Shown: in pieces, positions 1 through 64,000 of the stretch
How positions within the stretch are numbered: position 1 is the first letter of the stretch
Layout of the letters: each line of letters starts with the position of its first letter
Assembly (NCBI RefSeq): GCF_030067705.1
Contig: NZ_JASJEX010000005.1
Span: 62,001 to 126,000, forward strand
Source: Kribbibacterium absianum
Lineage (GTDB): Bacteria > Actinomycetota > Coriobacteriia > Coriobacteriales > Atopobiaceae
DNA length: 64,000 nucleotides
Direction of reading: 5' to 3'
Notes under the pieces: model-generated
Told to the model about the DNA's origin: nothing
What the model saw: only the letters and a program-made list of their open reading frames with translations
Database searches by the model: none
Position numbers and translations under genes: made by a program

Positions 1-163
1 CCCCGGGCCATTCGTGGTCCACGGCGTGCATCGCGATGGGCCGGCGGGGGGCTTGCCCGTTGGCCTCGTGCCGGGGCTTGGGCTCCCCGGCGCCAGAAAC
101 CTCGGCGTTCGCGGCCTCGTGCTGGGGGGTGGGCTCGGTGGCGCTCTCGTCGTCAAAGGGCAT
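1..163 (-). CDS. Unknown protein, N-terminal part only (runs off the left edge)
   Basis: An ATG at 163-161 follows a good ribosome binding site (GAGAGGAACC) and opens a frame that stays open to base 1. The 54 visible residues start MPFDDESATEPTPQHEA and are rich in E, P, A and H, with no hydrophobic segment. This looks like a disordered, acidic leader of a longer protein whose remainder lies left of the window. No family can be named from this stretch. The coding assignment rests on the start site and the open frame only. Confidence 0.5.
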   Translation of the reverse strand, partial: MPFDDESATEPTPQHEAANAEVSGAGEPKPRHEANGQAPRRPIAMHAVDHEWPG

Positions 164-172
164 GGTGGTTCC

Positions 173-202
173 TCTCAAAAGAAAGCGGAGCCAACGCTCC
201 GC
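173..202 (-). terminator. Hairpin with T-rich tail, minus strand
   Basis: On the minus strand, GCGGAG and CTCCGC form a stem with a six-base loop, followed by TTTCTTTT. It sits 150 bp after the response regulator gene and directly upstream of the ribosome binding site of the left-edge gene. It could terminate the regulator transcript or act as a leader attenuator for the next gene. The stem is short. Confidence 0.5.
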
Positions 203-353
203 CCGTGCGCTATGTGCTTACGTACCCGCTAATCGAGGGAGTATCTGAACGCACGGCTAATGCCGGGATCTCCGTCAAGGCTCCCCAAACGGCTCACGAA
301 CCTCTCGATCACTTGATGCGGGCATCGCAAGCTCGGGTTGTCCGCCCGGTCAA

Positions 354-1031
354 TCACAGCTTGAAGAGATATCCCACTCCGCGGACCGTCACGATGTGCG
401 ACGCGATCTGGGGGCCCACCTTCGAGCGCACCCTCCTGATGTGGACGTCCACCGTTCGCGTGCCGCCGCAGTACTCGAAACCCCACACGCGGTGAAGGAG
501 CGCCTCGCGGGAGTAGGCGCGGCTCGGGTGCGTCGCCAGGAACGAGAGCAGCGAGTACTCCATCAAGGTGAGGTCGACCGGCTCGCCGTCGATGGTCACC
601 TGATAGGTGGCGAGGTTGATGGTCATGTTGTCGATGGTGACGAAGTCGCTCGGCACCGTCTCCTCGCCCGGCCAGAGGAGCTGGCTCATGCGCACCTCGT
701 ACTCGCCCTCGCAACCGTTGGCGAGCACAAAGTCGCTGCGGCCCTGGACCGGCATGCGCAGGCTGCCGAGCTGCTCCTCGTCGAGCACCAAGAGGCGCGG
801 GATTCCGGAGTTGTCGGTGACGTAGGTGTCGACGCGGCTGAGCAGCTCCGGGGCAACGCCCGCGAGGTCGAGCACCACGAGGTCGAACTCGTGGCCGGAC
901 GAGATGGCCTGCTCGAACGTCTCGGGCTTTGCGAGCAGGACGGATATGTCGAGGGCACGGGAGAGCTCACGCATGCGCTCATGGAGACGCGTGCCGCGGG
1001 ATACGAGCAGGACGTTCTTGTGGTGCTGCAA
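354..1031 (-). CDS. Atypical OmpR-type winged-helix response regulator
   Basis: The 225-residue product has an N-terminal receiver-like domain and a C-terminal OmpR/PhoB winged helix ending in HIVTVRGVGYLFKL, the usual end of this family. The receiver is degenerate. The acidic pair after the first strand is replaced by SRG in NVLLVSRG, and the conserved lysine region reads DFVLANG, while the aspartate of LVVLDLAG is kept. Normal phosphorylation is therefore doubtful, as in GlnR-like atypical regulators. I place the start at TTG 1031 because GAGGAGG lies seven bases upstream; an upstream frame extension to 1094 lacks such a site. No histidine kinase is adjacent. The targets are unknown; the next genes are a polar amino acid transporter. 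Confidence 0.8.
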   Translation of the reverse strand: MQHHKNVLLVSRGTRLHERMRELSRALDISVLLAKPETFEQAISSGHEFDLVVLDLAGVAPELLSRVDTYVTDNSGIPRLLVLDEEQLGSLRMPVQGRSDFVLANGCEGEYEVRMSQLLWPGEETVPSDFVTIDNMTINLATYQVTIDGEPVDLTLMEYSLLSFLATHPSRAYSREALLHRVWGFEYCGGTRTVDVHIRRVRSKVGPQIASHIVTVRGVGYLFKL

Positions 1032-1184
1032 GGTGAGGCCTCCTCGGCCGACGGGTCCGGCGTGCAGGCAAAACGATAGCCGCAATGTTACCACAGCAAA
1101 ACGTCAGCAAATTGTAACAGGACTCAAGCCCAAGAGCTGGGACGTTCTGCCACATTGATTCATGACGTTATGGGCGCTAACGTC

Positions 1185-1349
1185 GGGACGCACGCGACCG
1201 GCACCGCCGTCCCACTGGGACGCACGTGCCGCAGGGACGCACGTGCCGTACGCCCCTGTCCCACCTGCCGGCGCTGGGACGCACGCGACCGGCACCGCCG
1301 TCCCGGCTGCCGGCCCAGGTGGGACGCACGGCTACGGCACCAGCGTCCC
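1185..1349. repeat. R1 repeat array, about five copies
   Basis: Units of 29 bp (GGGAC-N19-GTCCC) lie at 1185, 1234, 1276 and 1321, with a truncated copy at 1217. Orientation is mixed. The last unit ends two bases from the stop codon of the ABC transporter ATPase gene. The array fills most of the gap between this operon and the regulator gene. Confidence 0.9.
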
Positions 1350-1351
1350 GC

Positions 1352-2209
1352 TCAGCGGATGTTGCCCAGGAAGGCCGCCGTTCGCTCGTTCTTGGGATGG
1401 TCGAACACGTCGCCCGGCAGGCCTTCCTCGACTACGACGCCCCCTTCCATGAACACCACGCGGTCGGCGACGTCCCGGGCGAAGCCCATCTCGTGCGTGA
1501 CCACGATCATCGTCATGCCGCCGTTCTCGGCCAGGTCGCGCATGACGTCGAGCACGCCGCGCACCAGCTCCGGGTCCAAGGCGCTCGTCGGCTCGTCGAA
1601 CAGCAGGACGTCCGGGTGCATCGCCACGGCACGCGCGATGGCCACACGCTGCTGCTGGCCGCCGGAGAGCTGTGCGGGCGTGTAGTCCACACGGTCGCCC
1701 AGGCCCACGGCCTCCAGCTGTTTGATCGCCTCGGCCTCGGCCTCCTCCTTGGACTTCCCCAGCACCTTGCACTGCCCGATCATCACGTTCTCTTTGGCCG
1801 TGAGGTGCGGGAAAAGGTTAAAACTCTGAAATACCATGCCCAGGTGGCGCCGCAGGCCGCAGAGCTCCTTGCCCTTCTTGTCGTTCACTTCGACGTCGTT
1901 GAGCAGGATGTGCCCGGCGGTGGGCGTCTCGAGCAGGTTGATGCAACGAAGCATCGTCGACTTGCCCGACCCGCTCGGCCCGAGCACCACGACCACCTCG
2001 CCCGGCCACACGGTCAGATTGACGTCCTTGAGCACAAGGTTGTCGTCAAAGGACTTGTTAAGGTGCTCGATCCGGACGATTGGGTGCTCGCCCTCCACGA
2101 ACGCATGGGTCGAGAGCGACTTGTCGTGCTCGTAGGCTCGAGAGGCGGCCTCCTGCGGGTCCATCGCCGGGGGAACCTCGGGGCCCTTGCGAGTGATGGG
2201 GAGTTTCAT
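1352..2209 (-). CDS. Polar amino acid ABC transporter ATP-binding protein
   Basis: This 285-residue ATPase carries Walker [10 protein letters not shown], the Q-loop [13 protein letters not shown], the signature [14 protein letters not shown], Walker [15 protein letters not shown] and the switch histidine in [10 protein letters not shown]. These are typical of the GlnQ/HisP group that energises polar amino acid uptake. It starts at ATG 2209 behind AGGAGGCC. The frame stays open further upstream only because it runs through R1 repeats inside the preceding permease gene. The first 40 residues form an extra leader before the ABC core. It is the last gene of a three-gene operon (binding protein, permease, ATPase), with start and permease stop 10 bp apart. 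The substrate cannot be fixed from sequence. Confidence 0.93.
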
Positions 2210-2219
2210 CGATGGCCTC

Positions 2220-3815
2220 CTAGCGCCGGTTGGTGGACGAGATCGGGACAGACGCGTCCGGCACCTGCGTCCCAGCCGGGACAGACGCGTCCGGCACCTG
2301 CGTCCCAACCGGGACAGACGCGTCCGGCACCTGCGTTCCAGCTGCGACGGCACAGGGCGCTAGCTTCGCCTCGGGTGCTCGCCCAAGGCCGAACGGCGCC
2401 AGAAGCTGCGCCACCGCGCTCGGCTTTTGGGCCGCCGCCTCCGCCAGAGGCCCGCCCACGGGCTGCTCCGGCCCTGCGACCTCCGGGGTCTCCTCGTTCG
2501 CCGGCTGGCCGCCCTTCGGGCGCGGGCCGCCGCCCGACTCGCTCGCCGCCAAACGCTTCTCGACCACACCCACCACCTTGATGAGCGGCAGCGTGACGAT
2601 CAGGTAGAAGATGGCCGCCGCGATGTACGGCGTGATGTTGCCGGACACGGCGGTGAGGTTCTTGGAGTACATCATCAGCTCCATGACGCCCACGGAGGAC
2701 AGGAGCGACGTGTCCTTGTAGCCGGTGATGAAGTCGCTCGTCACGGTCGGGAGCACGCGGCGCACCGTCTGCGGCAGGATGATGGAGACCATCGTCTGGC
2801 GGCGGTTCATGCCGAGCGAGTCGGCCGCCTCGTACTGGCCGGCCGGGATGGACTCGATGCCGGCGCGGAAGATCTCGGCCAGGTACGCGGACGAGTTGAC
2901 CGCCATCACGATGACGCCGAGCACGTTGTTGTCGATGTTGATGCCGATCATCGGCAGCCCGAAGAACATGATGTAGATCTGCAGGAAGAGCGGCGTGCCG
3001 CGCAGGATGTTGATGTAGGTCACCGCGACGGCGCGCACCGCGCGGTGCTTCGCCATCTTCATGAACGCGAAGAGCAGGCCGAGCAGGATCGCGAAGGGGT
3101 ACGCGGCCACGATGATCACGAGGCACACGAGCCACCCCGGCGCGAGCGAGGCGAACGACGTCACCAACAGCTGCGGTTTGAAAAACATGCCGAGGAACTG
3201 GTTGGAGTTCCACGCCTCGACCCAGGGCTGCTCGTCGAGCCAGCCCACGATGGCCTGAAGCGGCGTGTTGGCGACGGTGGCGATGGCGGGGCTCTCGGCC
3301 AGCGCGCGGGACTCGCCGTCGCCCGTCTCGTAGGTGCCCGTGACGACGACGTCGCCGCCCTCCGCCGGGAACTTCATGTTGGTGACCTCGAGCCGCAGCA
3401 GGTCGCCGGCCTCGATGGGCGTGGCGAAGGCGATGGTCAGCACGTTGCCGTCGGGCGTGGCGGTCGCGTCAATCTCCTTGCGGTTGAGGCCCTCGAGCAC
3501 GGTCACGCGCGTGGTCGAGCCGTCGAAGGTGCCCCCGTCCGGCACGTCGAGGGTCACGCTCGTGACCTCCTCGCCGTCCTCGACGGTGCCCTCCCAGGTC
3601 AGGCGCGTCTCGATGCCGCCGATGACGCCGGAGCCGCCGTCCTCGTTGGGCTTGGCGGTGGCCTTGTCCGTCGTGAGGGCCTGTGCCGTCGCCGGGGCCA
3701 CAGCGACCGCACCGAGGGCCGCGACCAAAAGGCAGGCAACAAGCACCCACAGACGGCGTCGGCGCAGGGGCCTCGGCGCCGCGGCGGTCCTGAGCAAGGC
3801 GGGATGCTCGTTCAT
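2220..3815 (-). CDS. Polar amino acid ABC transporter permease with extracytoplasmic N-terminal domain
   Basis: The 531-residue protein is more than twice the usual length of this family. Residues 20-46 form a signal anchor. Residues 50-185 form a polar, strand-rich domain ([17 protein letters not shown]) that should face outward. The HisM/GlnP-type permease core follows, with the EAA loop in [23 protein letters not shown] ending in ILPQ. The C-terminus is unusual. After a low-complexity linker the frame runs through three R1 repeats, giving three copies of [10 protein letters not shown] before the stop at 2220. The core should form the membrane channel for the ATPase encoded next. The role of the outer domain is unknown; it might help capture substrate or dock the binding protein. 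Confidence 0.9.
2245..2339 (-). repeat. R1 repeats inside the permease coding sequence, three copies
   Basis: Units at 2245, 2278 and 2311 have a 33-bp period. They lie in frame within the 3' end of the permease gene and encode the decapeptide [10 protein letters not shown] three times. A 33-bp period keeps the frame (11 codons). The third copy has one changed end base (GTTCC). Confidence 0.93.
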
Positions 3816-3844
3816 GGAGAGACCTTCCTCTGAGGAACGCAGGA

Positions 3845-3865
3845 GGCCCCCGATGGGCGGGGGCC
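3845..3865 (-). other. Intercistronic stem-loop between binding protein and permease genes
   Basis: GGCCCCC and GGGGGCC form a seven-pair stem with a seven-base loop. It lies between the binding protein stop and the permease start, with no T tract. Such hairpins often protect the upstream binding protein mRNA and lower downstream expression; that role is inferred here. Confidence 0.55.
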
Positions 3866-3890
3866 GGAAGCGTTCAATAAAAGGGACCGG

Positions 3891-4790
3891 TTAGGAGAGC
3901 TCCTCCCCAAACCACGTGAGCTGCAGTTCTTTAATGGTTCCGTCATCCAACAGCTCTTGGTAGGCGGTGTTGATGGCGGCGGTGAGCCCGGGGTCGTCCT
4001 TTGAGACGACGAAGCCGTACTGCTCGCCCGTCGGGATCTCCGAGACCACCTCGAGGTCCTGGTAGCTGGAGTTGCAGAGGTACTGCATGACCGGCAGGTC
4101 CGCGACGCAGGCGTTGTAGAGGCCGGACTGGACGCCGGTCATGGCCTGGATGGCGTCGTCGAGCGAGACGAGCGTGGCGTTCGGGATGTTCTCCTTGACC
4201 CAGGCCTCGCCGGTGGTGCCGGACTGGACGGCCACCTTGCAGTCGGGAGTGTTGAGGCTGGCGGCGGGGTCGGCGACCGCGTCGGCGCTCTTCATGACGA
4301 GACCCTGGTTGGAGTCGAGGTAGGGGTCGGTGAAGTCCACCTCCTCCTTGCGCTCGTCGGTGATGGTGAACGCGGAGGCGCCGAGGTCCGCCTTGCCGCC
4401 CTGTTTGATGGTCGGGATGATGATGTCGAACTTCACCTGCTGCCACTCGGGGGTGAGGCCGAGCTTCTTGGCGATGGCGTTGACGACGGCCACCTCGTAG
4501 CCCTCGGCGTCCGCGGCCGTCTTGCCCTCAGGGATGGACTCCAGGGGCGGGTACGCGAGGTCGCTCATGACGATGAGCTTGCCCTCTTGCACGGTGGTGA
4601 AGTCGGTCCCGTTGTAGGAGGCCTTGGCGGAGTCGGCGGCCGCGGTGTCACCCGTGGCAGGAGCATCGCCGGGAGACGACGCCCCGCAGGCGACAAGACC
4701 GAGACACGCGACGAGCACGGCGACGGCGACGAAGAAGCCGCGGCGGACGCGACGGGCTGTTGTGACGGTGTGGACGGGCGTGGGCTTCAT
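3891..4790 (-). CDS. Polar amino acid ABC transporter substrate-binding lipoprotein
   Basis: The 299-residue protein begins with a charged stretch and a hydrophobic signal (FFVAVAVLVACLGLVAC). The lipobox is LVAC, so it should be a lipid-anchored receptor outside the membrane. The mature part is a family 3 solute-binding protein: LIVMSDLAYPPLES, the AEGYEVAVVNAIAKKLG segment and FTDPYLDSNQGLVM are typical. It starts at ATG 4790 with GGAGGA four bases upstream. As first gene of the transporter operon it determines substrate specificity, probably for a polar amino acid; sequence alone does not tell which. The AT-rich palindromes upstream suggest control by an arginine-repressor-like protein. 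Confidence 0.92.
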   Translation of the reverse strand: MKPTPVHTVTTARRVRRGFFVAVAVLVACLGLVACGASSPGDAPATGDTAAADSAKASYNGTDFTTVQEGKLIVMSDLAYPPLESIPEGKTAADAEGYEVAVVNAIAKKLGLTPEWQQVKFDIIIPTIKQGGKADLGASAFTITDERKEEVDFTDPYLDSNQGLVMKSADAVADPAASLNTPDCKVAVQSGTTGEAWVKENIPNATLVSLDDAIQAMTGVQSGLYNACVADLPVMQYLCNSSYQDLEVVSEIPTGEQYGFVVSKDDPGLTAAINTAYQELLDDGTIKELQLTWFGEELS

Positions 4791-4821
4791 CGGCTCCTCC
4801 TTCGGGTTGCTCTACGTGGCC

Positions 4822-4864
4822 TGCATTCATGCATAAACTCGATTGAATAACCGATGATTATGCA
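4822..4864 (-). promoter_or_regulatory. AT-rich operator region with TGCAT/ATGCA inverted repeats
   Basis: The 12-bp palindrome TGCATTCATGCA (4822-4833) is followed by TAA. A TGCATAA copy at 4830-4836 is mirrored by TTATGCA at 4858-4864. The block stands out as an AT-rich island before the amino acid transporter operon. Half-sites of this kind resemble actinobacterial ARG boxes; this is an inference and no argR gene is in the window. Confidence 0.45.
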
Positions 4865-4950
4865 AGAACATGGAGGTATACTACCACCCACCGCCAAGAG
4901 GCGCCCGCTTGCCCCAGAATCGGCCCGATTAGAAACACGCTCGCAACCGC

Positions 4951-4979
4951 GGGACACCGGTGCCGGACACGTGCGTCCC
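4951..4979 (+). repeat. R1 repeat, single copy
   Basis: One complete 29-bp unit with core GGTGCCGGACACG lies between the divergent transporter operon and the secreted protein gene. It is one of the few copies not placed next to a stop codon. Confidence 0.9.
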
Positions 4980-5108
4980 ACTCGCAGCCGTCGGTGGCAG
5001 TTCTGTGGCGCTTTTGAGGGTCTCCAGAGGTTGTGAGCGTCGACCTGCGTTTGTAATCTCTTAATCAGAAGCGCTTCAGACATGCAGGTCCAACGGAAGG
5101 GACCGATC

Positions 5109-5552
5109 GTGAATATCAAACGTATCGTTTCCGGCCTGGTTGCCTCCCTTGCACTCGTGACATCTCTCTTGTTCTCTGGCTCCGTCGCTCAGGCCGCCAT
5201 TCTGCAAATCGACGACGTCCTTCCCTCGAACCCATGCACATCCGAGAAAAACACCGCTCGGCTCGTCGGTACTGAGGTCTGTCAAGCTCCCGCGCCCCAC
5301 GCGATTCTGACTTACGATCGAACGTTCGTTTTTTCACACGGCATCCGCATCAACGTCCTCTACACCGTTAACGACAGCTCTGGGCTCTTCACTGGAGTGT
5401 CGAGGGCAACAGTCATTTCGGAAGGAGCAGGAGTAAGCAACCTCACCTGCAGGGCATATGTGACAAATGGGGGTCAATACATAGAGATTGTCATTTCGTA
5501 TACGAAATCGGGCCCCCATACAGAGGTGCAGCGTTTCTACTACAAGGATTAG
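5109..5552 (+). CDS. Small secreted protein of unknown function
   Basis: The 147-residue product begins with a clear signal peptide (VNIKRIVSGLVASLALVTSLLFSGSVAQA) and probable cleavage after AQA. The mature part is strand-rich, with three cysteines (NPCTSEK, EVCQAP, NLTCRAY) and no recognisable domain. I choose GTG 5109 because GGAAGGGA lies six bases upstream; ATG 5082 lacks one. The stop overlaps the ribosome binding site of the next gene, a response regulator, so secreted protein, regulator and kinase probably form one operon. Base composition is visibly less GC-rich than in most neighbours, which fits a transferred module. It might be the ligand, a partner or a target of the kinase. Confidence 0.75.
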   Translation: MNIKRIVSGLVASLALVTSLLFSGSVAQAAILQIDDVLPSNPCTSEKNTARLVGTEVCQAPAPHAILTYDRTFVFSHGIRINVLYTVNDSSGLFTGVSRATVISEGAGVSNLTCRAYVTNGGQYIEIVISYTKSGPHTEVQRFYYKD

Positions 5553-5559
5553 GAGCACA

Positions 5560-6264
5560 ATGGCGTCTCTCTATGTGGGAGAGGACGACAGGGCCCTCTC
5601 AGATGCTCTCGTGGTGCTCTTTCGAAGCGAGGGTCACGATGCGTCCGCCTTTCCCGAAGGCGCCTCATTGCTCCGCGCCCATGCCAAGCATCCCTGCGAC
5701 CTCATTGTGTTGGACATCATGATGCCGGTACTGGACGGCCTTCAAACCTTGAAGGCCGTCCGTCAGTTCTCCTCGGTTCCCATCATTCTTCTGACTGCTC
5801 GCGATTCTGCGAATGATCAGTGCGCCGGTCTGGACCTGGGAGCCGACGACTACATGACCAAGCCTTTCTCAACGGCCGTACTCCTGGCGAAGGTGCGCGC
5901 CCTGCTGCGAAGATCGACCATCTCTTGGGAGCCTCTCGCGCCGAACCCGCCCGTGGAGCGGTCTTTTGGGAACGTGGCGTACGCAGCCTCTCGCAGAGAG
6001 GCCACAGTCGGGGGAGCCAGGGTGGCGCTCACTCCGACCGAGCTGCGGCTACTCGCGTTCTATCTCGAACGACCAGGGGATGCCGTCTCTCGCAAGGAGC
6101 TGGCTCTGGCCGTGTGGAATACTGCCGATGCCATTGAGGCCCGTTCCGTAGACGAGGCCAACCGGCGCCTGCGCAACAAACTGCTTGCTGCCGGGGCTGA
6201 CTGCTTCAACGAAACGGTGTGGGGTTACGGCTACCGTTTCGTCAGGAGAGAGGGCATCTCATGA
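5560..6264 (+). CDS. OmpR-family response regulator
   Basis: This 234-residue regulator has a receiver domain with the acidic pair in VGEDDRAL, phospho-acceptor D52 in IVLDIMMP and K101 in MTKPFS. A winged-helix DNA-binding domain with ALTPTELRLLAFYLERPGDAVSRKELA ends in ETVWGYGYRFVRR. It starts at ATG 5560 with AGGAG four bases upstream; the longer frame upstream is the reading-through of the secreted protein gene. The start lies eight bases after that gene, and its stop overlaps the kinase start by four bases (ATGA). This tight coupling marks a classical two-component pair. The targets are unknown, but the secreted protein encoded just before is an obvious candidate. Confidence 0.92.
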   Translation: MASLYVGEDDRALSDALVVLFRSEGHDASAFPEGASLLRAHAKHPCDLIVLDIMMPVLDGLQTLKAVRQFSSVPIILLTARDSANDQCAGLDLGADDYMTKPFSTAVLLAKVRALLRRSTISWEPLAPNPPVERSFGNVAYAASRREATVGGARVALTPTELRLLAFYLERPGDAVSRKELALAVWNTADAIEARSVDEANRRLRNKLLAAGADCFNETVWGYGYRFVRREGIS

Positions 6265-7481
6265 CGAAGGGCACCAAGCGGAAGAGCCGCCTGCGGTCTC
6301 TCGCCGTCTTTCTCGTCACCGCTCCGATCACAGGAGTCCTGTTGCTGGCAGCGCTCTTTGCCCTGCAAGAGGGTCAGGTCGCCGCGGCAGCGAGCCGAGC
6401 CCTCCGAGCGGCAGCCGAGAGTGGGACCCACGCCGAAGTGTCCGAGTTCTCTGGCCTGTCTGTGACCATGGCTATGGTGCCCTCGGGTCTGGAATCGCCC
6501 GAGTGGGGCGAGATGCTGGAGGAGCACGCATCCACGCCCCTCGGAGCCTGCTTGGAGTGGGTTCGGGAGCATCCCGAGGAAGCTCTCAAGAAGGAGCCTA
6601 CCCTCGTTTTCGATGACAACGGCGTTTTCTTTCTTCTGCTCGCTCAAGGGCCGCTCTACGCGGACAGTCGCTTGTCAAACCCGAGCGTCCCCGTCTACGC
6701 GACAGACGTGACCCTCGTCTCTTCGATCCTTCACCATACAATTGTTCCGATAGGCATCGGGGCACTCGTCTTGAGCGCTGCCCTCATTGGTGTCGGGCTC
6801 GATTTGACCCGCCGCACCTGCCGGGCGGAACGTCAGGCGGCGGAGCTGTTCGCCAACGCCTCCCATGAGCTGCGGACGCCGCTTGCCGTCATCGGCGCGG
6901 AGGCCGCGCTCCTCGACCGCGAGGAGGCCGAGCCTCGCCAGGTCGGCCGCCACATCGAGCACCAGGTTCATCGAATGGGAATCCTGGTGGACGGCATTCT
7001 GCAGCTATCCAAGGTGGATGCGCAACCGCCCCATCCCGAGTTCGCGGCCATGGACCTGCGCGAGACCGTCTACGACGCGCTCGCTACCGTCGAGCCGCTG
7101 GCGGCCGAGCGGGGTGTCGAGCTGACCGTAGGCCTGGACCGCCAGATGCCTGTGACGTCCGACGCACGGATGACCCACACCGTGCTGCTCAACGTGCTCG
7201 CCAATGCCGTGCGGCACGCAAGGACGCAGGTGACGCTCACAGGCTGCGGCGGAACGACCGTGCTCGTCGCGAACGACGGCGAGCCGTTGGGCCAGGAGCA
7301 GCTGGAGCACCTGTTTGACCGCTTTTGGAGCGACTCGGACGGTGGCTGCGGCATCGGGATGGCCTTGGCCGAGGAGTACGCGAACGCTCTCGGGGCAAAG
7401 CTGGAGCTGTACAACGAGGGGCGACACGTGGTCGCGCGCTTCTCGTTGCCCTACCAGGAGTCAAGGACGGCGCCCATGTAG
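6261..7481 (+). CDS. Membrane sensor histidine kinase
   Basis: The 406-residue kinase has a first membrane segment near residues 13-35, an extracytoplasmic domain of about 120 residues, and a second membrane segment near 155-178. The HisKA phospho-site is H202 in NASHELRTPLAVIGAEA. An HATPase domain follows with N315 in NVLANAVRHA and a glycine motif in DGGCGIGMALAEEYA. It is cotranslated with the response regulator through an ATGA overlap. The sensor region (PSGLESPEWGEMLEEH) has no motif I recognise. The C-terminal ATP-binding part is short compared with many kinases but keeps the key boxes. It converges on dnaE with only 32 bp between stops. Confidence 0.92.
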   Translation: MTKGTKRKSRLRSLAVFLVTAPITGVLLLAALFALQEGQVAAAASRALRAAAESGTHAEVSEFSGLSVTMAMVPSGLESPEWGEMLEEHASTPLGACLEWVREHPEEALKKEPTLVFDDNGVFFLLLAQGPLYADSRLSNPSVPVYATDVTLVSSILHHTIVPIGIGALVLSAALIGVGLDLTRRTCRAERQAAELFANASHELRTPLAVIGAEAALLDREEAEPRQVGRHIEHQVHRMGILVDGILQLSKVDAQPPHPEFAAMDLRETVYDALATVEPLAAERGVELTVGLDRQMPVTSDARMTHTVLLNVLANAVRHARTQVTLTGCGGTTVLVANDGEPLGQEQLEHLFDRFWSDSDGGCGIGMALAEEYANALGAKLELYNEGRHVVARFSLPYQESRTAPM

Positions 7482-7513
7482 TTGGAGCATCCGGTCGCCC
7501 GGACGCCTGCCCC

Positions 7514-10500
7514 TTACGCCAGAACCACGTGGCCCTCTTTGCCCACGAGCGCCTGCGCCTCCGCGAACAGCACCACGTTCCGCGCGTCCACCTTCACCGG
7601 CAGCTCGAGACGCAGCGCCTGCCCATCGTCGCCCTCCACAAAGAGCTCCACGCGGTCGAGCCCCTGGTAGCGCCCGAACACGCTCGAGAGCTTGTTCAGC
7701 AGGTGCTTGTCCAGCCGTTCGGCCGGCACGAGCAGCTCGAGCACCTTCGGCCGGTTGGTCGTCTCGTCCAGGACGAGCGGCTCGATCTTGCTCGCAAGGA
7801 ACTGGTCGCCGCGGTCGGACCGGTCGATGCGCCCGAGGATCCGCACGAACACGTCTCCCCCGGCCTCGTCCCCTTCGAGCGCCGTCGCGCTGGCCTTGTA
7901 CGTCTTGGGGAACACCACCACGTCGATGTCGTTCTCCATGTCCTCGAGCGTGACGATGGCCATCGGCTCGCCCTTCTTGGTGGTCTTCTTGGCCACCGAG
8001 CTCGCCATGCCGGCCAGCCAGATCTCGCGCTCGTCGCTCACCTGGTGCATGCGCACGGCCCCTGCGGAGTCCGTCTCCTCGTAGCCGTTGAGCGCCTCGC
8101 CGATGGTGAAGCTCCGCGCCTTCGCGAGCGCGTACTCATAGGGGCGCAACGGGTGGTCCGACACGTAGATGCCGAGCACCTCGCGCTCGGCCGCGAGCTT
8201 CGCGCGGCGGTCGCCCTCGTCTTCGCTCGGCTCCGGCACGTCGTCCCCGAAGCCGCCGTTGTCCTCGTCGTCCGCGAACAGGTCGAAGAACGACGACTGC
8301 CCGGCCGCCCGTTCCTTGGAGCGCTTCGACGCCGCGTCGATGATGTTCTCGGGGTTGTTCTTGTCCACGAGCGACAGCAGCTGCCAGCGCGGGTACCCGG
8401 TGGAGTCGAAGGCGCCGGCCTTGATGAGCGCCTCGATCACGCGCCGGTTGGCCTGGGACGGGTCCACGCGGTCGACGAAGTCGTGCAGGTGCTTAAACGG
8501 CCCGGACGCCGCGCGCTCGGCCAGGATCGCCTCGGCCGCGCCCTCGCCCACGCCGCGGATGCCGGCCAGGCCGAAGCGGATGCCCTCGGGCACGGCCGTG
8601 AACTCGGTGCCGGACTCGTTGACGTCCGGCGGCAGCACGTCGAGGCCCTCCTGACGGCAGGCGCTGACGTAGTGCACGATCTTCTCGGTCTTGCCCGTGT
8701 AGCTCGTGAGCACGGCGGCCATGTACTCGCGCGGGTAGTAGGCCTTGAGCCAGGCCGTCTGCATCACGAGGATCGCGTAGCCGGCCGAGTGGCTCTTGTT
8801 GAACGCGTAGGAGGCGAACTCGAGCACGTCGTCCCAGATGCGCTGGGCCACCTCGCGCTTGTAGCCGTTCTTGACGGCGCCGTTCATCCAGTGGTCGTAG
8901 GTGGTCTCGTCGGCGCCGTCGTCCCAGTGGAACACCGTGGACGTGAGCAGCTTGATCTTCTTCTTGGCCACCGGCTTGCGGATACGGGAGTCCGACTCGC
9001 CGGCCGAGAAGCCGCTCATCTTCATCGAGATCTGCATGACCTGCTCCTGGTAGACCATCGTGCCGTAGGTCTCGTCCAGGATCTCGGACAGGCGCTCGTC
9101 GTAGAAGGCGACCTTCTCCTTGCCGTTCATGCGGTTGATGTAGGAGTCCACCATGCCGGCGCCGAGCGGGCCGGGGCGGTAGAGGGCGATGAGGGCCACC
9201 ACCTGGCGGTACTCCTTGGGCTGCATGCCCTTGATGGTGGCCGTCATGCCGCCGGACTCGATCTGGAACACGCCGGCGGTGTGGCCGCGGCCCATCAGCT
9301 CGTAGATCTTCGGGTCGTCGAAGGGGATCTTGTCCACGTCGATGTCCACGCCCACGGAGCCCGGCTTGACCGTGGCCTTGACGGCGTCGGGCGCGTTGGC
9401 GACGTCATCGGCCCCGGGGTTGTTCTCGCGGATGTTGCGGAGGGCCTTGGAGATCACGGTCAGCGTGCGGAGGCCGAGGAAGTCCATCTTGAGCAGGCCC
9501 ATGTCGGCCACCGAGTGCCCCTCGTACTGGGTGATCTCCACGCCGCCCTTGGTGTCGAGCTTCGTGGGCACGTGGTCGTTCACCGGCGTGGGGGCGATGA
9601 GGACGGCGCACGCGTGCACGCCCTCGCCGCGGGTCAGGCCCTCGATGGAAAGGGCGGCGTCGATAATGCGGCGGCTGTCCTCGTCGTTGTCGTAGGCGTC
9701 GCGGAAGTCCGGGCTGTAGAGGTCCTCGTGCCCCTCCGTCTTGTTGAGCACGAACTTGAGCTTGGCCTTGGGGTCGCTCGACACCATCTTCGAGAGCTTC
9801 TGGCCCATGAACACAGGAAAGCCGAGCACACGGTTCGCGTCGTTGAGGGCCTGCTTGGCCTTGATGGTGGAATAGGTGATGACGTGGCACACGCGCTCGG
9901 GGCCGTAGAGCTCGCGGACGTGCTGGATGACCTCGAGGCGCCGCTCGTCGTCGAAGTCCATGTCGATATCGGGCATTTCGGAGCGCTGGGGGGACAGGAA
10001 GCGCTCGAACATGAGGCCGTTCTCGAGCGGGTCGAACGTGGTGATGTCCATCGCGTAGGCCACGATGGCGCCGGCGGCCGAGCCGCGGCCGGGGCCCACG
10101 CCGATGCCGTTCTCCTTGGCCCAGCGCACGTACTCCTGGACGATGAGGAAGTAGTCCGCGAAGCCCTTCTCGCAGATGACCTGGTACTCGTACTCGAAGC
10201 GCTCGCGCACGTTGACGCCGTTGACGTCCATCGTGCGCCACTCGGGGCCGTAGCGCTTGGCGAGCCCCTCCTCGCACTCCTGGCGGAAGCGCTGCTCGGA
10301 GGTCTCCCCCTCCTTCAGGCCAGGGAACTTGGGCAGGTACATGTGCGACCAGTCGAGCTCGAAGTCGCACTTGTCGGCGATCTCCACCGTGTTGTCGCAG
10401 GCCTCGGGGTACCAGTCGAAGAGCGCGCGCATCTCCTCCTCGCTCTTCATGTAGTACTCGCCCTCGCCCGGGGCGGTCTGGGTCATGCGCAGGCGCTGCT

Positions 10501-11374
10501 CGTCGTCGAGCGTCTTGTTCATGCCGATGCAGCTCACGACGTCCTGCATGCCGGCGTCCTCGCGCGTGAGGTAGTGGAAGTCGTTGGTGGCGACCACCTT
10601 GACGCCGATGGACTTGGCCATGTCGACGAGCGTCTCCGAGAGGTGCCGGTCCGTCCAGCCCTCGACGATCTCCTCGTGGTGCTCCTGGACCTCCAAATAG
10701 AAGTCCCCGGGCGCGAACGTCTCCTTGAAGGTGCGCGCCCAGCGAAGGGCCTCGGCGGGGTTGCCGTTCATGATGTTGCGGGGAACGATGCCGGCCACGC
10801 AGGCCGAGGTGCAGATGAGGCCCTCCGAGTGCTCCTGGAGCATCTCGAGCGTGACGCGAGGCTTGTAATAGAAGCCGCGCGTGGCGGCGTCCGAGACCAC
10901 CTTCATGAGGTTGACATAGCCGGTCTCGTTCTTGGCCAGAAGGATCATGTGGTAGAGCTCGGGCTTGTGGTCGCGCGGCAGGTCCGACTCCGGCGTGAAA
11001 TAGACCTCGCAACCGAAGATGGGCTTGATCTTGGGCTTGGGTTTGACGGTGTCGAGGTCGAGCCCCGCGTCCCAGGCGGCCATGTCGCGCTCGTACTGGG
11101 CGTACGCGCGCTCGTCTTGAGGGTCCGGGGCCTCGACGGGACGGCCTTTGAGCAGGTTGTCCTTGTCGTGGAACCACTGCTGGTAGTCGGGCTCGGCGTG
11201 GTTGTAGGAATCCGTGGCGAGCGCGAGGTCCGGCACGCCGTACATGTAACCGTGGTCCGTGATCGCGACGGCCGGCATGCCGAGGTCGACCGCTCGCTTG
11301 ACCATGTCCTCGACGCGGGTAGCGCCATCGAGCATGGAGTAGTCCGTGTGGTTGTGGAGATGGACGAAGGCCAT
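7514..11374 (-). CDS. dnaE: DNA polymerase III alpha subunit
   Basis: The 1286-residue replicative polymerase begins with the PHP domain (FVHLHNHTDYSMLDG). The polymerase active-site loop PDIDMDFDDERR lies near residue 465, followed by the GRGSAAGA-containing palm region, tandem helix-hairpin-helix and OB-fold segments, and a C-terminal tau-binding region. The length fits the DnaE1 group of actinobacteria. The true start is ATG 11374, behind GGAAGGGAG. The frame stays open for 118 further codons upstream, but these only translate R1 repeats and should not be annotated. No frameshift is visible. It is a single-gene unit read toward the histidine kinase gene. Confidence 0.96.
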   Translation of the reverse strand: MAFVHLHNHTDYSMLDGATRVEDMVKRAVDLGMPAVAITDHGYMYGVPDLALATDSYNHAEPDYQQWFHDKDNLLKGRPVEAPDPQDERAYAQYERDMAAWDAGLDLDTVKPKPKIKPIFGCEVYFTPESDLPRDHKPELYHMILLAKNETGYVNLMKVVSDAATRGFYYKPRVTLEMLQEHSEGLICTSACVAGIVPRNIMNGNPAEALRWARTFKETFAPGDFYLEVQEHHEEIVEGWTDRHLSETLVDMAKSIGVKVVATNDFHYLTREDAGMQDVVSCIGMNKTLDDEQRLRMTQTAPGEGEYYMKSEEEMRALFDWYPEACDNTVEIADKCDFELDWSHMYLPKFPGLKEGETSEQRFRQECEEGLAKRYGPEWRTMDVNGVNVRERFEYEYQVICEKGFADYFLIVQEYVRWAKENGIGVGPGRGSAAGAIVAYAMDITTFDPLENGLMFERFLSPQRSEMPDIDMDFDDERRLEVIQHVRELYGPERVCHVITYSTIKAKQALNDANRVLGFPVFMGQKLSKMVSSDPKAKLKFVLNKTEGHEDLYSPDFRDAYDNDEDSRRIIDAALSIEGLTRGEGVHACAVLIAPTPVNDHVPTKLDTKGGVEITQYEGHSVADMGLLKMDFLGLRTLTVISKALRNIRENNPGADDVANAPDAVKATVKPGSVGVDIDVDKIPFDDPKIYELMGRGHTAGVFQIESGGMTATIKGMQPKEYRQVVALIALYRPGPLGAGMVDSYINRMNGKEKVAFYDERLSEILDETYGTMVYQEQVMQISMKMSGFSAGESDSRIRKPVAKKKIKLLTSTVFHWDDGADETTYDHWMNGAVKNGYKREVAQRIWDDVLEFASYAFNKSHSAGYAILVMQTAWLKAYYPREYMAAVLTSYTGKTEKIVHYVSACRQEGLDVLPPDVNESGTEFTAVPEGIRFGLAGIRGVGEGAAEAILAERAASGPFKHLHDFVDRVDPSQANRRVIEALIKAGAFDSTGYPRWQLLSLVDKNNPENIIDAASKRSKERAAGQSSFFDLFADDEDNGGFGDDVPEPSEDEGDRRAKLAAEREVLGIYVSDHPLRPYEYALAKARSFTIGEALNGYEETDSAGAVRMHQVSDEREIWLAGMASSVAKKTTKKGEPMAIVTLEDMENDIDVVVFPKTYKASATALEGDEAGGDVFVRILGRIDRSDRGDQFLASKIEPLVLDETTNRPKVLELLVPAERLDKHLLNKLSSVFGRYQGLDRVELFVEGDDGQALRLELPVKVDARNVVLFAEAQALVGKEGHVVLA

Positions 11375-11432
11375 GCGGGCTCCCTTCCGACGATGGGGAG
11401 ACCGATGGTACCCGATGGGGCGCGGTGCGGCT

Positions 11433-11650
11433 GGGACACAGGTGCCGGACACGTCTGTCCCAACTGGGACGCAGGTGCCGGACGCGTTTGTCCCAGCGCT
11501 TGTCCCGGGCGGGACGCTGGGCTCCGGCACCACTGTCCCAACTGGGACGCAGGTGCCGGACGCGTTTGTCCCAGCGCTTGTCCCGGGCGGGACGCTGGGC
11601 TCCGGCACCACTGTCCCACCTGGGACGCAGGTGCCGGACACGAACGTCCC
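11433..11650. repeat. R1 repeat array, six copies with an internal 78-bp duplication
   Basis: Units lie at 11433, 11466, 11511, 11544, 11589 and 11622 in alternating orientation. The pair at 11466/11511 is repeated at 11544/11589 with a 78-bp period and practically no change. The array fills the gap between the stop of the RyR-type protein gene (11661) and the dnaE start region. Confidence 0.95.
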
Positions 11651-11660
11651 GCCGGGCGCG

Positions 11661-14450
11661 CTACCCGCGCCTGCGCGTTCTCTTGCGCCCCATGCCCTCC
11701 AGTCGGTGCAGGTGGGGGTGCCTCCCATACTCGGGCTCGATCACCTCGCGCCTCATGGCCCGCACCGCCTGCGTCACTATGGCCCGGTCGTAGGCCGCCG
11801 GGTCGCCGCGGCATTCCGCGCCCCGCATGCGGTACGCCGCGGGATCGTCGACCAGATAGTAATGACGCATCAGCCGCATCGACTCGTGTGGATAGGGACG
11901 CGCGGGGTCGTCCTGCAGCCCAACGAACGAGACCATCCGCTCGAGCGCGTCGAAGCCCCCGTCCACGGCGCTCCAGCCCTGGGCGCGCAGGAACGCGCAC
12001 CAGCGCGCATGCTCGAGGTCCCCGAGCGAGCACACCACCGGGTACTCCTTGGCCTCGGCCTCCTCCACGGACCTGAGGAGCGCCACGCGTTTGTCGCGGT
12101 CCTCCTGGGAGAGCCCCCGGTCCGGAAAATCGATGCCGCAGAGCAGGCGCACGGCCGTCTCGTCGCGGCCCGTCAGCGACACCGCCAGCGCCTGGGTCCC
12201 CAGCTTGTCCGCCCACTGCGCCGCCGCCTCCTCCGACGGGAAGCCGCCGTTGGCCTCGAGCCCAACGCACCACAGGCGGTACGGCGTGAACCGGGTCGCC
12301 GCGCGGTTGGAGAGCTTCTTGATCTCGTAGCTGTTGAACGCCTCCATGGCCTCGGCGTGCGTGACCTGCGGGTCGAGCCCCTGCGCGACGCGCCGCGCCT
12401 GCGTGTAGGCCGCCTGCAGGTTGATGGCCGCGTCCTCCCAGGGGGCTCCGAGGATCCGCTCGTAGGAGAAGGCCTCCTGCGTGGAACCGAACGGGCGCAA
12501 CGAGAACTGCTCGTCGCCATGGGTCACGTCGCGCACGGACTCGAGCACCTCTTGGTTGCGCACCAGCACGCTGACCAGCGGGTTCTGTGCCGGCGGCGAG
12601 CCCGCCGACAGGCGCCCCGCCAGGGCCCGCCGCGACAGGGTGCGCTCCAGGCGCAAGGCCGCGTCGAGCGACAGGTCGTCGGCCCCGAGCATCACCATCA
12701 CATAGATGCGGGACGAGTCCCCGACGACGATGGTCTCCGGCTCCTCTCCCTCCGGCCCAATCGAGAAGCCCTGCACCGGCGTGCCGTCGAGCAGGTCGTG
12801 CATCGCGAGGGAGCGTGCGTCCGCTTCCATGAAGCAGACGGTGGGAACGGCGTCGGAGCCGGAGGCGTCCGTCAGCGGGCGCTCAAGGTCCGGGCGCACG
12901 GACGGCATGCCTTCCGGAACGCGCTCGAACACCAGCTCCGGCCATGCGGCCGCCATGTGCTGGGCCACGTCCCGCGCGCGACGGTCGACGCCCACGATGC
13001 GCAGCTCCACGCCCGGCAGCCGCCCGAACCAGAAGCACGCACGGAGCGCCTCGAGGCCGAACGAGCCCAGCCCGCAGATCACCACCACGAGCCGCTGGAA
13101 CGGCACGATGTCCTGCGAGACGTCCACCGGGTCGAGCACCTGCGTGAGCGGGTTGGTCGTGAGCGTGTCCCACACCACCTCGCGCTGCTCGGAAATGAGG
13201 CGCACCTCCACGAGGTTGCGCACCACGACCATCAAGGGCTGCAGCGCGGTCTCGATGTGCGGGCGGCGCTTGTCCGCCGAGCCGCGGTCGGCGTTGTGGC
13301 GGAGCAGGTGCACCATCAGCTGGTCGTCGGGCTTGCGCTGCGGCAGCGAGTCGAAGATCAGGTCGTCGTCCGGGTTGTCGTGGACGCACCAGACGCGGAC
13401 GTTGCGGGCGTAGGCCTCGGTGCGCGGGCGGAGCTGGGGCTTCGGCTCGATGTTGCGGACGTCCCAGCGCCGCCCGATCATCTCCCACACCATCATTTGC
13501 GTGGTGAGCTGGTCGCAGAGGCGGATGGTGGCCTGGACGTTCTCGTCGGTGTCGTCCGAGAGCACGAGGTAATAGACGTTGCAGCGGGTCTGCGTGGGGG
13601 GCGCGAGGCGGTTGGGGATGTTCTCGAGGGGCATCGGCGTGAAGATCACCGTCGCGCAGCCATAGGCGTCCTGGCGCACTTGCTGCACGAGCGAGTCGCC
13701 CTCCCCGGTCGACCCCTCGACATTGCAGAAGATCAGGAGCGGCATGCGGTCGCGCGGATTGTCGCTCGACTTGTCGGCCACCTGTCCGAGCAGGTCCAGG
13801 GCGAGCGTGGAGGTGTTGTCGTCGAGACCGTAGAAGACGTAGATGTCGCGGCGGCGGACGCACTTCTTCCAGCTCTCGAAATAGACCATGAAACCGGTCA
13901 GGCCGTTCATCAGCACATCCATGGCCGTGAGCGCAAGGGCCACGGGGCTCGCGACGGTGTAGAACGCGAGCAGCCAAAAGTAGAGCTCCGCGAGCGCGCC
14001 GTTGCCCATGATGGTGTGGATCGTGACGGTCCAGTCCGAGAGGTCCGCCGAGAAGCCCATGGTCTCGAACATGAGGTAGGCGGCCGCAGGGACGGACTCG
14101 CCGAGCTTGGGCCACAGGTAGCCCGAGCCGGCCGTGGTGTGCATCGCAATGGGCAGGAGGAGGAAGAACCCGCCGAGCAGGATCATCGCGAACTTGCCCG
14201 CCATCGTGCCGAGCCATTTGACCTGGCTCTTGAAGCGGTCGCTCGCGACCGAGAGGATGATCGCGACGACGCAACCGACGCCGATGAGGAAGCAGACGGC
14301 CGCGAGCGGATCCGTGGCGCTGACCTCCGCGAGGCGCTCGCTCATCTGGCGGGACGTGTCGATGGCCGCCGTGGCGTCGGCTTCGGCCGTGGCGCTCAAG
14401 GTCCTGCCCTTGTCCGCCACCTGCATCATCGTCGCCAGGCCATTGAGCAC
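11661..14450 (-). CDS. Large membrane protein with two Rossmann-like domains and a C-terminal RyR-type domain
   Basis: The 929-residue protein has membrane segments near residues 47-68, 82-105 and 150-178. A first nucleotide-binding-like domain follows (DIYVFYGLDDNTSTLALDLL), then a second with a clear GxGxxG turn (VVVICGLGSFGLEALRAC). The C-terminal region contains DLEHARWCAFLRAQGW and later HYYLVDD, resembling the short bacterial RyR domain. The layout recalls channel or sensor proteins with cytoplasmic NAD- or ligand-binding domains. The start is GTG 14450, six bases after GAGGAGG. It is a monocistronic unit next to tRNA-Gln. I do not know its function. Membrane signalling or defence, where RyR and TrkA-N-like domains have been found together, is a guess from architecture only. 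Confidence 0.75.
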   Translation of the reverse strand: MLNGLATMMQVADKGRTLSATAEADATAAIDTSRQMSERLAEVSATDPLAAVCFLIGVGCVVAIILSVASDRFKSQVKWLGTMAGKFAMILLGGFFLLLPIAMHTTAGSGYLWPKLGESVPAAAYLMFETMGFSADLSDWTVTIHTIMGNGALAELYFWLLAFYTVASPVALALTAMDVLMNGLTGFMVYFESWKKCVRRRDIYVFYGLDDNTSTLALDLLGQVADKSSDNPRDRMPLLIFCNVEGSTGEGDSLVQQVRQDAYGCATVIFTPMPLENIPNRLAPPTQTRCNVYYLVLSDDTDENVQATIRLCDQLTTQMMVWEMIGRRWDVRNIEPKPQLRPRTEAYARNVRVWCVHDNPDDDLIFDSLPQRKPDDQLMVHLLRHNADRGSADKRRPHIETALQPLMVVVRNLVEVRLISEQREVVWDTLTTNPLTQVLDPVDVSQDIVPFQRLVVVICGLGSFGLEALRACFWFGRLPGVELRIVGVDRRARDVAQHMAAAWPELVFERVPEGMPSVRPDLERPLTDASGSDAVPTVCFMEADARSLAMHDLLDGTPVQGFSIGPEGEEPETIVVGDSSRIYVMVMLGADDLSLDAALRLERTLSRRALAGRLSAGSPPAQNPLVSVLVRNQEVLESVRDVTHGDEQFSLRPFGSTQEAFSYERILGAPWEDAAINLQAAYTQARRVAQGLDPQVTHAEAMEAFNSYEIKKLSNRAATRFTPYRLWCVGLEANGGFPSEEAAAQWADKLGTQALAVSLTGRDETAVRLLCGIDFPDRGLSQEDRDKRVALLRSVEEAEAKEYPVVCSLGDLEHARWCAFLRAQGWSAVDGGFDALERMVSFVGLQDDPARPYPHESMRLMRHYYLVDDPAAYRMRGAECRGDPAAYDRAIVTQAVRAMRREVIEPEYGRHPHLHRLEGMGRKRTRRRG

Positions 14451-14483
14451 GCCGCGCCTCCTCGTCCCTTGTTTGTCAGGGGT

Positions 14484-14511
14484 TTGTTCCCCGGCGCGGG
14501 GCTGCTACACT
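14484..14511 (+). promoter_or_regulatory. Promoter of tRNA-Gln
   Basis: TTGTTC at 14484-14489 and TACACT at 14506-14511 are separated by 16 bp. The -10 box is 11 bp from the mature tRNA 5' end, giving a very short leader. Confidence 0.6.
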
Positions 14512-14522
14512 GAACAGACCTT

Positions 14523-14596
14523 TGGGGTATCGTCCAACGGCAGGACCCTGGTTTTTGGTGCCAGTTATGGGGGTTCGAATCCCTCTGCCCCAGCCA
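14523..14596 (+). tRNA. tRNA-Gln (UUG anticodon)
   Basis: The 74-base sequence folds as a cloverleaf. The acceptor is TGGGGTA paired with TGCCCCA, the D stem is GTCC/GGAC, and the anticodon stem is CTGGT/GCCAG. The loop TTTTGGT places UUG at positions 34-36. The T arm has the TTCGAAT loop. The CCA end is encoded (14594-14596). It stands alone, with its own promoter and a terminator 11 bp downstream. Confidence 0.97.
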
Positions 14597-14606
14597 CAGA
14601 TTTGCG

Positions 14607-14646
14607 CAGGTCGGGAGCCGTTTTTGGTTGCCGACCTTTTGTTTTC
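14607..14646 (+). terminator. Rho-independent terminator of tRNA-Gln
   Basis: AGGTCGG (14608-14614) pairs with CCGACCT (14631-14637) and is followed by a T-rich run (TTTTGTTTT). It lies just after the tRNA. Confidence 0.85.
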
Positions 14647-14690
14647 CGAATCTGCAAAAAATCAGTATGTGAACTTACTCTGTCGCGACT

Positions 14691-14824
14691 GGGACACTTG
14701 TGCCGTAGCCGTGCGTCCCGCGCTGGGACACCGGTGCCGGTCACGTGCGTCCCACCGGAACTGGGACACCGGTGCCGGACGCGTGCGTCCCACCCGGGAC
14801 ACTGGTGCCGGACACGTGCGTCCC
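14691..14824 (+). repeat. R1 repeat array, four copies
   Basis: Units at 14691, 14725, 14763 and 14796 all have the same orientation. The first has the core variant GTGCCGTAG. The last unit ends eight bases from the stop of the minus-strand SRAP gene. Confidence 0.93.
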
Positions 14825-14831
14825 ACCCGCG

Positions 14832-15533
14832 TCACAGCAGCTTCAGCTGACCGGCGGGCGCCGGGTCGTCCGGCCTCGACTCCAAGCGCACGGACGACCG
14901 GTCCCGCAGCTCCATGTAGTCGGAACCCAGCCATACCGCCACCTCTTCGGGCTCCAGCACGAGCGGCATTCTCGGATGGATGTCCTCCATGTCGCGGTTG
15001 GGCTCGGTGGTGACCACCGAGAAGCGGCCGCCCTGCGCGACGGCTGCGAGCAGGGTGACGTCCTCCCCCGCCGTGCGGAACTCGTACTGGCGTTTGATCT
15101 CGCGACCGGTGCGCGGGCTCAGCACTTTCTCGTCGCGGCTCGGCTCAAAGAACGAACGACACGGAACCACGCAGCGCCCGTTCTCGAGCGGCTCCTTCCA
15201 GAGGCCCCAGCCGCGCTCGACATCGCGGGCGGCCGTCTCGATACGGGTGTTGAACACGCGCTGCTTGGGGTTGCTCGGACTGGAAAAGCCCCAGTCCAGC
15301 TGCGCCGGAGCAATCGGCGACGTGACGCCGGGAATCTCAACAGCCGGGCCGTCTGTCTCGGCGCCAAGAACTGTGAGGGGAAGCATGAGTTGGACCGCGG
15401 AGCCCGGGAACACGTCACGCAGGCGCTCGCGCCATTCCGGATCGAGCGTGACGCCACTGGCCGCGTCGGCCGCGAGCCCTTGAAGCACGCTCATCACCTG
15501 CCGCAGCGTGAGCGGCTCCATTCGTCCACACAT
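14832..15533 (-). CDS. SRAP (HMCES/YedK-type) abasic-site processing protein
   Basis: This 233-residue protein begins MCGRM. After methionine removal, Cys2 is the residue that forms the stable thiazolidine link to abasic sites in single-stranded DNA in this family. Other family hallmarks are RVFNTRIETA, ENGRCVVPCRSFFEP and the catalytic histidine region EDIHPRMPLVL. Length matches YedK. The start ATG 15533 lies four bases behind AAGGAGGT; an 18-codon upstream extension is R1-derived. It protects replication forks by shielding abasic lesions and is often SOS-induced, but no LexA site is evident here. It is a single-gene unit flanked by R1 arrays on both sides. Confidence 0.93.
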   Translation of the reverse strand: MCGRMEPLTLRQVMSVLQGLAADAASGVTLDPEWRERLRDVFPGSAVQLMLPLTVLGAETDGPAVEIPGVTSPIAPAQLDWGFSSPSNPKQRVFNTRIETAARDVERGWGLWKEPLENGRCVVPCRSFFEPSRDEKVLSPRTGREIKRQYEFRTAGEDVTLLAAVAQGGRFSVVTTEPNRDMEDIHPRMPLVLEPEEVAVWLGSDYMELRDRSSVRLESRPDDPAPAGQLKLL

Positions 15534-15564
15534 GGCGACCTCCTTTGCCCCGTTGTACCCGACT

Positions 15565-15670
15565 GGGACACTGGTGTCCGGCACCTCCGTCCCACCTGGG
15601 ACGGAGGTCTACGGCACCTGTGTCCCGCCCGCGCCGCAGGCGGGACACGCGCCTGGGGCACCTTTGTCCC
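15565..15670. repeat. R1 repeat array, three copies
   Basis: Units at 15565, 15598 and 15642 lie between the divergent SRAP and glmU genes. The first two have a 33-bp period. Here R1 lies between two gene starts rather than next to a stop. Confidence 0.92.
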
Positions 15671-15791
15671 AGCCGTCAGCCCCGTGGTCGTTTGTACGAT
15701 CCTCCGAACAATCCGTGCCAGACTCCCCGGAGCCGCCAGAGCCCTGCGCTATGATGCAAGCGTTCTGGACCCGGCCTTTTGGAGCCTCTGC

Positions 15792-17174
15792 ATGCCGATC
15801 ACCGCAATCGTCCTCGCTGCCGGCGAGGGCACGCGTATGAAGTCCAAGCACCCCAAAGTCACCCATCAGATCCTCGGAAGGCCCCTCGTGGGCTGGGCCG
15901 TCGACGCCGCGCAGCAGGCCGGCGCCGACCGCGTGGTGGTTGTCATTGGGAACGGCGCGGAGGAGGTGCAGCAAGCCCTCTCCCCGTGGAACGTCGAGAC
16001 CGTGGTCCAAGAGGAGCGCAAGGGCACCGGCCACGCGCTCAAGGTCGCTCTCGAGCAAGCCGACGTCGAGGACGGCTGCGTGCTCGTCCTCTACGGCGAC
16101 ACGCCCCTTCTCGTCCCGGAGACCATCAAGAGCCTCGCCCAGCAGGTCACCGAACAGGGCCACGCGGCGGCCGTCCTCACGATGACGCCGCCCGACCCGT
16201 CCGGTTACGGCCGCATCGTCGTCGACGAGACCGGCCAGGTGGACGCCATCATCGAGCACAAGGACTGCACGCCGGCGCAGCGCGAGGAGCTCACCGAGTG
16301 CAACTCCGGCGTCTATGCCTTCGACGCCGAGCAGCTCAAGGCCCATATCGGCGACATCACCCCCAACAACGTGCAGGGCGAGTACTACCTCACCGACATG
16401 GTGGAGATCCTCAAGCACGCCGACCAGTCCGTGGTGGCCGAGCACGTCTCGGACGACACCGAGACGCTCGGCGTCAACTCCCGCATCCAGTTGGCCGAGG
16501 CTGCGAAGGTCATGCAGCGCCGCATCAACCAGCACTGGATGGCCGCCGGCGTCACGATGTGCGACCCCGACCTCGTGTGGATCGGCCCCGACGTCACCAT
16601 TGGCCGCGACACCGAGCTGCTCCCGATGACCTTCCTCAACGGCACGACCGCCATCGGCGAGGACTGCGTGGTGGGCCCCAACACGCGCCTCACGGACACT
16701 GCGGTCGCGGACAGCTGCACCGTGGACGAGACCGTCGCAGAGCAGGCCGTCCTCGAGAAGGGCGTCACGTGCGGGCCGCGCGCGTACCTGCGCCCCGGCA
16801 CCCACATGCTCGAGCACTCCAAGGCCGGCACGCACGTGGAGATCAAGAAGTCCACCATCGGCCGCAACTCGAAGGTGCCGCACCTCTCGTACATCGGCGA
16901 CACGACGATGGGCGAGGACGTCAACGTGGGCGCGGGCTCCATCACCTGCAACTACGACGGCTACGGCAAGAACCCCACCACCATCGGCGACCGCGTCTTC
17001 ATCGGCTCCAACACGATGATGGTCGCCCCGGTCTCTCTCGGCGACGACGCCATGACCGGCGCCGCCAGCTGCATCGTGGAGGACGTGCCGGCAGGGGCCC
17101 TCGGCCTCGGGCGCGCCCGCCAGACCAACATCCCCGGCTACTCCGCCGTGCATGCGGCGAAGCATCAGAAGTAG
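15792..17174 (+). CDS. glmU: Bifunctional UDP-N-acetylglucosamine pyrophosphorylase / glucosamine-1-phosphate acetyltransferase
   Basis: The 460-residue enzyme makes UDP-GlcNAc for cell-wall synthesis in the cytoplasm. The N-terminal uridyltransferase has LAAGEGTRMKSKHPKVTH, the family signature, and VLYGDTPLL. The C-terminal half is a left-handed beta-helix of hexapeptide repeats ending in the acetyltransferase site (YDGYGKNPTTIGDRVFIGSN). Full length for the family. The start is ATG 15792, with GGAG seven bases upstream; the much longer open frame upstream runs through the SRAP gene and R1. It is followed by prs after 53 bp, a common pairing in Gram-positive genomes. Confidence 0.97.
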   Translation: MPITAIVLAAGEGTRMKSKHPKVTHQILGRPLVGWAVDAAQQAGADRVVVVIGNGAEEVQQALSPWNVETVVQEERKGTGHALKVALEQADVEDGCVLVLYGDTPLLVPETIKSLAQQVTEQGHAAAVLTMTPPDPSGYGRIVVDETGQVDAIIEHKDCTPAQREELTECNSGVYAFDAEQLKAHIGDITPNNVQGEYYLTDMVEILKHADQSVVAEHVSDDTETLGVNSRIQLAEAAKVMQRRINQHWMAAGVTMCDPDLVWIGPDVTIGRDTELLPMTFLNGTTAIGEDCVVGPNTRLTDTAVADSCTVDETVAEQAVLEKGVTCGPRAYLRPGTHMLEHSKAGTHVEIKKSTIGRNSKVPHLSYIGDTTMGEDVNVGAGSITCNYDGYGKNPTTIGDRVFIGSNTMMVAPVSLGDDAMTGAASCIVEDVPAGALGLGRARQTNIPGYSAVHAAKHQK

Positions 17175-17227
17175 GCAGTCCACCCACGAGCGACGCGTCA
17201 GCACCGAGAGAAGGAGATCCGGCACCC

Positions 17228-18226
17228 ATGACCGAGGAGCAAAACCTCAACGCCCCGACCCCGATGGTCAAGAAGTTCAAGCTGTACACGGGCAACAGCA
17301 ATCCGGCGCTGGCCCAGCGCATCGCCGACATTCTCGGTGTGGAGCTCTCCGGCCTGCTGCTCAAGCAGTTCGCCAACGGCGAGATCTACTGCCGCTTCGA
17401 CGAGTCGGTCCGCGGCGCCGACGTGTTCTTCGTCCAGTCCATCGTGGGTCAGAACGTCAACGACATGTTGATGGAGACGCTCATCGCCGCTGACGCCGCC
17501 CAGCGCGCCAGCTGCCGCACCTTCACCGCAGTGATCCCCCACTACGGCTACGCCCGCCAGGACCGCAAGGCCGCCCCGCGCGAGCCGATCACCGCGCGCC
17601 TCGTTGCGAACCTGCTCGAGACGGCCGGCGTCGACCGCGTCGTGACCCTCGACCTGCACCAGGGCCAAATCCAGGGCTTCTTCGACATCCCGGTGAACCA
17701 CCTCACCGCGCTCGACCTTTTCGGCGACTACTACAAGCAGTTCGACTTCGACACCGACCAGCTCGTGGTCGTGTCCCCGGACGTGGGGCGCGCCAAGGCC
17801 GCCAAGAAGCTCTCCGACATGCTCGGCTGCTCGCTCGCGATCGCCCACAAGGGGCGCCCCAAGCACAACCAGGCCGAGGTCACGGGCATCATCGGCGACA
17901 TCAAGGGCAAGACCTGCATCATCAACGACGACATGATCGACACTGCGGGCACCCTGTGCGCCGGCGTGCGCGAGCTCAAGAAGCTCGGCGCGGGCGATAT
18001 CTACGTGTGCGCGACCCACGGCATCTTCTCCGGCGAGGGCGTCAGCCGCATCGAGGAGGCCCCCATCGTGGAGTGCGTGGTGACCGACGCGGTGCCGCTC
18101 GACCCGGCGTGCCACGACGACAAGATCAAGGTGATCTCGGTGGCCGACGAGTTCGCCGAGTGCATGCAGCGCATCTACAACGAGGTGAGCGTGTCCGGCA
18201 TGTTCGGCGCGGACCTGAACCTGTAG
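17228..18226 (+). CDS. prs: Ribose-phosphate pyrophosphokinase (PRPP synthase)
   Basis: The 332-residue enzyme makes PRPP from ribose 5-phosphate and ATP for nucleotide, histidine and tryptophan synthesis. Visible motifs are the ATP-binding YGYARQDRKAAPREPITA, the metal-binding VVTLDLHQGQIQGFF and the PRPP loop INDDMIDTAGTL. Length is that of class I enzymes with a short N-terminal extension. It starts at ATG 17228 behind AAGGAGA. It probably shares a transcript with glmU. A hairpin terminator and an R1 array follow the gene. Confidence 0.97.
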   Translation: MTEEQNLNAPTPMVKKFKLYTGNSNPALAQRIADILGVELSGLLLKQFANGEIYCRFDESVRGADVFFVQSIVGQNVNDMLMETLIAADAAQRASCRTFTAVIPHYGYARQDRKAAPREPITARLVANLLETAGVDRVVTLDLHQGQIQGFFDIPVNHLTALDLFGDYYKQFDFDTDQLVVVSPDVGRAKAAKKLSDMLGCSLAIAHKGRPKHNQAEVTGIIGDIKGKTCIINDDMIDTAGTLCAGVRELKKLGAGDIYVCATHGIFSGEGVSRIEEAPIVECVVTDAVPLDPACHDDKIKVISVADEFAECMQRIYNEVSVSGMFGADLNL

Positions 18227-18249
18227 CCGGGCGCCAACACGACTCCGAG

Positions 18250-18290
18250 AAGCGCGACGGGCCGTCCGGGTCCGCCGCGCTTTCTCTTGC
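18250..18290 (+). terminator. Rho-independent terminator after prs
   Basis: AAGCGCG pairs with CGCGCTT around a GC-rich loop, and TTTCTCTT follows. It lies about 25 bp after the prs stop and before the R1 array. Confidence 0.65.
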
Positions 18291-18303
18291 GCGGGACGCT
18301 GGT

Positions 18304-18458
18304 GGGACACTGGTGCCGGACACGGCTGTCCCATCGCGGCTGGCGCGCGGGACACTGGTGCCGGACGCGTTTGTCCCAGCCCGCGGGACATAGGTGCCGG
18401 ACGCGTTTGTCCCTCCCCAACTGGCGGCTGGGACGCCGGTGCGGGACAACTATGTCCC
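18304..18458 (+). repeat. R1 repeat array, four copies plus a fragment
   Basis: Units at 18304, 18349, 18385 and 18430 follow a truncated copy at 18293. The last has a divergent core (GTGCGGGACAAC). The array lies between the prs terminator and pth. Confidence 0.9.
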
Positions 18459-18556
18459 GCTGAGCGCCGGGAGGCCGCCCGGATCTCCGCCGTCGCGAAT
18501 CGTCTCGCCGGGTACGTATCCTTGTCGAGAGAATGCAGGGCGACAGAAAGGCTCCC

Positions 18557-19297
18557 ATGGCAGACAAGTACGCGGCCCAAGAGGCCGAGGAGAAGGCCGA
18601 GCGCTCCGAGACCCGTGGCCAGCGCGAGTACGAGGAGAAGCACGGCCACCGCGCGATTGGCGACGACCGCCCCGCGCGCACCAAGAAGCCGCGCGGCGCG
18701 AACCCGCCCAAGACGGCGAAGCCCATCGAGCTCGTGGTCGGCCTCGGCAACCCGGGGCCCGAATACGCGCAGACGCGCCACAACTCGGGATTCCAAACGG
18801 TGGACGAGCTGGCGCGCCGCTGGAACGTCACCTACTGGAAGAACCAGGACGGCGCCCTCGTCGCCACCGCCACAGTGGACGGCCGCACGATCACGCTGGC
18901 CAAACCGCAGAGCTTCATGAACTGCTCCGGCGGCCCCGTCTCCAAGTTGGCGAAGCGCCTCGGCATCGCGCCGGACCAGCTCCTCGTGGTGCACGACGAC
19001 CTCGACATCCCGGCCGGCGAGGTGCGCGTGAAGATCGGCGGCGGACATGGCGGGCAGAACGGCATGCGCTCGATCATCGACAAGCTCGGCAGCCGGGACT
19101 TCGTGCGCGTGCGCGACGGCATCGGCCGGCCGCCCGGAAAGATGGACCCGGCGGACTACGTGCTCAAGCAGATGAAGGGCGACGTCTGGGAGGAGCAACT
19201 GGCGGAGGCGTCGCGCGGCGCCGATGCCGTGGAGCTGGTCCTCAAGGAGGGCCCCGTGCGCGCTCGCGACCAGGTGAACGGCCAGCACGGCCAGTAA
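18557..19297 (+). CDS. pth: Peptidyl-tRNA hydrolase with charged N-terminal extension
   Basis: The 246-residue enzyme releases peptides from peptidyl-tRNA that dropped off ribosomes. The hydrolase core starts near residue 56. It contains N65 in GLGNPG, the catalytic histidine H75 in TRHNSG, the aspartate in VVHDDLDIP and the asparagine in GGHGGQNGMRS. The first 55 residues form an extra lysine- and glutamate-rich stretch (QEAEEKAERSETRGQ) absent from most homologues, probably disordered. ATG 18557 has GAAAGG at a good distance and is the best start, so the extension seems real. The gene keeps the glmU-prs-pth order typical of the phylum. The stop is three bases from an R1 unit. Confidence 0.95.
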   Translation: MADKYAAQEAEEKAERSETRGQREYEEKHGHRAIGDDRPARTKKPRGANPPKTAKPIELVVGLGNPGPEYAQTRHNSGFQTVDELARRWNVTYWKNQDGALVATATVDGRTITLAKPQSFMNCSGGPVSKLAKRLGIAPDQLLVVHDDLDIPAGEVRVKIGGGHGGQNGMRSIIDKLGSRDFVRVRDGIGRPPGKMDPADYVLKQMKGDVWEEQLAEASRGADAVELVLKEGPVRARDQVNGQHGQ

Positions 19298-19299
19298 GT

Positions 19300-19361
19300 G
19301 GGACGCTGGTGCCGGAGCCCTGCGTCCCAGCCGGGACGGGGGTGTCTGGCACGCGCGCCCC
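19300..19361 (+). repeat. R1 repeats, two copies
   Basis: Units at 19300 and 19333 (period 33) begin two bases after the pth stop. The second has a divergent right end (GCCCC) and core (GTGTCTGGCAC). Confidence 0.85.
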
Positions 19362-19397
19362 AGGGCGTGGTACGCTGCCCCTGCCCGCAACCGGGCA

Positions 19398-19439
19398 CCT
19401 GACGAGGAGCCCCGTACCAGGCCAGCGAAAAGACGGAGC
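19398..19439 (+). ncRNA. Guanidine-III riboswitch (ykkC-III class)
   Basis: The stretch matches the known class III guanidine aptamer nearly base for base. It has CCTGACGAGG, then CCCCGTACCAGG and AAAAGACGGAGC, the elements that form the compact pseudoknot in the Thermobifida fusca example. Differences are mostly compensatory changes in paired parts. The aptamer ends one base before the ribosome binding site (GAGGAGG, 19441) of an SMR-family gene. Guanidinium binding should therefore free or block translation directly. The downstream gene being a guanidinium exporter supports the call. Confidence 0.9.
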
Positions 19440-19452
19440 CGAGGAGGCTCCC

Positions 19453-19773
19453 ATGAGTTGGGTCGTTCTGGTCGTGTCGGGCTGCATGGAGGCCGTCTGG
19501 GCCACCGCGTTGGACCGCGTCGACGGTCTATCAAACATTCCAGCCATCGTGGTCTTTGTGCTCGGACTCATCGCATCCATGGGTGGCCTGGCCTTCGCGC
19601 TCCGCGACCTGCCCGTGGGCACCGCCTATGCCGTGTGGGTGGGCATCGGCGCCGTCGCCACCTGCGTCTGGTCCATGGCCACCGGCGCCCAGCCCTTCTC
19701 CTGGCCAACGGTGCTGTTCTTGGCCGGGATTGTCGGCTGCGTGGCTGGCCTCAAGCTGACGTGCGTCCACTAA
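19453..19773 (+). CDS. gdx: Guanidinium exporter of the small multidrug resistance family
   Basis: This 106-residue protein has four membrane helices and the family glutamate E13 in SGCMEAVWATAL. The sequence GTAYAVWVGIGAV marks the SugE/Gdx subgroup rather than EmrE-type polyspecific exporters. Proteins of this subgroup exchange guanidinium for protons as antiparallel dimers in the membrane. It starts at ATG 19453, five bases after GAGGAGG, and lies directly behind a guanidine-III aptamer, which both supports substrate and explains regulation. In contrast to many bacteria, only one gene is present, consistent with a homodimer. An R1 unit follows two bases after the stop. Confidence 0.95.
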   Translation: MSWVVLVVSGCMEAVWATALDRVDGLSNIPAIVVFVLGLIASMGGLAFALRDLPVGTAYAVWVGIGAVATCVWSMATGAQPFSWPTVLFLAGIVGCVAGLKLTCVH

Positions 19774-19775
19774 GC

Positions 19776-19857
19776 GGGACGCACGGCTACGGCACCTTTG
19801 TCCCAGTTGTCCCAGTCGCCCCGGCAGCGGGACGCTCGGCTACGGCACCTATGTCCC
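19776..19857 (-). repeat. R1 repeats, two copies
   Basis: Units at 19776 and 19829 have the core variant CTACGGCACC. The first begins two bases after the gdx stop codon. Confidence 0.9.
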
Positions 19858-20067
19858 GCGCCGCTGGCTCTCGCACCGCACGCGCGCCCCGGGCGCGCGG
19901 GCAGCCCCTGGGCCGCGGTCGTTTTTCTCTGTGTCCGGCACGAGTTTTGGAAACCTTCAAGGCCGCTGGATTTCTCAGCGTATGATGGGAGGGATTGCGC
20001 CGCCCCGTGCGGCTGCCTGATTTCTCGCACTAACCAGGCGACGGTTGACTACGAGAGGAGTCACTGC

Positions 20068-20913
20068 ATGGCGTTCGAAATCCTAGAGAAGACGCAGTAC
20101 TCGGAGAAGGTGTTCAAGTTCCGAGTGCACGCGCCGCAGATGGCCAAGAAGGCCCAGGCCGGGCAGTTCTTGATCGTCCGCATGGACGAGACGGGCGAGC
20201 GCGTCCCGTTCACGTTCGCTGACTGGAACCCCGAGGAGGGTTGGGTCGAGTTCATCTTCATGGTCATCGGTGCCACCACGGAGCAGCTCTCCCAGCTCCA
20301 GGCCGGCGAGGAGATCCTCGACATCACCGGCCCGCTCGGCAAACCCACCGAGATGGTCCCGGGCAACTGGTGCGTCATCGGTGGCGGCGTCGGTCTCGCC
20401 ATCGCCTATCCCGTGGCCCGCGCGCTCCTCGCCGCCGGCAACAAGGTGACCGTGATCATGGGCGCCCGCACCAAGGACCTGCTCATCCTCACCGAGCAGT
20501 TCCGCGAGCTCCCGCTCGAGAACCTGATCATCACCACCGACGACGGCAGCGAGGGCGAGAAGGGCGTGGTCACCGCGCCGCTCGAGCGCCTCTGCCAGGA
20601 CAAGGCCATCGACCAGGTCTTCGCCGTCGGGCCCGTGCCGATGATGAAGTTCTCGGCCCTGACCTGCGAGAAGTACGACATGCCGATCACGGCCTCCCTC
20701 AACCCGATCATGGTCGACGGCACCGGCATGTGCGGCTGCTGCCGCGTCACCGTCGACGGGCAGACCAAGTTCGCGTGCGTGGACGGCCCCGACTTCGACG
20801 CCACGAAGGTGGACTGGGCGGACCTCTCGGCCCGTCAGGGGTCCTACCGCGCCGAGGAGAAGGTCGCCATGGAGCACGTCGAGCATGAGGGAGGTTGCAA
20901 GTGCCACTCGTAA
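20068..20913 (+). CDS. nfnA: NfnA-like FAD/NAD/2Fe-2S oxidoreductase subunit
   Basis: The 281-residue protein has a ferredoxin-reductase-like FAD domain (RVPFTFADWN), an NAD-binding domain (VIGGGVGLAIAYPVARAL) and a C-terminal 2Fe-2S cluster motif (GTGMCGCCRVTVDG, then KFACVDGP). This matches the small subunit of electron-bifurcating NADH-dependent ferredoxin:NADP oxidoreductase. PyrK-like and sulfide-dehydrogenase-like proteins share the fold. The start ATG 20068 lies seven bases after GAGAGGAG. The next gene, encoding the large subunit, overlaps its end by 13 bp. Together they would couple NADH, NADPH and ferredoxin pools in an anaerobe. Confidence 0.88.
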   Translation: MAFEILEKTQYSEKVFKFRVHAPQMAKKAQAGQFLIVRMDETGERVPFTFADWNPEEGWVEFIFMVIGATTEQLSQLQAGEEILDITGPLGKPTEMVPGNWCVIGGGVGLAIAYPVARALLAAGNKVTVIMGARTKDLLILTEQFRELPLENLIITTDDGSEGEKGVVTAPLERLCQDKAIDQVFAVGPVPMMKFSALTCEKYDMPITASLNPIMVDGTGMCGCCRVTVDGQTKFACVDGPDFDATKVDWADLSARQGSYRAEEKVAMEHVEHEGGCKCHS

Positions 20914-22313
20914 ACGGCAAGTACAAGGCCAACAACAAGGACCCGCGCGTCCCCGCCAACGAGGTCCCCGCTGAGGTCCGCGCCCACAACTTCGAGCCCG
21001 TCGACACCGGTTACACCTACGAGGACGCCATCGAGGAGGCCAACCGCTGCCTCGACTGCAAGCGCCCCCGCTGCGTCGCCGGTTGCCCGGTGGGCATCGA
21101 CATCCCGACGTTCATTCGTCAGATCCGCGAGGAGGACGAGGAGGCCGCGCTCGCGACCATCCGCGACTCCAACATGCTGCCGTCCGTCTGCGGCCGCGTG
21201 TGCCCGCAGGAGAACCAGTGCGAGGGCTCCTGCATCCTCAACAAGACGGGCGACGACCCGATCGCCATCGGCCAGCTCGAGCGCTACCTGGGCGACCAGA
21301 GCGAGTCCCTCGCCAAGACCCCGGTCTGCAAGCCGGCCAACGGCAAGAAGGTCGCGGTCGTGGGCTCCGGCCCCTCCGGCATCGCCTGCGCCGGCGCGCT
21401 CGCCCGTGAGGGCTTCGACGTCACCGTGTACGAGGCCTTCCAGACCGGCGGCGGCGTGCTGACCTACGGCATCCCCGAGTTCCGTCTGCCCAAGGCCATC
21501 GTCAAGCGCGAGATCGACGGCCTCAAGGACCTCGGCGTCAAGTTCGAGTACGACGCCGTGGTCGGGCGCCTCTACGACGCCGACGAGTTCTTCAACGAGT
21601 ACGACTACGACGCGATGTACCTCGCCGTCGGCGCCGGCCTCCCCAAGTTCCTCAACATCCCCGGCGAGAACCTGCCGGGCGTGTTCTGCGCCAACGAGTA
21701 CCTCACCCGCGTGAACCTGATGAAGGCCATGCTCTTCCCCGAGTACATGACCCCGATCAAGCACGGCAAGAACGTCGTGGTCTTCGGCGGCGGCAACGTC
21801 GCGATGGATGCCGCGCGCACGGCGCTGCGCCTCGGCGCCGAGACCGTGACGCTGGCGTACCGCCGCACCGAGAAGGAGATGCCCGCCCGTGTGGCCGAGC
21901 TGCACCACGCGAAGGAGGAGGGCGTCCGCGTGCTCGAGCTGGTGTCGCCGATCGCGTTCGAGGCCGGCGAGGACGGCTTCGTCGCCAAGGTGAAGCTGGA
22001 GCGCATGGAGCTGGGCGAGCCCGACGAGTCCGGCCGCCGTCGCCCGGTCGTGATCCCCGACAGCGAGTTCGAGCTGCCGTGCGACGTGGCCGTGACCGCC
22101 ATCGGCACCAACGCCAACCCGTTCGCCGAGATGGCCGCCGATGTGAAGCTCAACAAGTGGGGCTACATCGAGGCCGACGAGAACGGCCGCACGAGCGACC
22201 CGCGCGTGTGGGCCGGCGGCGACATCGTGACCGGTGCCGCGACCGTCATTCTGGCCATGGGCGCCGGCAAGAAGGCCGCCGCCGACATGGCCGAGAAGCT
22301 CCTGGCCGAGTAG
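20901..22313 (+). CDS. nfnB: NfnB-like NADPH-dependent oxidoreductase (GltD-type) subunit
   Basis: The 470-residue flavoprotein begins with two cysteine clusters (CLDCKRPRCVAGCP and CGRVCPQENQCEGSC) for 4Fe-4S centres. An FAD site (VVGSGPSGIACAGAL) and an NADPH site (VVFGGGNVAMDAARTAL) follow. The family includes glutamate synthase small subunits, which are hard to separate by sequence. The adjacent NfnA-like gene, and the lack of a glutamate synthase large subunit nearby, favour the transhydrogenase. It starts at GTG 20901, six bases after GAGGGAGG, inside the end of nfnA, so translation is coupled. A strong terminator follows. Confidence 0.88.
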   Translation: MPLVNGKYKANNKDPRVPANEVPAEVRAHNFEPVDTGYTYEDAIEEANRCLDCKRPRCVAGCPVGIDIPTFIRQIREEDEEAALATIRDSNMLPSVCGRVCPQENQCEGSCILNKTGDDPIAIGQLERYLGDQSESLAKTPVCKPANGKKVAVVGSGPSGIACAGALAREGFDVTVYEAFQTGGGVLTYGIPEFRLPKAIVKREIDGLKDLGVKFEYDAVVGRLYDADEFFNEYDYDAMYLAVGAGLPKFLNIPGENLPGVFCANEYLTRVNLMKAMLFPEYMTPIKHGKNVVVFGGGNVAMDAARTALRLGAETVTLAYRRTEKEMPARVAELHHAKEEGVRVLELVSPIAFEAGEDGFVAKVKLERMELGEPDESGRRRPVVIPDSEFELPCDVAVTAIGTNANPFAEMAADVKLNKWGYIEADENGRTSDPRVWAGGDIVTGAATVILAMGAGKKAAADMAEKLLAE

Positions 22314-22334
22314 CGCGCCTCAGAGCATCGCCCT

Positions 22335-22370
22335 GCGGGCCTCGTCCTTCCGGGACGGGGCCCGCTTTTC
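22335..22370 (+). terminator. Rho-independent terminator after nfnAB
   Basis: GCGGGC-CTCGTCC pairs with GGGACGG-GGCCCGC around a TTCC loop and is followed by TTTT. It lies 22 bp past the nfnB stop. Confidence 0.88.
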
Positions 22371-22380
22371 GTGCCGCGCC

Positions 22381-22440
22381 GGACGCTTCGGAGAGAGCCG
22401 TTTGTCCACGGTTGGACGCTTCGGAGAGAGTCATCTGTCC
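22381..22440 (+). repeat. R1-like repeat with a different core, two copies
   Basis: Two 27-bp units at 22381 and 22414 (period 33) have R1-like ends (GGACG and TGTCC), but the centre is CTTCGGAGAGAG instead of the GTGCCGGAC core. The spacing of the two is the same 33 bp seen in tandem R1 copies. Confidence 0.75.
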
Positions 22441-22454
22441 ACGCGACGGAATGT

Positions 22455-22527
22455 GGGACGGAGGTGCCGTAGCGTTTTGTCCATTCTCGGGCGAAGGTGG
22501 GACGCTCGTGTCCGGAACCAGCGTCCC
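22455..22527. repeat. R1 repeats, two copies
   Basis: Units at 22455 (right end GTCCA) and 22499 lie before the stop of the minus-strand phosphoesterase gene, which is 11 bp further on. Confidence 0.85.
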
Positions 22528-22537
22528 ACCGGCCCCC

Positions 22538-23233
22538 TCAGCCCTCGTCCTCCCGAAGTCGATCCATCACCCGCTCGGCCAGGTCGCGTATCCGGTCGCC
22601 CTCGCCGGGCAACGGCGGCGTCACGGGCACCTCGCGCCAGTCATCGTCGCTTCGCTCGAACGTCGTGTAGCGGCCGCTCACATCGTCGAACACCAGCACC
22701 GGCACAAAACCGGACGTCTCCGTAGACCCATCAATGTAGTAATGCGATGCCCCGTCCCACCAGACGCGGTGCTCGCCGCAGAACGCGCACGCGCCCATAT
22801 GTCCGGCCACCACGTCCTTGATGAACGGCCCTTGCGACGGCGGGAACTTGCTCCAGAAGTACGCGTCCTCGGAGCCCCAGCGCCACAGGTCGCCGGCCTC
22901 CTCGTCCACGCCGGAGTGCACGTAGATCTGGTCGTCCGTCTCGTAATAGGGCGGGAGCGCGCGGAGCCACCGCAGCACGCTCGGGTCCAGCGTGTCCCCC
23001 TCGTAGGTGGCGTAGGCGTCGTCGTTGTTGCCCATGAGCACGATGACGCGACCCGGGTGCCGCTCTTGCAGGGCTTTCACCTGCGAGAAGGTCTCGGGTC
23101 GGCCCCAGTCGTGATCGATGTAGTCGCCGAGCAACACGAGCCGCACGTCCGGATCCCCGAGAGGGACCAGAGCAAGGGACTCCTCGAACGCCTCCCACTG
23201 GCCGTGGATGTCGCTCATCGCATAGGTGCGCAT
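22538..23233 (-). CDS. Calcineurin-like metallophosphoesterase
   Basis: The 231-residue protein shows the dinuclear metal motifs in order: D8 and H10 in MSDIHGQ, GDYIDHDWG, GNNDDAY in the place of GNHE, VAGHMG and a late histidine region. It resembles bacterial Ser/Thr phosphatase (PrpE/PP2A-like) proteins and diadenosine tetraphosphatases. The GNND variant replaces the usual histidine, which may alter activity. The start ATG 23233 lies five bases after AGGAGG. It is a single-gene unit bordered by R1 at both ends. The substrate is unknown. Confidence 0.85.
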   Translation of the reverse strand: MRTYAMSDIHGQWEAFEESLALVPLGDPDVRLVLLGDYIDHDWGRPETFSQVKALQERHPGRVIVLMGNNDDAYATYEGDTLDPSVLRWLRALPPYYETDDQIYVHSGVDEEAGDLWRWGSEDAYFWSKFPPSQGPFIKDVVAGHMGACAFCGEHRVWWDGASHYYIDGSTETSGFVPVLVFDDVSGRYTTFERSDDDWREVPVTPPLPGEGDRIRDLAERVMDRLREDEG

Positions 23234-23274
23234 CGGAACCTCCTGCCCTAGACTGGTCGGCCTCTATGCTAACT

Positions 23275-23350
23275 GGGACGCTCGTGCCGGACGCGTGCGT
23301 CCCACAGACTGAGACGCAGATGGGACACTGGTGCCGGACGCGTGCGTCCC
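23275..23350 (+). repeat. R1 repeats, two copies
   Basis: Units at 23275 and 23322 lie between the divergent phosphoesterase and exonuclease genes. A decayed remnant (GAGACGCAGA) lies between them. Confidence 0.9.
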
Positions 23351-23373
23351 AGCGACCGCGAAAGGAGGCACCC

Positions 23374-23958
23374 ATGTCCGTTCACGGTGCCCGTACGTCG
23401 CCGCGCCGGATGCGACTCACGAAGGTGCCCGACCGGTACGTGGCCGTGGACACCGAGACCAACGGCGACCCCGCGCACCCCCAGGCGATCGAAGTCGCCG
23501 CAGTGCGCATGGTGAACGGCGAGGAACTCGCGACCTTCTCAACCCTCCTTAAGCCGGATGAGCTCCCTCTCCCCTACGGCGTCGAGGCGCTCTGCGGCAT
23601 CACGACCGCCATGCTCATGGACGTTCCAGATGCGGCCGACGTGCTGGACGAGCTACTCGGGTTTCTCGGCGACGACGTGGTCGCCGGCCACAACGTTGCG
23701 TTCGACCTGCGAGTTCTCGACGCGCTCATGGCGCGCAACGGCCGCGACCCGCTGCCGGCGACGCGGGTCGTGGACTCCCTCACGCTATCGCGACGCGCGT
23801 TCCCGGAGCTGCCCAACCACAGGCTCGACACGGTGTTCACCCACTGTCAGTGCGTCTCGTGGCGAGAGGCGCGATTCCACGGAACGGCGCATCGGGCGCT
23901 GTACGACGCCCGCATGAGTGCCTTTGCGCTGGAGGTCTGCCGAGAGCTGGGACACTAG
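23374..23958 (+). CDS. DnaQ-like DEDDh 3'-5' exonuclease
   Basis: The 194-residue protein carries Exo I (VAVDTETNG), Exo II (VVAGHNVAFDLRVL) and Exo III with the DEDDh histidine (HGTAHRALYDARM). This is the proofreading or RNase T type of fold. It may be a stand-alone epsilon-like exonuclease or a repair or RNA-trimming enzyme; the sequence does not decide. The start ATG 23374 lies five bases after AAAGGAGG; the longer frame upstream is R1-derived. The last codons (ELGH and the TAG stop) lie inside an R1 unit that begins at 23949, so the repeat supplies the stop codon. Confidence 0.9.
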   Translation: MSVHGARTSPRRMRLTKVPDRYVAVDTETNGDPAHPQAIEVAAVRMVNGEELATFSTLLKPDELPLPYGVEALCGITTAMLMDVPDAADVLDELLGFLGDDVVAGHNVAFDLRVLDALMARNGRDPLPATRVVDSLTLSRRAFPELPNHRLDTVFTHCQCVSWREARFHGTAHRALYDARMSAFALEVCRELGH

Positions 23959-24042
23959 TGCCTGACACGCGCGTCCCAGCGGGACAACGGGCTACGGCAC
24001 CAATGTCCCAGCCGGGACAGACGTGTCCGGCACCGGCGTCCC
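23949..24042. repeat. R1 repeat array, three copies, between two converging genes
   Basis: Units at 23949, 23981 and 24014. The first contains the exonuclease stop codon (TAG at 23956-23958). The last ends one base from the stop of the minus-strand PTS gene. Confidence 0.93.
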
Positions 24043-24043
24043 G

Positions 24044-25672
24044 CTAGAGGATCCCGAGGCCGCCCAGCACGATGGCGGCCGCGCAGAGCACCAGGATCGC
24101 CCTCGTCGCCGAAAGCTTCCGGTGCGCGATCAGGTGCCAGGTCACAAGCACCGCAAGCATCGGCAAAAGCTGCGGGAAGATCGAGTCCAAGAGGGTCTGC
24201 AGCGCGGTCGTGCCATCGCCGGACGGGATAACGAGCGGCGTCGTCACGTCCACGTTGGTCGCCGCGAGCGCACCCACCACCATGATGCCGAGCACGTTGA
24301 GCGCGCCCGTGACCCGCTTGACCCCTTCTCCCAAAACCGCGTCCATCGCACCCGCGCCAAGCCGGTGACCGGCCATGAAGCAGACATAGCTCACCGCCAC
24401 GCCAAAGGTCATGTAGCTGAGGATGTAGAACACAGGGCCGAGCACGCTGCCGCCCGCTGCGAGGCCCATGCCAATGGACAGCAGCGTCGGCACCACGACC
24501 CCCTGGACGATCGTGTCGCCGATGCCAGCCAACGGGCCCATGAGCGCCGTCTTCACCGTGACGGGCAGGTCATCGGGCACATCGGCGCCCAGAGCCTTCT
24601 CCTCCTCGAGCGACACCGCGATGCCGTTCACCACCGAGCCGATCTGCGGTTCCGTGTTGTAGAAGATGGCATGGCGCCTGAGCAGGGCTCTCGCCCCTTC
24701 CGGATCATCGGCGTAATAGCGGTGCGCGAGCGGCTCCATCGAGAAGCAGAAGCCGCAGGCCTCGAGCTTCTCGAAGGACATCGAGGCCAGGCCGAAGAAC
24801 GCCCACCGCAACCAGAGGCGCACCAGCTCCCGATGGGTGAGACGGCTGTCGGCGCCCCTCTCGGAAGGGCTCGGTGGCGGAGTGTCCGGGCCAGCCAGAC
24901 CGGCCAGGTCCCCGCAACCGCTTGCGACGTACATGAGGTACGCCACCACCGCCGCGACGAGGACGACCGCGAGCATCGGAAGGTCGAGGTATGCCGCCAA
25001 CACGAACCCGCCGAAGAAGAACACCAGCTCCGGCGGCTTCTGAAGAACCACGCTCATGAGGATCGCAATGCCGAGCGCCGGCAAGAGGCCGCCGATGACC
25101 GCAATGATGTGCAACGCCACGTCCGGCACCGCCGCGAGCAGCGCGTCCAGCACCCCTTGGCCCAGGCACACCAACGCCGCAATGGGGACGGCGCGCAGCG
25201 CACAGCTTGTGAGCTGCGGAATCACAAGATGCCAGAGCGTCAGGCCGCGATAGTCGAGACGTTCGACAGCGTCCTCGAAACGGTTGTTGAAGAACGAGTA
25301 GGCGGCCATCTTGGCGTTGTAGATAAGAAGACCGAGGGTCTGGCCGATGAGCACCGAGAGCGTGACGGCCACGGCCGGGTCCGCGTCGGTAGCAAGCGCG
25401 AGGCCGATGCCGCCGTAGCTGGCGTACACGACGTCCGCGTTGGTGGCGCCGCCGCTGTTCATGTTGGCGATGAAGACCGCCTGCACCGCGACGCCGCAGA
25501 GAACGCCGGCGGCCACGTCGCCGAAGAGCAGCCCAAGCAAGAGGCCGGCGACCAGCGGACGGCCCACCGTGTAGAAACTGCCTGTGATGCCGAAGAGCCA
25601 CGGGCTCTCGCCGGAGCCGAGGTAGCAGAGCAGGCCGCACACGAGCGATTGCAGCAACAAGACGGCGTCCAT
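24044..25672 (-). CDS. Mannose-class PTS permease, fused IIC and IID domains
   Basis: The 542-residue protein joins two normally separate subunits. Residues 1-255 are a IIC domain (EII-Sor type) with many membrane helices and AVFIANMNSGGATNADVVYASYGG. After a proline-rich linker (PDTPPPSPSERG), residues 275-542 are a IID domain with SFEKLEACGFCFSMEPL, GPLAGIGDTIVQG and a C-terminal helix. Together they would form the membrane channel for a hexose or amino sugar. No IIA or IIB gene is adjacent, so phosphoryl donors must be encoded elsewhere. The start is ATG 25672 with AAGGAG five bases upstream. The upstream region carries LacI-type palindromes. Confidence 0.9.
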   Translation of the reverse strand: MDAVLLLQSLVCGLLCYLGSGESPWLFGITGSFYTVGRPLVAGLLLGLLFGDVAAGVLCGVAVQAVFIANMNSGGATNADVVYASYGGIGLALATDADPAVAVTLSVLIGQTLGLLIYNAKMAAYSFFNNRFEDAVERLDYRGLTLWHLVIPQLTSCALRAVPIAALVCLGQGVLDALLAAVPDVALHIIAVIGGLLPALGIAILMSVVLQKPPELVFFFGGFVLAAYLDLPMLAVVLVAAVVAYLMYVASGCGDLAGLAGPDTPPPSPSERGADSRLTHRELVRLWLRWAFFGLASMSFEKLEACGFCFSMEPLAHRYYADDPEGARALLRRHAIFYNTEPQIGSVVNGIAVSLEEEKALGADVPDDLPVTVKTALMGPLAGIGDTIVQGVVVPTLLSIGMGLAAGGSVLGPVFYILSYMTFGVAVSYVCFMAGHRLGAGAMDAVLGEGVKRVTGALNVLGIMVVGALAATNVDVTTPLVIPSGDGTTALQTLLDSIFPQLLPMLAVLVTWHLIAHRKLSATRAILVLCAAAIVLGGLGIL

Positions 25673-25764
25673 GGGGGCTCCTTGGCTCGTGCGGGCATGA
25701 CGCCTTCAGTATCGTCGGACCCGGCGAGAGGAACGAAGGGGTCCTCCGAGCGGCCCGCAGGTTC

Positions 25765-25860
25765 GGGACAAAGGTGCCGGAGCCGTGCGTCCCACTCGGC
25801 GGACGGACGCGTCCGGCACCACTGTCCCATCTGGGACGAACGTGCCGGAGATGTCGTCCC
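25765..25860. repeat. R1 repeats, three copies, one decayed
   Basis: Units at 25765 and 25833 flank a degenerate one near 25800-25827. They lie in the 435-bp gap between the MerR and PTS genes. Confidence 0.85.
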
Positions 25861-25872
25861 GCCCGTGCTTGC

Positions 25873-26035
25873 GGGGAAACGTTTCCCCACAACGATTTGC
25901 GGGCAAACGTTTCCCCACAAGCTCTGGCTCCAAGAAAACCGCAGGTAAGCGGCGGACACCGCGGTCGGATGCCGCCGTTTCCGCGCAAATCGCCCCACGC
26001 GTTTGCGGAGAAACGCTTCCGCGCAAACGCCGGAC
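25873..26035. promoter_or_regulatory. Palindromes with AAACGTTT centres before the PTS gene
   Basis: A perfect 16-bp palindrome GGGGAAACGTTTCCCC lies at 25873-25888. A copy with one mismatch lies 28 bp further (25901-25916), both inside a longer shared unit (TTGCGGG...CCCCACAA). A third variant near 26001-26028 has GTTTGCG/CGCAAAC arms. The first two resemble LacI-family operators. The third, plus a direct repeat of CGCCGGACCCCAGA, suggests a second intergenic repeat family instead. They lie 200-350 bp upstream of the PTS start. Confidence 0.55.
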
Positions 26036-26069
26036 CCCAGACGCAAACGCCGGACCCCAGAGAATCGCT

Positions 26070-26098
26070 GGGACATACGTGCCGGAGCCGTTTGTCCC
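26070..26098 (+). repeat. R1 repeat, single copy
   Basis: One unit with core GTGCCGGAGCC, ending nine bases from the stop of the minus-strand MerR gene. Confidence 0.9.
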
Positions 26099-26107
26099 GC
26101 CTCGGGG

Positions 26108-26515
26108 TCACTCCTCCGGCGCCACGTTGCTGAAGTAGGCGCGGCGCCCGGCGCGCACATCGTCATAAAAGGCCTGCTTGGAGTCGATGTAATCGATGGA
26201 CCCTTGCACCTCCTCGAGCTTCTCGACCAGCTCGCCGCGCAGCTTTGCCAGCATCGCCTGCCGTTCGGGAATGGTTCCCTCCCCTCCCAGACACAGCTCC
26301 AGGTACTCCCGCATCTGCGCCACGCCCATACCGCACTGGCGCAGGCACACGAGACCGCGAACCCACCCGACGTCCCGCTCGTCAAAGACGCGACGGTTCG
26401 CTCCGTCACGCTTGACGTTGGGCACGAGCCCCTCTCGGCAGTAGAACTTCAGCGTCTCATAGGAGAGGCCCGTCGCCTGGCAGGCCTCCTTCATCGTGAA
26501 AAGACGGCTCTCCAC
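26108..26515 (-). CDS. MerR-family transcriptional regulator
   Basis: The 135-residue regulator has the MerR helix-turn-helix and wing (FTMKEACQATGLSYETLKFYCREGLVPNVKRDGANRRVFDERDV), then a long dimerisation helix (LAKLRGELVEKLEEVQGSIDYIDSKQAFYDD). No cysteine pattern for metal binding is seen. GTG 26515 is the chosen start, eight bases after GAGGAGG; the long upstream frame is a shadow of the divergent gene. It is divergent from an aldo/keto reductase gene across a 78-bp gap that holds a MerR-type promoter, so it probably controls that gene. Aldo/keto reductase-linked MerR proteins often respond to reactive aldehydes. Confidence 0.88.
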   Translation of the reverse strand: MESRLFTMKEACQATGLSYETLKFYCREGLVPNVKRDGANRRVFDERDVGWVRGLVCLRQCGMGVAQMREYLELCLGGEGTIPERQAMLAKLRGELVEKLEEVQGSIDYIDSKQAFYDDVRAGRRAYFSNVAPEE

Positions 26516-26532
26516 AGAAGTGCCCTCCTCGC

Positions 26533-26563
26533 TTGACCGGTAGCCACTACCGCATGGTAGACC
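26533..26563 (+). promoter_or_regulatory. MerR-type promoter with dyad, upstream of the reductase
   Basis: TTGACC (26533-26538) and TAGACC (26558-26563) are 19 bp apart, the long spacer typical of MerR activation. The spacer carries the inverted repeat GGTAG-CCA-CTACC (26539-26551). Confidence 0.6.
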
Positions 26564-26593
26564 AAAGCCAGACCCTTCGAGAAAGGACACAGC

Positions 26594-27481
26594 ATGGAGT
26601 ACCAGCAGCTCAGCAACGGCGTTCAGATCCCGGTGCTCGGCTACGGCGTCTACCAGATCCCCCAGGAGGACACCGCGCGGTGCGTGACGGACGCACTGGC
26701 CTGCGGCTACCGTCTCATCGACACCGCCCAGAGCTACTTCAACGAGGAGCAGGTGGGCGACGGCATCAAGGCGTCCGGCGTGCCACGCGACGAGATCTTC
26801 CTCACGACCAAAGTGTGGATCGAGCACTACGGCCACGGCCCCACGCGTCGCTCGGTAGAGGAATCGCTGCGCAAGCTGCGAACCAACTACCTCGACCTGG
26901 TGCTGCTGCACCAGGACTTCTCGGACGTGTACGGCGCATGGCAGGACCTCGAGGACCTGCTCGCCGAAGGCACCGTGCGCGCCATCGGCGTCTCCAACTT
27001 CATGCCGGACCGGCTCGTGGACCTCTGCAGCTTCGCGAACGTGCGCCCGATGGTGAACCAGATCGAGACGCACCCGCTTTACCAGCGGGACGAGGACCGC
27101 GTGTGGATGGCCAAGTACGGCATTGCCCACGAGGCCTGGGCTCCCTTTGGCGAGGTTCGCGGCGGCCTGTTCACGAACCCCGTGCTCGAGGAGATCGGCC
27201 CGCAACACGGAAAGAGCCCCGCGCAGGTGATCCTGCGGTGGGATATCCAACGCGGCACCATCGCCCTGCCCAAGTCCGTGCGCCGCGAACGCATGGAGCA
27301 GAACGCCGACGTCTTCGACTTCGAGCTGTCCGAGCAGGACATGGCGAGAATCGCCGACCTTGACACCAAGACGAGCAGCTTCTTCAGTTTCCGCGACCCG
27401 GCGATGGTGGAGTGGTTCGCGCACATGGTGGAGGAGCGCAAGGCCGGCAGCGTGGCAGCGAACGAGAAGAAGGCGTGGTAA
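26594..27481 (+). CDS. Aldo/keto reductase
   Basis: The 295-residue NADPH-dependent reductase keeps the catalytic tetrad: aspartate in LIDTAQSY, tyrosine in the same block, lysine in LTTKVW and histidine in VLLHQDF. The cofactor loop reads LPKSVRRERMEQNADVFDF. It is a typical TIM-barrel enzyme that reduces aldehydes or ketones in the cytoplasm. The start ATG 26594 follows AAAGGA. The C-terminus has an extra 30 residues (MVEWFAHMVEERKAGS). It is controlled by the divergent MerR protein by inference. R1 units follow three bases after the stop. Confidence 0.93.
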   Translation: MEYQQLSNGVQIPVLGYGVYQIPQEDTARCVTDALACGYRLIDTAQSYFNEEQVGDGIKASGVPRDEIFLTTKVWIEHYGHGPTRRSVEESLRKLRTNYLDLVLLHQDFSDVYGAWQDLEDLLAEGTVRAIGVSNFMPDRLVDLCSFANVRPMVNQIETHPLYQRDEDRVWMAKYGIAHEAWAPFGEVRGGLFTNPVLEEIGPQHGKSPAQVILRWDIQRGTIALPKSVRRERMEQNADVFDFELSEQDMARIADLDTKTSSFFSFRDPAMVEWFAHMVEERKAGSVAANEKKAW

Positions 27482-27484
27482 GCG

Positions 27485-27582
27485 CGGACGCTGGTGTCCG
27501 GCACGTGCGTCCTAGCGATCGGGACGCTGGTGTCCGGCACCGCTGTCCCAGCTGGGACGAAAGTGTCGGAGCCGTGCGTCCC
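27485..27582. repeat. R1 repeats, three copies
   Basis: Units near 27485 (ends slightly decayed), 27521 and 27554. The first begins three bases after the reductase stop. Confidence 0.88.
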
Positions 27583-27620
27583 GCCCCGACGGTGCCCAGA
27601 TTGCATGTCTGAGTCCGACT

Positions 27621-27715
27621 CAGATTGCAACTCTGAAGGGACACGGCACCTAAAACGCCATCTGAACGTTCGAGCTGGCGTTTTGGGTGCTTCTCGCGCT
27701 CAGAGTTGCAATCTG
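27621..27715. terminator. Nested inverted repeat acting as bidirectional terminator
   Basis: Outer arms CAGATTGCAACTCTGA (27621-27636) and its perfect complement (27700-27715) enclose inner arms around AAAACGCCA and TGGCGTTTT. The inner stem has an A run on one side and a T run on the other, so it can terminate both ways. It lies between the converging reductase and GntR genes. A partial copy of the outer arm (AGATTGCATGTCTGA) lies just before, near 27599. Confidence 0.75.
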
Positions 27716-27728
27716 GACGGGCACCGCC

Positions 27729-28460
27729 CTACACGCGCCGCCGCACGCGGTCGCCATTCGGCCCCAGATGGATGTCCAGCCAGGACGTCGCACCGGGAAG
27801 CAACGCGAGCGACGCCTCGAACGGGCGGCTGTCCTTGTCATAGGTGGTGTTGAGCACCCGCAGCGCCGGCGACCCGGGGGACGCGCCCAGCAGCCCCGCC
27901 TCACGCTCGTCCAGCGTCGCTGGAGAGACACGCTGGTGCGACGACACTGCCTCACGGCCGGCCTTCTCGGCCAACACGCGGTAGAGCGAACCGGCCAGCT
28001 CCTCGGCGTTCAGGTCGTCACACACGGCTACCGGCACGTACGCCAGCTCCAGCGACACCGGCTGGTCGCCGCGCGACCGCAGCCGCTGAATCTCCCAGGC
28101 CTCGGCGCCGTGCTCCAACTCCAGCCAATCGCATATGACGCGCGGCGCGGTCACACGACGCAACCGCAGCACGCGGGCCACCACCGGCGCACCGGGGACC
28201 TCTGCCATCTCTGTGGTTGAGAAGGCCGGCAGCGACCACGGCCCCTTCTCGGCGTGCGGCCGATAAAACGTGCCGCGCCCGCGCACGGACTCCACAACGC
28301 CCTTCTCGCGCAGCGCCGCAAGCGCCCGGCGCACGGTGGCTCGAGAAACGCCCAGCTCACAGGCCAATTCCCGCTCCCGTGGCAGTGGCTCGTCCTGCGC
28401 CAGTTTGGCGCCCCTTCGCTCGATCTCTGCCGCCACGGCCTCCCAGCGCTTCTCGGCCAT
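27729..28460 (-). CDS. GntR/HutC-family regulator with UTRA effector domain
   Basis: The 243-residue repressor has a GntR winged helix (ELACELGVSRATVRRALAALREKGVVESVRGRGTFY) and a UTRA ligand domain with LELAYVPVAVCDDL and a late NTTYDKDSRPFE. HutC-group proteins usually bind sugar phosphates. The start ATG 28460 lies five bases after GAGGAGG. It is divergent from the epimerase/glycyl-radical operon, and a 15-bp palindrome lies between them, so it should repress that operon and itself. The effector is unknown; an amino sugar phosphate would fit the NanE-like neighbour. Confidence 0.92.
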   Translation of the reverse strand: MAEKRWEAVAAEIERRGAKLAQDEPLPRERELACELGVSRATVRRALAALREKGVVESVRGRGTFYRPHAEKGPWSLPAFSTTEMAEVPGAPVVARVLRLRRVTAPRVICDWLELEHGAEAWEIQRLRSRGDQPVSLELAYVPVAVCDDLNAEELAGSLYRVLAEKAGREAVSSHQRVSPATLDEREAGLLGASPGSPALRVLNTTYDKDSRPFEASLALLPGATSWLDIHLGPNGDRVRRRV

Positions 28461-28476
28461 GTCGCCCTCCTCGAAC

Positions 28477-28491
28477 CAGGTACGGTACCTG
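28477..28491. promoter_or_regulatory. Probable GntR operator
   Basis: CAGGTACGGTACCTG is a perfect palindrome around a central G. It sits 17 bp before the GntR start and upstream of the divergent epimerase operon. Confidence 0.7.
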
Positions 28492-28577
28492 TGGTCATTG
28501 TTTCACAGACACAGCGGCGCCGGGCTCCGCGCCCCATAACCTCTAGGTCAACGGAAACCCAGCTCAAAGGAGCAATC

Positions 28578-29327
28578 GTGACCACCAAGGAACTGCTCGA
28601 CTCACTCAAAGGCGGCCTCATCGTCAGCTGCCAGGTCCAGCCGGACGACCCCATCTACACCGAGGACATGGTGGTGAAGATGGCCGAGGCCGCCCAGTGG
28701 GCCGGCGCCGTGGGCATCCGCGCCGAGTCGCCGCACCAGATTGCCCAGATCAAGGCCGCGGTGGACCTCCCCGTGATCGGCCTCTGGAAGGTCTGGCACG
28801 ACGACACCGACGTCTTCATCACCCCCACGATGGAGGCCGTGGAGGCGATCATCGAGGCTGGTGCGGACATCGTCGCCATCGACTGCACCGCCCAGCGCAC
28901 GCACGAGGGAACGGTGGCCTGGGACCTGCTCGACCAGGTCAAGGAGAAGCACCCGGACGTGCCGGTGTTCGCCGACGTGTCCAACCTCGAGGAGGCGCGC
29001 CACGCGGCCGAGCACGGCGCCGACATCGTCGCGCCGACGCTCTACGGCTACACCGCCGAGACCGCGAACATCGATGGGCCGGACTTCCGCATGTTCGCCG
29101 CGATGTGCCGCGAGCTATCCGGGCGCTGCTCCGTGATGATGGAGGGGCACATCTACACGCCCGAGGACGCGATGAAGTGCCTGTTCCTCGGTGCGGACGC
29201 CGTCATCGTGGGCTCCGCGATCACCCGCCCGCACCTCACCGCCAAGCGCTTCGTCGACCTGATGGGCGGTTACCAGGACGACTGGCGCGCCGCCGAGAAG
29301 GCCCACCACAACGGCCATCAAAACTAG
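28578..29327 (+). CDS. nanE: NanE-like N-acetylmannosamine-6-phosphate 2-epimerase
   Basis: The 249-residue TIM-barrel protein shows the NanE pattern: GGLIVSCQV near the start, AVGIRAESPHQIAQI, the DVFITPT loop, VAIDCTAQRTHEG, EGHIYTPEDAMKCLFLGADAVIVGSAITRP. NanE converts N-acetylmannosamine 6-phosphate to N-acetylglucosamine 6-phosphate. The lysine segment reads GLWKVWHDD rather than the common IIKRDY, so substrate may differ. GTG 28578 lies five bases after AAAGGAG. No sialate lyase or kinase is nearby. The next gene is a glycyl radical enzyme, so the pair may serve another sugar phosphate route. Confidence 0.8.
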   Translation: MTTKELLDSLKGGLIVSCQVQPDDPIYTEDMVVKMAEAAQWAGAVGIRAESPHQIAQIKAAVDLPVIGLWKVWHDDTDVFITPTMEAVEAIIEAGADIVAIDCTAQRTHEGTVAWDLLDQVKEKHPDVPVFADVSNLEEARHAAEHGADIVAPTLYGYTAETANIDGPDFRMFAAMCRELSGRCSVMMEGHIYTPEDAMKCLFLGADAVIVGSAITRPHLTAKRFVDLMGGYQDDWRAAEKAHHNGHQN

Positions 29328-29337
29328 AACGTGCAGC

Positions 29338-29395
29338 GAGGGACAGTCCCCGAATGCACATCGATCATGAAACGTAAATTTAGGGACTGTCCCTC
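29338..29395. repeat. R2 inverted repeat (GGGACAGTCCC type) inside the operon
   Basis: Perfect 13-base arms GAGGGACAGTCCC (29338-29350) and GGGACTGTCCCTC (29383-29395) flank an AT-rich 32-base loop. It sits between the epimerase and glycyl radical genes, close to the latter's ribosome binding site. A half copy occurs at 53726. Confidence 0.85.
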
Positions 29396-29417
29396 ATTAC
29401 ACATCAAAGGAGCATCC

Positions 29418-31751
29418 ATGAGCGCCACCAGGAGTGCCGTTGAGGGCACCCAGAACGTCGAAGTCTCCCAGCCCATCCCGTGCGAGAAGACCCCGGCCGA
29501 ACAACTCGCGATCATGGAGGAGTACACCCGCGTGCACCGCGAGCACACGGAGGCCGGCAGCCCGCGCGCCATCCGCGAGGCCGCTTGCCTGGACGTGCTC
29601 TTCCCAACGATGTTCCGCCACATCCAGCAGGACGACCTCATCGCCGGGCGCCTGGACTTCCTGCCCATCGGCTTTGGCTCCGTGACCTCGGTGGGCGGCG
29701 TCGGCCACTACTGCGTGTTCCACAAGCTCCGCGCGTTCCAGGAGACGCTCGCGGACCCTGCCGAGAAAGCCCGCGTCGACGCCCTCTACGACTACTGGGT
29801 GAACCAGGACACCAAGGCCCTCTACTGCGAGCAGGCCCTCGACGAGGACAAGCTCGGAGGCCCCAAGCTCGGCCGTTTCATCGACGCCGCCTATCCGGCC
29901 ATGGCGACGGCGCGGCTCAGCGGCATGATGCTCGACTACGGCAAGCTCCTGGACCTCGGTGTGGACGGGCTCGCGGCGCTCATCGAGCAGAAGCGCCGGG
30001 ACGCCCCCGCCGACGCCGGCGCCGCGTTCTTTGACGGCGCGACATCCGTCATGGGAACCTTTGGCCGCGTGATCGAGCGCCAGGTGCAGTTGGTGGAGGA
30101 CGAGATCCCAGCAGCCGCAGGCCAGCGCCTCGACGACCTGCTGATGATGCGCGAGGACCTGCTCGCCATCCGCCACGAGCCGCCGACGACGTTCCACCAG
30201 GCGCTCCAGCTCTTCTGGCTGTGGGCCCTCTGCGCCGGCTGCATCAACTATGGGCGGCTCGACGTGCTGCTCGGCACGTACCTCGTCAACGACCTTGAGA
30301 ACGCCACGCTGACCCACGACGAGGCCTACCGCATCCTCAAGAGCCTCTGGACGCTGATCGAGAACCGCCGCACGACGGTGAACGGCCGCATCATCGTCGG
30401 CGGCCAAGGGCGCCCGGACCCCGAGACGGCCGACGAGTTCTGCCGTCTCGCGCTCGAGGTCTGCCATGACTGCCGGTACGTGGAGCCGCAGTTCACGCTG
30501 CGCCTCGACAGCACGACGCCCGAGAACATCATGCAGGCGGCCTACCGCTGCCTCGCCGCCGGCGCCACCTACCCGACGCTCTACAACGACGACGTCGAGG
30601 TCCCGGCCGTGATGTCCGCGATGCGCCTGCCGCAGCAGCTGGCCGAGCAGTACGTGCCGTTCGGCTGCACGGAGTTCGTGATCGCCGGCAAGTCCGTGGG
30701 CACCCCCAACACGCTGATCAACGTCCTCAAGCTGCTGCAAATGACGCTCAACGAGGGTGTGGACCCGGACGACGGGCTGCAGAAGTGCCAGGGCCTGGAG
30801 CTGCCGCCCTGCGAGGAGTTCGAGACCTTCGACCACCTCATGGCCGCCTACCGTGCCGTGCTCGACCACTACCTCGACCTGCTGATGGATGCCCAGGCGC
30901 TCTCCTACGGCGTGATGAACGACCAGGTCTCGTTCCTCTTCACGTCGGTGCTCATGGACGACTGCCTCGGCCGCGGGCGCGCGCTGCTCGACGGCGGCGT
31001 CGAGATCCTTGGTGGCACCAACGAGGTGTACGGGCACGTGAACGCGGGCGACGCGCTCGAGGCCATTCGCGAGCTGGTGTACGAGGAGGGGCGCTACTCG
31101 CTGCGACAGCTGGTGGACGCGGCGAACGCCGATTTCATCGGCACGTTTGACGGCGTCGACGGCGAGACCATCCGACGCGACCTCTGGAACTGCGACAAGT
31201 ACGGCAACGACATCGCGCGCGTGGACGACCTCGTGAACGAGGTCTACTGCTACACGGCGGCCGGCTCGCGCGACCGGGGCATCGAGCGAGGGCTCGGCTA
31301 CTTCCTCGTCGTGGTATCCAACAACCAGACCAACACGGACTGGGGACATCGCACGGCAGCGAGCTTGGACGGGCGCCACGCGGGCGTGTACCTCAACCCG
31401 GCCAACAACCCGCAGGGCGGCGCGGCGCGCCGGGGGCCGACCGCGATGCTCGCGAGCCTCGCGAAGATCGACTCGACGCTCCACGCAGGGTCCGTGCAGA
31501 ACGTGAAGTTCACGCGGTCGCTCTTCAATCACCATCCCGAGAAGGTCCGCGCGCTCTGCGACACGTACTTCAAGCTCGGCGGCTGCCAGCTGATGGTGAC
31601 GTGTGTGGACCCGGGCGAGCTGGAGCACGCGCAGCGACACCCGGAGGACCACCCGGACCTCATCGTGCGCGTGGCGGGCTACAGCGCGCGGTTCGTGGAC
31701 CTGCCCCGCGACGTGCAGGACGAGGTCATCTCGCGCGCCCTTTGGGGATAA
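29418..31751 (+). CDS. Glycyl radical enzyme of unassigned function (PFL-like family)
   Basis: The 777-residue protein has both hallmarks of the family. The thiyl cysteine lies in FGCTEFVIAGKS near residue 416, and the glycyl radical loop RVAGYSARFVDL lies near residue 754, 24 residues from the end. The GCxE pattern places it with dehydratase or lyase members (glycerol, propanediol, choline, hydroxyproline, isethionate types) and not with pyruvate formate-lyase, which has adjacent cysteines. Threonine at x is less usual. No radical-SAM activating enzyme is encoded in the window, although one is normally adjacent. The start ATG 29418 follows AAAGGAG. It shares an operon with the NanE-like epimerase, under a GntR regulator. 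The substrate is unknown. Confidence 0.9.
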   Translation: MSATRSAVEGTQNVEVSQPIPCEKTPAEQLAIMEEYTRVHREHTEAGSPRAIREAACLDVLFPTMFRHIQQDDLIAGRLDFLPIGFGSVTSVGGVGHYCVFHKLRAFQETLADPAEKARVDALYDYWVNQDTKALYCEQALDEDKLGGPKLGRFIDAAYPAMATARLSGMMLDYGKLLDLGVDGLAALIEQKRRDAPADAGAAFFDGATSVMGTFGRVIERQVQLVEDEIPAAAGQRLDDLLMMREDLLAIRHEPPTTFHQALQLFWLWALCAGCINYGRLDVLLGTYLVNDLENATLTHDEAYRILKSLWTLIENRRTTVNGRIIVGGQGRPDPETADEFCRLALEVCHDCRYVEPQFTLRLDSTTPENIMQAAYRCLAAGATYPTLYNDDVEVPAVMSAMRLPQQLAEQYVPFGCTEFVIAGKSVGTPNTLINVLKLLQMTLNEGVDPDDGLQKCQGLELPPCEEFETFDHLMAAYRAVLDHYLDLLMDAQALSYGVMNDQVSFLFTSVLMDDCLGRGRALLDGGVEILGGTNEVYGHVNAGDALEAIRELVYEEGRYSLRQLVDAANADFIGTFDGVDGETIRRDLWNCDKYGNDIARVDDLVNEVYCYTAAGSRDRGIERGLGYFLVVVSNNQTNTDWGHRTAASLDGRHAGVYLNPANNPQGGAARRGPTAMLASLAKIDSTLHAGSVQNVKFTRSLFNHHPEKVRALCDTYFKLGGCQLMVTCVDPGELEHAQRHPEDHPDLIVRVAGYSARFVDLPRDVQDEVISRALWG

Positions 31752-31771
31752 CGTCCGTCCCCCAGCTATCG

Positions 31772-31828
31772 CCCGACGGGTTCTGACTCATTGAAAGCTA
31801 TCGATGAGTTAGAACCCGTCGGGTTTTG
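31772..31828 (+). terminator. Strong rho-independent terminator after the glycyl radical gene
   Basis: Arms of 20 bases beginning CCCGACGGGTTCT and ending in its complement (one mismatch) are followed by TTTT. It separates the operon from the converging HAD gene, whose stop lies three bases further. Confidence 0.92.
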
Positions 31829-31830
31829 CC

Positions 31831-32703
31831 TCACAGATTGGGGTTGATCACCCGCACGACGCGGTCGTCGCCGCAGAGGTCGAGCACGTCGTCGATCAGC
31901 CCCAGCGCCACGCAGGCGCGGTAGATGCCGGAGTCGTCCACGGACGTCGTGATCATGTCGGCCACGCGCTTCGCGCGCCAGTCCGCGTTGCCCATCGCGA
32001 CGCCCGTGCCCACGGCCTCGAGCATCGTCGCGTCGTTGCCGCCGTCGCCGAAGGCCATCGCGTTGCAGCTGCTGAGCCCGTTGTGCTCGAGCACCGCCGC
32101 CACGCCGAGGTCCTTGCCACCGGTGGCCGGGATGATGTCGCAGAAGTCCTCGGTCCAGCGCACGAGCTTGACGCCCGGCGCGATGTCCGTGATGCGATGC
32201 TCCTCATGCGCCGGCAGGAACGCGTTCATCTGAAAGACGGTGCACTCACGGGGGTCCGTGTCCGGATCGAGGTCGAACACGACGTTGGCGTGCTCCTCGG
32301 CGGCGACAATCTCTGGCCCCTTCTTGGGCGTGAATGCGCGGTCCGGCAGCATGTAGACGATGTCGAACTCGCCGCGGTCGTTCGCGTCCGCGATGGCGGC
32401 CACGTCCTCCGGGCTGATGGCCGTCATGCGAAAGATACCGCGGTCGTCCAGGCACACTTGGCCGGAGTTGCAGAGGAAGCCGTCGAAGCCCTCGAAGTCG
32501 CCGATGCCGTTGCGCAGGAAGTCCGGCAGCTGGAAGAGGGCGCGGCCGGAGGCGACGAAGATCTTCACCCCGTTGCGGCGCAGCTCGCGAAGCGCCACGC
32601 GCGTGGACTCCGGCATGCCGTGAGTCTTGAACGAGACGAGCGTGCCGTCGATATCAAAGAACGCGATCTTGATGGGCGCGTCCTTGCAGTGCTTGTGGGA
32701 CAT
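31831..32703 (-). CDS. HAD-superfamily (Cof/IIB-type) phosphatase
   Basis: The 290-residue protein has HAD motif I IAFFDIDGTLVSF, motif II in KIFVASGR, a lysine in the cap-following region (GGKDLGVAAVLEHNG) and motif IV MAFGDGGNDATMLE. The IIB cap lies between. Such enzymes dephosphorylate sugar phosphates or flavin and pyridoxal precursors. The start ATG 32703 lies five bases after AGAAAGGA. It is a single gene with three R1 units upstream that also follow the stop of... the aminotransferase gene further upstream; cotranscription with that gene is possible since both are on the minus strand. The substrate cannot be told. Confidence 0.9.
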   Translation of the reverse strand: MSHKHCKDAPIKIAFFDIDGTLVSFKTHGMPESTRVALRELRRNGVKIFVASGRALFQLPDFLRNGIGDFEGFDGFLCNSGQVCLDDRGIFRMTAISPEDVAAIADANDRGEFDIVYMLPDRAFTPKKGPEIVAAEEHANVVFDLDPDTDPRECTVFQMNAFLPAHEEHRITDIAPGVKLVRWTEDFCDIIPATGGKDLGVAAVLEHNGLSSCNAMAFGDGGNDATMLEAVGTGVAMGNADWRAKRVADMITTSVDDSGIYRACVALGLIDDVLDLCGDDRVVRVINPNL

Positions 32704-32745
32704 GGAGGTCCTTTCTCTCACGGAAGGGCTTATGCCCATCGGAGT

Positions 32746-32866
32746 GGGACGGAAGTGCCTGACACTCCTGTCCCTGCGCCGTGATCCAGGTGGGACGGAA
32801 GTGCCTGACACATCCGTCCCTGCGCCGTGATCCAGGTGGGACGGAGGTGCCTGACACGCCTGTCCC
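32746..32866 (+). repeat. R1 repeats in a 46-bp tandem array, three copies
   Basis: Units at 32746, 32792 and 32838 have the core GTGCCTGACAC. The intervening stretch (CTGCGCCGTGATCCAGGT) is repeated too, so the tandem unit is 46 bp. The third ends four bases from the aminotransferase stop. Confidence 0.95.
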
Positions 32867-32870
32867 TGCG

Positions 32871-34034
32871 TCAGGCGCCGAAACCCGCCGCGCCGATGCG
32901 CGCCACCGCGTCGCGCAGGCCGTCCGGCGGCAGCACGAGCGCAAACCGCACGTACCCCTCGCCCCTCGGCCCAAAGCTCGCGCCCGGCGTCACCACGACG
33001 CCCGCTTCGTTCATCAGGTCTTGCACAAACTGCATCGAGTCCGTGTACCGATCCGGCAGCTTGGCCCACACGAACATCGTGCCCTGGGCGTTCGGACGCT
33101 CCCAGCCGATCTGCTCCAGCGCGTCGCACAGCGCGTCGCGACGCTCGCGGTACCGTTGGCGCTGCTCCTCCACCGGCTCCAAAGGCCCGGTCAGGGCCGC
33201 GATGGCCGCCCGCTGCGCCGGGACGAAGGTCCCGAAGTCGATCTGCCCGCGCAGTTTGCGGAGCGCCGCCACCACATCGGGGCGCCCCACCAAGAAGCTC
33301 AGGCGCGCGCCGGTCACGTTGAAGGACTTCGAGAGCGAGAAGAACTCCACGCCCACGTCCGCCGCACCCGGGAACCGCAGGAAGGAGCCGCCCCGCTCGC
33401 CGTCGTGCACGATGTCGGAGTAGGCGTTGTCGTGCACGACCAAGAGGTCGTGCTCCCGCGCGAAGTCGATGACCTCCTCGTACATCTCGTCCGTGCCCAC
33501 AGAGCCCACGGGATTGGCGGGCAGCGATATCACCAGGTACTTCGCGGCGTCCGCGACCTCGGGGTCGATGTCCGCGACGTGCGGCAGAAAGCCGTGCTCG
33601 GCCACCATCGGATAGTAGACCGGCTCCGCGCCCGCCAGCCTCACCGCGCCCGCGAAGATCGGATAGCACGGGTCCGGCACAAGCGCGGTGTCGCCCGGGT
33701 CGAGCAGCGCCAGCGCCAAGTGCCCCATGCCTTCCTGTGTGCCCGAAACGAGCATCGCCATGTCCGGCGTGACCTCGACGCCGAAGCGCCGACGGTAGTA
33801 ATCGCAGAGGGCCTCGAGCAGCGCGGGCTCGTCGTGCAGGGCATAGCGCCAGCTGACCGGGTCCTGTGCGGCCTCCACCAGCGCGTTCACCACATGCGCC
33901 GGCGGCTCGAAGTCCGGCGTGCCCACGGACAGGTCCACCATGTCGCGGCCGCGCGCCTCGAGGGCGCGGCGCTGCGCGTTGAGGGACGCGAAGACCTCGT
34001 CGCCAAAGGCATCGAGTCGGGAGGAGAACTGCAT
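32871..34034 (-). CDS. Class I/II PLP-dependent aminotransferase (DapL/aspartate aminotransferase-like)
   Basis: The 387-residue enzyme has the fold type I pattern: DLSVGTPDFEPP at the N-terminus, SGTQEGMGHLALAL, NPCYPIF-like DPCYPIFAG, SLPANPVGSVG, VVHDNAYSD and the PLP lysine in SLSKSFNVTGARLSFLVG. The group includes LL-diaminopimelate aminotransferases and broad aspartate or alanine aminotransferases; I cannot decide between them. The start ATG 34034 lies five bases after AAAGGAG; the 14-codon upstream extension lacks a site. It stands before the HAD gene on the same strand, separated by the R1 array. Confidence 0.9.
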   Translation of the reverse strand: MQFSSRLDAFGDEVFASLNAQRRALEARGRDMVDLSVGTPDFEPPAHVVNALVEAAQDPVSWRYALHDEPALLEALCDYYRRRFGVEVTPDMAMLVSGTQEGMGHLALALLDPGDTALVPDPCYPIFAGAVRLAGAEPVYYPMVAEHGFLPHVADIDPEVADAAKYLVISLPANPVGSVGTDEMYEEVIDFAREHDLLVVHDNAYSDIVHDGERGGSFLRFPGAADVGVEFFSLSKSFNVTGARLSFLVGRPDVVAALRKLRGQIDFGTFVPAQRAAIAALTGPLEPVEEQRQRYRERRDALCDALEQIGWERPNAQGTMFVWAKLPDRYTDSMQFVQDLMNEAGVVVTPGASFGPRGEGYVRFALVLPPDGLRDAVARIGAAGFGA

Positions 34035-34100
34035 GGAAGCTCCTTTGAGCGGGGTTTCAAGCGACACAAGGGGCATTGTAGCGAGGGTTCAGGGGGCTAT

Positions 34101-34276
34101 CGGTGCGGCAGCGCACCGCGCTTCGACCTGAAACGACAAGAACCTGCCATTTCGAGCCGAAGAGCGGTGCACCCCCACCAGCACGCACCGCTCTTCGGCC
34201 TGAGCCTGCAAGATGTCATAGGCACAATTGCAAGTTCAGAGGGAATGGCGGTGCGTGCCAGACTCGTTGCACCGCC
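34101..34276. repeat. Cluster of three hairpins with GGTGC/GCACC arms
   Basis: CGGTGC/GCACCG lies at 34101-34118. A perfect 15-base stem starting GCCGAAGAGCGGTGC lies at 34156-34199. GGCGGTGC/GCACCGCC lies at 34247-34276. They share the GCGGTGC arm and lie in the 466-bp gap between the divergent aminotransferase and SGNH genes. No T tract follows. The rest of the gap (34277-34500) shows nothing clear. Confidence 0.7.
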
Positions 34277-34500
34277 GTTCTCTTCGAATCAACGCGAACA
34301 TGCGCTTTCACGCCTATCGGCGGTGCGATCCACCATCCCCGTGACCCCGAGCGGATCCCCCGGGGCAGGCCACTCCCACTTGGCATGCCTTATCTCGCCC
34401 GCGAGCCGCTCGGCCAAGCCCCGCCGATTTGCCGCCGCCCCTCGCGCCGGCGCGGCGCATGCTACACGCGACCCGTGCACCCACCCAGAAAGGAACCGCC

Positions 34501-35454
34501 ATGCTCGTCTCCGTCATGGGCGACTCCATGTCCACCTTTGAAGGCTTCATCCCGGAGGGCTGGAACGTCTTCTACACCGGCGAGAACTGCGAGGCCACCG
34601 GCGTCACCACGGTCGACGACACTTGGTGGATGCAGGTCATCCGCGGCATGGGCGGCGAGTTCCTGGCCAACGCCAGCTGGTCCGGCAGCTGCGTGGAGGG
34701 CGTCGGCTACCCCGCCGGCGAGTCCCGCGCGCGCACCGACGCGCTGCAGAAGGACGGCGCGCACCCGGACGTCGTGCTCATCTTCATGGGCATCAACGAC
34801 TTCGGCTGGGGCGGGACGATGAACCAGATGCTCGGCCGCGGCACGGCCACGCCCACCAACATCGACCTGGCCAAGTACCCGGTCGTGGCGCCGGGCCCCG
34901 CGCCCGTCGACGCCGCCGAGAAGTTCGGCGAGGCCTACAGCCGCATGCTGCAGAACATCGTCTGCGACAACCCCGGCGTCGAGGTGTGGTGCCTGACGCT
35001 GCCGGTGGGGCGCATCGTCGGCGCGCCGAGCACGGCCTTCACCTATCCCTACCGCGGCAACCACTTTGACCGCTACAACAACGCGATCCGCGTCGCGGCG
35101 GGCCAGTGGCCCGGATGCCACGTGGCCGACTGCCGCGCCCTGATGCTGGACTACGAGGCCGTCGACGGCACGCACCCCACCAAGAGGGGCATGGAGCAGA
35201 TCGCGAGCATGGTGCTCCATTGCATGGGCCTCGACGACGCCCCCACGGACTGCCCACGCTCGGAGCAGGTGTGCTTCCAGGAGACGTGCATCGGGTGCCC
35301 CTACGCCCGCGGCACCGCCTTTGGCTGGAACACCGTGTGCGAGCTCTCCTTCCCGGAGCCGAGCTTCACGAATGTCCGAGGCGTGGACGCCCAGGCGGCG
35401 CCCTCCGGCCCGGCGCCGAAGGCTCAGCCCTGGGATCCCGAATTGAGCCACTAG
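34501..35454 (+). CDS. SGNH/GDSL-type hydrolase
   Basis: The 317-residue protein shows block I GDSMSTF with the nucleophile serine, block III MGINDFGWGG and block V DGTHPTKRGMEQ with the catalytic aspartate and histidine. No signal peptide is present, so it acts in the cytoplasm. A cysteine-rich tail (CPRSEQVCFQETCIGCPYARG) is unusual and might bind metal. It lies beside the pectin locus and could be a carbohydrate acetylesterase, but this is inferred from position. The start ATG 34501 follows AGAAAGGA. The stop TAG is the first codon of an 80-bp repeat also found after the DhuI-like gene. Confidence 0.88.
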   Translation: MLVSVMGDSMSTFEGFIPEGWNVFYTGENCEATGVTTVDDTWWMQVIRGMGGEFLANASWSGSCVEGVGYPAGESRARTDALQKDGAHPDVVLIFMGINDFGWGGTMNQMLGRGTATPTNIDLAKYPVVAPGPAPVDAAEKFGEAYSRMLQNIVCDNPGVEVWCLTLPVGRIVGAPSTAFTYPYRGNHFDRYNNAIRVAAGQWPGCHVADCRALMLDYEAVDGTHPTKRGMEQIASMVLHCMGLDDAPTDCPRSEQVCFQETCIGCPYARGTAFGWNTVCELSFPEPSFTNVRGVDAQAAPSGPAPKAQPWDPELSH

Positions 35455-35531
35455 AAACGCGTTTTCGACAGGTTCCAAACGATCGTTTGTAACTGGGCGG
35501 GACAAAGGTGCCGGTCACCTGTGTCCCGCCG
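35452..35531 (+). repeat. R4 composite repeat, copy 1 (80 bp), starting at a stop codon
   Basis: The 80 bp from the TAG stop of the SGNH gene match 54415-54494 with five mismatches and no gap. The element holds the palindrome CAAACGATCGTTTG and ends in a complete R1 unit (35499-35527). Confidence 0.95.
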
Positions 35532-35614
35532 ACCTGTGAAGAGGGACAGGGGTGCCAGACACCGTCGTCCCGCTCATCGCGACGTGGGACGGACGTGTCC
35601 GGCACCCGCGTCCC
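35499..35614. repeat. R1 repeats, three copies, between two converging genes
   Basis: Units at 35499, 35543 and 35586. The last ends one base from the uxaA stop on the minus strand. The cores vary (GTGCCGGTCAC, GTGCCAGACAC, GTGTCCGGCAC). Confidence 0.93.
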
Positions 35615-35615
35615 G

Positions 35616-37109
35616 CTACAACGTGACGCCGTCCTTCCAGATCGCGAGGCCTCGGGCGCCGCGGTGCTCGGCGCTTGTCAGCTCGCCCGACGCCACGGCT
35701 ACCAGCTTGTCCAGTAACTCGTCGGCCACCACGTCCAACGACAGTCCTTCGGACACCGCACGCCCGGCGTCGAAGTCCACCCATCCGTGCTTCTTCTGAG
35801 CCAGCGCACTGTTGGACGCCACCTTGACCGTCGGCGCCGGCGCCCCGAACGGCGTCCCGCGGCCGGTCGAGAACAGGATCACCGTCGCCCCTGCGGCCGA
35901 GAGCGCCGTGCTGCTCACCAGGTCGTTCCCCGGAGAGCACAGCAGGTTGAGCCCCTTCCGCTCCACGCGGTCGCCGTACCCCACCACGCCCGAGACGGGC
36001 GCCGTGCCGCCCTTCTGCACGCAGCCACAGCTCTTGTCCTCGAGCGTCGTGATGCCGCCGGCCTTGTTGCCGGGGCTCGGGTTCTCATAGACCACGGCCC
36101 CATGGGACAGGAAGTACTCCTTGAAGCCGTTGAGCAGGTCGCAGGCCTCGTCAAACACCTCCCGGCTCTCGCAGCGGCCCAACAGGAGCCCCTCGGCGCC
36201 GAACATCTCCGGCACCTCGGCCAGAAGGCTCGTGCCGCCGGCCGCGACAACGGCGTCCGACACGCGACCGATGACCGGGTTCGCTGTGATGCCGGACAGT
36301 CCGTCCGAGCCGCCGCACTTCAAGCCGAGCACCAGCTCCGACAACGGCTGCGCCTCGCGCCGGTCGCGCCGCGCGACGTCGGCCAGCTCGCCGAGAACCT
36401 CCAGCCCCGCCGCCAGTTCGTCCTCCACGTCTTGGCAGCGGAGGTAGCGCACACGCTCCGGGTCCAGAGAGCCCAACGCCTCGAACAGCATCTCCTGCGT
36501 CACGTTCTCGCAGCCGAGCGACAGCAGCAGCACGCCGCCCGCGTTGGGATGGTGCGCCAGGGACGCGAGCACCTGCGCCGTGCGCGCCAGGTCGTCCCCC
36601 ATCTGGCTGCAGCCATAGGGGTGAGAGAAGGCGACCACGGCCTCGAGCCCGTCGCCCACCAAGCCCTGGGCCTCGGCCGCCAGCTCAGCAGCGGTGTCGT
36701 TCACGCATCCCACCACCGGGATGATCCAGAGCTCGTTGCGCGTGCCCACGCGGCCGTCGGCGCGTCGGTAGCCCTGGAACGTGCGCTCAACGGCCGGCCG
36801 CGCCAGCTCATGGGCCTCCGGCTCCCAGCGGTACTCGACGGTGCCCGACAGGCTCGTAGCCAGGTCGTGCGTGTGCACCCATTGGCCCCGTTCCAAAGGG
36901 CGGGTCGCGTGGCCGATGACCGCGCCGTACTTCACCACCGGGTCGCCCGAGTCGAGCGCCGTCAGAGCGACCTTGTGGCCGCGGGGCACGTCGTCTTGCA
37001 GCTCCACGTTGCACCCGTCCGGGCCCGGCACCGTCTCCCCCGCCGCAAGGTCACGCAGCGCGACCGCCACGGAGTCCCCGGGGGCGATCTGCACCATCGC
37101 CGCGCTCAT
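35616..37109 (-). CDS. uxaA: Altronate dehydratase
   Basis: The 497-residue enzyme dehydrates altronate to 2-keto-3-deoxygluconate. The N-terminal SAF domain (IAPGDSVAVALRDLAAGETV) is followed by the large catalytic domain with YRRADGRVGTRNELWIIPVVGCVN, SHPYGCSQMGDD, LGLKCGGSDGLSGITANPVIG and DKSCGCVQKGG, where cysteines and histidines should hold iron. Length fits UxaA. Its start overlaps the uxaB stop by four bases (ATGA), so the two are coupled. It is the last gene of the GH28-uxaC-uxaB-uxaA operon; R1 units follow the stop by one base. Confidence 0.95.
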   Translation of the reverse strand: MSAAMVQIAPGDSVAVALRDLAAGETVPGPDGCNVELQDDVPRGHKVALTALDSGDPVVKYGAVIGHATRPLERGQWVHTHDLATSLSGTVEYRWEPEAHELARPAVERTFQGYRRADGRVGTRNELWIIPVVGCVNDTAAELAAEAQGLVGDGLEAVVAFSHPYGCSQMGDDLARTAQVLASLAHHPNAGGVLLLSLGCENVTQEMLFEALGSLDPERVRYLRCQDVEDELAAGLEVLGELADVARRDRREAQPLSELVLGLKCGGSDGLSGITANPVIGRVSDAVVAAGGTSLLAEVPEMFGAEGLLLGRCESREVFDEACDLLNGFKEYFLSHGAVVYENPSPGNKAGGITTLEDKSCGCVQKGGTAPVSGVVGYGDRVERKGLNLLCSPGNDLVSSTALSAAGATVILFSTGRGTPFGAPAPTVKVASNSALAQKKHGWVDFDAGRAVSEGLSLDVVADELLDKLVAVASGELTSAEHRGARGLAIWKDGVTL

Positions 37110-38629
37110 GCTGCGACCTCACTGGTCTCTGCAATCGCAGCAGCGAACGCCGCCAGCGGCCCCTCGGCGCGAATCACCGTCAGCGCCCCGAGCACCGCCG
37201 GCTCCAACCCCGGAACGTCGCTCAGGTCCTGGCCCCAGAACGCCGTGTTGCGCAGCACGTCAGCCACCAAGGTCGCGTCGTCCGTGCCCCGATGCTCCCA
37301 GTAGAAGTCGAGCACGTCGTCCTCGTCCTCGGCCACATAGGGCGTGCCGTCCGCACGGCGCAGGTGCAGCCCCTCCTCGTCGCGCCCCTCGACGCCCGTG
37401 GTGTAGAAGGCGATGAGGGCGGCGAGGCTCGCAGCCAACGTCTGCGGCACCGCGCCCGTTGCCTCGACGCGTTCCAGCAGCGTGGGCAGGTCGCGCCCGC
37501 GCCACTTGGACGTGGAGTTGAGGCAGATGGCGAGCAGCGAGTGGTCGATGAACGGGTTGTCGAACCGATCGGCCGTCGCTGCGATGAACCCGTCCACGTC
37601 CTCCGGCGCCAGCGTCTCGAGCAGCGCCGGGCGCACCGCGTCGCCGAGCAGCGCGTCCATGAACCCACGAACCACCGGGTCATGGAGCGCATCGCGCACG
37701 ATGTCGTAGACCGCCAGCCACGCGCCGGGGACAAAACCCGTGTGCGCGCCGTTCAGGATGCGCACCTTGCGCCGTTCGAAGGGCGCGATGTCCGGCGCGA
37801 CCGTGACCGTGTCGATACCGGCGCTTCCAAAGGGAAGCCGCCGCTCCAGCGCATCGTCGCCCTGAATGACCCAGCACTCGAACGGCTCGCGCGCCGCCAG
37901 GAACCCGTCCTCGTAGCCCAGCCCCAGCGCGGCCACTGCCGCAGGGTCGCGCACGGGGCCGGCCACGATCGAGTCCACGAGCGTCGACGCGAACACGCAC
38001 TCCTGGTCCAGCCAGGCGGCGAACTCCAGCGGCAGGCCCCACTCGTCGGCATGGCGGCGCACGAGCGCGAAGAGCCGCGCCCCGTTGTCCTCCACCAGCT
38101 CGCAGGCCAGCACCACAACACCCGGTTGCCCCGCCTCCCACCGGCGATACAACACCTGGGTGAGCTTGGCCGGATAGCTGGCAGGCACCTCGTCCTCCAG
38201 AGAGCAGCCGGGGTCCCAGGCGATGCCGGCGTCCGTCGTGTTCGAGACGATAAGCTCCAGCTCCGGCGACGTGGCCACGCGCAGGATCTCCTCCCGGTCG
38301 GTCGCCCGGTGCGGGTTCAGGCACTCCCTCACGCTTGACACCACGTGCCGCTCGTCGACCACCTGACCGTCCGCTCGCCCGCGAACGAGCACCGTGAACA
38401 GGCAGTCCTGTTCGTTCCAGGCGTCGCAGCGCTCGGTGCGCGGGGTCCTCGGCTGCACGACGGCCACGGAGCCGCCCCAACCCGCCTGGTTCGCACGGTC
38501 AAAAAAGAGGTCCGCGAACGCCCGCAGGAAGTTGCCGTCGCCGTACTGAAGCACCTTGACCGGTGCGTCGGCCGACGTCGCCAACGGAAGCCCGAGCTGC
38601 TCGGCCACCTCGCGATTCAACACCGCCAT
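37106..38629 (-). CDS. uxaB: Tagaturonate reductase (altronate oxidoreductase)
   Basis: The 507-residue NADH-dependent enzyme reduces tagaturonate to altronate. It shows the mannitol dehydrogenase family pattern: VLQYGDGNFLRAFADLFFD (cofactor-binding), IVSNTTDAGIAWDPG, then the C-terminal domain with KVRILNGAHTGFVPGAWL, where the lysine is catalytic in this family. Galacturonate flux is suggested by this type rather than UxuB. RBS GGAGG precedes ATG 38629. It starts one base after the uxaC stop and overlaps uxaA by four bases. Confidence 0.95.
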   Translation of the reverse strand: MAVLNREVAEQLGLPLATSADAPVKVLQYGDGNFLRAFADLFFDRANQAGWGGSVAVVQPRTPRTERCDAWNEQDCLFTVLVRGRADGQVVDERHVVSSVRECLNPHRATDREEILRVATSPELELIVSNTTDAGIAWDPGCSLEDEVPASYPAKLTQVLYRRWEAGQPGVVVLACELVEDNGARLFALVRRHADEWGLPLEFAAWLDQECVFASTLVDSIVAGPVRDPAAVAALGLGYEDGFLAAREPFECWVIQGDDALERRLPFGSAGIDTVTVAPDIAPFERRKVRILNGAHTGFVPGAWLAVYDIVRDALHDPVVRGFMDALLGDAVRPALLETLAPEDVDGFIAATADRFDNPFIDHSLLAICLNSTSKWRGRDLPTLLERVEATGAVPQTLAASLAALIAFYTTGVEGRDEEGLHLRRADGTPYVAEDEDDVLDFYWEHRGTDDATLVADVLRNTAFWGQDLSDVPGLEPAVLGALTVIRAEGPLAAFAAAIAETSEVAA

Positions 38630-38630
38630 C

Positions 38631-40052
38631 TCACGCCTCCTTGAGCGGGAAGCCGAAGTAGCGCACCGCGTTGTTGTAGGAGATGTCGCGCACCAGCCGC
38701 GCCAGGGCTTCGGGGTCGTCCGGGTACGCGCCCGCCTCCACTTGCTCGCCGATCAGGCTGCAGAGCACCCGGCGGAAGTACTCGTGTCGCGGATAGCTCA
38801 AGAAGCTGCGCGAGTCCGTCAGCATGCCGATGAAGTTGCCGAGCACGCCCTCCTCGGCCAGGGCCGTCATCTGTGCCCGCATGCCCGTCTCGGAGTCGTT
38901 GAACCACCAGGCGCTGCCGTTCTGCAGCTTACCTGCGCAGGGGGCCTCCTGGAAACAGGCCATCACCGTGTCGATGAGGACGTTGTCGTTGGGGTTGAGC
39001 GAGTAGAGCACCGTCTTCGGCAACGTCCCCGCCTGCTGCAGCGCGCCGAGGAAGCGCGCCAGACCGGACGTGGACGTGGGCGCGTCGATGCAGTCGTAGC
39101 CGGTGTCGGGCCCGAGGCGCTCGAACATGGGGCGGTTGTTGTCGCGCCGGCAGCCGAAGTGCAGCTGCATGACCCACCCGCGCTCGGCGTACTCGCGCGA
39201 GGCCCAGGCCATGAAGGCGCTCTGGTACTGCAGCACCTCGTGGCCGCTCAGCGGCTCGCCCGCGAGGCCTGCCGCGAAGACGCGCTCCACCTCGGCGGGG
39301 TCAGCCTCTGTCCAGTCGACGGACTCGAAGGCATGGTCCGCCGTGCGGCAGCCCATCTGGTCAAAGAAGTCGTAGCGCTCGTGCAGGGCGGCCGTGAAGT
39401 CGGCGAAGCTCCCGATCGTCCGGCCCGACGCGGCGCTCACACGGGCCACGTACGCGCCGAACTCGCCCGAGCGCTCGATTCGCAGCGCGCCATCGGGACG
39501 ACAGGCGGGCAGCACCTTGACCGAGAAGCTCGGGTCGGCGGCCAGCAGCTGATGGTACCGGAGGTCGTCCGCCGGGTCGTCCGTGGTGCAGAGGAGCTTC
39601 ACGCCCGAGCGCTCGATCAGGCCGCGGCAGCTCATGTCGGGCTCGGCCAGCCGCTCTTTCGCGAGGTTCCAGACCTCCTGCGCGCTCGCGCCCGTGAGCG
39701 GTTTGTCATAGCCAAAGTACCGCTTGAGCTCCAGGTGGGCCCACTGGTACACGGGGTTGCCGATGCAGCGCTCAAGGGTCTCGGCCCACTCCTGGAACTT
39801 CTCGCGGTCGGAGGCGTCACCGGTGATGAAGCGCTCGTCCACGCCGTTGGCGCGCATGAGGCGCCATTTGTAGTGGTCGCCGCCGAGCCACACCTGTGTG
39901 AGGTTCTCGTAACGGCGGTCCTCCCACACCTCCGCCGGCGAGATGTGGCAGTGGTAGTCCACAATCGGTAGACCGGCGGCCACGTCGTGGTAGAGCCTCT
40001 CGGCCGTGGCAGTGGTGAGCAAGAAGCTCTGGTCGTCCATGAACGGTTTCAT
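38631..40052 (-). CDS. uxaC: Uronate isomerase
   Basis: The 473-residue isomerase converts galacturonate to tagaturonate and glucuronate to fructuronate. Typical UxaC motifs are VDYHCHISPAEVWED near the N-terminus (metal-site histidines), WRLMRANGVDE, LLCTTDDPADDL, QLHFGCRRDNN and GMLTDSRSFLSYPRHEYFRR. Full length for the family. The start ATG 40052 overlaps the GH28 stop (ATGA), with AGGAG ten bases upstream. The frame stays open far upstream, but that is the antisense-free shadow of GH28, not a fusion. It sits in the pectin operon behind a LacI-type operator. Confidence 0.96.
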   Translation of the reverse strand: MKPFMDDQSFLLTTATAERLYHDVAAGLPIVDYHCHISPAEVWEDRRYENLTQVWLGGDHYKWRLMRANGVDERFITGDASDREKFQEWAETLERCIGNPVYQWAHLELKRYFGYDKPLTGASAQEVWNLAKERLAEPDMSCRGLIERSGVKLLCTTDDPADDLRYHQLLAADPSFSVKVLPACRPDGALRIERSGEFGAYVARVSAASGRTIGSFADFTAALHERYDFFDQMGCRTADHAFESVDWTEADPAEVERVFAAGLAGEPLSGHEVLQYQSAFMAWASREYAERGWVMQLHFGCRRDNNRPMFERLGPDTGYDCIDAPTSTSGLARFLGALQQAGTLPKTVLYSLNPNDNVLIDTVMACFQEAPCAGKLQNGSAWWFNDSETGMRAQMTALAEEGVLGNFIGMLTDSRSFLSYPRHEYFRRVLCSLIGEQVEAGAYPDDPEALARLVRDISYNNAVRYFGFPLKEA

Positions 40053-41731
40053 GAGGCACAAACTCCTGTCCCTGGTTGTTCGTCGATGAAAGAGGCGGCC
40101 GGGCGGTCGGCGCGGCGGGACCCGTCGCTCTGGGACGCTGGTGCCGGAGCCGTCCGTCCCGGATCCAGGACGGTCACCGAGCCCAGGATGCTGCCCACCC
40201 CCTCGGCCGCCACGGGCGCCCCGTCCACGCCGCAAAGCCGCACGTCGTCCAGCGCCAACTCGCCCACATAGGACACGTTGAGCCCGCTTCGGCACAGCTT
40301 GGGCACCCCGCAGGCCATGGCGGGCACGGACGGCTCGGCATCGTCTGCGAAGGACACCGAGACGTGCTCGAACGTCAAGCGGTCGATGGGCTGCTCGGGC
40401 AGTCCGCTGATATGGCTCGCGCAGCACTCTGCGTTGGTGGCCGTGATGTCGCGGAACGTCACCGACGCCACGCAGGGCGTGCGGTCGTCCACGGGCAGTG
40501 CCTCGCGACGTTGGACATAGTCGCTCTGACCGTCGGGGTCGCAGAAGTAGAAGGAGTTGATCACAAAGGGCGTGAGCACGCGGTCCATGGCCAGGCGCTC
40601 GAAGGTGACGTTCTCCACCACCGAGTCCTTGCCGCGGCCGCGGCGCGTCTTGACGCGCAGGCCTCGGTCCGTGCGCTGGAACACGCACTCGCGAGCGGTC
40701 ACGCGGCGCACGCCGCCGGCGATCTCGCTGCCCACCACCACGGCGCCGTGCCCGTCGTGCATCGAGCAGTGCTCGATGAGAACGTCCTCGCATGGTGGCC
40801 GCAACTCGCGCGGCACCGTGGCCTTGCCGCTCTTGATGGCGATGCAGTCGTCGCCCACGTTGAAGTCGCAACCGGCCACGTGCACGCCGGAGCAGCTTTC
40901 GGGATCCAGACCGTCGGTGTTGGGCGAGTCCTTGGGGCCGTTGACCGTGAGGCAGAGAAGGTCGAGGTCGCGGCAAAGGCGCGGGTGCAGGTTCCAGCTC
41001 GGGCTGTTGTCGAACGAGAGTCCGGCGACGGTGACCCGGTCGCACTGGCTCAGGAACAGAAGGCGCGGACGCGCGGCGACGCGGATGCGCTTGGGCTCGA
41101 ACCACCAGTTGTCCTCGTCGGCCGTGGCACCGCCGTCCACGAGGCCGCAGCCGCAGACCACGAGGTCCGAGCAGCGCAGGCCGGTGAGCCCCGCCGCGAA
41201 CATCGGCATGTCCTCGCCCTCCCACGCGCCGAGGGCCAGGCCCGGCGCCAGATCGGGCCCCGCAGGGAGCACCGGGACACGGTCGCGGTCGTGGCACGGA
41301 CGCAGCGCGGCGCCTGCGGCCAGCTCCAGCGTCATGGCGCTCTTGAGGAAAAGGGCGGTCACCGCGTAGTCGCCGGCCGGCAACAGCACGCGACCCTGCG
41401 CGGGGCACACGGCGACGGCGGCCTGAATCGCGGGCGTGTCGTCGTGGACGCCGTCGCCCCGGGCGCCAAAGGCGTGGACGTCGAGCACCGCGGACTCCGG
41501 CTTTGTGGCGAACGCGACCGAGCAGGTCCCCGCCGGGCCGTCGACCATCACGCGGTGCTCGGAGCCAGGCTCGAGACCGTCGACATAGAACACCGTGCGG
41601 GTAACCGGATCCCGTGGGACGCCGTCCACCACCAGCCTGGCAGGGGCAGCGAGCTCGAAACGGCCTGCTCCTTCGCCGGTCGCCTGCAGCACCGCTTCGC
41701 GCGACCCCGCCCACACCACCTCGAGGCCCAT
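40049..41731 (-). CDS. GH28 family polygalacturonase-like glycosidase
   Basis: The 560-residue protein has a small N-terminal domain and a right-handed beta-helix with GH28 catalytic motifs: NTDG near residue 270, GDDCIAIKSG near 292, GHGAVVVGSE near 325 and RVKT near 360. It should hydrolyse galacturonosyl links. There is no signal peptide, so it probably acts inside the cell on imported oligogalacturonides, an exo-type role. The start ATG 41731 lies five bases after AGGAGG. Near the C-terminus, residues 524-533 (GRTAPAPAS) are encoded by one R1 unit; the tail ends with the uxaC overlap. First gene of the hexuronate operon, with an operator at the -35 box. Confidence 0.92.
   Translation of the reverse strand: MGLEVVWAGSREAVLQATGEGAGRFELAAPARLVVDGVPRDPVTRTVFYVDGLEPGSEHRVMVDGPAGTCSVAFATKPESAVLDVHAFGARGDGVHDDTPAIQAAVAVCPAQGRVLLPAGDYAVTALFLKSAMTLELAAGAALRPCHDRDRVPVLPAGPDLAPGLALGAWEGEDMPMFAAGLTGLRCSDLVVCGCGLVDGGATADEDNWWFEPKRIRVAARPRLLFLSQCDRVTVAGLSFDNSPSWNLHPRLCRDLDLLCLTVNGPKDSPNTDGLDPESCSGVHVAGCDFNVGDDCIAIKSGKATVPRELRPPCEDVLIEHCSMHDGHGAVVVGSEIAGGVRRVTARECVFQRTDRGLRVKTRRGRGKDSVVENVTFERLAMDRVLTPFVINSFYFCDPDGQSDYVQRREALPVDDRTPCVASVTFRDITATNAECCASHISGLPEQPIDRLTFEHVSVSFADDAEPSVPAMACGVPKLCRSGLNVSYVGELALDDVRLCGVDGAPVAAEGVGSILGSVTVLDPGRTAPAPASQSDGSRRADRPAASFIDEQPGTGVCAS
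40132..40160 (+). repeat. R1 repeat inside the GH28 coding sequence
   Basis: One complete unit (core GTGCCGGAGCC) lies in frame in the last 10 percent of the GH28 gene, 80 bp before its stop, in an operon with four-base overlaps. It replaces what would otherwise be intergenic placement. Confidence 0.92.
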
Positions 41732-41772
41732 GCAGCCCTCCTGACGTCTTCGCTCGTCCTCGAACGATGCCC

Positions 41773-41810
41773 ATTCCAGACCCCGTGAGCCGTTTTGTCA
41801 ATCGGTTTAC
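41773..41810 (-). promoter_or_regulatory. Promoter and LacI-type operator of the GH28-uxaCBA operon
   Basis: GTCAATCGGTTTAC (41797-41810) read on the minus strand ends in TTGAC, which forms the -35 box TTGACA. A -10 like TGGAAT (41773-41778) lies 17 bp downstream. A repressor bound here would block the promoter. Confidence 0.75.
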
Positions 41811-42108
41811 CTCCTGACGCACGGAGGGTCCGGCAAGCGCGCCGACTCGCTCCAAACGTATGGGCTGAAAGCGTGGGACCGGTTCCGCAGCATGGGCCGG
41901 GCGTGCAGAGGCTCAACGGGCATAATCACTGCCGAGGTGTTCGACCTGCACATACATCCTCAAGCTGGGCGAACCAGTGCCACACGACCGCAGGGTTTCT
42001 GTATAACCTGAAAACCCACGACCTTCGATGTCCGCAGCATTCGCAAGCAGGAGCCATTCTGCAAACGGTCGGTGGTACCGGTTTCAGCGGTTCGCCCCTG
42101 CCGATAAG

Positions 42109-42122
42109 GTAAACCGGATCTC
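42109..42122 (+). promoter_or_regulatory. Half-conserved operator upstream of the first LacI gene
   Basis: GTAAACCGGATCTC shares eight bases with the operator on one side only. It lies 109 bp before the LacI start. The remaining parts of the 500-bp gap 41811-42216 carry a few further ACCGGTT fragments (41881, 42077) but no gene. Confidence 0.4.
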
Positions 42123-42230
42123 CTCCGTGACGGAATCAGCGGCTATTCATATAGTCAGCAACTAGATGGCGACCACGGACGGCACGGCCGCGCTACAGTG
42201 GAGAACACGACCCCCTGGAAGAGGATGCCC

Positions 42231-43307
42231 ATGGCCACCACCGGTAACTCCCGCAGACGACCCACCATCAGCGACATCGCCAAGGCCGCGCACGTCTCCA
42301 AGACCACGGTGTCGCGCTTCATCAACGGCCGCACGGACGAGCTGTCTCCGGACCTGGCCGCCCGCGTCGAGGCGACCATCCGAGAGCTGGACTACCACCC
42401 GAGCGCCGTGGCCCGCAGTCTCAGGTCGCACCGGTCGTACACGGTGGGCGTGCTCGTGGCGAACATCGCGACGCCCTTCGGCACGTCGATTGTGAGCGGC
42501 GTCTCGGAGCGCCTGCGCGAGGCCGGCTACACCGCCATCGTGGTGGCGGCCGACGACTCGGCGCAGCGCCAGGGCGAGCTGGCGGACACGCTGCTCCGGC
42601 ACCAGGTGGACGGACTCATCGTCAACTCCGCCACCGACAAGGACCATGACCTCGTCCGGCTCGGCGACCGGGGCGTGCCGGTCGTGCTCGTCGACCGCGC
42701 GGTCGAGGGCGCGGACTTCGACATCGCCCTCTCCACCTACGACGCCTCGATGCGCGCCCTCGTGGAGCACTTGGCCGAGCAGGGCTTCGCGCGGGCCGCC
42801 CTCTTCACCGAGCCATTCGTGGAAGTGGGGCCGCGTCGCGACCGGCACGAGGCCTTCTGCGCGGTCGACTGCGGGGCCTTTGGCTCGCCCGACCCCGAGG
42901 CGGACGTGTTCGTGGTGAACCCCTGGGAGCACGAGACCGTGGACGCGGCGCTCGACGAGCTGCTCGCCACCACGGACGGCCCGCCGGCCATCGTGGCGAC
43001 CAACACGCTCACGCTCATCGGCGCGTTCAATGCGATCCAGCGGCGGGGCCTCTCCATGCCGCAGGACGTGGGACTGTGCGGCCCCGACGACTGGGGCTGG
43101 GCGCACCGCATGGGTTGGGACTGGCCCGAGAGCCTGGGCCCGGGAGTGACGACGATGGTCACGCGCCCTTACAGCATGGGTTTCGCGGCGGCCGACCTGA
43201 TGGTGACACGGTTGGCACAGCCAGAGCGGGCGCACGAGACGCGCGACATTCCCACGGACGTCGTGTTCCGCGCCTCGACGCTGCTCGGCAGGGCGCAGGC
43301 CTCCTAG
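42231..43307 (+). CDS. LacI-family regulator, first of two in the pectin locus
   Basis: The 358-residue protein has the LacI DNA-binding helix (PTISDIAKAAHVSKTTVSRFINGRTDELSPDLAARVEATIREL) with a hinge helix SAVARSLRSHRS, and a periplasmic-binding-protein-like effector domain (TVGVLVANIATPFGTSIVSG). KdgR-type regulators with this layout respond to KDG or KDPG. ATG 42231 is preferred because GAAGAGG lies six bases upstream; ATG 42225 and GTG 42198 are alternatives. It is divergent from the GH28 operon and converges on KDPG aldolase. It is a candidate for recognising the shared GTCAACCGGTTTAC sites. Confidence 0.93.
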   Translation: MATTGNSRRRPTISDIAKAAHVSKTTVSRFINGRTDELSPDLAARVEATIRELDYHPSAVARSLRSHRSYTVGVLVANIATPFGTSIVSGVSERLREAGYTAIVVAADDSAQRQGELADTLLRHQVDGLIVNSATDKDHDLVRLGDRGVPVVLVDRAVEGADFDIALSTYDASMRALVEHLAEQGFARAALFTEPFVEVGPRRDRHEAFCAVDCGAFGSPDPEADVFVVNPWEHETVDAALDELLATTDGPPAIVATNTLTLIGAFNAIQRRGLSMPQDVGLCGPDDWGWAHRMGWDWPESLGPGVTTMVTRPYSMGFAAADLMVTRLAQPERAHETRDIPTDVVFRASTLLGRAQAS

Positions 43308-43322
43308 CCATCGACCCGCACC

Positions 43323-43351
43323 GGGACACTGGTGCCCGGCACATGTGTCCC
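43323..43351 (-). repeat. R1 repeat, single copy, between converging genes
   Basis: One unit (core GTGCCCGGCAC) ends two bases from the KDPG aldolase stop. It is the last R1 before an 11-kb stretch without any. Confidence 0.9.
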
Positions 43352-43353
43352 TG

Positions 43354-43977
43354 TCACAGCCCGGCGGCCTTCGCCTCCCGGCAGAGTTGCGACACGCGCG
43401 CCCAGTCGCCCTCGGCAAGCGCGTCGGCCGGCGTGAGCCATGTGCCGCCCACACAGAGCACGTTGGGTTGCGACAGGTACTCGGCCTCGTTGCTTGGGCG
43501 CACGCCCCCGGTGCACATGAAGCGCACATCCGAGAAGGGGCCGGACAACGCCTTGAGGAACGTCGGCCCACCTAGCACGGACGCCGGGAACAGCTTGAGC
43601 ACCGTGAGCCCTTGCGCCTTCGCCGCCATCACCTCGGACGGCGTGTCGACACCCGGGATCACCGGCACGTCGTGGTACTGGCACCAGGCCACGGTGCCCG
43701 GGTCGTAGCCGGGCGCCACGACGAAGCGCGCGCCAGCCTCCACGGCCCGGCGTGCCATGTCCGGGTTCAGCACGGTGCCCGCGCCCACGAGAAAGTCCGG
43801 GAGCGCCTCCGCGATGCGCGCGATGGCCTCGACTGCCGCGTCCGTGCGGAACGTCACCTCCGCCGCCGGAAGCCCGCCGGCCGCCAGTGCCTCGGCCACG
43901 GCCACGGCCTGGCCCGGGTCCTCGATCGTCACAACGGGCACCACCCGCAGCGATGCCAGCTCTTCGATCACATCCAT
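43354..43977 (-). CDS. kdgA: KDPG (2-keto-3-deoxy-6-phosphogluconate) aldolase
   Basis: The 207-residue TIM-barrel enzyme splits KDPG into pyruvate and glyceraldehyde 3-phosphate. It shows the class I pattern: the catalytic glutamate in AAEVTFRT, GAGTVLNPDMARRAVEAGARFVVAPGYD and the Schiff-base lysine in TVLKLFPASVLGG, then CTGGVRPSN. Full length. It follows the kinase kdgK by 45 bp in the same operon. The ribosome binding site (GAGAGGG) is ten bases from the start, weaker than in neighbours. This is the last step of the uronate pathway in the locus. Confidence 0.95.
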   Translation of the reverse strand: MDVIEELASLRVVPVVTIEDPGQAVAVAEALAAGGLPAAEVTFRTDAAVEAIARIAEALPDFLVGAGTVLNPDMARRAVEAGARFVVAPGYDPGTVAWCQYHDVPVIPGVDTPSEVMAAKAQGLTVLKLFPASVLGGPTFLKALSGPFSDVRFMCTGGVRPSNEAEYLSQPNVLCVGGTWLTPADALAEGDWARVSQLCREAKAAGL

Positions 43978-44022
43978 AGTTCCGTTGCCCTCTCTCTTCT
44001 CGGCAGGTCGGGACCCGACCCG

Positions 44023-45036
44023 CTAGGCGGCCGTCTCCTCATGAGTCCCTGCGTCCAGCGACGCCCGCGGAGCTGCCCCCATGAACGCGGCCAGCTCCTC
44101 TCGGGTGGGCAGCCCGTCGTTGTCGCCACGTCGCGTCACCTGCAGCGCGCCGATGGCACATCCGCGCGCCGCAGCGTCGGCCGAGCCCAGCCCTTCTGCC
44201 AGCGCGGACACCGCGCCGGCGGCGAACCCGTCGCCCGCGCCCACCGTGTCCACCACGCGGGGCACCTCATAGCCCGGCACGTAGCCCTCGGACCCGTCCC
44301 GCGACACCCAATAGGCCCCTGCGGGTCCCAGCTTGATAATCGCGAGGGACGCGCCGAGCCCCAGCCAGCGACGTCCGGCCTCCTCGGGATCGGCCGTACC
44401 GAGTAGCACCTCGCACTCGCCAATGCCCGGCAGCACGACGTCCGCGAGACCGCCCAACGTCTGCAGCGTGTCCTGCATGAGGCTCGAGCTGTTCCAGAGC
44501 GACGGCCGCACGTTGGGGTCGAACGTGACGCGCGCGCCCGCCGCGCGCCCCCTGATGGCCAATTCGTAGGCGGCCTCACGGCAGCTGGCAGAGAGCGCAG
44601 GCAGAATGCCCGTCAGATGGATCGTGTGGTAGTCGCCCAGGTCGAGCGCGTCCACGTCCGTCGGCGAGAGCGCCGACGCGGCGGATCCGGTGCGGTAGTA
44701 GTAGATGTCCGGGTCGCCATGCTTCGCCAGACCCTTGAGCATGGAACCCGTGGGGCGCGTCGCATCGCGCGCCACGCGCGCCGTCGAGACGCCCTTCTCC
44801 CCCATCGCCGCCAGCACCGCGTCGCCAAAGGGGTCCGTGCCGAGGCGTGTGAGGTACTCGGCCTCGTGACCCAGGCGCGTGAGGCCCACCGCCACGTTGA
44901 GCTCGGCGCCGGCGAGCCCCTGGCTCCACGCGCCCACCGAGGCGAGCGGCCCCTCCTGCTGGGCCATCAGAAGCGCCAGGGGCTCCCCGGCCAAGAGGAA
45001 GCGCTGGGATCGAACGGACGCAGCTGCCTGGTCCAT
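44023..45036 (-). CDS. kdgK: 2-keto-3-deoxygluconate kinase (PfkB family)
   Basis: The 337-residue kinase phosphorylates KDG to KDPG. It has the PfkB motifs: GGPLASVGAWSQGLAGAELNVAVGLTRLG near the start and the anion-hole and base motif VVDTVGAGDGFAAGAVSAL near the end. YYYRTGSAASAL and FDPNVRPSLW fit the KdgK subgroup. The start ATG 45036 follows AAAGGA. It is cotranscribed with kdgA, with a LacI-type operator 70 bp upstream. Confidence 0.93.
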   Translation of the reverse strand: MDQAAASVRSQRFLLAGEPLALLMAQQEGPLASVGAWSQGLAGAELNVAVGLTRLGHEAEYLTRLGTDPFGDAVLAAMGEKGVSTARVARDATRPTGSMLKGLAKHGDPDIYYYRTGSAASALSPTDVDALDLGDYHTIHLTGILPALSASCREAAYELAIRGRAAGARVTFDPNVRPSLWNSSSLMQDTLQTLGGLADVVLPGIGECEVLLGTADPEEAGRRWLGLGASLAIIKLGPAGAYWVSRDGSEGYVPGYEVPRVVDTVGAGDGFAAGAVSALAEGLGSADAAARGCAIGALQVTRRGDNDGLPTREELAAFMGAAPRASLDAGTHEETAA

Positions 45037-45080
45037 GGTGGCCGTCCTTTCTCGACGAATCGGAGTGCCTTCTGGTACCT

Positions 45081-45118
45081 ATGGAACTCCCGTCGATTCT
45101 GTTAGTCAACCGGTTTGC
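45081..45118 (-). promoter_or_regulatory. Promoter and operator of kdgK-kdgA
   Basis: GTCAACCGGTTTGC (45105-45118) provides the -35 box TTGACT on the minus strand. A weak -10 (TTCCAT, 45081-45086) lies 17 bp downstream. Confidence 0.7.
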
Positions 45119-45209
45119 CTACCGATTCACGCCGGAATCGGTACCAAGTTCCGCAGAACAGAAGGGCACGGGCGCCCCATCCAAGGCAGGCGTCCGTGCC
45201 CTGTGCGTC

Positions 45210-46067
45210 TTACCGGCTTTGCAAGTAGGAAAGGCAGCCCCGCACGGTGTCCGGCGTCGAGGCCTCGGCCACGCACTGAATCCAGGGCTTCTGGTCGCGC
45301 GCCCAGGCAACGACGGTCCCATAGTCGTAGCAGCCGGTCACACCGGGGCCCGTGCAGACCAGCGCCCCCGGCCGCCGCTGTTCCGGGACGACGAAGTCCT
45401 TGGCATGCAGTACCAGCACGTTCTCGCCGCAGAGGCGCTCCATACGCTCCGCCATCGACTGTTGGTACTCCACGTCGCACGCCAGCGAGGGGTCCAGCTG
45501 TGCCACCGGGTCCCAGATCACGCCCAGGACCGGCGACGACACCTCCTCCAGCACCCGCGCGCACCGTTCCGGCGTGTGCACCGTCTCGCCCCAGCCGGGC
45601 TCGATGGCAAAGGTCACGCCGACCTGCTCAGCGATCCTGCACGCCAGCGATAGGCCGGCCGAGAACCGCTCGAGCGCAGCCTCGCCATGGCGCTCATCGG
45701 TCAACCGGTTCTCCACGTTGGGTCGTCCGGTCTCCGTGCCCACCACGCAACCTCCGAGCCACGCGGCGAACCGCAGGCACGCGGCATACTCGGCCAGCTC
45801 CTCGGCCAAGGCGGCGTCGTCCGGCACGGCCAGGTTCCGGTAGCAGCCGAACACGGCCACCCTCACGCCGGCCTCGTCGCACGTCTCGCGCAGATGGGCC
45901 GCCAGCCCAGGCGTCAGGCATTCGCGCCCGCATCCGCAGGCGGCGTACACGGCTTTGGACGCCAGGTGGATGCAGGAGAACCCCAGCTTCCCCGCCAGCC
46001 GGATGCGCTCCTCGAGCGTCCCTTCCGGCAGGTCGTGCAGCCGCACGCCCCAGCTCAGCTCCCCCAT
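45210..46067 (-). CDS. Sugar phosphate isomerase/epimerase (AP endonuclease 2 fold)
   Basis: The 285-residue TIM-barrel protein has a metal site in VTFAIEPGWGETVHT (glutamate), LGVIWDPVAQLDP (aspartate), VLVLHAKDFVV (histidine) and VAEAS (late glutamate). These are the usual residues of xylose-isomerase-like sugar epimerases. The substrate is unknown; within this operon a uronate or rhamnose-derived ketose is plausible. The start ATG 46067 lies three bases after the GH105 stop. It is the third gene behind a GPH transporter and a GH105 enzyme. Confidence 0.85.
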   Translation of the reverse strand: MGELSWGVRLHDLPEGTLEERIRLAGKLGFSCIHLASKAVYAACGCGRECLTPGLAAHLRETCDEAGVRVAVFGCYRNLAVPDDAALAEELAEYAACLRFAAWLGGCVVGTETGRPNVENRLTDERHGEAALERFSAGLSLACRIAEQVGVTFAIEPGWGETVHTPERCARVLEEVSSPVLGVIWDPVAQLDPSLACDVEYQQSMAERMERLCGENVLVLHAKDFVVPEQRRPGALVCTGPGVTGCYDYGTVVAWARDQKPWIQCVAEASTPDTVRGCLSYLQSR

Positions 46068-46070
46068 GGC

Positions 46071-47318
46071 TCACACCGCTTTGCTCGACCGCGCCACCGG
46101 CGTCCCGTGGGGCTCATAGCCGCCAAAGGGGTCCAGCAGCGAGCAGGACGCGGCCGGCGACGTCGGGTCGCACAGACCCGCCAGCTGGTCGTGCCGCATG
46201 GTCTCGATGTACGCCAACACGAGGGGCGCCACGCCCTTGGCGTCGTTCTTCACCACGGGCTCGCGCATGTAGTACTCGAACGTGCCCTCGCGGTGCCCGG
46301 TGTTGCCCAGACCGGCCACGAGGCAGATGCTGCTCAGCTCCAGCTCGCCGTCGGTCTCGGTCAGACAGGTGCGGCAGATGCCGTCGAACGTCTCGCGCCC
46401 CAGGTCGAACATCCCCTCGTCGAGGATCCCCAGCCGCGCGCCCTTCATCATCGCGTTGGCAAAGATCGCCGACCCCGAGGTCTCCAGGTAGTTGGGCTCG
46501 ATGTTCGGCAGGTTGATCACCTGGTGCCACATGCCCGTCGCGGGGTCGCGGTAGGGCAGCATCGCGTCCACCAGCTCGGCGAGCATCTGGCGCAGCGTGT
46601 CCTTCTCGGTGGACATGCTCGGCGGCATGAGCTCCCAGGTGTCCACGAGCGCCATCGCGAACCAACCCTCGGCGCGCAGCCAGAAGCTCGACGAGAGCCC
46701 CGTCACGGGGTCGCACCAGAACTGCTTGCGCGAGGAGTCGTAGGCGTGGTGGTAGAGGCCGTTGCGCGCGTCGCGCATGAGGTCGCGCACGACACAGAAC
46801 TGGTGAAAGGAGTCCGAACAGGCGCGCCGCTCGTTGAAGGCCAGCTCGTACTGCATGTAGAACGGCTGCGCCATGTACATGCCGTCGAGCCAGATCTGGT
46901 TGGGATAGATGGCCTTGTGCCAGAACACGCCCTCCTTGGTGCGCGGCTGGCCCAGCAGCTGCCCGTAGATGCGGTCCATGGCCAGGCGGTACTTCTCCTT
47001 GCCCGTGAGGCCGTGGAGCAGAAAGAGCGTCTTGCCGGCATTGACGTTGTCGAGGTTGTACTCCTCGGGGTCGTAGCCGTCGATGGCCCCGTCGTCGCCC
47101 ACGAAATGGTCGATGAACGCGTCGGCGTAGTCGCGGTAGTCCTGCCGGCCGGTGATGTCCGAGAGCTCGAGCAGCGCCTTGATCATGCAGCCGTCGATGT
47201 AGTTCCAAGTGTTCTGACCGCCCGCGCGGGCCTTCTCGATGTTCCAGGCCGGCGCCTCGGGCGTCGAGCGGTCCAACAGTTGCTCGATGTAGATGTCGAG
47301 AATCGCGTTGCACCCCAT
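46071..47318 (-). CDS. GH105 unsaturated rhamnogalacturonyl hydrolase-like enzyme
   Basis: The 415-residue alpha/alpha-barrel protein resembles YteR/YesR. Visible parts are ILDIYIEQLL, NTWNYIDGCMIKALLEL, GVFWHKAIYPNQIWLDGMYMAQPFYMQYELAFN (with the catalytic aspartate typically in this block), FWLRAEGWFAMALVDTWEL and MWHQVINLPN. Such enzymes cleave unsaturated uronic acid from pectin oligosaccharides by hydrating the double bond. No signal peptide is present, so it acts on imported oligomers. The start ATG 47318 follows GGGAGGA; the upstream frame extension overlaps the transporter end. It would supply 4-deoxy-L-threo-5-hexosulose uronate to the DhuI/DhuD-like steps. Confidence 0.9.
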   Translation of the reverse strand: MGCNAILDIYIEQLLDRSTPEAPAWNIEKARAGGQNTWNYIDGCMIKALLELSDITGRQDYRDYADAFIDHFVGDDGAIDGYDPEEYNLDNVNAGKTLFLLHGLTGKEKYRLAMDRIYGQLLGQPRTKEGVFWHKAIYPNQIWLDGMYMAQPFYMQYELAFNERRACSDSFHQFCVVRDLMRDARNGLYHHAYDSSRKQFWCDPVTGLSSSFWLRAEGWFAMALVDTWELMPPSMSTEKDTLRQMLAELVDAMLPYRDPATGMWHQVINLPNIEPNYLETSGSAIFANAMMKGARLGILDEGMFDLGRETFDGICRTCLTETDGELELSSICLVAGLGNTGHREGTFEYYMREPVVKNDAKGVAPLVLAYIETMRHDQLAGLCDPTSPAASCSLLDPFGGYEPHGTPVARSSKAV

Positions 47319-47349
47319 GGGTGTCCTCCCTCGCACGGGTCTTCCGAAA

Positions 47350-47379
47350 GGCCCGCCGGGAGCATCGTCCCGACGGGCC
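47350..47379 (-). other. Intercistronic hairpin between transporter and GH105 genes
   Basis: GGCCCGCCGGGA and TCCCGACGGGCC form a 12-base stem with one mismatch. On the minus strand three T follow. It may partly terminate or stabilise the transporter mRNA. Confidence 0.6.
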
Positions 47380-47391
47380 GCATGCGCCGCC

Positions 47392-49065
47392 TTACACGGC
47401 CTTCTTGGTGCTCGGCTCCAGCTGGTCCATCGCGTCGCCCTGGAACTGCTCGTCCAAGAACTGTCCCGGCTCGCCCTTCGCCGCACCGAAGCTCATGGCC
47501 ATGCGGGCGGGCATCTCCTCACGGATGCGCTTGAGCTCCTCGGGCGTGTGGTAGCCGACGGTGTTGTGACCGAAGCACAGCTCGTACTGGACGCCGGACA
47601 GCTGCTCGCAGACGCGCTTGACCTCCGGGTCCACGTCCTCCATGCGGCCGCCCTCCTGCAGCACGCGCTTGGCCTCCCGCTGGACGATCTTGTCGGTGTC
47701 GCGGTCGAGCTTCATGAGCTTGGCGGAGACCATGCCGAGCAGGGACAGGCCGCAGACGCCCACGATCAGCACGCCGAGGATGGCCGTGGACACGGTGGCC
47801 GGCTGGGTCACGTCGCCGGAGGTGCCGCTCACGTAGCCGGCGACGGAGAGCACCATGCCGAGAATGGCGACCACGGCGGAGTTGATGAGCTTGCCGCAGA
47901 AGTGCATGGCGGCCGAGAAGTTGCCCTCGCGACGGCGCCCCGTGACCACCTCGTCCACGTCGGCTACGAACAGGTAGGCCTGCCAGGGGATGTAGTACAC
48001 GGCGCCGGTGCCCAGGCCGAAGACCACGACGATGGACGTGATGGCGATGAAGCCGGCCGTGGTGGAGGCGTCCACACCGCCCACGACGGCGAGCACGTAG
48101 GCCAGGGTGGCGACGATGACGACGCCCTCGGCGACCATGTACGGCTTGCGGAACCCCTTCTTGGCCACGACGCCCATCACGGCGAGCGTGGACACGAGCT
48201 GCAGGATCGAGCTCATGGAGGACCACGCGGAGGCGTTGGCCTTGGGGAGCATCAGGCAATAGAGGACGAAGTAGGAGAACGTCGAGGTGAAGAGCCACTC
48301 GGCGCCAAAGCCGAAGAGGTACATGCCGAGCAGGTGGCGGAACGTCTTGATGCGGAGGGTGGAGCCGAGGTCCACGAACATCTTCTTGACGCCCTCGATC
48401 GGCGACTCGACCCGCTCCATCGTGGACTCGTCCACCGGGCGCTCCCAGGTGGTGAGGTAGACAAAGAGCATGGCGGCGGCCATCAGGACGCCGAAGGCGC
48501 AGCCCATGATGAAGAACGCCTGGGGGTTGTCGTTACCAAAGACGAGGAAGAACACGCCCGGCAGGGCGGCGGTCAAAAAGCCGGCGACCTTGCCGATGGA
48601 GGCGCGAAGGCCCGCCAGGTACGTGCGCTCGTCGTAGTCCTCGGTCATCTCGGCCGGGAGCGCGTCGTAGGGGATCATCACCATCGTGTACATCGCGTTG
48701 TAGAGGATGTAGACGAGGAAGTAGTACGCGAAGCCATTGGGCACGACGACCCACATCATCGGGTTGAGCAGACCGAGCACCGGAATGGCCAGCAGGATGA
48801 AGAAGCGACGGCGCCCGAACGTGCGGCCGAGCCAGGTGTTGTTGAACGCGTCGGTGATGAAGCCGCAGAACGGGTTCAAGAAGGTGTCCACCAAGAGCGC
48901 CGACGAGTAGATGAGCGTCGCCTCGGGCATCGAGAGGCCGGCGTACTGGGTGTAGAAGATCACGAGCCAGGCGTTGGAGATGGCGAGCGCCCCCGAGCCC
49001 ACGAGGTTGCCAGAGCCGTAACCCAGCCGCGTGAGCCAGGTCACCTTCTTGTCTTTCCGTGACAT
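47392..49065 (-). CDS. GPH-family sugar:cation symporter (hexuronide or oligogalacturonide type)
   Basis: The 557-residue protein has 12 predicted membrane helices. It begins like GPH members (LGYGSGNLVGSGALAISNAWLVIFYTQYAGLS) and has DAFNNTWLGRTFGRRRFFIL in the loop after helix 2. The C-terminal 100 residues are soluble and longer than usual (KLMKLDRDTDKIVQREAKRVLQEGG). This family imports glycosides, pentosides and hexuronides with a proton or sodium ion. Its position before GH105 points to unsaturated pectin oligomers as substrate, which is inferred. The start ATG 49065 follows AGAAAGGA. A 110-base leader separates it from the operator-promoter. Confidence 0.9.
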   Translation of the reverse strand: MSRKDKKVTWLTRLGYGSGNLVGSGALAISNAWLVIFYTQYAGLSMPEATLIYSSALLVDTFLNPFCGFITDAFNNTWLGRTFGRRRFFILLAIPVLGLLNPMMWVVVPNGFAYYFLVYILYNAMYTMVMIPYDALPAEMTEDYDERTYLAGLRASIGKVAGFLTAALPGVFFLVFGNDNPQAFFIMGCAFGVLMAAAMLFVYLTTWERPVDESTMERVESPIEGVKKMFVDLGSTLRIKTFRHLLGMYLFGFGAEWLFTSTFSYFVLYCLMLPKANASAWSSMSSILQLVSTLAVMGVVAKKGFRKPYMVAEGVVIVATLAYVLAVVGGVDASTTAGFIAITSIVVVFGLGTGAVYYIPWQAYLFVADVDEVVTGRRREGNFSAAMHFCGKLINSAVVAILGMVLSVAGYVSGTSGDVTQPATVSTAILGVLIVGVCGLSLLGMVSAKLMKLDRDTDKIVQREAKRVLQEGGRMEDVDPEVKRVCEQLSGVQYELCFGHNTVGYHTPEELKRIREEMPARMAMSFGAAKGEPGQFLDEQFQGDAMDQLEPSTKKAV

Positions 49066-49186
49066 GGGATTCCTTTCTCCCAGGCCGCTCGGCGGCCGGT
49101 CTTACCCTACGGGAAATGTGGGGAGCCTGCGAAGAGGGCGTGCGCGACCCCCGGGAGCGCCCGCGTCCGTTCCTCCGGCAACTCGT

Positions 49187-49224
49187 ATGACAGTCCTTTT
49201 CTCCCGAGAAGACAACCGGTTTAC
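49187..49224 (-). promoter_or_regulatory. Promoter and operator of the transporter-GH105-isomerase operon
   Basis: GACAACCGGTTTAC (49211-49224) supplies the minus-strand -35 TTGTCT. TGTCAT (49187-49192) is a -10 candidate at 17 bp spacing. Confidence 0.72.
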
Positions 49225-49460
49225 TTCTGGGGACACATTGACGGTCAGCGAAGCTATTCAGGTAGACCATGAATGGGCTGAAACCGTGCGCGGTCTTGTG
49301 ACCCAGCACGAGAGGCATGGATGATCAGGCTTATTACCTGCTGTTTCTTTGCCGGCATTCCGCCTCTTATCGACGGCTGCCCACACCTTTGGGCAGCTCG
49401 TGATGCATGAAACTCCCGGCACTTGCGCATAATCCCCCGCAGACGACCCGGAACCTTATA

Positions 49461-49780
49461 AGCAAACCATTTACTTCCTGAGTCCGCGAACGGCCGTTGA
49501 AACCGGTTGCAACGGCAACGGTGCCTGCCCTGCCTGGAGCTGGCGAAAGCGCTGTCGCGCTGCCCCTGGGCTCCACCAGCGCCTCTATCGTCACCGGTGG
49601 CATAGGCTGACAGGAAGCGGCGGGGCTGACCCGGGACGTGGGCTTTCTCTGAGCTGTTCCATTGACGGTCTAACTGGTTTACTCATGGGACATACGGCCA
49701 TTGCAGGAGCCGTTCGACCGGGCACGGCCCCCGGGCACACGACCGGCTCGGACGGGACGCCGAGCAGTAAACTAGGTAAC
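49461..49780. promoter_or_regulatory. Cluster of operator-like sites between the transporter and second LacI genes
   Basis: In a 750-bp gene-free region, further copies occur: AGCAAACCATTTAC (49461), TGAAACCGGTTGCA (49498, also a perfect match to the CcpA cre consensus), TCTAACTGGTTTAC (49669) and GTAAACTAGGTAAC (49767, inverted). A hairpin GCTGCCCA/TGGGCAGC lies near 49378-49399. No other coding signal is seen from 49225 to 49816. Confidence 0.55.
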
Positions 49781-49816
49781 CGGAGGACTCGACGGCGCAG
49801 ACCGACGGAGGGCACC

Positions 49817-50827
49817 ATGGCGGGCAAGAAACACGTCACCATCAACGACATCGCCACGATGGCGGGCGTCTCCAAGACCACCGTGTCCTTCTTCCTCAAC
49901 GGCAAGTCCGAGCGCATGTCCGAGGAGACCCGGCAGCGCATCGCACAGGCCATCGCCAAGACCGGCTACCGGCCGAGCCCCGTCGCGCGCTCCCTCAACG
50001 CCAAGCGCACGTCGCTCATCGGCGTGATCATCGGCGACATCGCGAACACGTTCTCCAACTCCATCGTCAAGGGCATCGAGGACGTCGCCGCCGAGGCCGG
50101 CTACCGCGTGCTCGTGAGCGGGTCGAACCACAACCGCGACAACGAGCGCGACTATATCGACCGGCTCCTCGCCGTGGGAGTGGACGGGTTCCTCGTGCAG
50201 CCCACCGCCTCCTTCAAGGAGATCTCGCAGGCCATCGACGAGACGGACACGCCCCTCGTGTTCTTTGACAGCAAGTTCTACGACTACGCGTCCAGCTGGG
50301 TGAAGACCGACAACTACGAGGCCACCTTCCAAGCGATCCGCGCCTGCATTGCCAAGGGCTATGAGCGGTTCCTGCTCGTGGCCGCCCCGGCGGGCAACCT
50401 GAGCAGCCGCGTGGAGCGCACGAGCGGCTTTGTGGAGGCCCTGGCGGAGGCGGGCGTCGGCTTTGAGCAGTTCGAGCTGGGGGACGACTCGGTCGACGTC
50501 CCCGCGCTGCAAGGGTTCCTGCGCGAGCGAATCGACGGCGTGACGCCCACGCTCGTGTTCGCGCCCAATTGCTGGGCGCTGCCGGACATCTACCGGGGCA
50601 TGCGCGAGTTCTACCCGCTGATGCCGGGCGCGGTGGGGCTGCTCGGCTTCGACAACGCGGAATGGGTGGAGGTGGCGAGCCCGAGCGTCTCCGTGATCAT
50701 GCAGCCGGCGCGCGAGGAGGGCGCGACGGCCTGCCGGATCCTGATCGACCTGATCCACAAAGAGGGGGCGGTGAACCCCCACCAGGTGCTGCCCTGCTCG
50801 GTGCAGTGGGGCACGACGACGCGATAG
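49817..50827 (+). CDS. LacI-family regulator, second in the pectin locus (KdgR-like)
   Basis: The 336-residue regulator has the helix-turn-helix VTINDIATMAGVSKTTVSFFLNGKSERMSEETRQRIAQAI, hinge helix PSPVARSLNAKRT and effector domain (LIGVIIGDIANTFSNSIVKGIEDVAAEAGYRVLVSGSNH). This matches the KdgR-like group that controls KDG metabolism in Gram-positive bacteria. ATG 49817 lies four bases after GGAGGG. Operator-like sites at 49669 and 49767 suggest self-control. Which of the two LacI proteins binds the shared 14-bp sites is unresolved. Confidence 0.93.
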   Translation: MAGKKHVTINDIATMAGVSKTTVSFFLNGKSERMSEETRQRIAQAIAKTGYRPSPVARSLNAKRTSLIGVIIGDIANTFSNSIVKGIEDVAAEAGYRVLVSGSNHNRDNERDYIDRLLAVGVDGFLVQPTASFKEISQAIDETDTPLVFFDSKFYDYASSWVKTDNYEATFQAIRACIAKGYERFLLVAAPAGNLSSRVERTSGFVEALAEAGVGFEQFELGDDSVDVPALQGFLRERIDGVTPTLVFAPNCWALPDIYRGMREFYPLMPGAVGLLGFDNAEWVEVASPSVSVIMQPAREEGATACRILIDLIHKEGAVNPHQVLPCSVQWGTTTR

Positions 50828-50849
50828 GGCACGCCGTCCATCGGGTCCA

Positions 50850-50888
50850 CGCATACGGCGGATAGCATCCGCCGTATGCGGCTATACT
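50850..50888 (+). promoter_or_regulatory. Palindromic operator and promoter of the toxin-antitoxin pair
   Basis: GCATACGGCGGA (50850-50861) and its exact complement (50867-50878) flank five bases. The -10 TATACT (50883-50888) is five bases away, so the palindrome covers the -35 region. This is the expected layout for antitoxin autorepression. Confidence 0.75.
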
Positions 50889-50913
50889 CTAGGGCACGTT
50901 GGAAGGAGGCACG

Positions 50914-51201
50914 ATGGCTCCTGCTGTTCTAGAGAAACGCACGACCCGGCGCCGGCTCGACATCCCCCTCAACGACGAAGAGCGAGCCCAGCTCGACCTT
51001 TCGGCGTCGCTTGCTGGCATGAAGACGACCCAGTGGGCCAAGTCGCGCCTGAAGCGCATCGCAGCCGAAGAGATTGAGGCCTCGCGAACCGAGACGCTCT
51101 CACCGGTGTCCTTTGACGAGTTCTTGCAAGCGCTCGACGAGGGCCCCACAGAGACCGGCCTCGAGTTTCTGGCGATGCCTTCCGTGCTGGACAAGCAATG
51201 A
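50914..51201 (+). CDS. DUF1778/TacA-type antitoxin
   Basis: The 95-residue protein begins with a ribbon-helix-helix DNA-binding part (RRRLDIPLNDEERAQLDLSASLAGMKTTQWAKSRLKRIAAEE) and ends in an acidic tail (LDEGPTETGLEFLAMPSVLD) that should wrap the toxin. This is the TacA arrangement. ATG 50914 lies four bases after GGAAGGAGG. The gene overlaps the GNAT toxin gene by four bases (ATGA). A palindrome over the promoter fits autorepression. It neutralises the acetyltransferase encoded next. Confidence 0.92.
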   Translation: MAPAVLEKRTTRRRLDIPLNDEERAQLDLSASLAGMKTTQWAKSRLKRIAAEEIEASRTETLSPVSFDEFLQALDEGPTETGLEFLAMPSVLDKQ

Positions 51202-51680
51202 TGCGCGTCCGCCGCATGGCGCCGGGTGACGATGTGTCGCAGGTCCGCTGCGGCGAGCCGGCTCTCGACGACTGGGCCCGAGAGCGCGCTCCAAGAGCTG
51301 AGGCACTCGGTGATGCTGCCGTGTTCGTGTTGGAGGACGGCGACCGCATCGTGGGCTACTACACCCTTTCGCCCTTCAGCGTGATTCGCGGCGCGTCTCC
51401 GGGACGCGTCTCGCGCAATGCGCCCGACCCGGTACCGTGCCTTCTATTGGGCAGGCTCGCCGTAGATCAGGGTTTCCAGGGTCTTGGACTGGGAAAGGCG
51501 CTGCTCAAAGACGCCATCCTCGAGGCCGCGACCGTCCGGGCCCGTATCGGCGGCCGTGCCCTGGTCTGCGACCCCCTGAACGACGAGGTGCGTGCCTGGT
51601 ACCTATCAGCCGGCTTTATTGAAGGGCGCGGCACTCGGAAGCTGTTCTTTCCACTGAAAGGCATCGCAGGCAAAGGGTGA
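51198..51680 (+). CDS. GNAT-family (TacT-type) acetyltransferase toxin
   Basis: The 160-residue protein has the acetyl-CoA loop DQGFQGLGLGKALLKDAIL and a central LLLGRLAV strand. VGYYTLSPFSV and the tyrosine in RAWYLSAGF fit TacT toxins, which acetylate charged aminoacyl-tRNAs and stop translation. Length matches the family. It is coupled to the antitoxin by an ATGA overlap. The pair sits between the second LacI gene and the FAH-family gene, inside the otherwise metabolic locus. Confidence 0.92.
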   Translation: MMRVRRMAPGDDVSQVRCGEPALDDWARERAPRAEALGDAAVFVLEDGDRIVGYYTLSPFSVIRGASPGRVSRNAPDPVPCLLLGRLAVDQGFQGLGLGKALLKDAILEAATVRARIGGRALVCDPLNDEVRAWYLSAGFIEGRGTRKLFFPLKGIAGKG

Positions 51681-51713
51681 CCCACACGCCAGCGACCGCG
51701 GCGCGGCCCCGGG

Positions 51714-52577
51714 CTAGGCGAAGCGCGTCGTCAGCGTGCCGATGCCCTCGATGGTCGCCTCCACCACGTCGCCGGGGCGGATCCAGTCCTGCTGGCCTGC
51801 CGGTTTGCCGCAGACCACGCCCTCCGGCGTTCCGGTGAAGATGAGGTCCCCCGGCTCCAGCGTCAGGTACCGGGAGGCGCAGCTCAGGATCTGGGCGCAG
51901 TCGAACACCATGGCGTCGGTGGTGGCGTCCTGCTCGGGCACGCCGTTCTTGGTCAGGCCGATGCGCTTGTGCGCCGGGTCGAAGCTGTCCGCGGTCACGA
52001 GGTAGGGGCCCGTGGGCGCGAACTGGTCCAGGGACTTGCCGATGAGCCATTGGCCGGTGCGATGCTGCAGGTCGCGGGCCGTGAGGTCGTTGCCCACGGT
52101 GTAGCCGAACACGTAGTCCAGCGCCCGGTCCTGCGGCACGTCATGGGCGCGCCGGCCCACGACCATCACCAGCTCGGCCTCGTAGTCGTACTGGTTGGAG
52201 ACGGGCGAGAGCCCCACGGTCTCCCGATGGGCCGCCAACGCGTTGTTGTACTTGCCAAAGAGCAAGGGCTCCGACGGCACGTCCATCTGGAACTCCGCGC
52301 TGTGCTTGCGGTAGTTGATGCCGACGCAGAGGATCTTCTCGGGGTCGGCCACCACCGGGGCGAAGGTGGCCGCGTCTGGATCGAGGGTCACGACCTCGCC
52401 CCCGAGAAGGTCGGCGAGCGCCTCCCGGCCCAGGGGCCCCTGAGCGATGAGCTGCTCCATCGTGACGGGGACGTCCAGGGCGCGCTCGGCCGCCGTGGCC
52501 GCCACGTCGACGAGGCGACCGCCGTCGAGAATGCCGAGCGTGGTGCCGGACGCCGTGCGGAGGCTCGCGAGCTTCAT
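51714..52577 (-). CDS. Fumarylacetoacetate hydrolase (FAH) family protein
   Basis: The 287-residue protein has an N-terminal small domain and the FAH core: ILCVGINYRKHSAEFQMDVPSEPLLFGKYNNALAAH, the metal-site glutamates in YDYEAELVMVVGR, GYTVGNDLTARDLQ and LIFTGTPEGV. Members hydrolyse, hydrate or decarboxylate keto acids. In uronate loci they often act on dehydrated or oxidised sugar acids; the precise substrate is not known. The start ATG 52577 follows GAAAGGG. Its promoter carries the shared operator and it is divergent from the DhuD-like gene. Confidence 0.9.
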   Translation of the reverse strand: MKLASLRTASGTTLGILDGGRLVDVAATAAERALDVPVTMEQLIAQGPLGREALADLLGGEVVTLDPDAATFAPVVADPEKILCVGINYRKHSAEFQMDVPSEPLLFGKYNNALAAHRETVGLSPVSNQYDYEAELVMVVGRRAHDVPQDRALDYVFGYTVGNDLTARDLQHRTGQWLIGKSLDQFAPTGPYLVTADSFDPAHKRIGLTKNGVPEQDATTDAMVFDCAQILSCASRYLTLEPGDLIFTGTPEGVVCGKPAGQQDWIRPGDVVEATIEGIGTLTTRFA

Positions 52578-52613
52578 GGGTGGCCCTTTCTGGGGAGGTG
52601 TCTCTCCCGAACG

Positions 52614-52651
52614 ATGAAAGGCCCCTCGCCCAAGAATGTCAACCTGTTTAC
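52614..52651 (-). promoter_or_regulatory. Promoter and operator of the FAH-family gene
   Basis: GTCAACCTGTTTAC (52638-52651) yields the minus-strand -35 TTGACA. TTTCAT (52614-52619) lies 17 bp downstream as -10. Confidence 0.73.
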
Positions 52652-52805
52652 TCCAGAACGTCACCACGCGGGCTCTCAAGAGCATGGTTCTCGTGCGAAC
52701 CCGGCGCGTAGGGCGTCTTCCCGAAGAACGAATCCAGGATGGGGATGAACCCAGAGGCCGCTGGGGGCGCGGCCTCCTCCCCTTTGTGAAGACTTCTCCA
52801 TTTTT

Positions 52806-52844
52806 GTGAATCGGTTTACTTATCGGCGTCCCTCCGCCTATCCT
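52806..52844 (+). promoter_or_regulatory. Promoter and operator of the DhuD-DhuI-like operon
   Basis: GTGAATCGGTTTAC (52806-52819) contains the -35 TTTACT. The -10 TATCCT (52839-52844) follows after 18 bp, 31 bp before the start codon. The 160 bp between this site and the FAH operator show nothing else. Confidence 0.73.
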
Positions 52845-52875
52845 CCTCCGTGTCCCAGAGGAAAGGAGCTTGCCC

Positions 52876-53706
52876 ATGAGCGAGCAGTACGCGGACCCGT
52901 CGGTCTTCTCACTGGACCTGTTCCGGCTCGACGGCCAGGTGGCCCTCGTGACCGGTGCCACCCACGGCATCGGCTTCGCCTGTGCGGTCGCCCTGGCCAA
53001 GGCCGGTGCCACGGTCGCCGTGAACAGCCACAGCGCCGAGCATCTCGAGCGCGCGCTGGCCGAGTATGCGGCCGCCGGCGTGGACGCCCACGGCTACGTT
53101 GCCGACGTCACGGACGAGGACGCCGTCGCCGCGATGGTGGCCGACATCACGGCCGACCTCGGGTCGCCGGACATCCTCGTCAACAACGCCGGCATGATCG
53201 CCCGCACGCCGATGCTCGAGATGTCCGCCGAGGAGTACCGCCGCGTGGTGGACATCGACCTCGCCGCGCCCTTCATCTGCGCCAAGGCGGTGCTGCCGGC
53301 CATGGTGGAGAAAGGGCACGGCAAGATCGTCAACATCTGCTCGCTGATGAGCGAGCTGGGACGCGAGACGGTCGCGGCCTACGCGGCGGCGAAGGGCGGT
53401 CTCAAGATGTTGACGCGCAACATCGCGAGCGAGTTCGGCGAGGCCAACGTCCAGTGCAACGGCATCGGCCCGGGCTACATCGCCACGCCGCAAACGGCGC
53501 CCCTGCGCGAGCCGCAGGCCGACGGCTCGATGCACCCCTTCGACAGCTTCATCCGCGCCAAGACCCCGGCCGGGCGCTGGGGCACGCCGGTCGACCTCAT
53601 GGGGGCGATGGTGTTCCTGGCGAGCCCGGCGTCCGACTTCGTGAACGGCCAGGTGCTCTACGTGGACGGCGGCATCACCGCGTACCTCGGCAAGCAGCCC
53701 CAGTAA
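52876..53706 (+). CDS. DhuD/KduD-like SDR dehydrogenase (2-keto-3-deoxygluconate forming)
   Basis: The 276-residue short-chain dehydrogenase has the NAD site VALVTGATHGIGFACAVALAKAG, NNAG in VNNAGMIART, a serine in NICSLMS and the YxxxK pair in YAAAKGGLKML. GPGYIATPQTAPLR places it with gluconate 5-dehydrogenase-like enzymes, which include KduD and streptococcal DhuD. In that role it would reduce 3-deoxy-D-glycero-2,5-hexodiulosonate to KDG. The start ATG 52876 follows AAAGGAG; the promoter has the shared operator. The next gene encodes an RpiB-like protein, the partner expected for the DhuI/DhuD route. Confidence 0.87.
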   Translation: MSEQYADPSVFSLDLFRLDGQVALVTGATHGIGFACAVALAKAGATVAVNSHSAEHLERALAEYAAAGVDAHGYVADVTDEDAVAAMVADITADLGSPDILVNNAGMIARTPMLEMSAEEYRRVVDIDLAAPFICAKAVLPAMVEKGHGKIVNICSLMSELGRETVAAYAAAKGGLKMLTRNIASEFGEANVQCNGIGPGYIATPQTAPLREPQADGSMHPFDSFIRAKTPAGRWGTPVDLMGAMVFLASPASDFVNGQVLYVDGGITAYLGKQPQ

Positions 53707-53725
53707 ACGACTCCGCGTGCAAAAC

Positions 53726-53736
53726 GGGACAGTCCC
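53726..53736. repeat. R2 half element (GGGACAGTCCC)
   Basis: The 11-bp palindrome precedes a run of six T and CACATC, resembling the region before the glycyl radical gene (29338-29405). Both copies sit between cotranscribed genes just before a ribosome binding site. Confidence 0.65.
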
Positions 53737-53763
53737 TTTTTTCACATCCGAAAGGAAATCTCC

Positions 53764-54417
53764 ATGCGCATCGCACTGATTATGGAAAACAGCCAGGCCA
53801 GCAAGAACGCCCAGGTGGAGGCGGCCCTGCGTGCCGCCGTGGAGCCGCTCGGCCATACGGTTCTCAACTATGGCATGTACACGGCGGACGACGCGGCCCA
53901 GCTCACCTACGTGCAGGAGGGCATCCTCGCGGCCATCGTCCTGAACGGCGGCGCGGCCGACTACGTGGTCACCGGCTGCGGCACCGGCGAGGGCGCCATG
54001 CTCGCGCTCAACAGCTTCCCCGGCGTGATCTGCGGCCACGTGGAGGACCCGCTCGACGCCTACACCTTCGCCCAGATCAACGACGGCAACGCGGTGGCGG
54101 TTCCCTTCGCCAAGGGCCAGGGCTGGGGCTCGGAGCTGCAGCTCCGCTACATCTTCGAGAAGCTCTTCTCCGAGGAGTCCGGCCAGGGCTACCCGCGCGA
54201 GCGCGCCGTGCCCGAGCAGCGCAACAAGCGCATCCTTGACGCCGTGCGGGCGAACAACTTCAAGCCCTTCCCGGCGCTCCTCAACGGCCTCGACCCGGAG
54301 CTTGTGGCCGGCGCCGTGGCCGGCGAGCGCTTCTCGGAGCTGTTCTTCGCGAACGCGACCGATCCCGAGGTCGTCGCCTGCGTGCGCGGACTGCTGACGA
54401 GCCCGGCGGCGGAGTAG
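53764..54417 (+). CDS. DhuI-like isomerase of the RpiB/LacA/LacB family
   Basis: The 217-residue protein begins MRIALIMENSQASKNAQV and contains LNGGAADYVVTGCGTGEGAMLALNSFPGVICGHVEDPLDAYTFAQINDGNAVAVP, the RpiB/LacAB pattern with its cysteine motif. It is longer than RpiB (about 150) and matches the 213-residue streptococcal DhuI, which isomerises 4-deoxy-L-threo-5-hexosulose uronate. Pairing with an SDR gene, as in the dhu clusters, supports this and replaces the missing KduI. ATG 53764 follows AAAGGA. The TAG stop is the first codon of the R4 repeat. Confidence 0.85.
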   Translation: MRIALIMENSQASKNAQVEAALRAAVEPLGHTVLNYGMYTADDAAQLTYVQEGILAAIVLNGGAADYVVTGCGTGEGAMLALNSFPGVICGHVEDPLDAYTFAQINDGNAVAVPFAKGQGWGSELQLRYIFEKLFSEESGQGYPRERAVPEQRNKRILDAVRANNFKPFPALLNGLDPELVAGAVAGERFSELFFANATDPEVVACVRGLLTSPAAE

Positions 54418-54494
54418 AAACGAGTTTTCGACAGGTTCCAAACGATCGTTTGCAACTGGGCGGGACAGAGGTGCTGGACACCTGTGTCCCGCCG
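54415..54494 (+). repeat. R4 composite repeat, copy 2 (80 bp), starting at a stop codon
   Basis: It begins with the TAG stop of the DhuI-like gene, matches 35452-35531 with five mismatches, and ends in an R1 unit (54462-54490). The palindrome CAAACGATCGTTTG is kept. Confidence 0.95.
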
Positions 54495-54533
54495 TCCGCA
54501 CCGTGGGACGCACGTGTCCGGCACCGGTGTCCC
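54462..54533. repeat. R1 repeats, two copies
   Basis: Units at 54462 (core GTGCTGGACAC) and 54505 (GTGTCCGGCAC). They are the first R1 copies after the R1-free pectin locus. Confidence 0.92.
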
Positions 54534-54665
54534 GCCGCTCGCCGCCGCGTGCGACCGCTCACGGGCGCGAAGCGTCGATATTTCAAGGACTCTCGCCTTC
54601 GCCTGAAAAACCGCAGGTCTGGGCTGCTTCAATGAGTTGTTGACAGCGACTTCAGAGGAGCGACC

Positions 54666-56321
54666 ATGGAAACCCTGCGCAAGGTCAACGTGATCGGGCA
54701 CCTGCACCCGGACACGGACAGCATCTGCTCGGCCGTGAGCTACGCCTGGCTCAAGAACGCGATCGGCCCGAAGATCCACGAGCCCCGGCGCGCCGGCTCC
54801 ATCAACCGCGAGACGGCCTTCGTGCTCAAGCGCTGGGGCGTCGACGAGCCGGACCTCATCACCTCCGTCCGCCCGCAGGTGAAGGACCTCGCCTATCAAA
54901 GGGAGCGGGGCATCGACGCGGAGACCAGCCTCTACGCGGCCTGGAACAAGATGCGCGACGACCGTCAGGACACCCTCTGCGTCACGACGGACGACCAGGA
55001 GCTTCTCGGTCTCGTCACCGTGAAGGACGTCGCGAACGCCAACATGGACGTCTTCGCCAACGACGTGCTCTCCACGTCCCGCACCAGCTACGCCAACGTG
55101 ATCGAGACCTTGAACGGCGAGATGGTGCTCGGCGACCCGTCCGAGCAGATCGCCGGCGGCAAGGTGGTGGTCGGCACGAGCCCGGAGATGATGGAGGACT
55201 CCATCGAAGAGGGCGACATGGTGCTCGTCACCAACCGCTACGAGGTGCAGCGCTACGCCATCGACTCCGGCGCCAGCTGCCTCGTGATCTGCTGCGACGC
55301 CAAGCCCACCCGCGGCATCATCAGCGCCGCCGAGCACCACGGGTGCCGCATCATCACGACGCCGCTCGACACGTACGCCGCCACGCGCCTCATCTGCATG
55401 TCCGTGCCCGTGCGCTCGGTGATGCTGAGCCAGGGGCTCGTGACCTTCTCGGTCAACACCACCATCGAGGACGTCCGCAAGACGATGAGCGCGACCCGCC
55501 ACCGCTACTTCCCGATCCTCGACGAGGACGGCCGGTTCGCGGGCGTGATCTCCGGCGCCAACATGTTCGACATCAAGCGCAAGCACGTGATCCTCATGGA
55601 CCATAGCGAGGTGTCCCAGGCGGTGGACGGCCTGTCCCACGCCATCATCCTCGAGATCATCGACCACCACCGCATCGGCACCATCGAGACCACCTCGCCG
55701 GCGCTCTACCGCGCCCAGCCGGTGGGCTGCACCTGCACCATCGTCAAGCAGATGTACGACGAGAACGGCATCACGCCGCCGCCGCACATCGCGGGCCTCA
55801 TGCTCTCGGCGATCCTCTCGGACACCCTGACGTTCCGCTCCCCCACCTGCACCGAGCAGGACAAGCTCGCCGCCCAGGAGCTTGCGGGCATCTGCGGCGT
55901 CGACATCGACACCTACGCGGACGAGATGTTCGAGGCCGGCGCGGACCTCACCGGGCGCACCGCCGAGGACGTCTTCAACAGCGACTTCAAGATCTTCTCC
56001 CGGGGCAGCGCGCGTTTCGGCGTGGGCCAGGGCTCCTACATGACGGAGTCGAGCCGCAAGGCCGCCGAGGCGCTCGTGGGGCCGTACCTGGCCGATGCCG
56101 CACGGAACGAGGACCTGCCCGTCGTCATGTACATGTTCACCGACGTGAAGACGCAGACCACGGACCTCCTGTTCTACGGCGAGGGCGCGGAGAGCGTCGT
56201 GAGGGCGGCCTTCGGCGTGGAGCCCACAGACGGCATGGCGGTGCTCCCCGGCGTCGTGAGCCGCAAGAAGCAGATGATCCCTCCCCTGATGGCAGCCTTC
56301 GAGAAGCTCTCCGAGGAGTGA
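54666..56321 (+). CDS. Family II manganese-dependent inorganic pyrophosphatase with CBS and DRTGG domains
   Basis: The 551-residue enzyme splits pyrophosphate to phosphate in the cytoplasm. The DHH-type catalytic part has GHLHPDTDS (residues 11-19) and EIIDHHRIGTIET near 333, with a C-terminal DHHA2 part ending in RKKQMIPPLM. Between them, residues 70-310 hold a CBS pair and a DRTGG domain (GKVVVGTSPEMMEDSIEEGDMVLVTNR). In this class the insert binds adenine nucleotides and controls activity. The start ATG 54666 lies five bases after AGAGGAG. The TGA stop is the first three bases of an R3 repeat. Confidence 0.95.
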   Translation: METLRKVNVIGHLHPDTDSICSAVSYAWLKNAIGPKIHEPRRAGSINRETAFVLKRWGVDEPDLITSVRPQVKDLAYQRERGIDAETSLYAAWNKMRDDRQDTLCVTTDDQELLGLVTVKDVANANMDVFANDVLSTSRTSYANVIETLNGEMVLGDPSEQIAGGKVVVGTSPEMMEDSIEEGDMVLVTNRYEVQRYAIDSGASCLVICCDAKPTRGIISAAEHHGCRIITTPLDTYAATRLICMSVPVRSVMLSQGLVTFSVNTTIEDVRKTMSATRHRYFPILDEDGRFAGVISGANMFDIKRKHVILMDHSEVSQAVDGLSHAIILEIIDHHRIGTIETTSPALYRAQPVGCTCTIVKQMYDENGITPPPHIAGLMLSAILSDTLTFRSPTCTEQDKLAAQELAGICGVDIDTYADEMFEAGADLTGRTAEDVFNSDFKIFSRGSARFGVGQGSYMTESSRKAAEALVGPYLADAARNEDLPVVMYMFTDVKTQTTDLLFYGEGAESVVRAAFGVEPTDGMAVLPGVVSRKKQMIPPLMAAFEKLSEE

Positions 56322-56390
56322 GACAAACCAAAGAGACGAGATCGTCCCACCCAGAAAGTGAGACAGAACAAAGAGACGAGATCGTCTCAC
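56318..56390 (+). repeat. R3 repeat, two tandem copies, beginning at a stop codon
   Basis: Two 31-bp units (56319-56349 and 56359-56389, period 40) begin TGAGACA and contain CAAAGAGACGA and GTCTCA. The first TGA is the pyrophosphatase stop. A third copy occurs at 60972-61002 on the minus strand. Confidence 0.92.
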
Positions 56391-56512
56391 CCGAGATCGT
56401 CTCGGCGGCGGGGCCACCGCGCCCCGCCGCGTTGCTGTGACGGGGCACTTCCCCGAGGGCCTTGCAGTACGCTGGTGCCCTGTGAGCGCTCGACATCGAC
56501 AAAGGGGGCACC

Positions 56513-58996
56513 GTGGCCGACGCCGCGCCGACACTCAAGCTGCCGCTGTTCTCGGCCAACCGGGTCCATCCGCTCCGGCCGCTGCCCGGGCAGGAACCCA
56601 CTCCCTCGTACGCCGTGGTCGACATCCCCGCTTGGGCCCCCGAGGGGCACGGGCTCGGCTACATCGTCGAGCAGCTCGGCGGCCGCAACGTGCGCGTCCT
56701 CGCCTGGATCGAGGGCGGCTCCTCCGTGTGGCCGTGCTCCCAACCGTTGACGTCGGTGCCCACGGGGCAGCCGCTGCTCCGCGTGTGCAACGGGATCGGC
56801 TCCACAAGTGAGGGCGTCGTCGAGCTCTCCCGGACGCACGGCCCGGTGGCCATCGCCAGCTGGGAGGACTGCCCCCACGGCGACGGGCGCTTCATCTCGG
56901 CGAGCCTTTTGCCCGGGGGCGTCGGCTCCTACGGCAACACGGACGCGGCCCTCGACCTCCGCACCCTCACTGCCGCGAGCTACCTCGTGTTCCTTGAGCT
57001 CACCCGCCGCAAGGTCATCCCGGACGGGCCGGAAGAGTCCCCGGACGTGCTCGCGCCGCTCCTGGAGGAGCCGCTGCCGGACGCCCTCGACCAGATCATC
57101 GAGGACGGCCGGCCGGACAACCCCGAGGCCACGCCGCTCCAGCGCTATGCCGCGCGCTCCCTCCTCGAGGTCGGCGCCCCTGAGGTGCGCCGCATCGTGG
57201 CCGAGGCCGGCGCGGACGTCGTGCGGCTCAGCACCACGGGCCTCTGGTGGGCCCGCTTCCCGACCCCGCTGCTGTCGCCGGAGGACCGCGCGCGCCTCCT
57301 TTCCGTCGAGGCGGTGCTCAACCGCGTGACCCTCATGACCGAGCAGCTCTCTACGGGCGCGATCCCGCCGTCGCTCGACCAGCTCGGCCGCGAGGTCCTC
57401 ACGCGCTTCGTCGCGGACGCGCCGACCCTCCTTGACGACTTCGACAAGCCCAACCCGCTCATCAGCTACCGTGGCGCCCAGGGCAAGCGCGGCGGCCAGT
57501 GGGACGTGCGCACTCGGTTCGCGCGGGCCTGCGAGCGCCTGCGGCTGCCCTTCCGTCTAGAGCAGCGCTTCGACTGCGACCTCCCGAGCGGCGTGGCGGC
57601 CGTCGAGTGCGCGACGCCTCCCCTCTCGGCCTTCCCCGGAGGCCCCGGCGACGCTCCCGCCCTCGCGGCCACCTACGCCGTCCGCCTCGCGACGACCATG
57701 GCGGCCGCGGCGTTCGGCTCCTCGGTGATGCTGACGAACGTCGTGGTCACGGTCTTCTCGGAGGGGCTCGGCGGCCTCCCCGTGCTCTCGGTGGACTTCC
57801 GGCGGCTGCCCTTCAACCGCGTCACGCTGCCGGCGCTCAGGTCCGGCTCGCTCGCGCAGGAGTACGAGCCCGAGGCGCTCGTCGCCCTGCTCGGCCAGGA
57901 CGCCCGCCTGTTCTACGTGCCGGGGGGCGGTTCGGACGCGGGGCTCCGGCCCATCGAGCCCTTCCGGGCGCCCGAGCTCCTGCCCCACCGGACGGAGCTC
58001 TGGCAGGACCTGCGCCCGCTGCCCGAGGACCTGGCCCAGAGCCTCCGGGCCACGCAGGCCTGCGAGCTGGACGTCTACCACGACCCGATGCCAGAGCTGC
58101 TCGAGGAGGTGCGCTCGGTGGACGCGGAGGAGGCCGACTCCCCCGTCGTCGCCGTGATGCGTCTCGAAGAGGTCTGCGACCGCGGGCTCAAGCTCCTCGG
58201 GGAGCGCGCCGAGGAGCTCGAGGACAAACGGCCCCTCTATTGCAGCAGCGGGCTCACCCGGCTGCTCGTGGCCGAGGCGCCCGCCGGCGGAACCAAGGCC
58301 TGCGGCGTTGCCGCCGCCGAGGACCCCACGCAGGTGACGAGCAGAACGACCGTCGCGGAAGGGTCGACGCCCCGTTACTACAACCTACCGGACGGCTTCT
58401 TCGAGGCGCGGCTCGGCCTCGCCCGTCGCTACCTGGACCTCGAGGACCCGGCGCGCGCGCTCGCCACGGTGGAGCAGTGCATCGCGCTCGCACCGTCGAG
58501 CACGCAGCCGCGCGTGGCCAAGGCCGTGATGCTCGGCGACCTGGAGCGCTTCGACGAGGCCGCCGAGGAGCTCAAGACGCTCCTCACGATGCTCATCGAC
58601 CGTGAGGACACCGGGTTCGTGTACTACCGGCTCGCGTTCGCGCTGTGGCAGTCGGGGCACCCGGAGGTCGGGGCCGCGTGCTACGTGCTCGCCTTGGCGG
58701 CGCCGCGCTTCGCGGAGCAGTCGCGCGCGGAGCTGGCCGAGCTGCTCGCCGAGAACCGCATGAAGACGCCGAGCCGGGAAGAGGCCGAGGAGCTGCTGCG
58801 CCGCGCCCACATCTGCATCCCCCAGCGGGACGAGCTGCTGCAGTCGCTCGCGGCGTCGGCGGTGGGGCTCGTGGACGGCGACTTCCCGATGGCGGCGTGG
58901 CAGGCCGTGGGCTACCTGGCGGACCAGACCCATTCGGACGACCTGAACAACGTGAGCGCGAGCCTGCGCGACGGCACGCCGAGCGCCTACGTGTAG
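56513..58996 (+). CDS. Large protein of unknown function with C-terminal TPR-like helices
   Basis: The 827-residue protein has no signal peptide or membrane segment. Residues 1-620 show no domain I recognise; there are conserved-looking blocks such as SYGNTDAALDLRTLTAASYLVFLE and NVVVTVFSEGLGGLPVLSVDF. Residues 630-740 resemble tetratricopeptide repeats (FFEARLGLARRYLDLEDPARALATVEQCIALAPS, then DLERFDEAAEELKTLL), suggesting protein binding. The start is GTG 56513, four bases after AAAGGGGG. It is a single-gene unit between R3 repeats and mscL. It may be lineage-specific. I cannot assign a function. Confidence 0.8.
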   Translation: MADAAPTLKLPLFSANRVHPLRPLPGQEPTPSYAVVDIPAWAPEGHGLGYIVEQLGGRNVRVLAWIEGGSSVWPCSQPLTSVPTGQPLLRVCNGIGSTSEGVVELSRTHGPVAIASWEDCPHGDGRFISASLLPGGVGSYGNTDAALDLRTLTAASYLVFLELTRRKVIPDGPEESPDVLAPLLEEPLPDALDQIIEDGRPDNPEATPLQRYAARSLLEVGAPEVRRIVAEAGADVVRLSTTGLWWARFPTPLLSPEDRARLLSVEAVLNRVTLMTEQLSTGAIPPSLDQLGREVLTRFVADAPTLLDDFDKPNPLISYRGAQGKRGGQWDVRTRFARACERLRLPFRLEQRFDCDLPSGVAAVECATPPLSAFPGGPGDAPALAATYAVRLATTMAAAAFGSSVMLTNVVVTVFSEGLGGLPVLSVDFRRLPFNRVTLPALRSGSLAQEYEPEALVALLGQDARLFYVPGGGSDAGLRPIEPFRAPELLPHRTELWQDLRPLPEDLAQSLRATQACELDVYHDPMPELLEEVRSVDAEEADSPVVAVMRLEEVCDRGLKLLGERAEELEDKRPLYCSSGLTRLLVAEAPAGGTKACGVAAAEDPTQVTSRTTVAEGSTPRYYNLPDGFFEARLGLARRYLDLEDPARALATVEQCIALAPSSTQPRVAKAVMLGDLERFDEAAEELKTLLTMLIDREDTGFVYYRLAFALWQSGHPEVGAACYVLALAAPRFAEQSRAELAELLAENRMKTPSREEAEELLRRAHICIPQRDELLQSLAASAVGLVDGDFPMAAWQAVGYLADQTHSDDLNNVSASLRDGTPSAYV

Positions 58997-59150
58997 CCGC
59001 CGGGACCCGCGCCCGTCACGTTCCACGTCCTTCGACGGCTCCCGGTCCAGCGCGCATCCGCGAGAAGGCCGCCCGAGAGAATCCCCACCCGCACAGAGGG
59101 GAATGCTATCCCCAGTGGAGAGTCAGCCGTCAATACAAGGGAGCGAGACC

Positions 59151-59609
59151 ATGACCATTGACAAGGAACAGGCCAAGGAAAAGGGCAAGGGCCTCTGGGC
59201 CGAGTTCAAGGAGTTCATCTCGCAGGGCAGCGTGATGGACCTGGCCGTCGGCATGATCATCGGCGCGGCGTTCACCGCCATCGTGAGCTCGCTCGTCAAC
59301 GACATCGTGATGCCGGTCGTGGGCGTCATCATCGGCGGCCTCGACTTCGCGGACATCAAGACGTCGTTCGTGAGCCCGACCACCGGTCAGACCGTCAACA
59401 TCATGTGGGGCAGCTTCATCACGGCGGTCATCAACTTCCTGCTCATCGCCCTTGTGATCTTCCTGATGGTCAAGGCCGTCAACACCGCCCACGACAAGAT
59501 CGCCAAGAAGGGCGACGAGGAGGAGGCACAAGAGGTCGAGGAGGTCAGCGACGAGGTCAAGCTCCTCACCGAGATTCGCGACGCGCTCGTGAACAAGGAC
59601 GAGAAGTAG
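59151..59609 (+). CDS. mscL: Large-conductance mechanosensitive channel
   Basis: The 152-residue protein opens a wide pore under membrane tension, protecting against osmotic downshock. It has the N-terminal amphipathic helix (AEFKEFISQGSVMDLAVGMIIGAAFTAIVSSLVNDIVMPVVG) with the conserved glycines of TM1, a second membrane helix (NFLLIALVIFLMVKAVN) and a charged cytoplasmic helix bundle (KKGDEEEAQEVEEVSDEVKLLTEIRDALV). ATG 59151 lies seven bases after AAGGGAG. The C-terminal acidic stretch is slightly longer than in E. coli. It is a single-gene unit with its own terminator. Confidence 0.97.
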   Translation: MTIDKEQAKEKGKGLWAEFKEFISQGSVMDLAVGMIIGAAFTAIVSSLVNDIVMPVVGVIIGGLDFADIKTSFVSPTTGQTVNIMWGSFITAVINFLLIALVIFLMVKAVNTAHDKIAKKGDEEEAQEVEEVSDEVKLLTEIRDALVNKDEK

Positions 59610-59637
59610 CGCCGCATCATAGAACCCGATCACCGCC

Positions 59638-59682
59638 GCAGTGAGTCACCGCCCCGTCGGGTGGTGACCCACTGCTTTCTTA
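59638..59682 (+). terminator. Rho-independent terminator after mscL
   Basis: GCAGTGAGTCACC and GGTGACCCACTGC form a 13-base stem with one mismatch, followed by TTTCTT. It separates mscL from the converging glyoxalase gene. Confidence 0.85.
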
Positions 59683-59688
59683 TATGCG

Positions 59689-60084
59689 TCAGCGCCGCTC
59701 GTCCTCGCCGCGGTGGGCCGGGAGGATCTCGATGCGGCAGCCCTCGGGGTCCGTGATGAAATAGAGGCCCATCGTGGGGTTCTCGTACTCGATGACGCCC
59801 ATCTCCTGGTGCAGTTTGTGCGCGGCCTCGAAGTCGTCCACCGAGAACGCGATGTGCTCGCCCTGGCCACCGTTGTCGTAGGGCTCGGTCCGGCCGCGGT
59901 TCCAGGTGAGCTCGATCTGGAACGGGCAGGCGTCGGTGGCCAGGTAGGTGTTGGTCCAAGAGCCGTCGGGCGCGGAGGACTCGCGGACCACGTGGAAGCC
60001 GAGGGCCTTCTCGTAGAAGTCGATGGTCCTGTGCTTGTCGAGGACATGTGTGCAACGGTGCAGGAAACGGGCGTCGATGGCCAT
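59689..60084 (-). CDS. Glyoxalase/lactoylglutathione lyase-like protein
   Basis: The 131-residue VOC-fold protein has the metal-site and fold pattern of GloA: FLHRCTHVLDKHRTIDFYEKALGFHVV, CPFQIELTWNRGRTEPYDNGGQGEHIAFSVDDF and TMGLYFITDPEGCRIEILPA. It may detoxify methylglyoxal, although the thiol cofactor in this lineage is not glutathione in most cases. The start ATG 60084 follows AGAGGA; the 37-codon upstream extension is R1-derived and should be dropped. Its 3' end lies six bases from the mscL terminator. Confidence 0.9.
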   Translation of the reverse strand: MAIDARFLHRCTHVLDKHRTIDFYEKALGFHVVRESSAPDGSWTNTYLATDACPFQIELTWNRGRTEPYDNGGQGEHIAFSVDDFEAAHKLHQEMGVIEYENPTMGLYFITDPEGCRIEILPAHRGEDERR

Positions 60085-60136
60085 CGCGGTTCCTCTCTCG
60101 GGGGTCTGTGCCGCTGTGTGTGTACCCTGTCCTGGT

Positions 60137-60165
60137 GGGACACTGGTGCCGGACGCGTGTGTCCC
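60137..60165 (+). repeat. R1 repeat, single copy
   Basis: One complete unit (core GTGCCGGACGCG) lies between the divergent glyoxalase and HAD genes, 23 bp before the HAD start. Confidence 0.9.
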
Positions 60166-60187
60166 ACGCGACCCGAGAGGAGCCCTG

Positions 60188-60967
60188 ATGACCAAGCCCG
60201 TCCGCGCCGTCTTCTTCGACGTCGACGGAACGCTGCTCTCCCACGAGACCGGCGGCGTTCCGGCCAGCGCGACCGCGGCGCTCCGTCAGTTGCGGGACCA
60301 GGGCATCGCGGTGGTCGTCTCGACCGGGCGCGCCCTCTCCGAGCTGGACGCGCTGGGCGTCGACTTCCCCTTCCACGCGTACCTGCTGCTCAACGGCCAA
60401 CAGTGCCTCGACCACGGGCGCCACGTGTTCTACGACCGCCCGCTCGAGGGCGACGCGTTGGCCGGGGTGCTCGCGTTGTTCAACGAGCGCGAGGTGCCCA
60501 TCTACCTGATCGGCGCCGACGGCCTCTTCCTCAACTTCGTCGACGACCGCGTGCGCTCCGCCCAGGCTGCCATTTCGAGCGACATCCCGCCGGTGCGCGG
60601 CTACGCCGGCGAGCCTATCTACATGGCCGGCGCCTATGCGCACGTGGCCGACGAGCCCGCCCTCCGCGATCGGCTGCGCGACGTCACCATCACCCGCTGG
60701 CACAAGAACGGCATCGACATCGTCTGCGCCGGAGCGGGCAAGGTGCAGGGCGTCGAGGCGTTCCTCGAGCGAACCGGCATCGCGGCCGACGAGTGCGTGG
60801 CGTTTGGCGACGCCGAGAACGACATCGAGATGCTCCGCATGGTGGGCACCGGCGTCGCCATGGGCAACGCCGAGCCGGACGTGAAGGCCGTGGCGGACCT
60901 CGTAACGAGCGACATCGACGCCGACGGCATCGCGAACGGCCTGCGCGCGCTGGGACTCATCACGTGA
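60188..60967 (+). CDS. HAD-superfamily (Cof/IIB-type) phosphatase, second copy
   Basis: The 259-residue protein has motif I VFFDVDGTLLSHE, motif II VVVSTGR, the motif III lysine region GKVQGVEAFLERTG and motif IV VAFGDAENDIEMLRMVG. It is a paralogue of the phosphatase at 31831 but only moderately alike. The substrate is unknown. The start ATG 60188 lies five bases after GAGAGGAG. Its stop is four bases from an R3 element that the converging drug exporter gene uses for its own stop. Confidence 0.9.
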   Translation: MTKPVRAVFFDVDGTLLSHETGGVPASATAALRQLRDQGIAVVVSTGRALSELDALGVDFPFHAYLLLNGQQCLDHGRHVFYDRPLEGDALAGVLALFNEREVPIYLIGADGLFLNFVDDRVRSAQAAISSDIPPVRGYAGEPIYMAGAYAHVADEPALRDRLRDVTITRWHKNGIDIVCAGAGKVQGVEAFLERTGIAADECVAFGDAENDIEMLRMVGTGVAMGNAEPDVKAVADLVTSDIDADGIANGLRALGLIT

Positions 60968-60971
60968 GCAA

Positions 60972-61002
60972 TGAGACACTTTCGTCTCTTTGAACTGTCT
61001 CA
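60972..61002 (-). repeat. R3 repeat, single copy, minus strand, supplying the exporter stop codon
   Basis: TGAGACAG...GTGTCTCA is 31 bp, as in the copies at 56319 and 56359. Read on the minus strand its first TGA is the stop of the DHA2 exporter gene (61002-61000). Confidence 0.92.
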
Positions 61003-62643
61003 CTTGGGCGGGACACTGGTGCCGCTGCCTTTTGTCCCCGCCGTGCGCTTGCCATCGCCCACGCTGGTGGTCTGATCCATCAGCACGTGGTTGCCGGAAC
61101 CGCTGATCGTGGTCGCGAGACGGTGCCGCTTGATGAAGCACATCATCACGAGGCCCACCGCCAAGAGCGGCACGAACCACAGCATCAGTGGGATGAGGCT
61201 CTCCCAGTACCCGCGGCCGATCACCGTCTGCAACGCGCGCGGCAGCCTCCCCACCTCGGTCGGCGTCAGCGTCGCGAGCGTCAGGCCGGAGCCCTTGGGC
61301 AGATGAGGCAGCACGTACTCGGTGAGGCGCGTGGTGAACAGGCTGCCCACCACGGCAGTGCCGAGCGTCGACGCGATCTGCCGGAAGAAGTTGTTGGCCG
61401 CCGTGGCGGTGCCCACGATCGCGTGCGGGAACTCGTTCTGCACGATCAGCACGAGGATCTGCGAGCCCAGGCCCACGCCGAAGCCCCAGATGAAGAAGTA
61501 GGTCCCGAGCAGCCAGAGGCTCGTCTCGGGCGTCACGGTGCTCATCAGGAAGAAACCGAGGCCCATGACCGCGCACATCGCGATGGGCATCCATTTGTAG
61601 CGGCCGGTCTTGGACGCGATGAAGCCGGTGGCGGTGCTCGTGACGAGCGACCCGACGCAGATGGGCACCATCATCAAACCTGCGTTCATCGGGTTCAGAT
61701 CGTTCACCAGCTGCAGGTACGTCGGCATGTAGTTGAGCGTGCCGTCGAATCCGATGAAGACGAGCATGCCGCACACGGTGACCAGGGTGAAGTTGCGGTC
61801 ACGGAAGAGACCGAACGGGACGATGGGCCGCTTCGCGCGGTTCTCGTGCACGACGAACCCGACCCATGCGGCCACGCAGGCCACGATGAGGACGATCATC
61901 TCCCAACTGTTCCACGCGAACGTCGAGCCACCCCATGCGCTCGCAAGGATCAGCGTGACCACGGCCACCGCCATGAGCGCCATGCCGAGACCGTCCACGC
62001 CCATGCTGGTCGGGCGCCTCCAATCGTTGGGCAGGAACCGCGCCGTCATGACCATCGCGACGACCGCCAAGGGGATCGTGAACCAGAAGATCATGCGCCA
62101 GCCCGTGACGTCCACGAACCAGCCGCCCAGAATGGGCCCGAGCACGTTGGACACGGCGAACACGGCGCCGATCGCGCCCATGTACTTGCCACGCTGACGG
62201 GCGGAGACGACGTCGGCCAGGATGGCCTGGGAGAGGATGATGAGGCCCCCGCCACCGAGGCCGGAGATGGCGCGGCCGGTGATGAGGACCGCCATAGACG
62301 GCGCCATGCCGCACACGCCCTTCCCGGCCGCGTACAGGCCGAGGCTCAACACCAAGAGCCGCTTGCGCCCGAACGTGTCGCCGAGCCGGCCGTATATGGG
62401 CATCGTGATGGTGCTGGTCAGGATGTAGGTGGTCTCCACCCACTGCATGATCTGCACGCCGTGCAGGTCGCCGACGATGGTGGGGAGCGCGGTGGACGCG
62501 ATGGTCTCGGACAGCGAGCTCACGAACATGCCAATGGCGAGCCCGATGAAGACGAGCGCCAGCCGCTTGCCGTGGAGGCCGGTGTCGGGCTCGGCCGCGG
62601 TTGTCGGCGCCGCGGCCTTCTCGGTGCGATGAAAGAGGGACAT
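61000..62643 (-). CDS. DHA2-family multidrug/proton antiporter
   Basis: The 547-residue protein has 14 predicted membrane helices and the EmrB/QacA pattern: motif A GRLGDTFGRKRLLVL, motif C-like GAIGAVFAVSNVLGPILGGWFVD and DGLGMALMAVAVVTLILAS. It should expel toxic organic compounds. The C-terminal residues GTKGSGTSVPPK are encoded by an R1 unit, and the stop lies in an R3 unit, so the last 12 residues are repeat-derived. ATG 62643 lies four bases after GGAGGT; the GTG 12 bases upstream is less likely. No regulator gene is adjacent; a dyad covers the ribosome binding site. Confidence 0.92.
   Translation of the reverse strand: MSLFHRTEKAAAPTTAAEPDTGLHGKRLALVFIGLAIGMFVSSLSETIASTALPTIVGDLHGVQIMQWVETTYILTSTITMPIYGRLGDTFGRKRLLVLSLGLYAAGKGVCGMAPSMAVLITGRAISGLGGGGLIILSQAILADVVSARQRGKYMGAIGAVFAVSNVLGPILGGWFVDVTGWRMIFWFTIPLAVVAMVMTARFLPNDWRRPTSMGVDGLGMALMAVAVVTLILASAWGGSTFAWNSWEMIVLIVACVAAWVGFVVHENRAKRPIVPFGLFRDRNFTLVTVCGMLVFIGFDGTLNYMPTYLQLVNDLNPMNAGLMMVPICVGSLVTSTATGFIASKTGRYKWMPIAMCAVMGLGFFLMSTVTPETSLWLLGTYFFIWGFGVGLGSQILVLIVQNEFPHAIVGTATAANNFFRQIASTLGTAVVGSLFTTRLTEYVLPHLPKGSGLTLATLTPTEVGRLPRALQTVIGRGYWESLIPLMLWFVPLLAVGLVMMCFIKRHRLATTISGSGNHVLMDQTTSVGDGKRTAGTKGSGTSVPPK
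61010..61038 (+). repeat. R1 repeat inside the exporter coding sequence
   Basis: One unit (core GTGCCGCTGCC) lies in frame in the last codons of the exporter gene, eight bases from an R3 unit that contains the stop. Confidence 0.9.
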
Positions 62644-62678
62644 ACCCACCTCCACAAATATGGATTGAAGGTGGTATG
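62641..62678 (-). promoter_or_regulatory. Inverted repeat over the exporter ribosome binding site
   Basis: CATACCCACCT (62641-62651, including the start codon complement) pairs with AGGTGGTATG (62669-62678) with one bulged base. It could hide the ribosome binding site in the RNA or be a repressor operator. Confidence 0.5.
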
Positions 62679-62784
62679 TCCCTCGGTTGTCCCCAGTAAT
62701 CCCGTGCCACGAGGCGCTCGGCGAACTTCCCGAAGCCCACAGGGAGACGGGGCCCGACCCCGACCGTGTCAGGGGTGCTGGCGC

Positions 62785-64000
62785 CTACTGTTTCGCCAAC
62801 CGCCGGTACAGCGTCTCCGAGTCCTTGGCCAGCTCGTCCTGCAGCATCTGCGAGCGCCAGGGGTCACGCGTCCCGAGCGACGCGTACCGGGCCATCTTGG
62901 CCAGGAACGGCGCAAGCGGCTTGGTGGGCTGTGGGGAGTCCAGACGGAACGGGTCCTCGCCCGCGTCCGCCCGCCGGGGGTCGAAGCGCCAGAGCGGCCA
63001 GTAGCCCGTCTCGACGGCCTCCTTCATGATGCCGGTCACCGTTCCCATGCCAGCGGTGAGGTCCCAGGTGATGCAGGGGCAGAAGCAGATCACAACGCTC
63101 GGGCCGTCGTAGGCATCGGCCTCGCGCAGCGCGTCGATGGCCTGTTGCATGTCGCCCCGGAGGTCGATGTGGGCCACGTACACGTAGCCGTACTGCGTGA
63201 GCATGAGCCCCAGGTTCTTCTTGGGCTCGGACTTGCCGTCGTAGGTGAAGCCCGTCACCGCGCCGAGCTGGGTGGCCTTGGACATCTCGCCCCCGGTGTT
63301 GGAATAGCCCTCGGTGTCGAGCACGAGCACGTTGAAGTCCTCGCCCGACGCCACCACCTCGTCCAGCCCGCCATAGCCGATGTCGTAGGCCCAGCCGTCG
63401 CCGCCCACGCACCATACGGACTTCTTGCCAAAGGACTCGCCCAGTCCGAGGATCCGCTCCACCAGGGTCTGCGCCTCGGCCGAGAGGCCGGATCGGTCCA
63501 GTCCCGCGAGTCCCTGACGCACTGCCTGCCCCAGCTCATAGGAGGCGTCGGCGTCGTCCTTTCCCGCCTGCCAGGCGGTGAGCAGCGCCCGTGCCGCCTT
63601 CGGCAGCTCGGCGCAGACGACGGCCTGTGCCACCGCCGCCTCGAGCAGCGAGCGGCGCACGCGCACGCCCTTCATGATCCCGTAACCGTACTCGCCGTTG
63701 TCCTCGAACAGCGAGTTGCCCCAGGCCGGCCCTCGGCCGTCGGCGCCGGCGCAATAGGGCACCGCCGGCATGTAGGCGCCGTAGATGGAGCTGCAGCCCG
63801 TGGCGTTGGCGACGATCAGGCGCTCGCCAAAGAGCTGCGTGAGCAGCTTGAGATAAGGGGCCTCGCCACAGCCGCCGCAGCAACTGGAGAACTCAAAGAG
63901 CGGCCGGCGCAGCTGCGTGCCCGGGACGTCGACGGGCGGCAGGCGGTCGGGCTTGTCGGACACGTTGGCCAACGCGAAGTCCAAACACTCCTTTTGCGTG
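62785..64000 (-). CDS. nifJ: Pyruvate:ferredoxin (flavodoxin) oxidoreductase, C-terminal part, cut by the right edge
   Basis: The 405 visible residues are the C-terminal third of the single-chain enzyme. CCGGCGEAPYLKLLTQLFG holds cysteines of a 4Fe-4S centre. The thiamine pyrophosphate domain includes NATGCSSIYGAYMPAVPY, CVGGDGWAYDIGYGGLDEVVASG and VLDTEGYSNTGGEMSKATQLG. CFCPCITWD adds a late cysteine pair. The enzyme makes acetyl-CoA, CO2 and reduced ferredoxin in the cytoplasm. The frame is open through base 64000, and residues before the internal TTG (TQKEC) still fit, so the gene is truncated by the window and not broken. Confidence 0.95.
   Translation of the reverse strand, partial: TQKECLDFALANVSDKPDRLPPVDVPGTQLRRPLFEFSSCCGGCGEAPYLKLLTQLFGERLIVANATGCSSIYGAYMPAVPYCAGADGRGPAWGNSLFEDNGEYGYGIMKGVRVRRSLLEAAVAQAVVCAELPKAARALLTAWQAGKDDADASYELGQAVRQGLAGLDRSGLSAEAQTLVERILGLGESFGKKSVWCVGGDGWAYDIGYGGLDEVVASGEDFNVLVLDTEGYSNTGGEMSKATQLGAVTGFTYDGKSEPKKNLGLMLTQYGYVYVAHIDLRGDMQQAIDALREADAYDGPSVVICFCPCITWDLTAGMGTVTGIMKEAVETGYWPLWRFDPRRADAGEDPFRLDSPQPTKPLAPFLAKMARYASLGTRDPWRSQMLQDELAKDSETLYRRLAKQ

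What the first reader, a model, noticed from the sequence alone, without database searches (positions are those of the whole stretch)
11661..14450. Membrane protein with Rossmann-like pair and RyR-type domain
The order of membrane helices, two nucleotide-binding-like domains and a C-terminal segment like the bacterial RyR domain resembles ligand-gated channel or sensor proteins. RyR domains in prokaryotes have been linked by others to immune-type signalling. The gene stands alone, so it would be a one-protein device. It is the best candidate here for an undescribed system.
Basis: inference. Interest (0 to 1): 0.65.

Follow-up and report, generated by a model that had tools for sequence, protein, structure and literature searches.

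The report
Orphan RCK-channel protein with nucleotide-sensor tail
A gut-bacterium gene encodes a membrane protein shaped like a gated ion channel whose tail resembles the part of animal ryanodine receptors that binds ADP-ribose-type signals, and many of its relatives sit beside bacterial immune-signalling genes, although this copy stands alone next to a DNA-replication gene.

Summary
The 929-aa minus-strand gene encodes three membrane helices with a pore-loop-like segment, two RCK-type Rossmann domains, and a C-terminal RyR-like domain. Pfam, NCBIfam and PADLOC do not recognise it. An AlphaFold model (pTM 0.78) matches tandem-RCK gating rings (TrkA, DMI1, GsuK, CASTOR, Slo1). Profile-profile comparison ties the tail to RyR domains (98.5%; controls under 1%). 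The four residues by which phage RyDEP contacts cyclic-ADP-ribose signals are conserved in the family and all present here (H814, W817, H863, D888). The wider family (Coriobacteriia, Oscillospirales) repeatedly sits beside TIR sensor proteins (14 of 47 loci within 5 kb; 0.25 expected), or in cassettes with an AAA+-M41 protease, YbjN proteins and a CARF-PDDEXK nuclease. So the immune-signalling link is well supported for relatives. The window copy belongs to one vertically inherited clade parked next to dnaE, and no TIR_2 domain was found in its genome; its own role is open. Best explanation: a channel-type membrane protein gated by an NAD-derived adenine nucleotide, an orphan relative of candidate Thoeris-like TIR effectors. 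Channel activity, ligand and defence are untested. One relevant preprint (doi 10.64898/2025.12.03.692087) could not be read.

The parts
11661..14450 (-). 929-aa RCK-RyR membrane protein gene (whole ORF)
   Evidence: homologues; GC3 0.94
14244..14309 (-). TM1 (residues 48-69)
   Evidence: model helix; hydropathy 2.83
14139..14204 (-). TM2 (residues 83-104)
   Evidence: model helix; hydropathy
14058..14105 (-). pore-helix-like re-entrant segment (residues 116-131), position of a selectivity filter but no TVGYG
13857..13997 (-). TM3, long inner helix running into RCK1 (residues 152-198)
13155..13853 (-). RCK1 Rossmann domain (residues about 200-432), degenerate glycine motif
12441..13103 (-). RCK2 Rossmann domain (residues about 450-670), GxGxxGxE motif at 460-467 and D489
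11736..12107 (-). extended RyR-like (Repeat12-type) domain (residues about 782-905)
   Evidence: hhalign; VIA
12000..12011 (-). H814-A-R-W817, equivalent to RyDEP H75 and W78
   Evidence: PMC13232231
11862..11864 (-). H863, equivalent to RyDEP H100 (phosphate contact)
11787..11789 (-). D888, equivalent to RyDEP D117 (ribose contact/catalysis)
7514..11728 (-). dnaE (DNA polymerase III alpha), conserved neighbour in the close clade; ORF start over-extended through a repeat array
14523..14596 (+). tRNA-Gln(ttg) upstream, divergent; shared with relative L045

Best explanation
The gene encodes a channel-type membrane protein: three TM helices with a non-canonical pore loop, a cytosolic tandem-RCK gating ring, and a C-terminal RyR/Repeat12-like domain. 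The most likely mechanism is that an adenine nucleotide derived from NAD (ADPR/cADPR class in TIR-linked relatives; NAD, ADPR or a related metabolite in this orphan copy) binds the RyR pocket and/or the RCK2 dinucleotide site, and the change in the gating ring opens or closes an ion pathway. In relatives this makes it a candidate effector of TIR- or CARF-linked immune signalling. In the window's clade it has become, or stayed, a stand-alone dnaE-linked sensor. Shown here: architecture by prediction, conserved pocket residues, family-level gene association, orphan state of this copy. Inferred: ligand, gating, ion flux, biological role.
For: Tandem RCK match: VIA Z 14.0 TrkA, 13.7 MtDMI1, 12.9 GsuK, 12.6 CASTOR, 10.7 Slo1; Foldseek best hit Slo1, E 6e-4; model pLDDT 81, pTM 0.78. 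RyR tail: hhalign 98.5%, E 3e-15, controls 0.1-0.3%; with RyDEP added, 98.0% against controls 0.3-4.1%; the domain model's only two reported matches are RyR3 Repeat12 and bacterial RyR 3nrt. Pocket: H814 57/58, W817 58/58, H863 54/58, D888 44 of 45 aligned, matching RyDEP H75/W78/H100/D117 (PMC13232231). RCK2 GxGxxGxE. TIR proteins beside 14 of 47 loci against 0.25 expected; TIR and M41 labels each need at least 5 changes on the tree.
Against: No canonical K+ filter. The domain-level RyR match is weak by Z (4.2-4.3, rmsd 7-10 A). The Olsenella members L037 and L046 have N at the H863 position. No TIR_2 domain and no TIR-propeller homologue found in G000. Close relatives are dnaE-linked, which fits a housekeeping role.
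Confidence: 0.6

Rival explanations
1. Ordinary ion-homeostasis regulator: a tandem-RCK channel answering to NAD/ADP/ATP levels, with no part in immunity in this clade; proximity to dnaE is inherited position only.
For: dnaE neighbourhood conserved in L031-L038; dnaE-linked members form one clade, 99/99 support; no TIR_2 domain or TIR-propeller homologue found in G000; window neighbours are housekeeping genes.
Against: Sister lineages L079 and L077 carry TIR and AAA-M41 partners; RyR pocket residues are kept; most relatives lack the gene (17 of 150 genomes have a match), unusual for basic ion homeostasis.
Confidence: 0.35
2. The RyR-like tail is an enzyme or sponge that degrades or captures cADPR-type signals, so the protein dampens rather than executes signalling.
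For: Both residues of the RyDEP catalytic dyad have equivalents (H814, D888); phage RyR domains do this (PMC13232231).
Against: Most tested phage RyR homologues bind but do not cleave (PMC13232231); fusion to a gating ring and pore-like TMs suggests sensing; large insertion between the two conserved halves of the domain.
Confidence: 0.1
3. A replication-coupled membrane sensor acting with DNA polymerase III.
For: Adjacency to dnaE in four genera with intact neighbourhoods (g1, g19, g21, g23).
Against: Usually divergently transcribed, so not one operon; in the window the orientation is flipped; no dnaE beside the Clostridia and divergent relatives.
Confidence: 0.05

Closest known systems
Tandem-RCK channels (GsuK, Slo1/BK, CASTOR/DMI1)
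   Same: Membrane segment followed by two RCK Rossmann domains; VIA Z 10.7-13.7
   Different: No TVGYG filter, sequence similarity not detectable by Pfam, and an added C-terminal RyR-like domain
RyR domain PF02026 / animal RyR Repeat12 and phage RyDEP
   Same: HxxW, GW, H and D positions that contact adenine nucleotides; hhalign 98%
   Different: Long insertion between the two halves, below the Pfam threshold, fused to a membrane gating ring
Thoeris TIR systems (ThsB TIR + ThsA effector)
   Same: Many relatives sit beside TIR proteins with a separate sensor part
   Different: Effector would be an RCK-RyR membrane protein, not SIR2-SLOG or TM-Macro; window copy has no TIR partner
TrkA
   Same: Best structural match of the RCK pair (Z 14.0)
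   Different: TrkA is soluble and serves TrkH; this protein carries its own TM helices and a RyR-like tail

Membership tests
RyR domain (PF02026) | Match above the Pfam gathering score | tested here: not met
   No PF02026 hit in window protein or relatives
RyR domain (PF02026) | Profile-level homology to RyR domains | tested here: met
   hhalign 98.5%, E 3e-15; controls 0.1-0.3%
RyR domain (PF02026) | Nucleotide-contact residues H, W, H, D as in RyDEP | tested here: met
   H814, W817, H863, D888 in the window; 57/58, 58/58, 54/58, 44/45 in the family
RyR domain (PF02026) | RyR fold | tested here: inconclusive
   Only RyR structures reported, but Z only 4.2-4.3
Tandem-RCK ion channels | Two RCK Rossmann domains in one chain | tested here: met
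   Model aligned over 183-891 to TrkA, GsuK, DMI1, CASTOR, Slo1
Tandem-RCK ion channels | TM-P-TM pore before RCK1 | tested here: inconclusive
   Helices 83-104, 116-131, 152-198 in order; GsuK aligned from residue 76 but with rmsd over 9 A
Tandem-RCK ion channels | K+ selectivity filter TVGYG | tested here: not met
   TMGFSAD in the window, TFSMDED in Clostridia
Tandem-RCK ion channels | Ion conduction gated by ligand | not testable with these tools
   Needs flux or patch recording
Thoeris | Adjacent TIR (ThsB) gene | tested here: not met
   No TIR beside the gene and no TIR_2 domain found in G000; met for many relatives
Thoeris | ThsA-type effector | tested here: not met
   No PADLOC match for window protein or L042/L055 relatives
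Thoeris | Anti-phage activity through an ADPR-derived signal | not testable with these tools
   Needs phage challenge and signal assays

The most novel reading that the evidence does not exclude
RCK-RyR proteins are ion-channel effectors of an undescribed branch of TIR (and CARF) immune signalling: a TIR sensor makes a cyclic-ADP-ribose signal, the RyR tail reads it, and the gating ring opens a membrane pore. That would be a bacterial counterpart of the disputed cADPR-to-ryanodine-receptor link in animals, with the window copy as a stand-alone descendant fixed next to dnaE.
Probability: 0.35. Interest if true: 0.88.

Novelty: new variant of a known kind. Interest (0 to 1): 0.7.

Why it matters
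Phage RyR domains were shown in 2026 to bind or cleave TIR-made cADPR signals (PMC13232231), but that paper's main text names no bacterial RyR channel effector (no hit for 'bacterial RyR', 'TrkA' or 'membrane'). A widespread family joining a RyR-like pocket with all four contact residues to an RCK gating ring and a membrane segment, and recurring beside TIR sensors, would supply such an effector and make the old cADPR-RyR question testable in bacteria. The window copy would show how an immune-type part can become a stand-alone gene.

Tried and rejected
Pfam, NCBIfam, PADLOC and PDB sequence searches with the window protein gave nothing usable; a PDB sequence search with the C-terminal alignment also gave nothing. 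BFVD gave no credible viral match. The large genes beside L039, L040, L055 and L062 were first suspected to be dnaE by size; blastp found none. The plus-strand ORF 11346-14513 was rejected as a shadow ORF by codon-position GC. Paper searches for RyR with TrkA/RCK and phage defence found nothing; the TIR-systems preprint is not held. The 14/47 count includes four loci (G200, G202, G278, G092) matched by the RyR part only, and random placement ignores defence-island clustering.

Full report
What is there. The minus-strand ORF 11661-14450 encodes 929 aa. It is a real gene: codon-position GC is 0.68/0.45/0.94 on that strand, and full-length intact homologues at 43-55% identity occur in other genera. 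It has no Pfam, NCBIfam or PADLOC match (one insignificant Pfam line at E 0.11) and no PDB sequence match.

Anatomy. An AlphaFold model built from 19 relatives has mean pLDDT 81 and pTM 0.78. Residues 48-69, 83-104 and 152-198 are membrane-type helices, with a pore-helix-like segment at 116-131; hydropathy finds the same three segments. Residues about 200-670 form two RCK-type Rossmann domains: VIA-align gives TrkA Z 14.0, MtDMI1 13.7, GsuK 12.9, CASTOR 12.6, Slo1 10.7, and Foldseek's best hit is Slo1. RCK2 keeps a GxGxxGxE motif (G460 58/58, G462 50/58, G465 48/58, E467 47/58); RCK1's motif is degenerate. There is no K+ filter; the corresponding stretch is TMGFSAD here and TFSMDED in Clostridia. 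So the membrane part is channel-like in layout only, and conduction is unproven.

The tail. Pfam does not call RyR, but hhalign of the C-terminal alignment against RyR domains found in related genomes gives 98.5%, E 3e-15, against 0.1-0.3% for other parts of the same protein. The window's own close clade alone gives 89.7% over 22 columns. A model of the tail alone (pLDDT 71) has just two reported PDB matches, human RyR3 Repeat12 with AMP-PCP (9ls7) and bacterial RyR 3nrt; Z is low, 4.2-4.3. [quoted passage not shown] I fetched RyDEP (NC_053511.1 gp78), confirmed those four residues by position, and aligned it: they correspond to H814, W817, H863 and D888 of the window protein, conserved in 57/58, 58/58, 54/58 and 44 of 45 aligned family members. 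RyR1 Repeat12 nucleotide binding is also attributed to a tryptophan site (PMC12627627). Nucleotide sensing is therefore the best-supported guess for the tail, though no binding was measured.

Family and neighbours. The family occurs in 56 of 395 genomes of the order, in named Clostridia, Oscillospiraceae and Lachnospiraceae records, and in 32 of 300 genomes of one clostridial family. Its neighbours recur: (a) TIR proteins with beta-propeller repeats (L042, L097, L100, L104, L109, L111, L113) or with MORN repeats (L169), and TIR proteins in which no further domain was called (L064, L099, L107); (b) AAA+-AAA+-M41 proteases (L055, L062, L095, L098, L155, L167), two YbjN proteins (L055, L062, L155, L167) and a CARF-PDDEXK nuclease (L055, L062, L064, L162, L167) in compact cassettes; (c) a DUF4062/NACHT-like protein (L171). 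Outside the dnaE-linked clade, 14 of 47 loci have a TIR-propeller hit within 5 kb, against 0.25 expected by random placement in the same genomes. Four of the 14 rest on the RyR part only, and defence-island clustering inflates the contrast, but several pairs are operon-like (overlap of 23 bp in L042, gap of 5 bp in L109). On a 58-row tree TIR and M41 labels each need at least five changes, so the pairing has been gained or lost many times.

This copy. The window protein and seven relatives form one clade (99/99) whose examined members sit beside dnaE; its sister lineages carry TIR (L079) and M41 (L077) partners. In the relatives checked the gene is divergent from dnaE; in the window it is co-directional, so the segment has probably been inverted, with arrays of a short repeat on both sides. 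No TIR_2 domain and no TIR-propeller relative was found in G000, though other TIR families were not tested. The immediate neighbours are dnaE, tRNA-Gln, an SRAP protein, glmU-like and prs genes. It is an orphan.

Verdict. I rate it a new variant of known kinds (RCK channels, RyR nucleotide pockets, TIR-coupled effectors), with the caveat that one directly relevant preprint could not be read.

Noticed in passing
window 11441-11642, 14734-14816, 18312-18405 and others: Short intergenic repeat GGTGCCGGACNCG with TGTCCCA-like flanks: 20 copies in the window against 0.06 expected; 46 in the genome, 35 of them on the 158-kb contig C5. A strongly regional repeat, function unknown.
   Followed up: partly
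window 11378-11728: The longest dnaE ORF is over-extended: its first about 117 residues translate the repeat array, and the conserved start is near 11377.
   Followed up: partly
window 11661-14596: The gene's orientation relative to dnaE is flipped compared with relatives L031-L038, between repeat arrays; possible inversion.
   Followed up: partly
L055, L062, L155, L167: Compact clostridial cassette of AAA-AAA-M41 protease, two YbjN proteins and RCK-RyR protein, with a CARF-PDDEXK nuclease in three of the four; no described system was recognised.
   Followed up: partly
L169:588-4223: TIR domain fused to MORN repeats directly upstream of an RCK-RyR gene (gap 14 bp).
   Followed up: no
G122:C1 2052704-2057624 and G014:C172 8399-11967: Canonical PF02026 RyR genes 2-4 kb from TIR-propeller genes, so the TIR link may extend to other RyR proteins.
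   Followed up: no
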